Shown: positions 1 through 36,765 of the stretch, in pieces | Layout: every line of letters begins with the position of its first letter | Numbering within the stretch: the stretch's first letter is position 1 | Assembly: GCA_012727425.1 (NCBI GenBank) | Contig: JAAYHQ010000021.1 | Span: 1-36,765, forward strand | Reading direction: 5' to 3' | DNA length: 36,765 bases | From: Bacillota bacterium | GTDB lineage: Bacteria; Bacillota; UBA4882; UBA10575 | The notes under the pieces: model-generated | What the model saw: only the letters and a program-made list of their open reading frames with translations | Told to the model about the DNA's origin: nothing | Databases searched by the model: none | Position numbers and translations under genes: made by a program

Positions 1-800
1 CCAAACATGGAAAAGGGCGGATCTTCCAACAGATCAAACATCCCGGCTCCAAATAGCATGACCCCAGTTTTGGGCGGCAAAAAAGTTACCCGGATCTCGC
101 CAATGTTTCCTCTTTCGCCCCGGTAATGCTCGTTCACCACCAGTACCGCATGGTTGCCCGCCTCCACCTCGCTGATCCGGAACGGGCCGTTGCTGCAGAA
201 ACCGGGAGCGTAATTAACGTTATTCTCATTGATGTATTTGCTATGGACCGGCAGAAACGCCGGAAACGTTAAGAGACTCAAAAAATAGCTGCAGGGCTCT
301 TCTAATGTGATTTGCAGCACGCGTTGATCGAGAGCCTTGATCCCGATCGCCGCCGGGTCGGTCAGCTTCCCCTCCCGGAATGCTTTGACGTTTTTGATCA
401 CATCCAGCAACGTCCGGGCCGGGGTAGGAATTTCCGAAGTGATAATCCGTTTCCAGGACAATTCAAAATCGGCCGCCGTCAGCCGGTCCCCATTGGACCA
501 GTATGCTTCCTTCAGGTGAAAAGTATAAGTCTTCGCATCGGCGGAGATGTACCACTTCGCGGCCACCCCGGGCGCTAAAACGCCGTTGTCCCAAACGACC
601 AAACCCTCATGCAGATTGGCCAGGAGGATCTTTTCCGCGTCAACCGCAACAAACAAAGGATCGTAAGACAAGGGATTCGCTGCCAAGTTAATGGCGATGC
701 TTTTATGTGCCGATAACGTTGTCAGGTTTCCGGGGGTAAAGACCGTTGCAACCAGAAGAAGGACCAAAACCAGCGGTAACTTCCTGTTTCTGCTCTTCAT
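1..800 (-). CDS. Oligopeptide ABC transporter substrate-binding protein, N-terminal part (runs off the window)
   Basis: Translation from ATG at 800 is open to the window edge (about 266 codons; no stop reached). Residues 1-31 form a basic, hydrophobic export signal (MKSRNRKLPLVLVLLLVATV). The mature part matches the SBP_bac_5 (OppA/DppA) pattern: residues near 37-60 read NLAANPLSYDPLFV...ILLANLHEGLV, then APGVAAKWYISADAKTYTFHL and YWSNGDRLTAADFELSWKRI, the typical start of lobe I. It would bind peptides outside the membrane for an ABC importer; the ligand cannot be told. No lipobox cysteine follows the signal, which is unusual for a Gram-positive binding protein, so it may be secreted or held by an uncleaved signal anchor. 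A GGAGAG Shine-Dalgarno motif lies about 10 nt upstream. The dapA terminator separates it from the gene before it. Family assignment is firm; specificity is not. Confidence 0.88.
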   Translation of the reverse strand, partial: MKSRNRKLPLVLVLLLVATVFTPGNLTTLSAHKSIAINLAANPLSYDPLFVAVDAEKILLANLHEGLVVWDNGVLAPGVAAKWYISADAKTYTFHLKEAYWSNGDRLTAADFELSWKRIITSEIPTPARTLLDVIKNVKAFREGKLTDPAAIGIKALDQRVLQITLEEPCSYFLSLLTFPAFLPVHSKYINENNVNYAPGFCSNGPFRISEVEAGNHAVLVVNEHYRGERGNIGEIRVTFLPPKTGVMLFGAGMFDLLEDPPFSMF

Positions 801-866
801 TTTACACTGCTCTCTCCACAAGGCTTTTCCTTTATTCTATCAGAATTACCCCGGGAATTGAATAGA

Positions 867-894
867 AAAAAACGGGCGTTAACGCCCGTTTTTT
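867..894 (-). terminator. Intrinsic terminator after dapA
   Basis: A perfect 28-bp palindrome, with a GC-rich core CGGGCGTTAACGCCCG flanked by A and T runs, begins 14 bp beyond the dapA stop. On the minus strand the stem is followed by a T tract, so it should end the dpa/dap transcript. Its symmetry would let it work in the opposite direction too. Confidence 0.9.
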
Positions 895-908
895 CGCTTG
901 ATTGCTGT

Positions 909-1790
909 TTATCGCAAGCCCAACTGTTGGAGCGTTTCCTTAAGCTGTTCCAACTCTTCCGGTTGCGGTCCCACCAGCGGCAACCGGGTCGTTCCCACCG
1001 AGATGCCCAGCATATTAAGGGCAGCTTTGACCATGATCGGGTTGGCCGTAATGAACAGCACGCGAAAGAGCGGTAGTAATTCCTGATGGAGTTTGGTCGC
1101 TTCGGTAACCTCACCGGCCTCATAAGCCTCGATCATGTTTTTAATTCTCCGCCCCACCAGATGGGAAGCAACACTGACCACCCCGGCGCCACCGACAGAA
1201 AGGATCGGTAAAGTCATATTGTCATCGCCACTGTAAACCAGAAAATCTTTGGGCAAAACGCGAACCATCTCCGCCGCTTGCTCCAGATTGCCAGTGGACT
1301 CTTTTAAGGCCACAATGTTATCGATCTCCGCCAGACGACGCATGGTCGCGGTCGTAATATTGATTCCGGTCCGGCCCGGGATATTATAAATCATCACCGG
1401 TAAAGTCGTTGCTTCCGCCACCTTTTTGAAATGTTGGTATAACCCCTCCTGGGGTGGTTTGTTATAGTAGGGGGCCACCAGCAAAATCCCGTCAACCCCG
1501 GTCCGTTCGGCTTCCTTTGTAAACTCCACCGTCGCTTTGGTGTTGTTCGACCCCGTCCCTGCAATAACCGTTGCCTTACCACCCACCGCTTCCACGACCG
1601 TCGAAAACAGCATCAGTTTTTCTTCGGTCGTCAAAGTTGGCGACTCGCCCGTTGTTCCGGCAATCACCAAGCCATCCGAACCGTTCTCCACCAACTTGAC
1701 AGCTAGGTTTTTGGCGGTTTGGTAATCCACCTCACCATCTTCGTTAAAGGGTGTGACCATTGCCGTTAATAATTTCCCAAATTCCACCAT
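909..1790 (-). CDS. dapA: 4-hydroxy-tetrahydrodipicolinate synthase
   Basis: DapA condenses pyruvate with aspartate semialdehyde, the first committed step of the lysine/diaminopimelate branch, in the cytoplasm. The 293 residues match the family length and fold. Visible landmarks are the GTTGES loop at 45-50 (Thr-Thr of the proton relay), PYYNKP at 107-112, Tyr135 and Arg140 in YNIPGRTG, and the Schiff-base Lys163 in ALKEST. ATG at 1790 is preceded by a GGGAGG-type motif. It is the last gene of the cluster, 20 bp after dapG, and is followed by a strong terminator. Its product feeds DapB, encoded upstream, and also supplies the dihydrodipicolinate that DpaA/DpaB oxidise during sporulation, which explains the clustering. 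Confidence 0.97.
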
Positions 1791-1810
1791 ATTAATTAAC
1801 CTCCCTTTCT

Positions 1811-3082
1811 TCAGGGAATTTGTTCTCCATGGCTATTTTTGTCCCCCGATCCCTCCTTTAAATCATCTAAACCAAACTCCTCATGCAGGGCACGAAGGGC
1901 TTTGATCATATCTTCCTTCTTGACCAGACAGGCAATGTTCGTATGGGAATCGGCCGTCTGAAACAGGGGAACCTGCGCCTTATGTAAGCCTTGAACCACC
2001 CGGGCCATCACCCCGGGCACCCCCCGAATCCCCGCTCCCACAATGGCCACTTTAGCAAAACCTTTCGCCGCTTTAAACTCCAATCCGGTCTGTTCCAAAA
2101 TGGAAAAAGTCCGGTCAAACAGACTTTCTGGCACCGTAAAGATAATCTGCTCCGGGGTGACCTGAATCATATCAATACTAATCCCGGCCTCCGCCAAACG
2201 GGTAAAGACCTCCAAAGCTTTTCCGCTGGAATTGACATTCTCCGGACAGACCAGGTCAAACTGGGCTAAATCCGGAATATGAGCCAAACCGGTCACCATG
2301 CGGTCGGATTTAAGCTCCAAGCCCGGCTGGACCGGATATGCATCACAGACCAGCGTTCCTTCCTGGTCGGAATGGACGGACCTGATCTTGAGGGGAATGC
2401 GCCCGCGCTTCGCGATCTCCACCGCCCGGGGATGGATCACTTTTGCCCCCAAATGCGCCATTTCGCATAGTTCCTCATAGGTCATGACCTTCAGTAACTT
2501 GGCTTTCGGCACCAGATTGGGGTCGGTCGTCATCACCCCGTTTACATCAGTATATATCTCAACGGCCTCGGCCGCCAAAGCCACTCCTAAAGCTGCGGCG
2601 GTGGTATCACTGCCCCCGCGGCCCAGTGTCGTCACTTCGCCCTTTTGGGTTTGCCCCTGAAAACCGGCCACCACCGCCACCTGTTTCTGGTGCAAACAGC
2701 CAACGATCTTCTCCGGATTGACCTCTATAATGTGAGCATCCCCAAAATTACTGTCGGTAATGATGCCCGCCATCCCGCCGGCGAAAGCCCGTGCTGGCAC
2801 GTGGTGTAGTTTTAAAGTCTGCACCATGATTACCGTGGAGATGAGTTCGCCGCAGGAAAGTAATAAATCCTGTTCTCTGGGGTTAATCTCGGTACAAATC
2901 TCACGGGCCATGGCCAGCAGCGTGTCCGTGGCATAGGGCGCGCCGTACCTGCCCATCGCCGAAACCACAACCACCGGCACATATCCGCGCTCCAGTGCCT
3001 CCTTGATCCGGGCAACCGCTTTCTCGCGCAGCGCCGCCGTGGCCAGAGAAGTGCCGCCAAACTTTTGAACCAAGATACGAAT
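1811..3082 (-). CDS. dapG: Aspartokinase (DapG-type, monofunctional)
   Basis: The enzyme phosphorylates aspartate, the entry step to diaminopimelate, lysine, threonine and methionine. KFGGTS near the N-terminus is the kinase signature; [26 protein letters not shown] and [12 protein letters not shown] are typical nucleotide- and aspartate-binding segments. Two ACT domains follow (about 265-400; [11 protein letters not shown] and [17 protein letters not shown]), which in this family mediate amino-acid feedback. The start is unusual: an in-frame TGA ends 6 nt before position 3082, and the only well-placed Shine-Dalgarno (AAGGAG, 9 nt upstream) points to ATT at 3082. That gives [12 protein letters not shown], which matches the N-terminus I recall for Bacillus DapG. 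The first conventional start is TTG at 3073, 18 nt from the same motif. A GTG at 3092 is out of frame. Bacillus carries asd just before dapG; it is missing here. Confidence 0.93.
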
Positions 3083-3164
3083 GGGTGCTCACTCCTTCGT
3101 CGCTTATTTAAGTTTTACCAGTTTTCTCTGGAGATTTCAACCTTATTTTTTCTGTCCGGCACAA

Positions 3165-3743
3165 TCATTGGAGCAGCGGTTGAAGCTGTTTCCCGGCCAG
3201 GGCGTGGATAACCGTCGGTGTAATCAGCTCCATCTTGGCCACCAACGAATTGGGTTTGCGGTCCGGTTCATCTTGCCCAAAAGGCACAAAATAAATGAAT
3301 TTCCGGTTCAGTAGCATCCCCAGGTTCAAGAGATTCGCTCCCAAGCCGTCGTTGGTGGAGATCGCCAGGACCACCGGGCGTTCATTCCGTAACTGAGCTT
3401 TACAAGCCAGGGTTACTACCGTGTTGGAAACCCCATGGGCCAAATGGCTGAGGGTTGTACCGGTGCAAGGGGCCACCACGATAAGATCGAGGAGTCTTTT
3501 CGGCCCAATTGGTTCAACCTCGACCAAACTTTGCCAAGGCTCGCGTCCGGTGATTTCAACCAACGTTTTATGAAGCTCCTCCCCTTTCCCAAACCGGGTG
3601 TCGGTCTGGAGTACATAAGGGGAAGCGATGGGGAACAGTTCCGCCCCCGCCGCCCGAAGTTGCCTAAGCGCGGGGATGACCTCCGGAATCGTACAGTAGG
3701 AACCGGTGAGACCAAAGCCGATCCGCACACCTGTCAATTGCAT
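3165..3743 (-). CDS. dpaB: Dipicolinate synthase subunit B
   Basis: DpaB (SpoVFB) is the flavoprotein-like subunit that, with DpaA, makes dipicolinic acid in the mother cell for the spore core. VRIGFGLTGSYCTIPEV near the start, TRFGKGEEL, GPKRLLDLIVVAPCTGTTLSHLA, RPVVLAISTNDGLG and FVPFGQDEPDRKPNSLVAKM are conserved SpoVFB blocks with a flavin-decarboxylase-like (Flavoprotein) fold. I chose ATG at 3743, which has GGAGGG 6 nt upstream and starts directly at the conserved domain. The frame extends to a TTG at 3782 that overlaps the dpaA stop, but that start has no good Shine-Dalgarno. It follows dpaA by about 35 bp and precedes dapG. Confidence 0.95.
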   Translation of the reverse strand: MQLTGVRIGFGLTGSYCTIPEVIPALRQLRAAGAELFPIASPYVLQTDTRFGKGEELHKTLVEITGREPWQSLVEVEPIGPKRLLDLIVVAPCTGTTLSHLAHGVSNTVVTLACKAQLRNERPVVLAISTNDGLGANLLNLGMLLNRKFIYFVPFGQDEPDRKPNSLVAKMELITPTVIHALAGKQLQPLLQ

Positions 3744-3778
3744 TCTCAACCCTCCAAGCTGAACTTTTATCCTGTGTC

Positions 3779-4675
3779 TCAATCCGGTCGGCTTAGTTCC
3801 TGTTTAATCAAGCCTGGAAGGTTGGTGGCAAGGATCCGGCCGGCGGTCTGCGGCGCGACTTTCCCCGGAAGTCCTAAAGCCAAAATAGCCGTCAGCCGGT
3901 AGCGCGCAGCCGCTTCAAAATCAACACCACCGGGGGCGGAAGCCAGATCAATAATCAGTGTTTCCGGAGACATGCGGGCCAGAAGGGGAGCGGTGAGCAC
4001 CAAGGCCGGAATCGTATTGAAAACCACGTCGGCCTGGGTAACCGCCTGGTCGAGACGACTAAGGGGTAAAGATTGATAACCCAAACCGGCGGCGGCAGCC
4101 AATTGCTGCGGATTACGGGCGGCAACCGTAACCGCCGCCCCCAAGGCCTGTAACCGGGAGGCCAAAGCCCGGGCCACCCGTCCAAACCCCAAAATCAGAC
4201 AGGCCGCGCCATCTACCGTATACGATGTTTTTTCCATCATCAACTGAATAGCGCCTTCGGCAGTGGGAATGGCGTTGGGGATGGCGATCGCATCGTGATC
4301 GGCATATTCGCAGACCCGAACCCCGTTTTCACGGGCCATCTGTTTTAAATGGGCCGGGAACTTTCCGGTAACCAGCAAGGCTTTCTTTTCCACCAAGGCG
4401 AAAAACGCCGGGTCAATTTTGATATCGACCGTCGAAGCACAGGTTTTGACCATTCCACGGGCGTCAGCTCCACTGATCGGGAGGATAACAACTTGTGCGC
4501 CGGTGAGCGCCTCTTTAAGATCGGTTGCCGGCTGCAGACGGGGTACCGTCGGTAGTCCGGTCAAACCCAACGTTTTCACCCAGGGCGCCACTGTGAGCAT
4601 CGCCTCGGCGACGAACACTTGCCGGTCGTCACCACCCAAGACCGCTACACCGCCATCAATCGGAAATCGTGCCAA
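3779..4675 (-). CDS. dpaA: Dipicolinate synthase subunit A
   Basis: DpaA (SpoVFA) is the NAD(P)-dependent dehydrogenase-like subunit of dipicolinate synthase. The 298 residues show an N-terminal VAVLGGDDRQVF segment (10-21), where SpoVFA proteins have a similar GGD.RQ motif, and a second Rossmann segment at 158-185 (ACLILGFGRVARALASRLQALG, with GFGRVA at 163-168). The conserved NAIPTAEGAIQLMME occurs at 134-148. TTG at 4675 is the start: GGAGGG lies 7 nt upstream and no better codon is near. A 145-200 bp leader separates it from dapB and carries a possible terminator and a candidate sigma-K promoter, so dpaA may head its own late-sporulation transcript dpaA-dpaB-dapG-dapA. Confidence 0.95.
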   Translation of the reverse strand: MARFPIDGGVAVLGGDDRQVFVAEAMLTVAPWVKTLGLTGLPTVPRLQPATDLKEALTGAQVVILPISGADARGMVKTCASTVDIKIDPAFFALVEKKALLVTGKFPAHLKQMARENGVRVCEYADHDAIAIPNAIPTAEGAIQLMMEKTSYTVDGAACLILGFGRVARALASRLQALGAAVTVAARNPQQLAAAAGLGYQSLPLSRLDQAVTQADVVFNTIPALVLTAPLLARMSPETLIIDLASAPGGVDFEAAARYRLTAILALGLPGKVAPQTAGRILATNLPGLIKQELSRPD

Positions 4676-4769
4676 GCAAAAACCCTCCCTCTCCTTATCT
4701 GATCAGACCAAGCCGTTTATACTTCTTTCTCCGAAGCCATAAACTTTTGAAACAGACGCCGGTCAATAG

Positions 4770-4797
4770 TAATATATTCTTGGCGGAAAGGAGAGGT
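4770..4797 (-). promoter_or_regulatory. Candidate sigma-K promoter ahead of dpaA
   Basis: On the minus strand, AC (4797-4796) is followed 17 nt later by AATATATTA (4778-4770). This fits the Bacillus sigma-K pattern AC-(16-17)-CATAnnnTA with one mismatch. The -35 side also reads TTGACA. It lies about 95 bp upstream of the dpaA start, and dipicolinate synthase is sigma-K dependent in Bacillus. This is pattern matching only. Confidence 0.35.
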
Positions 4798-4804
4798 GTC
4801 AAAA

Positions 4805-4837
4805 AGTCCATCCCTGATGGCCTTAATCAATCAGGGC
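4805..4837 (-). terminator. Possible weak terminator after dapB
   Basis: CCCTGAT and ATCAGGG form a 7-bp stem with an 11-nt loop spanning the dapB stop codon. An overlapping smaller hairpin, CCATC-AGG-GATGG, is followed by ACTTTTT on the minus strand. Either could attenuate transcription between dapB and dpaA. The T tract is short. Confidence 0.35.
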
Positions 4838-5623
4838 ATCCAGTCCGTAAATCAACCCCTTTACCGAAGGTGCTTTCCGCACCGCCAGGAGTACGCCGGG
4901 CATGAAAGAAGAGCGGTCCAGCGAGTCATGGCGAATCGTCAGCGTTTGCCCCTGCCCGCCAAAGATCACTTCCTGGTGGGCAATGAGTCCAGGCAGGCGT
5001 ACACTATGGATTTTCGTGCCCAGATATTCCCCGCCCCGGGCTCCGTTGATCTTCTCCAAGGGTGCCGGTCTACTTCCGGGTTCTGCCGTACGCCCGGCGG
5101 CAATCAACTCCGCCGTCTTCAACGCCGTCCCCGACGGAGCGTCAATCTTGCGGTCGTGGTGCAGTTCGATAATCTCCACATCCGGAAAATATTTAGCTGC
5201 TTCCTGCGCAAAACGCATCATTAACACCGCGCCCAGAGCAAAGTTGGGGGCAACGATCACTCCTTTTCCGGTCCGCACCGCCAAATCTTCAATTTCTTCC
5301 AGATTTTCCGCGGTCAAACCGGTCGTTCCCACCACCGCATGGACCCCCGCCGCCAGTGCCGCTTTAATATTATCCATCACCGTCAAGGGCGTGGTAAAAT
5401 CGACCATCACCGCCGCCGTCTTCTTCTTTAAAGCGGCCGGAAGATCGGTTTCGACTTTTATCCCCAGCTCACCAAGGCCGCAAATCTCGCCGATGTCTTC
5501 GCCAGCCCCCGCCTGATCAACAACCCCGACCAACTGGAGATCCGCCTGGGCAACAACGGCTTTAACCACTTCCCGGCCCATTCGTCCATAAGCCCCTGCG
5601 ACCAGTACTCCTAATTTGTCCAT
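4823..5623 (-). CDS. dapB: 4-hydroxy-tetrahydrodipicolinate reductase
   Basis: DapB reduces the DapA product with NAD(P)H in the diaminopimelate pathway. The 266 residues carry the N-terminal nucleotide motif GAYGRMG (10-16), DFTTP and GTTGL, and the catalytic/substrate block HHDRKIDAPSGTA (155-167), all family signatures. I place the start at ATG 5623, with GGAGGT 9 nt upstream. A GTG two codons earlier (5629) is in frame but only 3 nt from that motif. The gene lies between ylmC and dpaA; this is a different position from Bacillus, where dapB is elsewhere. A possible attenuator follows it. Confidence 0.96.
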   Translation of the reverse strand: MDKLGVLVAGAYGRMGREVVKAVVAQADLQLVGVVDQAGAGEDIGEICGLGELGIKVETDLPAALKKKTAAVMVDFTTPLTVMDNIKAALAAGVHAVVGTTGLTAENLEEIEDLAVRTGKGVIVAPNFALGAVLMMRFAQEAAKYFPDVEIIELHHDRKIDAPSGTALKTAELIAAGRTAEPGSRPAPLEKINGARGGEYLGTKIHSVRLPGLIAHQEVIFGGQGQTLTIRHDSLDRSSFMPGVLLAVRKAPSVKGLIYGLDALID

Positions 5624-5689
5624 TTTCACGCCACCTCCACGCTCGTTGCTGCTGTCGTTACTATTGTCCCCGCAACGGCTTCATCAGTT

Positions 5690-5956
5690 TTAGCCGGGCA
5701 AACATTGTCGACCCGGCTTATTCCTTTCCCGTACTGCCTCATCCGCATACAGGATCAGATCGGCACTAATCTTTTTCACCACTGTCCAAGGGATCTCCTG
5801 CCCCGGACGGGAAAGAAATCCGCCGGCCGGGAGCAGCAGACTGACCACCTGTCCATCTTTTGGGTCAATCACCAAATCAAGTTTGGGAAAGGGACCCCTT
5901 TTGCTCCCATCGGCAATATTGACCAACTCTTTCCGGGTCAATTCGGACCAACGCAT
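5690..5956 (-). CDS. ylmC: YlmC/YmxH family PRC-barrel-like sporulation protein
   Basis: An 88-residue small protein of the YlmC/YmxH family (PRC-barrel-like fold). It begins MRWSELTRKELVNIADGSKRG and continues DLVIDPKDGQVVSLLLPAG and IPWTVVKKISADLILYAD, as in these proteins. In Bacillus ymxH sits immediately upstream of spoVFA and is expressed during sporulation; here it sits two genes upstream of dpaA and directly after sigK. Its biochemical role is unknown. The start is ATG at 5956, preceded by a G-run 6 nt upstream; a GTG one codon earlier is possible. The G-run is one arm of a perfect inverted repeat (5964-5987), so translation may be hindered when the RNA folds. Confidence 0.88.
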   Translation of the reverse strand: MRWSELTRKELVNIADGSKRGPFPKLDLVIDPKDGQVVSLLLPAGGFLSRPGQEIPWTVVKKISADLILYADEAVRERNKPGRQCLPG

Positions 5957-5963
5957 CACCTAC

Positions 5964-5987
5964 CCCCCCAATATACATATTGGGGGG
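5964..5987 (-). promoter_or_regulatory. Perfect inverted repeat covering the ylmC ribosome-binding site
   Basis: Two exact 11-nt arms (CCCCCCAATAT and its complement) with a 2-nt centre lie between sigK and ylmC. On the minus strand the 3' arm is the G-run that serves as the ylmC Shine-Dalgarno. There is no following T tract, so it is not an ordinary terminator. It may be an RNA hairpin that blocks initiation, or a protein operator. Confidence 0.6.
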
Positions 5988-6016
5988 AAGAAGTGAACAT
6001 TCTTGGTACGGAAGCT

Positions 6017-6733
6017 TTATTTTTCTTCCTGTTCTTCGCCGGAAAAGTATTTAAACAGTTTTTTTAAGGCCTTTTTTTCAATGCGGGAGACATAGGAACG
6101 GGAAATCCCCAAAACTTTGGCGATCTCGCGCTGGGTTTTGCCGAAGCCGTCCCGCAGTCCGTAACGCAGTTCGATCACTTTCTGCTCTCGTTTGCTCAAA
6201 ACATGCAGCTTTTTACGGAGCGTTTCTTCTTCCATTTTCCCCTCAACAACCTCCGGCACCAAATCGGTGCCCGTATCCAAGATATCCAGCAGGGTAAGCT
6301 CATTTCCTTCTTTGTCCGCGCCGATCGGATCCTGTAAAAAAACATTGTTCTTCATCTTTTTGGTGGAACGCAAATGCATCAGAATCTCATTTTCAATACA
6401 CCGGGCCGCATAGGTTGCCAGGCGGGTATTGTACTTCCTTTGATAGGTATTAATCCCCTTGATCAAGCCGATGGTCCCGATGGAGATCAGATCATCGTTG
6501 TCTTCACCGGTGTTGTCAAACTTCTTGACGATGTGGGCCACCAAACGCAGATTCCGTTCGATCAAAGTATTTTTCGCTTCCGGATCACCGGCCTCCATCC
6601 GCCGGATCAAAGCCTGCTCCTCCTCTTCCGTGAGCGGCATGGGAAAAACATTGTTATTGGCAATATACGAGACCAACCAGGCAAACTGCTCATAAATCAG
6701 GTTGAGCAGCATCCCGATCCATGGAAGGATCAT
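6017..6733 (-). CDS. sigK: RNA polymerase sporulation sigma factor K
   Basis: Sigma-K directs late mother-cell transcription (coat, cortex, dipicolinate). The 238 residues contain a hydrophobic N-terminal pro-sequence (1-22, MILPWIGMLLNLIYEQFAWL) followed by VSYIANNN; by analogy with Bacillus pro-sigma-K, processing would fall near Ser22-Tyr23. Region 2 (55-125) has NLRLVAHIVKKFDNTGED and DLISIGTIGLIKGI, the sigma-K hallmark, and ATYAARCIENEILMHLR. Region 4 (180-225) ends in the helix-turn-helix TQREIAKVLGISRSYVSRIEK. The gene is whole, with no skin-type insertion. ATG 6733 has GAGGGGG 7 nt upstream. It leads the ylmC-dapB-dpaA-dpaB-dapG-dapA cluster. The 239-bp gap upstream holds no gene; AGGACA-17-TATAAA there is a weak possible promoter. 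Confidence 0.95.
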   Translation of the reverse strand: MILPWIGMLLNLIYEQFAWLVSYIANNNVFPMPLTEEEEQALIRRMEAGDPEAKNTLIERNLRLVAHIVKKFDNTGEDNDDLISIGTIGLIKGINTYQRKYNTRLATYAARCIENEILMHLRSTKKMKNNVFLQDPIGADKEGNELTLLDILDTGTDLVPEVVEGKMEEETLRKKLHVLSKREQKVIELRYGLRDGFGKTQREIAKVLGISRSYVSRIEKKALKKLFKYFSGEEQEEK

Positions 6734-6972
6734 CGGCCTACCCCCTCGTTAAGTAAACTACGGTGTGTTTATAAATATGAGGGGGGCTTTTGTCCTGTGC
6801 CAGTCCGGACCGGGTCCTATTTTTGGTTATCCCACCCCACGCTGCCGGCCAACCAGGCAAAGACAGCGCTCTCTACTCCATGTATATCGCGCACCGCCGA
6901 AACCGCGCAACAACGTCATACACCGCTGATTACACTGCTGGCCAACCATCTGGCAAAGAACAAGGCAACTCC

Positions 6973-8547
6973 CTAAAGCAAAGGTAAACAACTCTCCATC
7001 AACGCGGCAAACAGCGCCGCCGCCCGCTCCGCCCCGCCGGGTTCATCCTCCAGCAGGACCACCCCCACCAAGCGCGGCGCATGGGCCGGGGCGTAACCGG
7101 CAAACCAACTGTGAAAGACGGGCTGCTCACTGCGGTAGCCGGCTAGGACCATCCCATCAACACCCGACGCCTCCTGCCGGATCTGGGCCTTTTGCCCGGT
7201 ACCGTAGAGCACCGTTGCCGCCAACATCTTGCGTAGTGCCGCCACGGTCGCTGCCGTCAGGACCCGACGGCCCGGCCCTGTTACAGACGAAAGCCCCGTC
7301 CCATCCTCCCCCTGCAGCCCTTCCACCACAGAGGGGGGATAATAGACGCCGTCGCCAGCGATGACCTGTAGGAGCGCCGCGATCTGGACCGGGGTGACGG
7401 TAACCGGCGCGGCACTGCTAAACACGGATGCACCAGCGTCCACCGCATCCGGCGGCGGTAAAAACCCCGTCTCTTCCCCCGGGAAACCAAGCGTCGCCGT
7501 CCCCAAACCGCAAGCCTGCGCCATGGCCACAACCGGTTCCATCCCAAGCACCGACGCTACTTCCTGAAAAACCGGCCGTGCGCCGTAGGCAAAGGCCTGG
7601 GTCAAGGTGATTAAACCGGGGCCGGCTGCGGTCTCACCGATGAAAACCTGGTCCGGATGGAATTGTCCCCGCTCTAAAGCCGCGGCCGCCATGACTAAAC
7701 GCCACAGTCCGCCCGGCGGATACGCCGCCAACGCCCGGTTCTGGAGCGAACGGTCCGGGTCGTTCAGAGCGAGCAGCGGACGGTAGGGGTCAAAAACCGG
7801 TCGGCTGGCCAAAGCCCGGAGCTTCCCCGTCCCCACTTCCATCAGCACCACCGCCCCCTTGGCGACGCCGGCCTCATCCAGCAGCTTCTCGACCTTACTC
7901 TGTAAAGTAAAGTCCAGGGTCAAAACCAAGTTTCCAACCGGCCGTCCCCCGGTCTCCTTCTGATAGCGCCAGCCCAGGCCAGGAATGGGACGTTGGCGGG
8001 CATCGGTCATCACCGCCAGTTTGATACGGCGGTCACTGGCCAAAAACTCATCGTACACGGCCTCGAGCCCGGCAATTCCTTCCCCGGTCGCCGGGTGCAC
8101 ATACCCCAACAAGTGGTGAGCCAAAGGGTGGATCCCATACCGTAAGGGGATCGTACAGAAGGTCACCCCCGCCATGGGCCGTTCGGCCACAAAGCGGAGC
8201 AGATCGGCACCGGGGCTGGCGATGGTCACCGGTGTATGGGCATCCATCCTGATGTGGTGGGCGGCCAGCAAAGGCGTAAGCGCTTTCCGTTCTTCCGCGG
8301 TCAGCAACGGCGGAAAGACGGCGAGATAGGTTTGGTGGTCCCGCCCGGTCAGCGGCCGGCCCTGATAGTCCAAGATCGCGCCCCGCTGCCGGTAAAGGGC
8401 TAAACCGTCACTCCGCTGGTTAACCGCCTTGCGCGCCCATTGCCAATTGCCGGCCACCTGAATGGCGTAAAGACGAATGGCCAGGCAACATCCGGCCAAC
8501 AGTAAGACCACCCACAAAAAACCAATCCGTTGTCTTCTTTGCCCCAC
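6973..8547 (-). CDS. Class B penicillin-binding protein homologue with a lost active site
   Basis: The 524 residues have the layout of a class B PBP: a TM anchor at 9-28, an N-terminal dimerisation region (RGAILDYQGRPL at 55-66, the usual RGxIxDRNG), and a transpeptidase-like domain from about 205. None of the three catalytic motifs survives. YPPG at 276-279 is followed by GLWR (280-283) where active enzymes have STFK, so the nucleophile Ser is Gly and the Lys is Arg. The SxN triad is Gly-Ala-Arg (322-324). KTG after the conserved LAG is Tyr-Arg-Ser (471-473), just before HSWFAGYAPA. The frame is otherwise complete and well conserved, which points to a pseudoenzyme rather than decay. GTG 8547 has GGGAGGGG 7 nt upstream, inside a hairpin. 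It follows mltG, so a scaffolding or regulatory role in wall synthesis is a reasonable inference; nothing shows it directly. Confidence 0.85.
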   Translation of the reverse strand: MGQRRQRIGFLWVVLLLAGCCLAIRLYAIQVAGNWQWARKAVNQRSDGLALYRQRGAILDYQGRPLTGRDHQTYLAVFPPLLTAEERKALTPLLAAHHIRMDAHTPVTIASPGADLLRFVAERPMAGVTFCTIPLRYGIHPLAHHLLGYVHPATGEGIAGLEAVYDEFLASDRRIKLAVMTDARQRPIPGLGWRYQKETGGRPVGNLVLTLDFTLQSKVEKLLDEAGVAKGAVVLMEVGTGKLRALASRPVFDPYRPLLALNDPDRSLQNRALAAYPPGGLWRLVMAAAALERGQFHPDQVFIGETAAGPGLITLTQAFAYGARPVFQEVASVLGMEPVVAMAQACGLGTATLGFPGEETGFLPPPDAVDAGASVFSSAAPVTVTPVQIAALLQVIAGDGVYYPPSVVEGLQGEDGTGLSSVTGPGRRVLTAATVAALRKMLAATVLYGTGQKAQIRQEASGVDGMVLAGYRSEQPVFHSWFAGYAPAHAPRLVGVVLLEDEPGGAERAAALFAALMESCLPLL

Positions 8548-8550
8548 GAG

Positions 8551-8592
8551 AAAACCCCTCCCTGGTTAATTTAACCAAACAAGGAGGGGTTT
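8551..8592 (-). promoter_or_regulatory. Stem-loop that buries the PBP-like gene's ribosome-binding site
   Basis: A 10-bp stem (AAACCCCTCC with GGAGGGGTTT, 8552-8561 and 8583-8592) encloses a second inverted repeat, GGTTAA-T-TTAACC (8564-8576). On the minus strand the 3' arm overlaps the Shine-Dalgarno GGGAGGGG (8555-8562). It begins about 26 nt after the mltG stop. A short TTTT follows, so it could also act as a weak terminator after mltG. Confidence 0.65.
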
Positions 8593-8618
8593 AATTACCG
8601 AAGATGGGTTTTGGCCGG

Positions 8619-9758
8619 TTAATTTTGCCCCGCAGCCGTCTGCGCCAACTGGTTTTGGGCCCGGAGATGTTCCCGGTAAGTACGGGAAAAAACATGGGTC
8701 CCGTCGGGTTTGGCAAAGAAGTAGAGGTAATCGGTCTCCGCCGGTGACAAAACCGCCTGGAGGGAAGCGCGGCCGGGGTTCCCGATCGGGGTCGGCGGCA
8801 AACCTTGGTACAGGTAGGTATTATACGGAGAGTCAATCTGTAAATCCCGGTACAAAAGGCGTGGTTTACGCTCACCAAGAGCGTACTGGACCGTAGCGCA
8901 GGATTGCAAAAGTTGGCCCCGTTTCAAACGGTTGTAAAAGATCCCCGCAATAATCGGACGTTCTGCTTCCACTTTGGCTTCGCCCTCCACAATGGAAGCG
9001 AGCGTCACCAACTCCACCGGAGAAAACCCTAACGGCGGCTGCACATCTTTCGTCACTTCCGCCCAGACCTGACGGAACCGTTGGAAAAACACCGACAAAA
9101 TCTCTTCTTCCGTCGCTCCCTTGGCAAATTCATAGGTGTCCGGGAAAAGGAATCCCTCACCAGAAACGGGAGCAAACTCGACCAGTTGTGAACGGAGAAA
9201 GACCCGGTCATGCAAGAGTTCCTGGAAACGTTCTTCATCAACCAGACCCTTGTTGCTCAGTAAACGTCCAATTTCCGCCATAGTGTAACCTTCCGGAACG
9301 GTAACGCGGTAGATTATCGGACGGCCTGTTTTTAGCTCCCGCAGTAAATACCGGAACGAAAACTCCGGTCCAAACTTGTAATGACCGGCTTTCAATGAGT
9401 TTTGTTGGCCAGTAAGATAGAGGTACCAAACAAAACTACGCTTGTTCTTGATTAAACCTTTCTCCTCGAGGAGCGACCCAATTTGAAAGACCGAGGAGCC
9501 CAATGGAATATCAATTGTACTCTGTTGCGGATTGTAAACCTTCCGGTTTATTTGCACCCCGTTATAAATCCAGACTGCTTGTCCCACTAAAAAAATGAGG
9601 CCGCAGCAGAATAAAGCTGGCAAAGCCAATTGAAAACGAGACCGGTCTCGCCGGACCGGTCTGAACAACCGGGAGATACTCTGGAACAAGAAACGGATGA
9701 ATTTAAGACCCGGGAGAACCCGATTATTGGGGTGGGGAAGCGTGTTGTGTTTTCCCAC
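8619..9758 (-). CDS. mltG: Endolytic murein transglycosylase (YceG/MltG family)
   Basis: MltG cleaves nascent glycan strands at the outer face of the membrane and sets their length. The 379 residues contain a basic cytoplasmic tail (1-43), one TM helix at about 44-65, a LysM-like part (IPLGSSVFQIGSLLEEKGLI at 84-103; VTVPEGYTMAEIGRLL), and the YceG catalytic domain. The catalytic Glu is Glu258 in LASIVEGEA; GFLFPDTYEF, FYNRL and YNTYLYQGLPPTPIGNPG are also family blocks. GTG 9758 has AGGAGGG 6 nt upstream, and a TATAAT lies at 9779-9784. The ruvX-yrzB-mltG order matches Bacillus (yrrK-yrzB-yrrL). The inactive PBP gene that follows is not part of that known order. Confidence 0.96.
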   Translation of the reverse strand: MGKHNTLPHPNNRVLPGLKFIRFLFQSISRLFRPVRRDRSRFQLALPALFCCGLIFLVGQAVWIYNGVQINRKVYNPQQSTIDIPLGSSVFQIGSLLEEKGLIKNKRSFVWYLYLTGQQNSLKAGHYKFGPEFSFRYLLRELKTGRPIIYRVTVPEGYTMAEIGRLLSNKGLVDEERFQELLHDRVFLRSQLVEFAPVSGEGFLFPDTYEFAKGATEEEILSVFFQRFRQVWAEVTKDVQPPLGFSPVELVTLASIVEGEAKVEAERPIIAGIFYNRLKRGQLLQSCATVQYALGERKPRLLYRDLQIDSPYNTYLYQGLPPTPIGNPGRASLQAVLSPAETDYLYFFAKPDGTHVFSRTYREHLRAQNQLAQTAAGQN

Positions 9759-9778
9759 TGGCGTCCCTCCTCGCTCTA

Positions 9779-9807
9779 ATTATACCGGATCTTCTCCCCG
9801 GATGCTA
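9779..9807 (-). promoter_or_regulatory. Possible promoter for mltG
   Basis: TATAAT (9784-9779, minus strand) lies 20 bp before the mltG start, but the hexamer 17 bp upstream is a poor -35 match (TAGCAT). The site would give a leader of about 15 nt. Confidence 0.35.
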
Positions 9808-9873
9808 CCTCGAAAAAGCGCGCTTTAATTCACTTGGTACCGATTAATGTCACCGGCGTGCACGGCTGAAGAC

Positions 9874-10266
9874 CTATTCTTCACCGGTCTTTAGTTCTTC
9901 ATCCGCAGCAGTCGGCGGGATTTCCTCACCACTGCCGGCTCCTTCGTCCGCTTCGTCCTCGTCATCAAAATCATAAGCACTGTCCGCATCGAACAAATCC
10001 AGATCCATATTTTCCGCTTCCAAAAGCGCCTGGATCTTTTCCAGTTCTTCTTCCTCGACGTCGACTAAGATCTCTTCATTGTTGGCATCGGTCTCCAGAC
10101 GAAAAACATGGGCTTCCTCTTCGTCCGGATTCTCTTGAATTTCCGGGACCAAAATAACATATCTTTTATCATCCATCTCCAACGTCCGTTCCAGGCTGTA
10201 GCGATACTCCTGATCATCCTCGTCAATCAGGATAATCCAATCTTCCTCCCCGTGATGATGGGCCAT
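9874..10266 (-). CDS. yrzB: DUF1292 (YrzB family) acidic protein
   Basis: A 130-residue, strongly acidic cytoplasmic protein. The conserved DUF1292 part is residues 1-75 (WIILIDEDDQEYRYSLERTLEMDDKRYVILVPE, then EEEAHVFRLETDANNEEILVDVEEEELEKI). The C-terminal 50 residues are a low-complexity Asp/Glu tail longer than in Bacillus YrzB. The function of the family is unknown; it is nearly always next to ruvX, as here. ATG 10266 follows AAAGGAGGG. Confidence 0.9.
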   Translation of the reverse strand: MAHHHGEEDWIILIDEDDQEYRYSLERTLEMDDKRYVILVPEIQENPDEEEAHVFRLETDANNEEILVDVEEEELEKIQALLEAENMDLDLFDADSAYDFDDEDEADEGAGSGEEIPPTAADEELKTGEE

Positions 10267-10346
10267 GTTTACCCTCCTTTTCGCTTAATGAGTATATTTT
10301 CCCCTAAACCGGCACTGAATACAAGAGGATTTTATCAATTCCAACA

Positions 10347-10787
10347 CTAATTTTTATTTTTCCGGAAAGTGCCGGACCGGAGATAGCTCTCCAGGAGCAA
10401 AACCGCCGCCAATTGGTCGATTACTTGCCGCCGGCGGTGGCGCCGCACATTTCCTTCGAGCAACGCCCGCTCAGCCTGGACGGTTGTTAATCTTTCGTCC
10501 CAAAAAACCGGTTTCACCCCACAAGCCTGACCTAAACGCGTACCAAAGGCCATGACCTTCTCCGCCTCCGGACCGATCTCTCCATTCATATGACGGGGTA
10601 AACCAATTAATAACCCGGAACATTGATGTTTTTGAAAAAGAGCCGTTAAATATGCTAAATCCTGCGGCAACCCGCTCCGTTGGTAAACCTCTAGTCCTTG
10701 GGCCGTCAAGCCCAGCGGATCGCTGAGCGCAACGCCAATCCGTTTCTCCCCCACATCAAGGGCCATAATCCGTTGCCAATCTTCCAT
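10347..10787 (-). CDS. ruvX: Putative pre-16S rRNA nuclease / Holliday junction resolvase-like (RuvX/YqgF)
   Basis: The 146 residues show the RNase H-like fold of YqgF: MALDVGEKRIGVALSD (8-23, with catalytic Asp11), LLIGLPRHMNGEIGPEAEKV, VFWDERLTTVQAE and VIDQLAAVLLLESYL. The family matures the 5' end of 16S rRNA in E. coli and was first proposed as a resolvase. I chose ATG 10787, which has AGGGGT 7 nt upstream; an earlier in-frame ATG at 10841 has no clear Shine-Dalgarno and would add 18 residues not usual in the family. The 178-bp gap upstream holds no gene that I can see. Confidence 0.95.
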   Translation of the reverse strand: MEDWQRIMALDVGEKRIGVALSDPLGLTAQGLEVYQRSGLPQDLAYLTALFQKHQCSGLLIGLPRHMNGEIGPEAEKVMAFGTRLGQACGVKPVFWDERLTTVQAERALLEGNVRRHRRRQVIDQLAAVLLLESYLRSGTFRKNKN

Positions 10788-10965
10788 ACTTTCTACCCCT
10801 AACCTTTGCGCGAACCCGTCGCGCCGCTCATTACTCGCCATACACTGCCCGGCGCTATCGCTTATGTGGGCGGCTTGTGGGATTGTCTATACACCCCTCC
10901 ACCCGCACGGGGGCTGAATGTTCCTCCGCCAACAGGAAATCCCGTCCGCCCTGTCCGCGTTTCTT

Positions 10966-12498
10966 TTACCGCTCGGAAGGAACAATCAACCGCACTTGGT
11001 AACTGTGTTTCGGAACCGTATCCACCTCCGGTTTGCCCGAAAACTCAACCAGACCAACCTCGGGAAAAGCGGTTAACGCCTCTTTCGCCTCCGGCAAAGA
11101 TTTGCCGGCGATCGCCCGCATGACCTTGTCCCGGTCAATCTGTCCCCGGATCTTCGCCACCGCCAGCACGTTAACCTTTGCTTCTTCCAGTTTGCCTTCG
11201 GCCTTCACTTCCCGGCAAGCAATCTCGTTGGTAACGGGCCGAAAACCCACTGGTAATGTCTGATACATGTTATGTTCCAACCACTTGTAAAGGTGCGTTT
11301 TACTCAGTAAAGGAGCAACAATTTTATAAGCCACTTTCACCGTTAATGTGTTACTTTCCGTCCCCACCGGTTGCTCCGCACGCACTTGGCCAAGCTCGGT
11401 GGTTATTAACTCCGGCAGTAACAAATAACCCTCTTCCGCCAGTTCGTTGACGACCGCTTCCACCCGTAACGCCACCTGCCGCTTTGCTTCTGCTTCCGCC
11501 CGCCGCAGGTCTTCCTCCTGCACCACCGGGACCAGACGGTCTTCACCCGTCGTAAACCGCTGCGGGTTAATCACATGTAACGTATTGGCCAGATGTCCCT
11601 CAATGACGGTAATCATCTGCCGCTCCACATTGCCTACGGTCCCCTTTTCAACGGCTTCCACTTCGACTTCGGCCTGGCCGTAGTTTTCACCGGTCGGCAC
11701 CCCCAGTTCATAACGGGTGCTTTTCTTCGGGACCACCACCGGTTTGGTTGTCACAAACTTCGTCCCTGTTTTGGTCGCCACCACGGTCCCTTTGGGCACA
11801 ATAACCGGGTTTACTCCGCTGTTGATGAAGTAGACCGTTCCTCTGGCCGGAACGTCGCCCACCCGCTTCCGTCCAGTGGTCGCTAGGGACACACTCAATT
11901 CATCCTGTTTCTCCTGGAGTTTCAGTGGTAAATTCCCCTGCAGAACTTCCCGTTCACCAAATTTGACACTGGCAGCCGCCACCGTCCGGAACATGTGGTC
12001 CCGCGTGGCCGGATGAACGATAATACTAAGCCGCGGTCGAAAAAGAAGAAAGGCCGCCACCAGTAAACTGAACCCGGTCACCCCTAACGCCAACAGCAAA
12101 CGGCCCCCCCGCATGGGCGGAACGGTCAGGGGAACCTCTTCTTCCCGGACCGGAACCGCTTCCGCGGTCATCTCCTCCAGTTCGATCGGCAGATGATTCT
12201 GATAAACCTCCGGTTTCTCCTCTTTCTCCGCCTCCAGCTTCTCCTTGATCTCCATCCCTAACCGGGCTGCAAGCTTACGAACCGTCCGGTCCTTCACCAC
12301 CAGAACAAGTTCTTTTTCCTCTTCTTCGCTGTAGTACTTTAAAAGCCGCAGATTAATCTCGTTCCGGAGAAAAGGGACCCGGGTCGGTGAATAAATAATG
12401 ATGCGGTGGCTTACACTTTCCCGCATTTTTCGGATTAATCCATGCACCGTTTCATCCCGTGCGACCGGGATCACTTCCGTTTTCCGCAATGCCCACAC
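10966..12498 (-). CDS. Membrane-anchored baseplate-J-like protein
   Basis: The 510 residues divide into a cytoplasmic N-terminal domain (about 1-95; VSHRIIIYSPTRVPFLRNEINLRLLKYYSEEEEKELVLVVKD), an acidic linker, one TM helix (131-154) and a long outer part. The outer part has a GTVYFINSG...VIVPKGTVVATKTGTKFVTT segment and a YGQAEVEVEAVEKGTVGNV segment, which resemble the Baseplate_J domain found in contractile phage tails and also in many Firmicute membrane proteins. No other phage gene is near, so this is not a tail component. The function is unknown. GTG 12498 has GGAAGAAGG just upstream and overlaps the end of the preceding phosphatase-like gene by 47 bp, which suggests translational coupling. 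Confidence 0.8.
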   Translation of the reverse strand: MWALRKTEVIPVARDETVHGLIRKMRESVSHRIIIYSPTRVPFLRNEINLRLLKYYSEEEEKELVLVVKDRTVRKLAARLGMEIKEKLEAEKEEKPEVYQNHLPIELEEMTAEAVPVREEEVPLTVPPMRGGRLLLALGVTGFSLLVAAFLLFRPRLSIIVHPATRDHMFRTVAAASVKFGEREVLQGNLPLKLQEKQDELSVSLATTGRKRVGDVPARGTVYFINSGVNPVIVPKGTVVATKTGTKFVTTKPVVVPKKSTRYELGVPTGENYGQAEVEVEAVEKGTVGNVERQMITVIEGHLANTLHVINPQRFTTGEDRLVPVVQEEDLRRAEAEAKRQVALRVEAVVNELAEEGYLLLPELITTELGQVRAEQPVGTESNTLTVKVAYKIVAPLLSKTHLYKWLEHNMYQTLPVGFRPVTNEIACREVKAEGKLEEAKVNVLAVAKIRGQIDRDKVMRAIAGKSLPEAKEALTAFPEVGLVEFSGKPEVDTVPKHSYQVRLIVPSER

Positions 12499-14536
12499 AC
12501 CTTCTTCCTGCCTGTTTTAATAAGGCAAAAAGACCTCTCCGCTCCCGTGCCATCCACTGATCAGCCAGGATAATCAGCGGATAAAGAACCAAAGGAGCCA
12601 GCACCACAATCCCCGAATCATTGGCCAGGAAAGCAACCAGCCCTGTTTTGACTGCGATGATCACCCCTGGCCGGTACCATTCCGCTTCCGGCTTTGGCCG
12701 GTCCGGAGCAGTTTTTTTCTCCGCCACCCGCAAACCAACAAGGAAAATAAGATAAACCAGTAAAAGCGTTGGCCCCCATGGGCTATAGTTGATTAACTCC
12801 AGATTCATCCGGATTTTGCGCACCGCAATGGCACCAAGCTCTTCCCATGCACCCAAACGTAACAACCGGAAGGCATTATGAAGATGGGTTGTCCCCCCTG
12901 CAGACACATAGAACATCTGCACGCCCAACCCCACCAACAGGCAGCAGGCAAACAACAGCAAGTTCCGCCTGGCGAGCGCCGCCGGTTTCATCCGGCGGCC
13001 GATCAGCCCGGCGGCGTAGGTAAGGGCCACGCCGCCGCCAAAATTGGCTCCCCAAACCGGCGAAACAATCAGCAAAACCACGGCCCCCAGCAGGAGTCCG
13101 CTCCACTTCCGTCCCGGGGAATGGATCAGGGAATCGGCAGTCCCCAAAAGGAAAACGCCGAGCAAAATCCCCAGATACTCGTTGCCCAAACCGTAAAAGC
13201 GGTGTCCCAACACCGGACTGGGCCCTAGTAAGGAAGACAGCATCAACTTGGCTCCAAAAAACAGATCAACCAGAATCACCAGGGCTGTCCCGAGCAAAAG
13301 CCCCCGGTAAGCCGACCGCCGGGTGGGAAAAAACCACCGGAGGAGGGCCCACAGCCCACCGCTGCCCAAAACAAGAAAGAGGGCCAAGAAAAGCCAATTG
13401 GTGATTCGGAATGGTGCCAGCAGGAGCAATGTCAAAGGCACAGCGGCCAAAGCCGGTAAAACCGCTCTGACATATGTCGTTGCCCGGTACCACGGGGTTA
13501 AAGGTAACCACAGCGCCACCAGCAGCCAGCAGACGAGTAAAGAAAGGAAAAGATGGAGGATGCGCATTCGTTGCCGCAAATTAATCCCCCAATAGCGCCG
13601 TTCTTCCTGTAACTGGGACCAATCACCCGCCGTCCACCAACGACGGCCGCTTGCTTCCTCCACCGTACCGCTGGTCAAGTCGGTAATCAGGGTCGCCAGA
13701 TCATCCGCGGTGATTAGCCCCGGTTGCCGGGTCGCCGGGGACGTCAGTAAACCCGGTGCATTCCTTTTCTGTTCTATTAATAACGGAAGGAGCGGCAGAT
13801 CGTTCCCGTCCTTAGTCGAGGACGGAACGGCCACCAAAAGCAAGAGCACCGTATTTCCCGGAGTTGCCGCGCTGAGGCGCGCCAGAAAGGCATCAATCCG
13901 CTTCAGCGTTATCGCTCGCAGCCGCGACCATTGTTCGTCCGTCATCAGCCCGCGGTAGCCTTCTAACCGTTCCAAATCCCCGGTCTCGACCAGGATGAGG
14001 TCGGTGGTGGGGAGCAAAGCGAGGACCAAATCGCCAAGTCGTTGGTAATCAGTCCGCAAGCCGAAGGGAAAAGCCACATCGGCTTGTAAAATCCGCCGGT
14101 CACTAAACTCGTAATCGACAACACCAGCGTGATCGCTGAGGAAAATGCGGGCGCTCCGGTTTGGTTGCCAGGGAAGATCGGCATTACCAAGAAAAGCCGT
14201 TCGTAGTCCCGCTTGGCGCAGACGAGAACCAAGCTTCCCGCGTACCGGTTCCCGCTTCCCCTCTCCTGGAGTGGACACCGCACTAAAAGCCGTAAAAACC
14301 TTTTCCGGGGTTAGTCGCCCCGCCACCGGAACCACAACCAGACCGACCTGGCCCTGCGTTAAAATCCGCTGCAAACAGGGGTAGTCCGCCGTATCAAAAT
14401 CGGCAAAATCAACCCGGGTCAAATTCACCAGAACCAATTTGGCAGCGGGGCTTCGGCCAATTGCCGCTGCGGGAAGCGGAAAAACAACAATCAGTAAAAA
14501 GAACAAAAACCATCGGCAACCTTTATTTTTGATCAT
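12452..14536 (-). CDS. Polytopic membrane protein with an alkaline-phosphatase-like ectodomain (unnamed)
   Basis: I do not recognise a named family. Residues 1-27 are an export signal. Residues 30-310 form a soluble outer domain whose blocks (LVLVNLTRVDFADFD, then LRQAGLRTAFLGNADLPW, TDLILVETGDLERLEG, NTVLLLLVAVPSS and ADDLATLITDLTSG) follow the order seen in alkaline phosphatase/sulfatase-fold proteins; the typical metal-binding DG/DS-T and DHG motifs are not evident. From about 330 onward are nine or ten hydrophobic helices, with GLGNEYLGILLG and ANFGGGVALTYAAG between them, and a short basic cytoplasmic tail. ATG 14536 has only a distant GGAG. It starts 26 bp after the AI-2E gene and overlaps the baseplate-J-like gene. 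An envelope-modifying role is a guess. Confidence 0.7.
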   Translation of the reverse strand: MIKNKGCRWFLFFLLIVVFPLPAAAIGRSPAAKLVLVNLTRVDFADFDTADYPCLQRILTQGQVGLVVVPVAGRLTPEKVFTAFSAVSTPGEGKREPVRGKLGSRLRQAGLRTAFLGNADLPWQPNRSARIFLSDHAGVVDYEFSDRRILQADVAFPFGLRTDYQRLGDLVLALLPTTDLILVETGDLERLEGYRGLMTDEQWSRLRAITLKRIDAFLARLSAATPGNTVLLLLVAVPSSTKDGNDLPLLPLLIEQKRNAPGLLTSPATRQPGLITADDLATLITDLTSGTVEEASGRRWWTAGDWSQLQEERRYWGINLRQRMRILHLFLSLLVCWLLVALWLPLTPWYRATTYVRAVLPALAAVPLTLLLLAPFRITNWLFLALFLVLGSGGLWALLRWFFPTRRSAYRGLLLGTALVILVDLFFGAKLMLSSLLGPSPVLGHRFYGLGNEYLGILLGVFLLGTADSLIHSPGRKWSGLLLGAVVLLIVSPVWGANFGGGVALTYAAGLIGRRMKPAALARRNLLLFACCLLVGLGVQMFYVSAGGTTHLHNAFRLLRLGAWEELGAIAVRKIRMNLELINYSPWGPTLLLVYLIFLVGLRVAEKKTAPDRPKPEAEWYRPGVIIAVKTGLVAFLANDSGIVVLAPLVLYPLIILADQWMARERRGLFALLKQAGRRCVGIAENGSDPGRTG

Positions 14537-14562
14537 ATCTTAACCCATACTCCACTGTCAAT

Positions 14563-15591
14563 CTACTCGCCGCTAAATAGAAATTTTTTACAATAGTATT
14601 TGATCAGTACCTGCAAAACAGCGCCCACCGGTACGGCAAAGACAATCCCGCCAAACCCAAACAATTCACCACCGATCAAAATGAGAAAAATGACCGCCAA
14701 CGGATTTAAACCAACGCGGCCCCCAATTAACCGCGGCACGATGACAATTGATTCGATCTGGTTGACAAGGAAGAAGAGGATAATAACATAAGCCGCTCGC
14801 CAGAGACTGGCCTGCGTGGCCAGTAGAACCGCAGGAAACGCACCCACCACCGGTCCAAAATAGGGAATGAGATTAAAGAGGCCCGCCAGCGCCCCAAGGA
14901 GAATCGCCAGGTCAACCTGGAGAAACAAAAGGCCAACCGTCAACAGCAGGCCCACCAGCAAAGAAGAAAGGGCCTGCGCGCGGAGGTAACCGGTGACCAC
15001 CGCAATTACTTCAAAGACCACCGCCCGCTCTTCGCCAAACAACCGTTTACTCCAGGTGTGAACCGTAGTTTTCAATTTTTCCATGTCTTTACTGAAGTAA
15101 AAGGCCAGTACCGGAACGAGCAAGAGAAACAAGACCTGCGAAAAAAAAGAGAGTAAAAGCGAAACCAGACGCAGTAAAAAATGGCGTAAAGCCTCTTCAC
15201 CACGGTATAAAGCCTCATCGACCACCTCCCGGACATTCTGGGGCAACGCAAACCGCTTATACTCCTTATTCAACCGGGCAAACCAGTTTTGGAGATCCTT
15301 TACATAGGTCGGCAGTTTGGTTAGCGCCTGGTTCAGATCATCCAGGAGGCCGGGCAGGAAGTTAACGGCTAAAACCAAGCCGAAAACCGTCATGAGAAAA
15401 TAGACGGTGATCACCGCCGTCAAGCGGCGGGCGCCTTTCCGTTCAAACCACTTCACCAACGGTTCGATAACAAAAGCGAGGAAGAAAGCGAGAAAAAAAG
15501 TGATTAAAACCCGGGGGAAAACTAACAAAGCCAGAATAAACAGCGCTAAAACGGCGGTAACGGCCAGTAACGGCTGGATTTTACGCCCCAT
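14563..15591 (-). CDS. AI-2E family (PerM/YtvI-like) membrane transporter
   Basis: The 342 residues have the AI-2E permease pattern: two N-terminal helices (12-43), a third at about 58-82, a charged cytoplasmic-side stretch (85-135), another helix pair around 140-165, and a conserved C-terminal block with GLFNLIPYFGPVVGAFPAVLLA, NQIESIVIVPRLIGGRVGLNPLAVIFLILIGGELFGFGGIVFAVPVGAVL. Family members have been linked to autoinducer-2, Na+/H+ exchange or other export; the substrate here cannot be told. ATG 15591 follows an AAAGGG motif. It lies between the YtxH-like gene and the phosphatase-like membrane gene, probably in one operon. Confidence 0.92.
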   Translation of the reverse strand: MGRKIQPLLAVTAVLALFILALLVFPRVLITFFLAFFLAFVIEPLVKWFERKGARRLTAVITVYFLMTVFGLVLAVNFLPGLLDDLNQALTKLPTYVKDLQNWFARLNKEYKRFALPQNVREVVDEALYRGEEALRHFLLRLVSLLLSFFSQVLFLLLVPVLAFYFSKDMEKLKTTVHTWSKRLFGEERAVVFEVIAVVTGYLRAQALSSLLVGLLLTVGLLFLQVDLAILLGALAGLFNLIPYFGPVVGAFPAVLLATQASLWRAAYVIILFFLVNQIESIVIVPRLIGGRVGLNPLAVIFLILIGGELFGFGGIVFAVPVGAVLQVLIKYYCKKFLFSGE

Positions 15592-15680
15592 TTTCCCTTT
15601 TCCCTGTCTTTATGTAAAACGGGCTCAAATTCGCAATAGATTGACCCAATGGCGCTTTTCCAAAGCTCCGTCTTTACCCT

Positions 15681-15890
15681 TTAGCGCATGCGCCGCCGCA
15701 AAGGCAGGAGCTTCCGCCATATACCCTCTTTGCCCATCTCCCCGAGGAACACCGACAAGAAGGGTCCCATCCACCCCAGAAGCGAACTCCGGCCCACCGC
15801 CTTCCTGCGCTGACGGTTCCGGTCCACCATGAGGCTGACCACGGCACCCAGCAGTCCGCCGGCTAATAATCGACGCCAACCACGGAACAT
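15681..15890 (-). CDS. Small YtxH-like membrane protein
   Basis: A 69-residue basic protein, missed easily because of its size. A strong AGGAGGT lies 6 nt before ATG 15890. The N-terminal segment MFRGWRRLLAGGLLGAVVSLMVDRNRQ (one hydrophobic stretch with glycines and a following basic run) resembles the start of YtxH-type gas-vesicle-like proteins. The rest is a second weakly hydrophobic part and an arginine-rich end. Function unknown; it leads the AI-2E operon. Confidence 0.6.
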   Translation of the reverse strand: MFRGWRRLLAGGLLGAVVSLMVDRNRQRRKAVGRSSLLGWMGPFLSVFLGEMGKEGIWRKLLPLRRRMR

Positions 15891-16034
15891 CCGTTTACCT
15901 CCTTTACAGTTACAGCACCGCCTCCGCCGCTCTCACCAGTAGTATCCCTGGTTGCACCAGTTATTAGCCGGTCAAAGATCTGGTAAACGGAATCCGCCCG
16001 TCAACCCATGAATAAAAACATAAACATGGCACTA

Positions 16035-16445
16035 TTAAGCTTCTTCAAAGGTGTATTCCGTTGCCACCTCCGCCTTTAATGAACTCCGCACCGAACAGTA
16101 CTTTTCCATGGAAAGCTTGATCGCGCGGTCGATCACCGCTTCCTGCAGTCCTTTCCCTTTCAAGTGGAGACGGATTTTGATTTTGGTAAAACCACGAGGG
16201 TGTTCCGGTGCCCGTTCCCCTTCCAGCTCCATAGTAAAGGCGGTCAGTTCAACCCGGGATTTTTGCAAGATCAATACCACATCGATCCCCATGCATCCGC
16301 CCAACCCGAACAGGACCAGCTCCATCGGCGTCGGACCCAAACCCCGTCCACCGGCCTCCACCACCGCGTCGGTGACAATCGGCCGTCCCGATTCACCCAC
16401 GGCTTCAAACCCTAAATGCCCATCCCATTTTAAACTGGCTTTCAT
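16035..16445 (-). CDS. OsmC/Ohr family protein (YhfA-like)
   Basis: The 136 residues match the OsmC-like fold, with the two conserved redox cysteines at Cys51 (LFGLGGCMGIDVV) and Cys117 (MEKYCSVRSSL). Members reduce organic hydroperoxides or act as general redox proteins; this one is closer to the YhfA/small OsmC type than to true Ohr, judging by GPTPMELVLFGLGGCMG. ATG 16445 has AAAGGAGG 7 nt upstream. A longer in-frame start (16499) would add 18 residues that are not in the fold and would overlap thpR. It ends the operon that starts at 20663. Confidence 0.93.
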   Translation of the reverse strand: MKASLKWDGHLGFEAVGESGRPIVTDAVVEAGGRGLGPTPMELVLFGLGGCMGIDVVLILQKSRVELTAFTMELEGERAPEHPRGFTKIKIRLHLKGKGLQEAVIDRAIKLSMEKYCSVRSSLKAEVATEYTFEEA

Positions 16446-16495
16446 GATAAAACCTCCTTTCTTAAAGAAAAAACAAACCCGAATATGCTCCTTCT

Positions 16496-17050
16496 TCAAT
16501 CCTGCCTTGCCAACCGGTAAGTGGCCAACTCCCGGTAGATCGGCCCCTCCGGCCTTAACTCACTGGCAAACAAAGTGAACACGTCCACCACCATTTCGCC
16601 CGCCACCCCCTGAACCAGCGCCTCCCGGTCAATCGCCGCCGGTGGTTTTTTCACCCGTCCTAACGTAAGGTGGGGGGTAAAAGGACGGTCGGGCCGTGGT
16701 ACGCCCCGTTCCCCACAAGCCGTCGTCACCCGGGCCGCCAAAGCCTTGAGCTCTTCCCGTCCTTTTCCCACCCCCAACCAGAGGACCCGCGGCGCTTGCC
16801 AGGAGGGAAAAACCCCACCTGGTCCCAAAGCGAGCGGAAAGCTTTTTTGGTTGGCCGCGACTTTTTGGAGCAGGGGATCGAGCTCCGCAACCAGCCGGGC
16901 CGGTTGTTCCCCCAAAAAAAAGAGGGTAAAATGGGCTTGACTGACGTCAATCCATTTAACCCCCTTTGATCGGGCCGCATTTTGGACAATAAACGCCCCA
17001 ACCGCTTTCTGTAGTTCGGAAGCCAACCGTACCGCCACAAACAACCGCAT
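16496..17050 (-). CDS. thpR: RNA 2',3'-cyclic phosphodiesterase (2H family)
   Basis: A 184-residue two-histidine phosphoesterase (LigT/ThpR). The two HxT motifs are HFTLFFLG at 40-47 and HLTLGRVK at 127-134; the N-terminus MRLFVAVRLA is typical. It would open 2',3'-cyclic phosphates at RNA ends; 2'-5' ligase activity is seen in vitro in homologues. I set the start at ATG 17050, with GGAGGG 10 nt upstream; an ATG at 17068 adds six residues. It follows the metallophosphoesterase gene by about 40 bp. Confidence 0.93.
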   Translation of the reverse strand: MRLFVAVRLASELQKAVGAFIVQNAARSKGVKWIDVSQAHFTLFFLGEQPARLVAELDPLLQKVAANQKSFPLALGPGGVFPSWQAPRVLWLGVGKGREELKALAARVTTACGERGVPRPDRPFTPHLTLGRVKKPPAAIDREALVQGVAGEMVVDVFTLFASELRPEGPIYRELATYRLARQD

Positions 17051-17090
17051 TCTCCGCAATCCCTCCATTCCACCATCGCTTCTGCCGTTC

Positions 17091-18548
17091 TTATCTTTCG
17101 CCGCCTGCTTCTTTTTCAGCCATGCCGGGCGGGTTCACCACCGTCCGCTCGAGAGTAAACTTCCCATGCAAACTGAAAACCTGGATCGCATCAACGGCGA
17201 CTAAACGATGCTTGCCGTCCTTTTGATTAAACCGGAGCAGAGCCACACTATAGGGGATTTTTTCATTTCCGAAGCCGCGTAGACCAGCCGCTCCGGTCGT
17301 CCCCGCGTTGATCAAAACCGTACCTTCTTTTTGGGTGATGGCCATCTTGTGGTCATGCCCGTACAACACCACCGGTATCCCCGGCGGAAGCGGGGTGACC
17401 AGTTTCCGGTTGTGCACGGCCAAGATATCGATCGTCCGGCCGGCCGCGGCCAGATAGGCCCGGAGCTTCTCCGCTTCCGTCTTCAACTCTGCCTCATCCG
17501 GTAACAGACGGTCTGACCCGGCACTGGCCGGGTCCGGCCACCCCATAATCGTCAGTCCGTGGGTTTCGTAGATCCGTTTACTCAGCACAATCACGTTTTT
17601 ATACTTGCGCAAGCGGGTGACCACCGCGGCCGAATCATGGTTCCCCGGGACAAACAGATACTTAACCCCTAAATTGTTAATCCGCCGGTTCAACTCCGTC
17701 TCCAAAGCGGTACCGTAATCGGTTAAATCGCCGGTGTCAATCACCAGATCCACTCCGAACCCGGCAATGACCTTCTCAATAAACTCCACCGCCGCCGGGT
17801 TATTATGAATATCGGAAACATGGAGCACTTTAACTTCCCCGTCGGCGTTGGCCAAAGGCGAAAGGGTGTTGACCCCGGCCAAAACCGTATCCATCCTACC
17901 GGCCACTTCGGCCAAGCGGGCACTGAATTCGGGAAGGCGGTTCAGCCCTTCTTCAATCAAGCTCAACACCCAGGGGGCGACCTCTAAAGCCCCCTCATAA
18001 CGGGGGTTTTTGAACGCTTCCTGGTCGAAGCCGGCCAAAACCCCACCCATAATGAACAAAACCAACAGGACCCCGGCGCCGGTCGTTCGCCACCAGACAC
18101 GAAAGCGGCGTTGCCCAAAAAGGAGACCGGCAAACAAACCGGCGACCCCGCCCACCAGGCAGAGACGGACGAGAAACCGGTAAAGGTCTCCCCGGAGCTG
18201 CGCCACAAGACCTTCGAGGTAAGCCCCGGGCATACTGACCCCAAGAAGCTCATGCTGGAGCCGGGGCAGGTCAATCCGCTCCAGGGTGGCGGAGAGGACC
18301 ACCGGCCACCGGTGGGTATAGGCTTTAATCTCGCCCAGGGGTGGAATCACCAACCGGCTTTCGCCCGGCCAGCCCCAGGAAAAAGTGAGCCGGACCGCGA
18401 AGGGACCAAACGCCGCCTGCATCCCGCCAAAGGCGGCCAGGCCGATCCCAACGGTAACCAACACCAGCAGCAAGAGGCCTAGTTTCCTTCCCCTGGGCCC
18501 TAATGGCAACGGCTTCAACTTCAGCATCGTTTTCGGCCTTTTCAGCAT
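17091..18548 (-). CDS. Membrane-bound metallophosphoesterase
   Basis: The 485 residues have an N-terminal TM helix (22-42), an outer segment (45-120), two more helices (about 126-145 and 157-173) and a C-terminal calcineurin-type phosphoesterase domain. All metal motifs are present: DIH (246-248), GDLTD (273-277), GNHD (302-305), the lone His in LAVHNRK, and GHDH near 404. With three helices, the catalytic domain lies on the opposite side from the N-terminal tail, so probably outside. Substrate unknown. ATG 18548 lacks a strong Shine-Dalgarno; another ATG seven codons later is no better. The gene lies between the FtsH-like protease and thpR. Confidence 0.85.
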   Translation of the reverse strand: MLKRPKTMLKLKPLPLGPRGRKLGLLLLVLVTVGIGLAAFGGMQAAFGPFAVRLTFSWGWPGESRLVIPPLGEIKAYTHRWPVVLSATLERIDLPRLQHELLGVSMPGAYLEGLVAQLRGDLYRFLVRLCLVGGVAGLFAGLLFGQRRFRVWWRTTGAGVLLVLFIMGGVLAGFDQEAFKNPRYEGALEVAPWVLSLIEEGLNRLPEFSARLAEVAGRMDTVLAGVNTLSPLANADGEVKVLHVSDIHNNPAAVEFIEKVIAGFGVDLVIDTGDLTDYGTALETELNRRINNLGVKYLFVPGNHDSAAVVTRLRKYKNVIVLSKRIYETHGLTIMGWPDPASAGSDRLLPDEAELKTEAEKLRAYLAAAGRTIDILAVHNRKLVTPLPPGIPVVLYGHDHKMAITQKEGTVLINAGTTGAAGLRGFGNEKIPYSVALLRFNQKDGKHRLVAVDAIQVFSLHGKFTLERTVVNPPGMAEKEAGGER

Positions 18549-18600
18549 CGCGCTTGCCCCAACTTTCTGTCTGATCCGGCTGCCTTTACCGTCCCTGCGC

Positions 18601-20085
18601 TTATGCGCTCTCCTTCAGCAAAGACCGGAACTCGGCCCCGGAGAGTTTCTCCGCCGCCAGGAGCCGTTCGGCCACCTGCTTAAGGAGGGAAAGCTTTTCC
18701 GTCAGGATCCTCCTGACCCGCTCTTCCTGCGTGGTGATAATCTCCGTAAAGGCTGCATTAATCTGCTCTTTAGGTGTGTAATCCCGGTCAACAATCCCCA
18801 ACGAGGAAAGACCGTTTTTGATAATCTCCTTCGCCAGTTGCACTGTTTGTTCCAAGTCGTTACTGGCTCCGGTGCTCCGTGTCCCGTAAACCAATTCTTC
18901 CGCAATGGCCCCGCCAAGCAAGACGGCAATCTGGTCTTCCAGATCGGCTTTGGTGTAAAGGAAACGCTGGTCTTTTCCGTTCGGCCGCATAAAGCCTAAA
19001 GCCTTCCCCCGGGGCGCCACAGTAACCGCCCCGACGGAGTGAGGACGGACCAACTCACTGATCAAGGCATGGCCCGTTTCGTGGATGGCAACCCGGCGCA
19101 ACTCCTCCCGGCGGGGCTTGCGTTCCAGTTTCTCCCCAAGGATCACTTTATCGATGGCCTCCTGCAGCTCGGCGTTGCCAATCTCCTTTTTCCCCCGCCG
19201 AAAGGCAAGAATGGCCGCTTCGTTCACCAAGGATTCGAGATGGGCACCGGAGAAGCCAAAAGTGTCTTCGGCAATGGTCTCCAAGTCAACCGTGGCCGCC
19301 AGTGGCTTGTTGCGTGTGTGAATCTGCAGGATCTTAAGCCGCCCTTCCTTCTCCGGCAGGTCCACCTGGACCCGGCGGTCAAACCGTCCCGGACGCAGTA
19401 GGGCGTCGTCCAACAAGTCCACCCGGTTGGTCGCCCCGATCACCAGCACTCTGGTGCCATCATCCGCTTTGAGCCCGTCCATCTCCACTAACAATTGGTT
19501 CAGGGTCTGATCATATTCCAGATGGGAAGTGTGTTTTCCTCTTTTCCCACCCAAAACATCCAGCTCATCCAGGAAGATAATGGCTTTGTGTTTGCCGGTT
19601 TTTTGCGCCAGTTTCCGGGCTTGACTAAAAAGCTGCCGCACCCGCTGGGCCCCAACCCCGGCGTACATCTGGATAAACTCCGAACCGGAGGCCGCCAAGA
19701 AGACCGCATCCGTATAGGAAGCAGCCGCCTTCGCCATCAAAGTCTTACCGGTGCCCGGCGGTCCGCTCAGGAGAATCCCTTTCAAAGGCCGAATCCCCAA
19801 ATCTTTCACTTTTGCCTCATCCTTCAAAAAATTCAAGGCCTCCATCAACTCGCGCTTGGCTACCTCCTGACCGCCAATATCGGCAAAGGTCACCGGTGGG
19901 ATCACCGCCTTATCCCCGGCCGCGTTGATCAGTTCATAATTCTTCTCCAAGCCCCGGCCGTGCAGGTAAAAACGGAGAATTATGAAGAAGCCGCCTAAAA
20001 GTAGAAAAGGCACCGGATCAAACCCGCGGGCGTATAAAAAAACCAATACGCCGGCCCCGATTCCGATCAGTACTTCTTTCCACAT
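18601..20085 (-). CDS. Short FtsH-type AAA+ zinc metalloprotease
   Basis: The 494 residues are an FtsH homologue with a reduced membrane part: two close helices (about 4-19 and 24-40) with almost no extracytoplasmic loop, whereas FtsH has a domain of some 70 residues there. Then come the AAA module with Walker A GPPGTGKT (108-115), Walker B IIFLDE (169-174), the second region of homology with NRVDLLDDALLRPGRFDR (220-237), and the M41 protease with HETGH (335-339) and the third zinc ligand Asp410 in ASNDLEQT. Protease and ATPase residues are intact. It also lacks the long C-terminal tail. ATG 20085 overlaps the stop of the upstream gene, so the two are coupled. It is probably a second, specialised FtsH and not the housekeeping one. 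Confidence 0.92.
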   Translation of the reverse strand: MWKEVLIGIGAGVLVFLYARGFDPVPFLLLGGFFIILRFYLHGRGLEKNYELINAAGDKAVIPPVTFADIGGQEVAKRELMEALNFLKDEAKVKDLGIRPLKGILLSGPPGTGKTLMAKAAASYTDAVFLAASGSEFIQMYAGVGAQRVRQLFSQARKLAQKTGKHKAIIFLDELDVLGGKRGKHTSHLEYDQTLNQLLVEMDGLKADDGTRVLVIGATNRVDLLDDALLRPGRFDRRVQVDLPEKEGRLKILQIHTRNKPLAATVDLETIAEDTFGFSGAHLESLVNEAAILAFRRGKKEIGNAELQEAIDKVILGEKLERKPRREELRRVAIHETGHALISELVRPHSVGAVTVAPRGKALGFMRPNGKDQRFLYTKADLEDQIAVLLGGAIAEELVYGTRSTGASNDLEQTVQLAKEIIKNGLSSLGIVDRDYTPKEQINAAFTEIITTQEERVRRILTEKLSLLKQVAERLLAAEKLSGAEFRSLLKESA

Positions 20086-20663
20086 CAGCCACTCCCTCCC
20101 TTCGTTCCTCCGGCCCGAACCAGACTTTTGCTGTGGTCAATGCGGGGCAGCACCGCAAAATAGCTTTCGCTTTCCTTCTTTAATTGCACATAAAGATAAT
20201 CGGCACCGAGATAAACCCGGTAGTCAGCCGCTTCGTTTCCCCCCTGAAGCGCTTGGAGAACTTCGTAGAGGGTATTGTATTCGCCGGTCGCTTGCGCTTC
20301 AGCCAAGGCAAAACTCAGTTGGTAATAGACCTCCGCCAGTTCGGGAGAGGGTTCATTGGCGATCCACACCTCATGCACCGGCCGCTGTTTTCTGGTCATT
20401 ACCTCACGGAGGAAAGGTTCGAGGACCTTTTGCAGGTTATCCACCTGCGCTGGATCAAGCGTCAATTCTACGCGCAAACCCGCTTTCGCCTCCTGAAGCT
20501 GGAAGGCAGTAATCGCCGGAGTGGTTTTTACCCATTTTTGCAACGGATTCCGTGCAAAAAGTTTTTCGTACAAAAAGTCGCCTCCAAACAGGAGCCCGAC
20601 AGTGAGGATAAACACCAAAGTACCAACGATGACCGGTCGCCGGCTCCAGTTTTTCCTGGACAT
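20085..20663 (-). CDS. Membrane-anchored protein of unknown function, coupled to the FtsH-like protease
   Basis: I do not recognise this 192-residue protein. It has a basic N-terminus, one TM helix at 12-31, and an outer domain with alternating helix-like segments (TPAITAFQLQEAKAGLRVELTLDPAQVDNLQKVL...) and a C-terminal part rich in tyrosines (YRVYLGADYLYVQLKKESESYFAVL). ATG 20663 follows AGGAAGGGG. Its stop overlaps the start of the FtsH-like gene. The FtsH-like protein lacks an outer domain of its own, so this protein could supply one in trans or be an adaptor or substrate; that is inference. Confidence 0.75.
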   Translation of the reverse strand: MSRKNWSRRPVIVGTLVFILTVGLLFGGDFLYEKLFARNPLQKWVKTTPAITAFQLQEAKAGLRVELTLDPAQVDNLQKVLEPFLREVMTRKQRPVHEVWIANEPSPELAEVYYQLSFALAEAQATGEYNTLYEVLQALQGGNEAADYRVYLGADYLYVQLKKESESYFAVLPRIDHSKSLVRAGGTKGGSG

Positions 20664-20737
20664 CGTGATCCCCTTCCTAAAAATTAAATGTTCGGTCGGT
20701 TATTTGAAAATGCAATAAAAAGTATTTGACATAAAAA

Positions 20738-20766
20738 ATTATAACACAGAAACAGTTTGCTTTCGA
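20738..20766 (-). promoter_or_regulatory. Sigma-A-type promoter of the membrane protein/FtsH/ThpR/OsmC operon
   Basis: TCGAAA (20766-20761) and a perfect TATAAT (20743-20738) are 17 bp apart on the minus strand, in an AT-rich tract about 75 bp before the 192-residue protein. Confidence 0.7.
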
Positions 20767-20827
20767 GCCGCAAAGTTTAGGTAAATCTTGGAACAAGCCT
20801 TTTCCCGGTCAGCGGTCAACCTGGCAT

Positions 20828-20864
20828 AAAAAAACCGCCTGCCCAAATATGGGCAGACGGTTTT
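20828..20864 (-). terminator. Intrinsic terminator after the HD-GYP gene
   Basis: AAAACCG and CGGTTTT enclose CTGCCC-AAATAT-GGGCAG with one mismatch between the two stem parts. On the minus strand the stem ends in seven T. It starts about 10 bp after the HD-GYP stop. Confidence 0.9.
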
Positions 20865-20873
20865 CGCCCCGCC

Positions 20874-22004
20874 CTATCCCCAGGGGCGGTGGGAAAAGGC
20901 CGTGGCCACTTTTTCGGAGAGCTTTTTATGCTCCGGCGCCGGGATGGTATCTTCGATGTATAACAAATGATTTACATCGGCACTTAGATCAAGCCGGATC
21001 GGTTGGCCCAGGAGTTCACCCTGGCGGTCAAAATAAAGGGAAAGAACCGGCCGGAAAGGCTGGTTTTTGGAAACCCGGATCACTTTTCCGATCTCGCCTG
21101 TATTTAAGCGGACAAAAGTACCAATGGGGTAGATGGCCATTGTCAAAAGGAAGACTTTTAAAATATTGGGGTCGAAACCTTCCTGGTTCGCCACGATCAA
21201 CTTGATTGCTTCCTGGGGCGTCAGCCGTTCGCGGTAAGGACGATCCGAGATACAAGCCTCATAGACATCGGCCAGCGCCACAATGCGCGCTTTATAATTA
21301 ATCTCGCTCCCTTTCAACCCCCGCGGATATCCGGAACCATCGTACCGTTCATGGTGCTGGGCCGCCACCGCCTGGATCTCCGCCGACATTCCCGCCAGGA
21401 GCTCTGCCCCGTACTCGGGATGTTTCCTCACCTCCTGGTATTCTTCGGGGGTCAAAGTCCCTGTTTTTCGCCAGGTCTCCACCGCAATCTTTAGCATCCC
21501 GATGTCATGCAGGAGCGCGGCCACACCCAGTTGATTCAATTCCTCTTTCTCGTACCCCAGCTGTTCCCCAATTAAGATACTGATAATACTGACGTTCACC
21601 GCGTGCGAAAAAAGGTAATTGTCATAACTTTTCATATGGGTAAGGTTCAGGAGCAAATCCGCATCCATCTCCACCTGTTCCAGAAGATCACCAACCAGTC
21701 CCTCGATGGCTTCCTGGGTAAAGCTGTCTTTACGAAAATTCGTGATCACTTGCTCGACCGCCGCCACCGATTTTTCGTGGGTTTCCGCCATTACCGGCGC
21801 CAGGATCTCTTCATTCTTCTCCTTATTGCTCCGCTCCGGCACCTTGATATAAACTTCGTCAATGTTAAAAGAACCAATCCGGCGAATCATCTCCATCGTT
21901 AAGACGGTGTTCATCGGAAGGAGCGTCACACCAGTCCGGGGAATCAAGACGTCTTGGGCCAGGATCATGCCGGGGACCAAGCTGCCAACCCGAATTCTCT
22001 GCAC
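20874..22004 (-). CDS. HD-GYP domain cyclic-di-GMP phosphodiesterase
   Basis: The 376 residues have an N-terminal DUF3391-like part (VGSLVPGMILAQDVL, 6-20) and a complete HD-GYP domain (about 125-290): HAVNVSIISI, HDIG at 166-169, KHPEYG, and QHHERYDGSGYPRGL at 216-230. In an HD-GYP the last motif reads HHERxDGxGYP, so the enzyme should hydrolyse c-di-GMP. A 70-residue C-terminal tail (YPIGTFVRLNTGEIGKVI...) is common in Firmicute members. There is no receiver domain. GTG 22004 has AAGGAGGG 6 nt upstream and follows cheX by 12 bp. Confidence 0.95.
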   Translation of the reverse strand: MQRIRVGSLVPGMILAQDVLIPRTGVTLLPMNTVLTMEMIRRIGSFNIDEVYIKVPERSNKEKNEEILAPVMAETHEKSVAAVEQVITNFRKDSFTQEAIEGLVGDLLEQVEMDADLLLNLTHMKSYDNYLFSHAVNVSIISILIGEQLGYEKEELNQLGVAALLHDIGMLKIAVETWRKTGTLTPEEYQEVRKHPEYGAELLAGMSAEIQAVAAQHHERYDGSGYPRGLKGSEINYKARIVALADVYEACISDRPYRERLTPQEAIKLIVANQEGFDPNILKVFLLTMAIYPIGTFVRLNTGEIGKVIRVSKNQPFRPVLSLYFDRQGELLGQPIRLDLSADVNHLLYIEDTIPAPEHKKLSEKVATAFSHRPWG

Positions 22005-22016
22005 CTAAATCCCTCC

Positions 22017-22490
22017 TTATTCCTTTTTTTCCTCTAATGCCGCATTAATGGTGATTGGGCCATACTTCGTCTCGAGGGGGATCACCAAGAACTTCAGGAC
22101 TTGCGTCGAAACCACCACATTCTTCCCGATAAAGAGCGCCGGAGGAGTCAATGTACAAAAATAGCCCCGTTCGCCGAGGGTTGTCACCGCCCGCCCCAGG
22201 ATCATATTGCCCATCTCACAGATGGCGCTTTTCGCCAATTCATTAAAGGAATCGGTCGTTAAATTCATTAACATCTTCGAGGCAAACACCAGAGCGGTCG
22301 CTTCAGAAAGACAGAAAATGATCTGTCCCGTCAAGTCCCCGGTGACACCGATTACCACGTTCACCTCATCACCACGAACCGGTGAATTGGCAAGCGACAA
22401 TTCACCCTTGGTTGCCTCAACCGCCGCAACCCGTTTAATAATATCGTAAGCAGCGCCAACAAAAGGATTGATAAATTCCGCTTTCAACAA
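22017..22490 (-). CDS. CheX-like chemotaxis phosphatase
   Basis: The 157 residues match the CheX/CheC-type fold: EFINPFVGAAYDIIKR at the start, VIGVTGDLTGQIIFCLSEATALVFASKML, and the catalytic helix AICEMGNMILG with the ExxN pair (Glu and Asn) that removes phosphate from CheY. No other chemotaxis gene is in the window; its partner may be the HD-GYP protein or an unlinked response regulator. The start is TTG: two in a row at 22490 and 22487, the second at the better distance (7 nt) from AAGGAGG. An inverted repeat lies just upstream. Confidence 0.88.
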   Translation of the reverse strand: MLKAEFINPFVGAAYDIIKRVAAVEATKGELSLANSPVRGDEVNVVIGVTGDLTGQIIFCLSEATALVFASKMLMNLTTDSFNELAKSAICEMGNMILGRAVTTLGERGYFCTLTPPALFIGKNVVVSTQVLKFLVIPLETKYGPITINAALEEKKE

Positions 22491-22517
22491 TAAACCTCCT
22501 TTAAGATAGCTAGAGAA

Positions 22518-22547
22518 ATTGCCTAATTTCGGAATAAATTAGGCAAT
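22518..22547 (-). promoter_or_regulatory. 12-bp inverted repeat upstream of cheX
   Basis: ATTGCCTAATTT and its exact complement are separated by 6 nt, 28 bp before the cheX start. There is no T tract and no gene immediately upstream, so it may be an operator or a leader hairpin. I could not place a convincing promoter around it. Confidence 0.6.
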
Positions 22548-22633
22548 CAAATCCGCTGTCATCTAGATTGCATCACCAGAAAGTACTATTTTTAATATTC
22601 GGGCAAACTTGTAAGAACCCTTTTTTTTCATCT

Positions 22634-22655
22634 AAAAAACCTCCCGTACGGGAGG
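22634..22655 (-). terminator. Intrinsic terminator after the L,D-transpeptidase gene
   Basis: The perfect 16-bp palindrome CCTCCCGTACGGGAGG is followed on the minus strand by six T, 10 bp after the stop codon. Confidence 0.92.
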
Positions 22656-22664
22656 ATTCCAGAC

Positions 22665-23576
22665 TTACTCTTCACTGATTAACCCCATGGCGATATATTC
22701 CCGCCAACCAACCTGGCCGGTCACGGGCAGCCGGTTGGCTTGCTGAAAAGCCTTGACAGCCTGTTCGGTACCGTAACCGAAAATCCCGTCAATCCCCTGG
22801 TCATAGAAGCCCAACTGCCGCAGGCGTTTTTGTAAATACATGATGTCAGCACCCTTTTCTCCTTTGACCAACCGGCGGCGGCCCATAAAGGGATCGCCGA
22901 TGATGTGGACGGGCGTTCCCACCTTCACCCAGCGGTAAAGTTGTTCCACATCGCGGTTGTACATCCGGACACAACCTTTACTCTCCAGACGTCCGATCGA
23001 CCACGGTTTATTGGTACCGTGAATCCCATAAGTCCCAAAGGGAACGTTTAAACCGATCCACCGGGTGCCGAACCCTCCACTCCAGTGCCCCTTGTTGATC
23101 ACCTTCCAGTTGCCGACCGGTGTCGGGGTCTCCCGTTTCCCGATGGCCACCGGAAAAGTGGCAAAGATCTCGCCGTCCACCAGGACCAGCAGGGTCAAAT
23201 AGCGGGTGTCAACGACCACACGTAGATCCCCCGGCGGCGGGTTGGCGGTCACCGCGGTGGCGGCACTTCGCCCCAGAGCTTGCCACGTCGGAAAATCAAG
23301 GACCCCGGTCACCGCCAGCCGGTTGCGGCGCTGAAAGGCCTTCACCGCCTCGGCTGTGTACTGGTCAAAGACACCCGAAATTTCGCGGTCATAAAGCTTT
23401 TCCGCTTGTAAAAAACGTTGCAGCTCCGCGATGTCTTCCCCCACCGCACCGCGGCTGATTTCGGTCTCCGGAGCACAAGCGCAACGTTCCGGCGCCGCCC
23501 CATATAGAACTGTTGTTTGCCCCAGCATCACCAAGACCAGCAACAAACACCAGGTCTTTCCGGTCAATAATTTCAT
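22665..23576 (-). CDS. L,D-transpeptidase (YkuD) flanked by two peptidoglycan-binding domains
   Basis: The 303 residues begin with a signal peptide (1-26), followed by a PG_binding_1 domain (40-102; EDIAELQRFLQAEKLY...AVKAFQRRNRLAVTG), a YkuD domain (115-227) and a second PG_binding_1 domain (236-300). The YkuD site is complete: HGT at 186-188 and SKGCVRM at 199-205 with nucleophile Cys202. It would form 3-3 cross-links or attach proteins in the wall, possibly of the spore. The double-flanked layout is less common than a single binding domain. I chose ATG 23576 (AAGGA 6 nt upstream, directly at the signal peptide); an in-frame start at 23621 adds 15 basic residues. Confidence 0.94.
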   Translation of the reverse strand: MKLLTGKTWCLLLVLVMLGQTTVLYGAAPERCACAPETEISRGAVGEDIAELQRFLQAEKLYDREISGVFDQYTAEAVKAFQRRNRLAVTGVLDFPTWQALGRSAATAVTANPPPGDLRVVVDTRYLTLLVLVDGEIFATFPVAIGKRETPTPVGNWKVINKGHWSGGFGTRWIGLNVPFGTYGIHGTNKPWSIGRLESKGCVRMYNRDVEQLYRWVKVGTPVHIIGDPFMGRRRLVKGEKGADIMYLQKRLRQLGFYDQGIDGIFGYGTEQAVKAFQQANRLPVTGQVGWREYIAMGLISEE

Positions 23577-23659
23577 GCCCAATCCTTGCCTCCTTCTTCG
23601 GTCCGGAAATAACACGGTCACAGATACCTATAGTATTCACGGACGAAAGGAAGCTTATG

Positions 23660-23684
23660 AAAAATGCCGCGGAGCGCATCCGCG
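23660..23684 (-). terminator. Probable terminator after the bactofilin-like gene
   Basis: CGCGGA-TGCGC-TCCGCG (minus strand) is followed by GCATTTTT, about 34 bp after the stop. Confidence 0.6.
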
Positions 23685-23718
23685 CTTCCTCAACAAACAT
23701 AGCGCCGGCTAATCCCGG

Positions 23719-24864
23719 TTAGGCTTGGATGGACAGCGCCTGGCCCGGCTTCTCCCGCCAAAAAAGATAGGTAAGCAGAAGACCGTTCCCCAGAATCCGT
23801 CCGCCAAGGGCCAGGTAAAAACCGACCACCGGAATCAGCTTGAGAAAAGCAAAAACAAACCCGCCGACCAGAAAAAGGAAGGCCGGATGGCGACCGTTCT
23901 TTTTGCGGAAAAGACCGCAAAACCACCGTCCCGCCAGGAGATAGACGGGCAACTCCCCAAAGAACATCAGGATCAAGAAGAGCAGGAAGAGACCGATCCC
24001 CAACGGCAAGCCGACCATCGTCAACATGGCGAAGATCGAGATTATGGGCAATAAGAGAGTCCCCCCAAACCCAAAACCGATGACCCGGTGCCAGGAGAGA
24101 CGGGTGTCGAGGATCTGGCGCCAACGCCGCGGAAAAAGCAGCAGCCAAAGCAGTCCCGCCAACAAACCACCTAAAAACCAGACCCCTTGCAGTCCGCTAA
24201 GGGCCGACGCCGTCTTCGGTACGGCCGTGCGCCGTTCGCCGCCGATCCGGTAACCGGGGATGAAGACCGGATCGGCCCCAGCCGGGTGAATAAAATCACC
24301 GGTGACCACGGCACTTTCACCGATAACTATCTGTTTGGCCCCGACCTGCAGATCCCCACCGAGTTTACCTTCAAGGTTGAAGATATTCCCGTTGGCCAGG
24401 GCGGAACCGGCAACCTCACCTGCCAGCCACGTGGTCGCGTACCAACTCAGCAGCGAACCGACTTTGCTTTGGGGGCCAAGAACCAGCTGGGTCCCGGCGG
24501 CCGAAAGATTACCCGCCACCACACCGTCAATCTGCGTCACCGCCGATAAACCGCGAAAATCGCCGGCTACGACACCGGTAATCCGCGTCCGCCCGGTCAC
24601 CCCCAGCACATCCCCGTCAACCTTGCCGCTCAGTTCCAGTTCATCAGCAAAGATCAGGAGATCACCTTTTACTTGTCCGGCGATCTTCACCTCATTGCCC
24701 ATAACCCATAAATCGCCTGTGATCACTTCCCCTTCGCGGACATAGATCTCACTGCCCTTCAGTGTTTGCCACGCCGCAGCGGCCGGTTCGCCACTGGAAA
24801 AAAAGGCCAACATTATACCGGCAAACAGGAATAATTTCTTAAAGAAAACGTTCTTCATCATCAT
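23719..24864 (-). CDS. Bactofilin-like repeat protein with a polytopic membrane domain
   Basis: The 381 residues have a signal peptide (1-30), then about 170 residues of short beta-helix-type repeats (GDLWVMGNEVKIAGQVKGDLLIFADELELSGKVDGDVLGV...), the pattern of polymer-forming (bactofilin) proteins, and then four or five hydrophobic helices (about 225-245, 262-285, 287-310, 330-370). Because of the signal peptide the repeats would lie outside the membrane, unlike cytoplasmic bactofilins. The role is unknown; an envelope scaffold is an inference. The start is one of three tandem ATG codons at 24864, with AGGAAGG just before. It follows the helicase by 42 bp. Confidence 0.82.
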   Translation of the reverse strand: MMMKNVFFKKLFLFAGIMLAFFSSGEPAAAAWQTLKGSEIYVREGEVITGDLWVMGNEVKIAGQVKGDLLIFADELELSGKVDGDVLGVTGRTRITGVVAGDFRGLSAVTQIDGVVAGNLSAAGTQLVLGPQSKVGSLLSWYATTWLAGEVAGSALANGNIFNLEGKLGGDLQVGAKQIVIGESAVVTGDFIHPAGADPVFIPGYRIGGERRTAVPKTASALSGLQGVWFLGGLLAGLLWLLLFPRRWRQILDTRLSWHRVIGFGFGGTLLLPIISIFAMLTMVGLPLGIGLFLLFLILMFFGELPVYLLAGRWFCGLFRKKNGRHPAFLFLVGGFVFAFLKLIPVVGFYLALGGRILGNGLLLTYLFWREKPGQALSIQA

Positions 24865-24906
24865 GCCTTCCTATTTCGAAAATACTTTTTCCTTGCGCAA
24901 TCTATA

Positions 24907-27192
24907 CTATAGATTGACTTCCACCAAATCCCGGTCCATCTTATTCATGCAGTTCTTCAGTTTAGACGCGAGAATCGGATCCTCCTCCAAACAAGCCGTG
25001 CGGACCTGACGGATGAGGTCGATCGCCCGCCGAAAGGCGGAAACAATGTCCCCCTCCTGCAATTCGGTGTAATTCAGTAATTCGAAAAAGTCACAACCCA
25101 GACTCCAACGGTAAGCCAACGGCGACAAGCTCGGGAAAAACCGGATCTCCCGTTCATCGACGCCATAGCGGTAAACCAGTTCGCGGATGATCTTCTTAAT
25201 GGGCTTCTGGTCGAAGGGCAGTTGGCCGGGACGGGGCAACCGCTCGATTTTCCGCGGTTCGTAGTCAACAGCCACCATGACAGCATTGATCTGATCCTCA
25301 TCCCACTCGTGAAAATACCCGGCAAAGTACATCTCGGTCAAAAGGAGCTCCTGGGCGTAAATCCGGGCGGCAAACTCCCCGCGGGGCAAAAGCGCCCCAT
25401 GTTCATCCATGTAGTCCATCTCCGTTAAAATACCGGCTTTGGCCGCCAGATCCTCCTCAAACCGGTCGACCACCCTTAAAGAAGAGGCCCTTTCTTCCAA
25501 GCCCAGTTGATCATGGTAGAGGTTTTCATAAAACTCAACCCGTTCGACACAATGTTTTTGTTCTTCCACCGAGCATTTCCGCGCCGCCACACTGGACAAA
25601 CCCGTTTTCAAATTGGCAATTTCCCGGGCGGCGGCCGCCTTTCCGGCCCGGCCTTTGATGTACTTAATCTTCCGCTCCAGCTTGCGCAGGCGTTTCTTCA
25701 CCAAGGCCCGGGTCTGGGGACAAGCCAGGGACCCCCAATCGTGACAGAGCATTTCCCGCAGTTTTCCCGACTCCAAACGCACTTGGGAGAGGCGGTTCTC
25801 CAATTGGACACGGGCATTGCGGGCCTGGAAAGTGGCGAAGTTCTGATTTAAAATCACGGAGATCTGCGCCCGGTCGTGATTTTTAAATAAATTGAGTACC
25901 GAATTATAACTGAGGTTGAACCGGCTGGTTAACTCCTCAATCTGCCGCGGATCGGTACTGGGGAACTCTTCCTTCCGGTACCGGTCCAGATCGGCCAGGA
26001 TATAAACATACCCCCGTTCGTCAATGCCCCGGCGGCCGGCCCGGCCAGCCATCTGGAAATACTCCAGCGTAGTCAGGGGCCGAAACGAGACCCCGTCCCA
26101 TTTGGTGGGCGCATCAAAGCAGACGCTCCGCACCGGGTAGTTGATCCCGACGGCAAAGGTCTCTGTGGCGTACATCACCTTCACCAGGTTCATGCCGAAC
26201 AGGATCTCCACCAGTTCTTTGAGGGCGGGCAACAGGCCGGCGTGGTGAAAGGCAATCCCCCGCCGGAAAATATGGCGCAGCCGGTGAATGGTCGGCCAGT
26301 TTTCCAAGGCGTATTTGCTGATGATCTGGTCGATCACTGCATCAACCTGTGCTTGCTCGCTTTCACCCAGAAAATTAGCCCTCTCACTCAACTCCATTGC
26401 TTTCAGCTCGCACTGCATCCGGCTGAAAACAAAATAGAGACAGGGCAGTCCGTCCCGCTCCTGGACCGCCCGGACCAGGTCAAGATGGGAAAGGGCCTGT
26501 TGCCGCCGCTCCACCGGCGACCGGCTGTCGGTGCCACCCCTTTGCTGCCGGGACCAGACCCGGTAAAGCTTCTTCAGCGTGGTAATGCCGGTGAGCGGGT
26601 GAAAAACCTTATGTTCCAGCGGCACAATGCGGTCGGTTTTTTGGACCACTTTCACCTCATGCCCTTTGATCTCACTGATCCAGGCGGCCAGTTCCTGGGC
26701 ATTGGGGATCGTGGCTGAAAGACCCAAAAGCCGCACCTCCGGCGGCATAAAAATGATCGATTCTTCCCAAACCGTCCCCCGGCTTTCGTCGGATAGATAA
26801 TGGATCTCATCAAAAACAACGTGGGAAAGTCCATAAAGTTCCTCTTTCTCCTGCTGCAACATGTTCCGGAAGATCTCCGTGGTCATAATCGTCACATCGG
26901 CCGTGGAGTTAATGACGATGTCGCCGGTGATGATCCCCACCTTTTCCGGCCCGTACCATTCTTTAAACTCTTTATATTTCTGGTTGGAAAGGGCTTTAAT
27001 CGGTGCGGTATAAATCACCCGTTTACCCGCGGCGATCGCCTGGGCGATCAAGTAATCGGCGATCAATGTTTTCCCCACCCCGGTGGGGGCCGAAACCAAT
27101 ACGGAATGGCCGGCTAGTAAATGATCGATCGCTTCTTTTTGAAAATCGTCCAGTACATATTGGCGGAATTTAACCTCGGTCCCTGTCTGCAT
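24907..27192 (-). CDS. Ski2/Mtr4-like DExH-box RNA helicase
   Basis: The 761 residues form a superfamily 2 helicase of the Ski2-like class. Motif I is APTGVGKT (35-42), motif II is DEIH (near 128), SATIPNAQEL is motif III, then GIAFHHAGLLPALKELVE (motif IV region), MYATETFAVGINYP (motif V) and QMAGRAGRRG (motif VI). A charged helical stretch (about 470-560) precedes a DSHCT-like C-terminal domain (600-745). The closest known bacterial relatives are actinobacterial HelY proteins; the class is less usual in Firmicutes. It would unwind structured RNA, perhaps for decay. ATG 27192 has GGGAG 9 nt upstream. The leader is strongly folded. Confidence 0.93.
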   Translation of the reverse strand: MQTGTEVKFRQYVLDDFQKEAIDHLLAGHSVLVSAPTGVGKTLIADYLIAQAIAAGKRVIYTAPIKALSNQKYKEFKEWYGPEKVGIITGDIVINSTADVTIMTTEIFRNMLQQEKEELYGLSHVVFDEIHYLSDESRGTVWEESIIFMPPEVRLLGLSATIPNAQELAAWISEIKGHEVKVVQKTDRIVPLEHKVFHPLTGITTLKKLYRVWSRQQRGGTDSRSPVERRQQALSHLDLVRAVQERDGLPCLYFVFSRMQCELKAMELSERANFLGESEQAQVDAVIDQIISKYALENWPTIHRLRHIFRRGIAFHHAGLLPALKELVEILFGMNLVKVMYATETFAVGINYPVRSVCFDAPTKWDGVSFRPLTTLEYFQMAGRAGRRGIDERGYVYILADLDRYRKEEFPSTDPRQIEELTSRFNLSYNSVLNLFKNHDRAQISVILNQNFATFQARNARVQLENRLSQVRLESGKLREMLCHDWGSLACPQTRALVKKRLRKLERKIKYIKGRAGKAAAAREIANLKTGLSSVAARKCSVEEQKHCVERVEFYENLYHDQLGLEERASSLRVVDRFEEDLAAKAGILTEMDYMDEHGALLPRGEFAARIYAQELLLTEMYFAGYFHEWDEDQINAVMVAVDYEPRKIERLPRPGQLPFDQKPIKKIIRELVYRYGVDEREIRFFPSLSPLAYRWSLGCDFFELLNYTELQEGDIVSAFRRAIDLIRQVRTACLEEDPILASKLKNCMNKMDRDLVEVNL

Positions 27193-27218
27193 CCACTCGT
27201 ACTCCCCGTGTCGATTTA

Positions 27219-27282
27219 CCCGTCCGTTTTTTTAAGTTTGCCCACGATCGGACGGGGGATTCTCTTTTGCTTCCCGCAAAAG
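27219..27282 (-). promoter_or_regulatory. Structured leader of the helicase gene
   Basis: Two hairpins lie between the hyd terminator and the helicase start: CCCGTCCG/CGGACGGG (27219-27226 and 27249-27256, 22-nt loop) and CTTTTGC-TTCCC-GCAAAAG (27264-27282). Neither is followed by a T tract on the minus strand. A TATAAG just upstream (about 27290-27297) could be the -10 box. Function is unknown. Confidence 0.45.
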
Positions 27283-27346
27283 AATAACCTTATAATTATT
27301 CGCCGTCGGTGCATTAATCCCTTTCCCCGTCCTCCGTTCCCGTTAT

Positions 27347-27381
27347 AAAAAGCCTCTTTCGTAAAACGAAAGAGGCTTTTT
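27347..27381 (-). terminator. Intrinsic terminator of the hydrogenase operon
   Basis: A perfect 16-bp stem (core AGCCTCTTTCGT) with a 3-nt loop lies 40 bp after the hydA stop and ends in a T tract on the minus strand. It could work in both directions. Confidence 0.93.
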
Positions 27382-27421
27382 TCCTATCGGGTTCTGTTTT
27401 TCGTCTATACCGGGGGTACCT

Positions 27422-29443
27422 TTATTCGCCGGCCGCGTTCAGTTTCTTCAGGATTTTATCCTTGAAGAACGCCTCCACCGTCTCCGGGGTGACCCCATTG
27501 ATGATCTCATCGTCCACTTTAATGACCGGACCCTGTTCGCACTGTTCCAGACAGAAAGTGGCATGGAGATTAATACGGTCTTGCACCTGTTCGTCGGCGG
27601 TCAGCGCCATCAGTTTCTGTAAAGTGTCATAGGAACCGTTCAAATAACAGCAAGTGCCGACGCAGACGGCGATCTCCACCTTGGGTTGGTCACCGGCGAT
27701 TAATTTGATCTCTTCACCGCTAATCCGTTCGCGGTTGGAATAGGTGGTGTGCAACGCTTCATGAGCGGCCGCACTGTTGGGCTCCTTCAACCAGCGTTCG
27801 TAGAATTTGGCCACCATCGGGTTGTCCTGCGCCTTCCGGATCTGGGAGAGCTTATCGGCATTGTAGAGCCCCTTCGCCCGCTGCTTTTTCGTCTCCCAGC
27901 CGGTCGAAATGGGTTGACCCGCGCCCCCCACACAGCCGCCGGGGCAGGCCATAACCTCAATGATCTGGTAATCGGCCTTGCCTTCGCGGATCTCCTCCAG
28001 CAGTTTTTTGGCGTTGGCCAAGCCATGAACCACGGCCACTTTAATCTCCTGCCCGTCGATCTCCACCGTGGCTTCCTTCCGGCCGTCAAAGCCGCGGACC
28101 GCTTCAAAGTTAATCTGCTCCACAGGCCGGCCGGTCACAAACTCATGGGCCGCCCGGAGCACGGCTTCGGCCACCCCGCCCGTGGCCCCGAAGATCACCC
28201 CGGCCCCGGTCGTAAAGCCAAAGGGTGTATCAAAGGACTCCACATCCAACTGGTCAAAGACCAGCCCCGCCTCCCGGATCATCCGGGCCAGCTCCTGGGT
28301 GGTCAGGACCAGGTCCACATCGGGTGCCCCGTCGGTGGTCATGTGGGGTAACGCCGCCTCAAACTTCTTGGCGGTACAAGGCATGATCGAAACCACAAAG
28401 ATCTCCTCGGGTTTTTTTCCCAGGTCCTTTGCCCAGTACTTCTTCACCAGCGAACCGAACATCTGTTGGGGCGAGCGGCAGGAAGAGAGGTTCTTCAAAA
28501 AGTCGGCCGCGTTATGCTCGGCAAATTTGACCCAGCCCGGACAACAGGAGGTAAACTGGGGCAGCCTTTCTCCCTTCTGCAGCCGCTTGATGAACTCATG
28601 GGTCTCTTCGATAACCGTCAGATCCGCCGCAATGGACGTATCAAAGACCTTATCAAAGCCCAGCCGCTTCAGCGCGGCAACGACTTTGCCGGTGACGATC
28701 TCCCCGGGCGGCAGGCCAAACTCCTCACCCAGCGCAACCCGGACAGCGGGCGCCACCTGCACGACTACGGTTTTCGTCGGGTCATTGAGCGCCGCCCACG
28801 CCCGGTCGGTCTCGTCTTTGACCACAATCGCCGCGGTCGGACAGACGGCGGCGCACTGACCGCAATTGACACATTCCACCTCGGCCAGGCCCTTCTTGAA
28901 GGCAGGGACCACCACCGTTTCCGATCCGCGTCCGGCAAAGTCCAAGACCCCGATGCCCTGTACTTCCGCGCACATCCGGACACAATCGCCACAGAGGATA
29001 CATTTGTTCGGGTCGCGCACCAACGAATAGCTGGACTCGTCGAGCGGCAGTTTCACATCCCGCTCCCCAAAGCGGATTTTTTTCACGCCAAACCGGTTGG
29101 ACAGATCCTGCAGTTTGCAACTGCCGTTACGGTCGCAGGTGGTACACTCCCGGTCATGGTTGGCCAACAACAGCTCGAGCACGGTCCGGCGGACCCGTTG
29201 TACCCGCGGGCTGTTGGTCAGGATCTTCATGCCCGGTACCGGTGGGGTGGAACACGAAGCCATAATCCCCCGCCCTTCAACTTCCACCACGCACATCCGG
29301 CACGCCCCGTACAGGCTAAGCTCGGAATGGTAACAGAAGGTTGGAATATCGATCCCAATCTTGCGGGTCAGTTCCAAAATATTTTTTTCCCCATTTAACT
29401 CCACTTCTAAACCGTCGATGAGGACTGTGTTTTTCTGTTCCAA
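27422..29443 (-). CDS. hydA: NAD-linked trimeric [FeFe]-hydrogenase, catalytic subunit HydA
   Basis: The 673 residues make the catalytic subunit of a HydABC hydrogenase, the type that in several anaerobes oxidises NADH and reduced ferredoxin together to make H2. In order: plant-type [2Fe-2S] domain (1-80; Cys37, 48, 51, 64), His-Cys [4Fe-4S] (HDRECTTCDRNGSC, 96-109), two [4Fe-4S] (148-158 and 191-201), the H-cluster domain with L1 TSCCPGW (298-304), L2 MPCTAKK (354-360) and L3 MACPGGCVGGAGQP (498-511), and a C-terminal thioredoxin-like [2Fe-2S] domain (590-665; Cys594, 599, 631, 635). All H-cluster cysteines and the proton-relay Cys300 are present. TTG 29443 has AAGGAGGG 7 nt upstream, 3 bp after hydB. 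The maturases HydEFG are not in the window. Confidence 0.97.
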   Translation of the reverse strand: MEQKNTVLIDGLEVELNGEKNILELTRKIGIDIPTFCYHSELSLYGACRMCVVEVEGRGIMASCSTPPVPGMKILTNSPRVQRVRRTVLELLLANHDRECTTCDRNGSCKLQDLSNRFGVKKIRFGERDVKLPLDESSYSLVRDPNKCILCGDCVRMCAEVQGIGVLDFAGRGSETVVVPAFKKGLAEVECVNCGQCAAVCPTAAIVVKDETDRAWAALNDPTKTVVVQVAPAVRVALGEEFGLPPGEIVTGKVVAALKRLGFDKVFDTSIAADLTVIEETHEFIKRLQKGERLPQFTSCCPGWVKFAEHNAADFLKNLSSCRSPQQMFGSLVKKYWAKDLGKKPEEIFVVSIMPCTAKKFEAALPHMTTDGAPDVDLVLTTQELARMIREAGLVFDQLDVESFDTPFGFTTGAGVIFGATGGVAEAVLRAAHEFVTGRPVEQINFEAVRGFDGRKEATVEIDGQEIKVAVVHGLANAKKLLEEIREGKADYQIIEVMACPGGCVGGAGQPISTGWETKKQRAKGLYNADKLSQIRKAQDNPMVAKFYERWLKEPNSAAAHEALHTTYSNRERISGEEIKLIAGDQPKVEIAVCVGTCCYLNGSYDTLQKLMALTADEQVQDRINLHATFCLEQCEQGPVIKVDDEIINGVTPETVEAFFKDKILKKLNAAGE

Positions 29444-29446
29444 TTT

Positions 29447-31333
29447 TTAACCCTCCTTAATCGCCTTAAACGGACAGGTACTGACACAGGCGCCACACCG
29501 GATACAGACCGTCTCGTCAATGGTGAACGGTTTTTTGATCTCGCCGCTGATCGCATTGACCGGGCAATTCCGCGCACATTTACTGCAGCCTTTGCACAAT
29601 TCCGGATCGATCCAGTATCCTTTCAGGGCGGAGCAGACCCCGGCGGGGCATTTCTTATCCACCACATGGGCGATATATTCGTCTTTAAAGTATTTGAGCA
29701 TGGTTAAAACCGGGTTCGGTGCCGTCTTGCCTAAACCGCAGAGCGAACCGTCGCGGACCGCCTCCGCCAGATCCTGAAGCACTTCCACATCTTCCGGCCG
29801 GCCTTCGCCGTCCACCGCGCGCTGCAAAATCTCCAGCATCCGTTTGGTCCCTTCCCGGCACGGCACACATTTGCCGCAGGACTCGTTCTGGGTGAAATTC
29901 ATGAAGAAGCGGGCCACTTCCACCAGGCAAGTGCTTTCATCCATCACCACCAGGCCTCCGGAGCCAATCATCGCCCCGGCTGCTTGCAACGAATCAAAAT
30001 CCAACGGCAGGTCCAGATGTTCTTCGGTCAAACAACCGCCCGACGGTCCGCCGATCTGGACGGCTTTAAATTTCTTGCCGCCCCGGATCCCGCCGCCAAT
30101 CTCAAAGACCACTTGGCGCAGGGTGGTCCCCAGCGGCACTTCGATCAGGCCGGTATTGGCCACTTGTCCGGTGAGGGCAAAGGTTTTCGTCCCCGCGTTA
30201 TTCTTGGTCCCAATCCGGTTAAACCAGTCCGCCCCCTGCACGATAATCTGGGGTACATTGGCGAACGTCTCCACGTTGTTGATCAGGGTCGGCTTACCCC
30301 AAAGTCCGGATTGGGCCGGAAAAGGCGGTTTCGGCGAGGGCATGCCCCGTTTTCCTTCGATCGAAGCCAAGAGCGCCGTCTCTTCCCCGCAAACGAAGGC
30401 GCCTGCGCCCTCTTTAATTTTCACGGTAAAGTTAAAGCCCGTCCCCAGGATGTTCTTCCCAAGGAGACCATATTCTTCGGCATCCGCCACCGCTTTCTTC
30501 AGCCGCTGTACCGCCAGGGGATACTCGGCCCGCACGTAAATATAACCTTCATCAGCCCCAATGGCGTATCCGGCGATGGCCATTCCTTCCAGAATCCGGT
30601 GGGGGTCACCCTCCAGCAAGCTCCGGTCCATGAAGGCACCCGGATCCCCTTCGTCCCCGTTGCAGACCACATACTTCTGGTCGCTCTCTTCAATCCGGGT
30701 GAGCTCCCACTTCCGGCCGGTTGGAAAACCGCCGCCGCCGCGCCCACGCAACCCGGACGCGATAATCTCCTGGCAAACCTGTTCCGGCGTCATCTCCGTG
30801 ATCGCTTTGTACAAGCCTTCATAACCGCCGTCGGCAATATATTCGCGGATCTCCTCCGGATCAATATGGCCGCAGTGGACCAGCGCCGTCCGTTGCTGAT
30901 GACGGTAGAAGGGAATCTCCTCTTCTTCCGCATAAACCTCGCCCGTCACCGGATGGCGGTACAAAAGGCGTTCCACCGGTTTCCCGTCACGCAATAAGGC
31001 TTCCACAATCTCGGCGGCATCTTCCGCTTTCACCTTGGTGTAAAGAACCCCCGACGGCTCCAGGCGGACTAAGGGTCCCATCTCGCAAAAACCATGGCAG
31101 CCGCTTTTCACCACGGCCACTCCGGTCTCTTCTTCTTTCTCCAGCAAAACATCGATGGTGACAAACGCACCCCGCGCTTCCACTTCCTGCTTGATCGCCT
31201 TATAAACTTCCAAAGAACCGTTGGCCACACAGCCGGTCCCCGCACAGATCAAAATCCGGGCCTTTTCCCGCGCAAAACCCTGACGCCACTCCTCTTTCCA
31301 CTGAGCCAACTGGTTTGGGGTTTGCTTATTCAT
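29447..31333 (-). CDS. hydB: NAD-linked [FeFe]-hydrogenase, flavoprotein subunit HydB (NuoF-like)
   Basis: The 628 residues carry the NADH/FMN site. The N-terminus (about 25-115) is a thioredoxin-like [2Fe-2S] domain (ILICAGTGCVANGS; SGCHGFCEMGP). Then comes the NuoF-like part: GLRGRGGGGFPTGRKW (NADH), NGDEGDPGAFMDRSLLEGDP (FMN), and the [4Fe-4S] motif ESCGKCVPCREG. The C-terminus adds two [4Fe-4S] motifs (CKGCSKCARNCP and CIRCGACVSTCP) that NuoF lacks but HydB proteins have. ATG 31333 has AAAAGGAGG 9 nt upstream and overlaps the end of hydC; an in-frame start at 31360 adds nine residues without a good ribosome-binding site. Confidence 0.97.
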   Translation of the reverse strand: MNKQTPNQLAQWKEEWRQGFAREKARILICAGTGCVANGSLEVYKAIKQEVEARGAFVTIDVLLEKEEETGVAVVKSGCHGFCEMGPLVRLEPSGVLYTKVKAEDAAEIVEALLRDGKPVERLLYRHPVTGEVYAEEEEIPFYRHQQRTALVHCGHIDPEEIREYIADGGYEGLYKAITEMTPEQVCQEIIASGLRGRGGGGFPTGRKWELTRIEESDQKYVVCNGDEGDPGAFMDRSLLEGDPHRILEGMAIAGYAIGADEGYIYVRAEYPLAVQRLKKAVADAEEYGLLGKNILGTGFNFTVKIKEGAGAFVCGEETALLASIEGKRGMPSPKPPFPAQSGLWGKPTLINNVETFANVPQIIVQGADWFNRIGTKNNAGTKTFALTGQVANTGLIEVPLGTTLRQVVFEIGGGIRGGKKFKAVQIGGPSGGCLTEEHLDLPLDFDSLQAAGAMIGSGGLVVMDESTCLVEVARFFMNFTQNESCGKCVPCREGTKRMLEILQRAVDGEGRPEDVEVLQDLAEAVRDGSLCGLGKTAPNPVLTMLKYFKDEYIAHVVDKKCPAGVCSALKGYWIDPELCKGCSKCARNCPVNAISGEIKKPFTIDETVCIRCGACVSTCPFKAIKEG

Positions 31334-31859
31334 CTGCTGCATCCTCCTTTTCCAACTCATCGATGATAATATTGATCGCCTCCGGCGTCATCTGGCCGTA
31401 TACTTTGTCGTTGATCATGATCACCGGGGCCAAACCACAGGCACCAAGGCAGGAAACGGTTTCCACCGTGTAACGGAGATTATCGGTGGTCTTTTTGTTC
31501 CCTTGCAAATTAACCCGTTTTTTAATTGCTTCCAGCACCGGGTTGGACCCGCGCACGTGACAAGCCGTCCCGTCACAGACCTTGATCACATATTTCCCTT
31601 TCGGCTCTAAAGAAAACTGGGCGTAAAAGGTGGCCACCCCGTAGACACTGGCCGGCGAGAGGCCAAGCGCCGTAGCGACGTAAGTCAGGATCTCCTCCGG
31701 CAAATAGCGGTACTCCTCTTGTACCTCCTGCAGGATTGGGACCAAAGCCGAACGTGACCGCCCCAACCGTGCAATGATTTCGTTGACCTTTTCAAACTTC
31801 CGTTGATAGGTTGTCCGGCCATCCCCCTTCTGGGCCTCGATAATGCCTTCTTGTTTCAT
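31326..31859 (-). CDS. hydC: NAD-linked [FeFe]-hydrogenase, HydC subunit (NuoE-like)
   Basis: A 177-residue thioredoxin-like [2Fe-2S] protein of the NuoE family. An N-terminal helical part (25-75; LGRSRSALVPILQEVQEEYRYLPEEIL, then GVATFYAQF) leads to the cluster domain with four cysteines: VCDGTACHVRG and SCLGACGLAP. It passes electrons between the flavin of HydB and the cluster chain of HydA. Its end overlaps the start of hydB. Confidence 0.97.
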   Translation of the reverse strand: MKQEGIIEAQKGDGRTTYQRKFEKVNEIIARLGRSRSALVPILQEVQEEYRYLPEEILTYVATALGLSPASVYGVATFYAQFSLEPKGKYVIKVCDGTACHVRGSNPVLEAIKKRVNLQGNKKTTDNLRYTVETVSCLGACGLAPVIMINDKVYGQMTPEAINIIIDELEKEDAADE

Positions 31860-31911
31860 TGCTTACCGTCTCCTTTCCCAAAATTAGATGAATAATTACC
31901 AAAAGATACGC

Positions 31912-33066
31912 TTAGAAATAGAGTAGTTCGACTTTCTTCCCCTTTTGCCGCAGCGTCTCCGCAATCTCCTTGACCACCTGCATCTTGAGGGCCAAATTCA
32001 AGGGTAAATCCGGATTTTGGTGTGCCGGATTGATTGCGGTGCCAATTAGAAACCTGATGTTATCACTCTCCAAAAACAACTTCGTCAGTAGCGTAACGGC
32101 GTTTTTCCGTTCGGAACTCTTGTTCTTCCCTGCTTCTTCCTTTTTCAACGCCTCCAAAGTTTTGCTTAACGTGATAATTCCTTCCGTGACCAGATCCACC
32201 CCCCGCAATCGGCCATAAGGGGGGACTTCCGGATCAAGGTTTTTTAAATCTACTTCAATCTCCCGTCCCCATTCCCGGGCAATGATCGAACCGGTCGTGC
32301 CCCCGCAAATCACTCTGCTCCCGGGCTCCTCCCGGATCATCTGGGCGATCTTCGCATCATCCGTTTTGTTTTTGGGTGGTCCCACCGCCACCGTCATGGT
32401 ACGCGGGGTTCGCACCTTGAGCACCAGAGCGGTCGTGTCATCGCCCGGCCGTGCGGTATAAAGTTGCGCACAGGCCGTGATCAGCCATTTACTAAGCGTC
32501 TCCGCATCGGGTTGCAAATTGACCAGTTTTTCAATGTAGTTGGCCACCTCATCCCATTGCCACCCCAGGTTTAAAACGCCGCCGATCCCGGCGTGGATCA
32601 CCCCGTCCGAAACCGCCACCAGGACATCACCCGGTTCGACTTGAAACCGGCTTTCGCGAATTTTCCGTCCTTCAATCGCCCGTTCTTCCCAGTCCAGGGC
32701 CGAAAGTTTACCGGCGCGCACGAAGATGAGTGTCGGGTTATCAAACTCAGCAGCGTAACCGTAACCTTCCTGGGTAACCTTGATGATGGTAAATGTGGAA
32801 TAGGCCAGATTCCTTTTTTGGCAAACCGGCAAGGTCTGCGAGACGGTTTCGATCGTGTCGTCCAAAGTCGCCCCGTTCTTGACCATCGTCGCAATGATCT
32901 TGGCCGTCAACGTCGCCAAGATATTGGCTTTCACCCCACTCCCCAACCCATCGGCCAGGACCGCCACTACCCCTTCGTCGGTCCGGACCACCTCCACATG
33001 ATCACCGCTGAGCTCTTCCCCGTACTTGGACAAACTCGCCCATTCGGTATCAATATAAATGCTCAT
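31912..33066 (-). CDS. PP2C/SpoIIE-type protein phosphatase of the hydrogenase operon
   Basis: The 384 residues begin with a PP2C-fold phosphatase of the SpoIIE type: metal-binding Asp39 in LADGLGSG, NLAYSTFTIIKV, the AVSDGV motif near 150, and GDDTTALVL near 210. The remaining 150 residues are a separate domain (VICGGTTGSIIAREWGREIEVDL...ALKMQVVKEIAETLRQKGKKVELLYF) that I do not recognise. It would dephosphorylate Ser or Thr residues. Its start overlaps the stop of the sensory hydrogenase gene in an ATGA. Similar phosphatase genes are known beside [FeFe]-hydrogenase genes in other Clostridia, but their target is not settled. No matching kinase lies in the window. Confidence 0.87.
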   Translation of the reverse strand: MSIYIDTEWASLSKYGEELSGDHVEVVRTDEGVVAVLADGLGSGVKANILATLTAKIIATMVKNGATLDDTIETVSQTLPVCQKRNLAYSTFTIIKVTQEGYGYAAEFDNPTLIFVRAGKLSALDWEERAIEGRKIRESRFQVEPGDVLVAVSDGVIHAGIGGVLNLGWQWDEVANYIEKLVNLQPDAETLSKWLITACAQLYTARPGDDTTALVLKVRTPRTMTVAVGPPKNKTDDAKIAQMIREEPGSRVICGGTTGSIIAREWGREIEVDLKNLDPEVPPYGRLRGVDLVTEGIITLSKTLEALKKEEAGKNKSSERKNAVTLLTKLFLESDNIRFLIGTAINPAHQNPDLPLNLALKMQVVKEIAETLRQKGKKVELLYF

Positions 33067-34778
33067 TGGATGCTCCCATCCCCGTTTTTAATCAGCTTAA
33101 TCAGTTTGGTCAACAGGACCTTGGTCTCCGCCGTCGTCTCGCCAAGTAAACCGGCAATCTCCTGCGCCACACGCATCTGTTTGTCGATGACCTCCTGGGC
33201 TTTTGTCAAAGTCTCTCCTTTCACCAAAGCCAGCCGCTCCCGCTGCTCGTGTTCTTTGGTGATATCCACAAAGATTCCGATGAGGACTCCTTCTGTTTCC
33301 ACATAGAAGATGGCTTGCCAGGTCACAATCCCGTAGGCCGGATAAGCCACTTCCCCGGTGACCAACTTTTTGGTGCGTAATGCTTCTTGAAAATAAACCG
33401 GATCAATCAGAATCTCCAGATTTTTGCCGACCACCTGTTCCTGCCGGCAGAGGAATTTCCGCTCCGCCGCCGGATTTACTTCCAGGATCCGCAAGTCCCG
33501 GTCCACCACCAAGATGGCGTTGGGGGTCATGCTACAGATTAAATTGGCCCGTGACTCGGCTTTGGTCCGCATATACGGAATACACATATCGATCTCGGCC
33601 AGGCCTTCCAGAACCGCAATGGCTTTTTCCCGGCAAGAATTGTAACCACAAGCACCGCAGTTCAACTCGTCGGCTGGTTTGTGCTTCCCCGTCTTGCTTA
33701 GCACTTCCCGGATCTCTTCCTCGGTGGGTGTGATCCGGTTCAGCTTCCGTTTGGCGTAAACCGTGGCCAGGTCCACATGGTGGTTCTCTTCTACCGGCGG
33801 CGCCGGTTGGCCGGTACTGCTTTGGGCGTAGCGGAGCAGCCGTTCCCGCCGGGCATAAAGACTTAAGTTACTCTCCAGCCCCGGCCCCATCAGGCACCCG
33901 CCTTCACACGCCAACAGCTCCACCAGGCGCAAGGAGTCTTTTACTTCGTCAAACCGGGCTAAAAAGTCGATCACCGCTTCTAAACCGTCGATGGCCAGAA
34001 ACTCCTGCGCCAGCAGGTCCGTACTCAACCGGGCCGTCTTGGCCAGCCCCGCCGGGAGCGGAAAAACCCGGGCCGTTCCAGCGCCGTGGTCAAAGGTCCC
34101 CGGCTCCAGACCCTCCAGGTCAAGCCCTTCCTCCTTAAGCAGCGCTCTTAACTCTTGAAATGTAAGGACCGCATCGATACTCCCCTGAAGTTCCGCCCGG
34201 CGGTACTCGTCCTTTTTACAAATGCAAGGTCCAATAAAGACCACTTTCAGATCTGGACCGTATTTGGCCTTCAAAAGACGGCCGTGGGCAACCATGGGAG
34301 AAACCACCGGGGCCAAATATTTAATAAGCGCCGGATAATACCGTTCAATCAGGTTGACCACCACCGGACAACAACTGGTAATTACCGGCCGCGCGGTGTT
34401 TTTTTCAACCAACCGTAAATGCTCCCGGGCGACCAATTCCGCCGCTTCCGCGGTCTCGGTCACATACGTAAAGCCGAGCGCCCGGAGGGCGGTAACCAAG
34501 TGGCCGGGGGTGGAAAACTCATCCAGGGCGACAAAAGAAGGGGCCAAACTCACGGCGATCTTCTGCTTCGCCAGGAAAAAGCTGCGGACCAGTCCGATCC
34601 CGTCGCTAACTTTTTTCGCCTGTTGGGGACAGACCAAGACACAGTGGCCATCGGCAATACACCGGGCCTCAACTACTTCCGCATGGCCGTGGGTGATCTT
34701 AATCGCCTTCACCGGACAAGAACGGACACATTTGTAACAATCGCGACAACTGGCCTCAATGGTCGAGATGATCCCCAT
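33063..34778 (-). CDS. Sensory-type [FeFe]-hydrogenase-like protein with PAS domain (HsfB-like)
   Basis: The 571 residues start with a ferredoxin-like part: one full [4Fe-4S] motif (Cys11, 14, 17, 21) and a second with Asp43 where a cysteine is usual (Cys40, 46, 50). An H-cluster domain follows: TSCCP (134-138), GPCICKK (183-189) and ACEGGCLMGP (290-299). All cluster cysteines are kept, but the Met residues of L2 and L3 in active enzymes are replaced (GPC, LAC) and the domain is short. Next come a further [4Fe-4S] motif (Cys374, 377, 382, 399), a PAS domain (about 410-510) and a C-terminal helix. This layout fits the proposed H2-sensing HsfB class. It is translated just before the phosphatase, so a signal to that enzyme is likely, though inferred. 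Confidence 0.92.
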   Translation of the reverse strand: MGIISTIEASCRDCYKCVRSCPVKAIKITHGHAEVVEARCIADGHCVLVCPQQAKKVSDGIGLVRSFFLAKQKIAVSLAPSFVALDEFSTPGHLVTALRALGFTYVTETAEAAELVAREHLRLVEKNTARPVITSCCPVVVNLIERYYPALIKYLAPVVSPMVAHGRLLKAKYGPDLKVVFIGPCICKKDEYRRAELQGSIDAVLTFQELRALLKEEGLDLEGLEPGTFDHGAGTARVFPLPAGLAKTARLSTDLLAQEFLAIDGLEAVIDFLARFDEVKDSLRLVELLACEGGCLMGPGLESNLSLYARRERLLRYAQSSTGQPAPPVEENHHVDLATVYAKRKLNRITPTEEEIREVLSKTGKHKPADELNCGACGYNSCREKAIAVLEGLAEIDMCIPYMRTKAESRANLICSMTPNAILVVDRDLRILEVNPAAERKFLCRQEQVVGKNLEILIDPVYFQEALRTKKLVTGEVAYPAYGIVTWQAIFYVETEGVLIGIFVDITKEHEQRERLALVKGETLTKAQEVIDKQMRVAQEIAGLLGETTAETKVLLTKLIKLIKNGDGSIQ

Positions 34779-34812
34779 TATTTCTCCCCTTCCCTATCGC
34801 ATTACCCTGCTT

Positions 34813-35094
34813 CTACTCGTTACTGGTTGATTGTCGCTCGTCCTTATTTCCCTTATTTCCCAGGATATACTGGTTAAAAAAGGCGCCGACCTTCTCCTTC
34901 GTCAGGGCGGTATAGATCGCGCCGTCGTAAGATACAGTAACCCCGGCTTGGCACTGGCCCAAACAAAAGCAAGCTTTCAGTTCAACCTGATCCATCAGGC
35001 GGTGTTGTTCTAAAAGCCGTTGAAATTCTCTGATCACCTCATAAGATCCCCGTAGATGGCAGGAACTGCCCACACAGACCGAGAGTGTTTTCAT
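34813..35094 (-). CDS. Small thioredoxin-like [2Fe-2S] protein
   Basis: A 93-residue protein with the NuoE-like cluster pattern: Cys7 and Cys12 (VCVGSSCHLRGSY), Cys44 and Cys48 (CFCLGQCQAG). It resembles the C-terminal domain of HydA from the same operon (VCVGTCCYLNGSY there), so the two may share a recent origin. It could carry electrons to the sensory hydrogenase or to HydABC. The C-terminus is a short charged tail. ATG 35094 is 4 nt after GGAGGGG, 34 bp before the sensory hydrogenase gene. Confidence 0.9.
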   Translation of the reverse strand: MKTLSVCVGSSCHLRGSYEVIREFQRLLEQHRLMDQVELKACFCLGQCQAGVTVSYDGAIYTALTKEKVGAFFNQYILGNKGNKDERQSTSNE

Positions 35095-35118
35095 TAAACC
35101 CCTCCTCGCCGGGCCCTT

Positions 35119-35142
35119 GGCATGTGAATCCTTTCACATGCC
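35119..35142 (-). promoter_or_regulatory. Rex-type operator upstream of the hydrogenase operon
   Basis: A 24-bp palindrome with 10-nt arms: core CATGTGAATCCTTTCACATG. It contains the TGTGAA-n4-TTCACA half-sites of Rex boxes. It lies 18 bp after rex and 25 bp before the [2Fe-2S] gene. It has no following T tract, so an operator is more likely than a terminator. I could not find a clear promoter beside it. Confidence 0.75.
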
Positions 35143-35159
35143 GGGATGAAAAAAAATCC

Positions 35160-35813
35160 CTACGTTCCGAACTTCCGTGCCAAGTGGTGGGACAGGGTTA
35201 AGACACCCACCACAATATCTTCGTACTGCACAATGACCTCCGGGGGCACCTCAAGACGAACCGGTGCAAAATTCCAGAGGGCACGGAAACCAGCCTCAAC
35301 CGCCAGCTCCGCAACTTTTTGGGCCTCCGCCTTGGGCACCGTTAAAACCGCGATTTCCAGTCCTAACTTTTCGCGCTGGGCCGCCAGTTCCGAAAGGGGA
35401 AACACCGTAAGCTGTTCGTTCACGGGCCCCCATTTTGCCCGGTCTATATCAAAAAGCGCTAACACCTCAAGGCCATGCTGCTTAAAACCGGAATACCCGG
35501 CTAAGGCCATCCCCATCCTACCGGCGCCGATGATCCCTAAACGCCGCTGGCGGTCCATCCCCAAGATCTCTTTGATCTTGGCCAAGAGGTAGGCCACGTC
35601 ATAACCGGCACCGCGGATGCCGAGACTCCCAAAATAAGAAAGATCCTTCCGGAGCTGACTGGGCGTCACACCAACTTTCTGCGCCATCTCTTCTGAGGAG
35701 ACCAACCCGATATTTTGGTGGTTATATTCGGTCAACGCCCGAAAATAGAGGGGAAACCGGGAGATAGTCGCTTTAGGAAAGGTCACTAATTCTTCCGGCG
35801 TACGCTCAGGCAT
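35160..35813 (-). CDS. rex: Redox-sensing transcriptional repressor Rex
   Basis: Rex represses fermentation and hydrogenase genes when NADH is low and leaves DNA when NADH rises. The 217 residues have the winged helix-turn-helix (15-75; ISRFPLYFRALTEYNHQNIGLVSSEEMAQKVGVTPSQLRKDLSYFG) and a Rossmann domain with IIGAGRMGMALAGY (94-107) and LALFDID. The C-terminal helix is present. ATG 35813 is preceded by GAGGAGGGG. A Rex box overlaps its own promoter and another precedes the hyd genes. The latter may be co-transcribed with rex. Confidence 0.97.
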   Translation of the reverse strand: MPERTPEELVTFPKATISRFPLYFRALTEYNHQNIGLVSSEEMAQKVGVTPSQLRKDLSYFGSLGIRGAGYDVAYLLAKIKEILGMDRQRRLGIIGAGRMGMALAGYSGFKQHGLEVLALFDIDRAKWGPVNEQLTVFPLSELAAQREKLGLEIAVLTVPKAEAQKVAELAVEAGFRALWNFAPVRLEVPPEVIVQYEDIVVGVLTLSHHLARKFGT

Positions 35814-35828
35814 GTGCTTCCCCTCCTC

Positions 35829-35846
35829 TTGTGAATAATTTCACAA
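35829..35846 (-). promoter_or_regulatory. Rex operator at the rex promoter
   Basis: TTGTGAATAATTTCACAA is an exact 7+4+7 palindrome matching the Rex consensus TTGTGAAnnnnTTCACAA. It lies immediately downstream of the -10 box, so Rex would repress its own gene. Confidence 0.9.
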
Positions 35847-35856
35847 TCTCAACTTA

Positions 35857-35885
35857 ATTGTAACCGATGATCACCGGTTTGCCAA
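35857..35885 (-). promoter_or_regulatory. Sigma-A promoter of rex
   Basis: TTGGCA (35885-35880) and TACAAT (35862-35857) with a 17-bp spacer; expected start near 35850. Confidence 0.85.
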
Positions 35886-35922
35886 TAACCCCTCTGTTAA
35901 TTGTCCGTAAAGAAAAAAACAG

Positions 35923-35954
35923 AAAGGAACCGGCTGCTCTCAGCCGGTTCCTTT
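35923..35954 (-). terminator. Intrinsic terminator of the cysteine-rich small gene
   Basis: A 14-bp perfect stem (AAAGGAACCGGCTG) with a CTCT/AGAG loop, followed on the minus strand by a T-rich tract (seven T after CTG). It lies 32 bp after the stop and insulates rex. Confidence 0.92.
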
Positions 35955-35986
35955 TGTTACATCCCACCCTGTCCAAATCGGGTTTT

Positions 35987-36208
35987 TTACTTTTTTCCCT
36001 TAATTAAGGCTTCAGCCCTTTCCTGCTGATTGGGGAAGAGATCCTCGGGGACATGTTCTGGGCCTAACGTCTGCCGGACCATAAAACGTGCACAATTGGT
36101 GTTATCCCCGCGACAATAATTTTTCTTGTAAATCTCGGAAGTAGCCGGCATGTTCTTCATTCGATCGTGAAAAAAAGGGCAACCACTAAGCATTGGACAA
36201 TCAGCCAT
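35987..36208 (-). CDS. Small cysteine-rich protein of unknown function
   Basis: A 73-residue protein that I cannot assign to a named family. Cys4, Cys10, Cys32 and Cys39 (CPMLSGCPFFHD and YCRGDNTNCARFMV) could bind a metal or an iron-sulfur cluster. Basic and acidic residues alternate to the end; there is no TM helix. ATG 36208 has GGAG 10 nt upstream. It has its own promoter candidate and terminator, so it is a single-gene unit. Confidence 0.75.
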   Translation of the reverse strand: MADCPMLSGCPFFHDRMKNMPATSEIYKKNYCRGDNTNCARFMVRQTLGPEHVPEDLFPNQQERAEALIKGKK

Positions 36209-36267
36209 TCATCATCTACTCCTTTCTTGCCGTTTATCCTACCGGGTCTCTTCTCCCGTTCATTGTC

Positions 36268-36296
36268 ATTATACTAAAATATGGTTAAAATTTTAC
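36268..36296 (-). promoter_or_regulatory. Possible promoter of the cysteine-rich small gene
   Basis: A perfect TATAAT (36273-36268) lies about 60 bp before the gene in a very AT-rich tract. The -35 hexamer (GTAAAA, 17 bp upstream) is poor. Confidence 0.4.
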
Positions 36297-36335
36297 TATT
36301 ATGTTGTAAATTCCACTTTAAAACCGGTCATCAAC

Positions 36336-36359
36336 ATAAAAACCCCTCGTGGGAGGGGT
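36336..36359 (-). terminator. Terminator of the tRNA cluster
   Basis: ACCCCTC-CCAC-GAGGGGT (minus strand) followed by TTTTAT, 18 bp beyond tRNA-Phe. Confidence 0.85.
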
Positions 36360-36376
36360 GGTTTCTAAAAATAAAA

Positions 36377-36453
36377 TGGTGCCAAGGGACGGAATCGAAC
36401 CGCCGACACGGGGATTTTCAGTCCCCTGCTCTACCGACTGAGCTACCTTGGCA
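36377..36453 (-). tRNA. tRNA-Phe (GAA)
   Basis: A 77-nt cloverleaf including the encoded CCA. Acceptor TGCCAAG/CTTGGCA, D arm GCTC..GAGC, anticodon stem GGGGA/TCCCC with loop CTGAAAA (anticodon GAA), T arm GGCGGTTCGATTCCGTC. Last gene of the cluster. Confidence 0.95.
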
Positions 36454-36462
36454 ACTATATTA

Positions 36463-36539
36463 TGGCGGAGCCGACGGGACTCGAACCCGCGATCTCCAGC
36501 GTGACAGGCTGGCATGTTAGCCGACTACACCACGGCTCC
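36463..36539 (-). tRNA. tRNA-Asp (GTC)
   Basis: A 77-nt cloverleaf with CCA encoded. Acceptor GGAGCCG/CGGCTCC, anticodon stem CCAGC/GCTGG with loop CTGTCAC (anticodon GTC), T arm GCGGGTTCGAGTCCCGT. Confidence 0.96.
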
Positions 36540-36554
36540 AACTTTTCATTTTAA

Positions 36555-36631
36555 TGGTGGTCGCGACTGGACTCGAACCAGTGACCTCTGCGATGTGAAC
36601 GCAGCGCTCTAACCAACTGAGCCACGCGACC
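36555..36631 (-). tRNA. tRNA-Val (CAC)
   Basis: A 77-nt cloverleaf with CCA encoded. Acceptor GGTCGCG/CGCGACC, anticodon stem CTGCG/CGCAG with loop TTCACAT (anticodon CAC), T arm ACTGGTTCGAGTCCAGT. First gene of the cluster. Confidence 0.95.
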
Positions 36632-36652
36632 GGATCTTTCCGAGTAGTAAAG

Positions 36653-36681
36653 ATTATAACACGGTTCCGGTATCGCGTCAA
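36653..36681 (-). promoter_or_regulatory. Promoter of the Val-Asp-Phe tRNA cluster
   Basis: TTGACG (36681-36676) and TATAAT (36658-36653), 17 bp apart, 22 bp before tRNA-Val: a near-consensus sigma-A promoter as expected for stable RNA. Confidence 0.92.
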
Positions 36682-36693
36682 CATTTCCGGTAA

Positions 36694-36718
36694 AAACCTG
36701 CCGGTCACCCGGCAGGTT
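36694..36718 (-). terminator. Terminator after the partial tRNA at the window edge
   Basis: AACCTGCCGG and CCGGCAGGTT form a 10-bp stem with a 4-nt loop; five T follow on the minus strand. It separates the edge tRNA from the next tRNA promoter. Confidence 0.9.
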
Positions 36719-36729
36719 AAATTGTCATT

Positions 36730-36765
36730 TGGTAGTCCCAAGGGGATTCGAACCCCTGCCGCCGC
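36730..36765 (-). tRNA. tRNA, 3' part only (isotype not determinable)
   Basis: The last 36 bases read, on the minus strand, as the T arm AGGGGTTCGAATCCCCT, the acceptor strand TGGGACT, a discriminator A and CCA. The anticodon is outside the window. Confidence 0.85.

Follow-up and report, generated by a model that had tools for sequence, protein, structure and literature searches.

A predicted catalysis-dead member of the C. difficile PBP3 family, conserved between mltG and sigK in one family of Bacillota

The 36,765-nt stretch of DNA analysed here (the window) carries the gene order ruvX-DUF1292-mltG-PBP-sigK-dapB-spoVFA-spoVFB-dapG-dapA (Table 1). RuvX, MltG, SigK, DapB, and dipicolinate synthase A and B were confirmed as neighbours of the PBP gene, and the locus is therefore that of a spore-former; the DUF1292 neighbour had no NCBIfam match and was named by resemblance. 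Beside ruvX lie two membrane- or envelope-like genes on the minus strand (10966-12498 and 12452-14536), which have no NCBIfam match, are kept across the family, and are present in some class relatives. Three tRNA genes are clustered at 36380-36631 (minus strand), and an Rfam search of the window returned tRNAs alone.

The PBP is encoded by one unbroken ORF; the original prediction was right in describing a complete frame here, and its strand is now corrected to minus. The PF00905 transpeptidase domain, the only domain found, scores 117 bits (cut-off 22), and the transmembrane (TM) helix and pedestal that accompany the transpeptidase fold were placed by alignment. A domain profile search found no PASTA domain. 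AlphaFold, given an alignment of this protein and one relative, returned a pLDDT of 33.

Table 1. Features of the mltG-PBP-sigK locus (coordinates within the window).
Feature	Coordinates	Strand	Basis or remark
sigK, mother-cell sporulation sigma factor, downstream neighbour	6017..6733	-	TIGR02846, 352.5 bits vs cut-off 298.65
Class B PBP gene, predicted catalytically dead, orthologue of C. difficile PBP3	6973..8547	-	524 aa, GTG start
KTG position, reads VDG (residues 463-465)	7153..7161	-	Alignment with active relatives and SpoVD
SxN position, reads GAR (residues 322-324)	7576..7584	-	Alignment with active relatives and SpoVD
SxxK position, reads GLWR (residues 280-283)	7699..7710	-	Alignment with active relatives and SpoVD
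Terminator-like hairpin, conserved, mltG/PBP intergenic	8551..8592	-	3' arm carries the Shine-Dalgarno (8555-8562); U-run abuts start codon
GGTTAAATTA, hairpin apex, sigma-F -10-like (GGnnAnAnTw), putative promoter element	8567..8576	-	Sequence pattern
mltG, conserved upstream neighbour	8619..9758	-	TIGR00247

The best PDB match for the protein's profile is C. difficile PBP3 (7rd0; 348 bits, vs 263 bits for the SpoVD of the same organism, 7rcz), and 7rd0 is also the top PDB match when the protein is used as a single query. The C. difficile PBP3 locus is cd630_12290 (PMC12713402); CD1229 is listed as sigma-F controlled, and CD1230 is sigK (PMC3789822). An earlier remark that no such partner was described for the ruvX-yrzB-mltG locus is thus superseded, since the same locus is that of C. 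difficile PBP3 (CD1229), beside sigK. The protein is nearer in sequence to CdPBP3 than to SpoVD, FtsI, or PBP2; it shares the class B architecture of TM helix, pedestal, and transpeptidase without PASTA, at 524 aa against about 530-570 aa for the family; and a SigK equivalog is encoded directly downstream, as in class relatives. However, CdPBP3 differs in having intact SxxK, SxN, and KTG motifs, a zinc site, and a catalytic activity needed for full sporulation. Because features of sequence, architecture, and synteny agree with PBP3 and the catalytic and zinc features depart from it, the gene is assigned to the C. difficile PBP3 (CD1229) family as a predicted catalytically dead derivative. SpoVD (TIGR02214) is a related sporulation class B PBP; the protein reaches 119.5 bits against the 688 cut-off of that equivalog and lacks PASTA, and an intact SpoVD is encoded elsewhere in the genome, on a different contig.

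The original prediction that all three catalytic motifs are replaced stands for the SxxK and SxN positions; for KTG it had proposed YRS (residues 471-473; 7129-7137), which falls off the KTG column in alignments. In every alignment this column reads VDG, with EASGVDGMV in the protein opposite RVAGKTGTAQ. In CdPBP3 and SpoVD a zinc tetrad includes the Cys of SxN and an invariant His (PMC9334274). This site is missing here: a loop is deleted or shortened, GPG stands for GHG, and GAR for SCN.

Orthologues were found in 12 genomes from four genera of the same family (g1, g4, g5, and g6), and wherever the contig is long enough the PBP lies between mltG and sigK. The KTG lysine is absent from 12/12, and the SxN asparagine from all 11 readable orthologues, the twelfth (G001) having Ns across SxN; the genes of G001 and G014 contain internal runs of N. 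SxxK is lost from every readable orthologue except that of G014, which alone keeps SLFK, alongside SCH and LTG, a pattern that suggests earlier loss of the KTG lysine and the SxN asparagine. Residues at the former Ser (G/V/T/P) and Lys (V/A/L/Q) positions vary between genera, and no new conserved nucleophile appears at the pocket positions among the dead-clade sequences. The frame is open in all family orthologues, with readable ORFs down to 46-50% identity. The dead clade is monophyletic (100/100) and placed beside active class relatives. Assembly error as the cause of motif loss is ruled out by its recurrence in 12 genomes; likewise, the earlier concern that relatives with normal motifs might reveal such an error or recent decay falls away, since near relatives are all dead and only distant ones at the same locus are intact. 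On sequence grounds, the motif loss is fixed in the family, and the pseudoenzyme appears real and well conserved.

Outside the family, class relatives in f5 and f3 carry an orthologue of 490-574 aa upstream of sigK. In these, sigK is near the PBP in 9/9 homologues and directly adjacent in 8/9, and all three motifs are intact in each of the nine read; in f5 the PBP adjoins sigK, not mltG. Among 98 homologues sampled from the phylum as best-scoring matches, and hence not at random, S..K, S.N, and K[ST] are all present in 97. Of the sampled homologues, 43 have a recognisable sigK close by, 49 have mltG, and 28 have the pair, many stretches being too short to hold both genes. The ordered mltG-PBP-sigK locus is widespread in the phylum. 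Two genera of the family, g2 and g3 (L101, L102, L103, L104), lack the PBP and have mltG beside sigK; the gene is dispensable there, since it was lost while gpr and, mostly, spoIIR remain. The g3 genomes have sigK in the opposite orientation to mltG and dapB. Separately, the gpr of an order-level relative (G016; L245, L246; G016:C21) occurs in several pieces in separate open frames, as if broken.

Purifying selection, which the original prediction had proposed as a check, is evident in the PBP gene, whose pairwise dN/dS within the genus is 0.14-0.25 (at a dS of about 0.55-0.75 for the closest pairs and high values for more distant ones); corresponding ratios are 0.10-0.17 for MltG and 0.04-0.13 for SigK. 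Because the ratio is roughly 1.5-2x that of mltG, and exceeds those of sigK and dapB by more, constraint on the PBP gene is somewhat relaxed. Identity in pedestal segments is 67/45/63% in the dead clade vs 40/25/34% in active relatives; for the SxN and KTG segments it is 44 and 38% vs 53 and 50%. The non-catalytic HSWFAGYAPA and YGTGxKAQI segments have w of 0.05-0.11. In a conservation-shift test, 43/504 circular shifts were as large as that observed (44/306 inside the transpeptidase domain), a weak and only suggestive result. These data lend moderate support to a move of conservation off the active site and onto the pedestal.

The conserved mltG/PBP intergenic hairpin varies in its outer stem between genera with pairing kept (e.g., CCCCTCC/GGAGGGG, CCACCC/GGGTGG), and its apex GGTTAAATTA is kept in all copies but one. 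The hairpin motif TGGTTAAATTAACC occurs at the mltG-PBP locus in 10/16 family genomes and almost nowhere else, as a single copy in nearly every carrier; a genome-wide repeat was rejected on this basis, a looser pattern occurring at background. Active f5 relatives also carry GGTTAnAyTA. It lies within a comparable hairpin, except for one copy (GGTTACAATA) around which no stable hairpin forms. A DNA palindrome operator is less likely, because the f5 version is not palindromic yet keeps GGTTAnAyTA. In B. subtilis the sigma-F -10 pattern is GGnnAnAnTw, and the variable letters of the apex motif coincide with its free positions; the C. difficile pattern is reported to be very similar to that of B. 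subtilis. We infer a sigma-F-type promoter inside the hairpin. A transcript starting there would have a short leader with its Shine-Dalgarno free, and read-through from mltG would end in termination or leave the Shine-Dalgarno paired. A search for a sigma-F-type element in gpr and spoIIR leaders gave no match in the same family, and f5 matches near gpr resemble the coding sequence of the gene upstream; sigma-F does not control gpr and spoIIR in every clostridium.

Seven other PF00905 proteins score above the cut-off in the genome, all (7/7) with S..K, S.N, and KTG intact. The genome has two SEDS proteins, one near spoVD on contig C20 and one near a PBP2-like gene on C57. Since both stand beside active class B partners, the dead PBP would have no dedicated SEDS protein and would act as an accessory.

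Work from 2025 shows that C. difficile PBP3 acts partly independently of catalysis, as judged from an S299A variant (PMC12713402, PMC12539705). This protein is made in sporulation, with SpoVD, SpoVE, FtsQ, PBP1, and PBP2 as partners (PMC12713402, PMC12539705); its S299A form still promotes asymmetric division alongside SpoVD-S311A (PMC12713402) and septum synthesis with PBP1-TPase* (PMC12539705). In B. subtilis, the class B protein PBP2B likewise keeps a part in division when its catalysis is inactivated (as relayed in PMC12713402), although PBP2B is an essential vegetative protein and its inactive form arose by laboratory mutation, not by natural loss. The open-access literature searched yielded no account of a natural catalysis-dead class B PBP. 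A non-catalytic role for the protein encoded here is plausible.

Given the orthology to PBP3, the fixed motif loss, the purifying selection, the intact SpoVD, and the two SEDS proteins, we consider it probable that the protein is a natural catalysis-dead PBP3 kept as an accessory of the sporulation divisome and SEDS machinery. The ancestor of the four genera would have lost transpeptidase chemistry stepwise, starting with the KTG lysine and SxN asparagine, continuing with SxxK, and ending with the zinc site, and PBP3 would have been kept for a non-catalytic job it already had, its catalytic role being dropped. Anchored in the membrane by its TM helix, the protein may use the pedestal and the outward face of its dead domain to contact sporulation division proteins (SpoVD with SpoVE, a class A PBP, or both), and could promote septal or forespore wall synthesis, with cross-linking left to intact SpoVD and other PBPs; its timing would follow from the putative sigma-F-type promoter. 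The original prediction, in which a pseudo-transpeptidase keeps a non-enzymatic role, is upheld to this extent, the loss being fixed, the frame open, selection purifying, and constraint shifted off the active site. Against this accessory role, C. difficile is distant from the present lineage, g2 and g3 dispense with the gene, and catalysis still matters in C. difficile, being required for full sporulation and spore yield (PMC12713402).

The losses in g2 and g3 could instead be the end point of a slow decay, in which PBP3 catalysis became dispensable, the gene is eroding, and residual conservation reflects folding and membrane insertion without toxicity. The elevated dN/dS relative to mltG and the differing motif residues among genera would fit such erosion, but every readable ORF is open even among divergent orthologues, dN/dS is still low overall and lower again in the non-catalytic segments, and the leader motif is kept nearly letter for letter; we regard decay as unlikely, although it is the rival we take most seriously. 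A dead PBP3 might also act negatively, competing with SpoVD for SpoVE and thereby restraining forespore septal or cortex synthesis. In C. difficile, sporulation is poorer in the S299A complement than in the deletion strain, a result for which competition for SpoVE was proposed (PMC12713402), and this finding, which also counts against an activating accessory, gives the idea its footing; however, in the two other settings cited above this variant promotes division, and the sequence evidence does not separate a brake from an activator. A negative regulator seems improbable to us.

Two further functions are very unlikely. The idea, raised originally, of a pseudo-PBP that holds or adjusts MltG, the lytic transglycosylase whose gene lies upstream, draws on an adjacency seen in the family and in many phylum members, but active members, too, commonly have mltG upstream, a terminator-like hairpin separates the two genes, the f5 PBP lies beside sigK and away from mltG, and g2 and g3 retain mltG without the PBP. 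Equally slight is the chance of a repurposed pocket that senses or binds muropeptides or beta-lactams, or performs new chemistry: the fold is still recognisable by profile, yet the pocket positions vary between genera, without a new conserved nucleophile.

One genome of another family, G167 (f50; L185), has a PBP (2095-3825, plus strand) adjoining sigK and mltG in which SxxK reads PIFK and SxN reads SCD with KTG kept, while sister sequences have S..K, SCN, and KTG intact. This appears to be an independent, partial motif loss at an early stage; because it was seen once, it is open to sequencing error. A sporulation PBP would then have turned pseudoenzyme at least twice, and so a catalysis-free function, with forespore expression from a promoter lying inside the mltG terminator, might be the ancestral, selectable core role of PBP3, a proposal to which we give slightly less than even weight. 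A clade without the active site yet with the gene offers an evolutionary test of the catalysis-free PBP3 claim, as a natural counterpart of the 2025 C. difficile experiments. The conserved pedestal, YGTGxKAQI, and HSWFAGYAPA segments mark the likely seat of the non-catalytic function and supply residues to probe.
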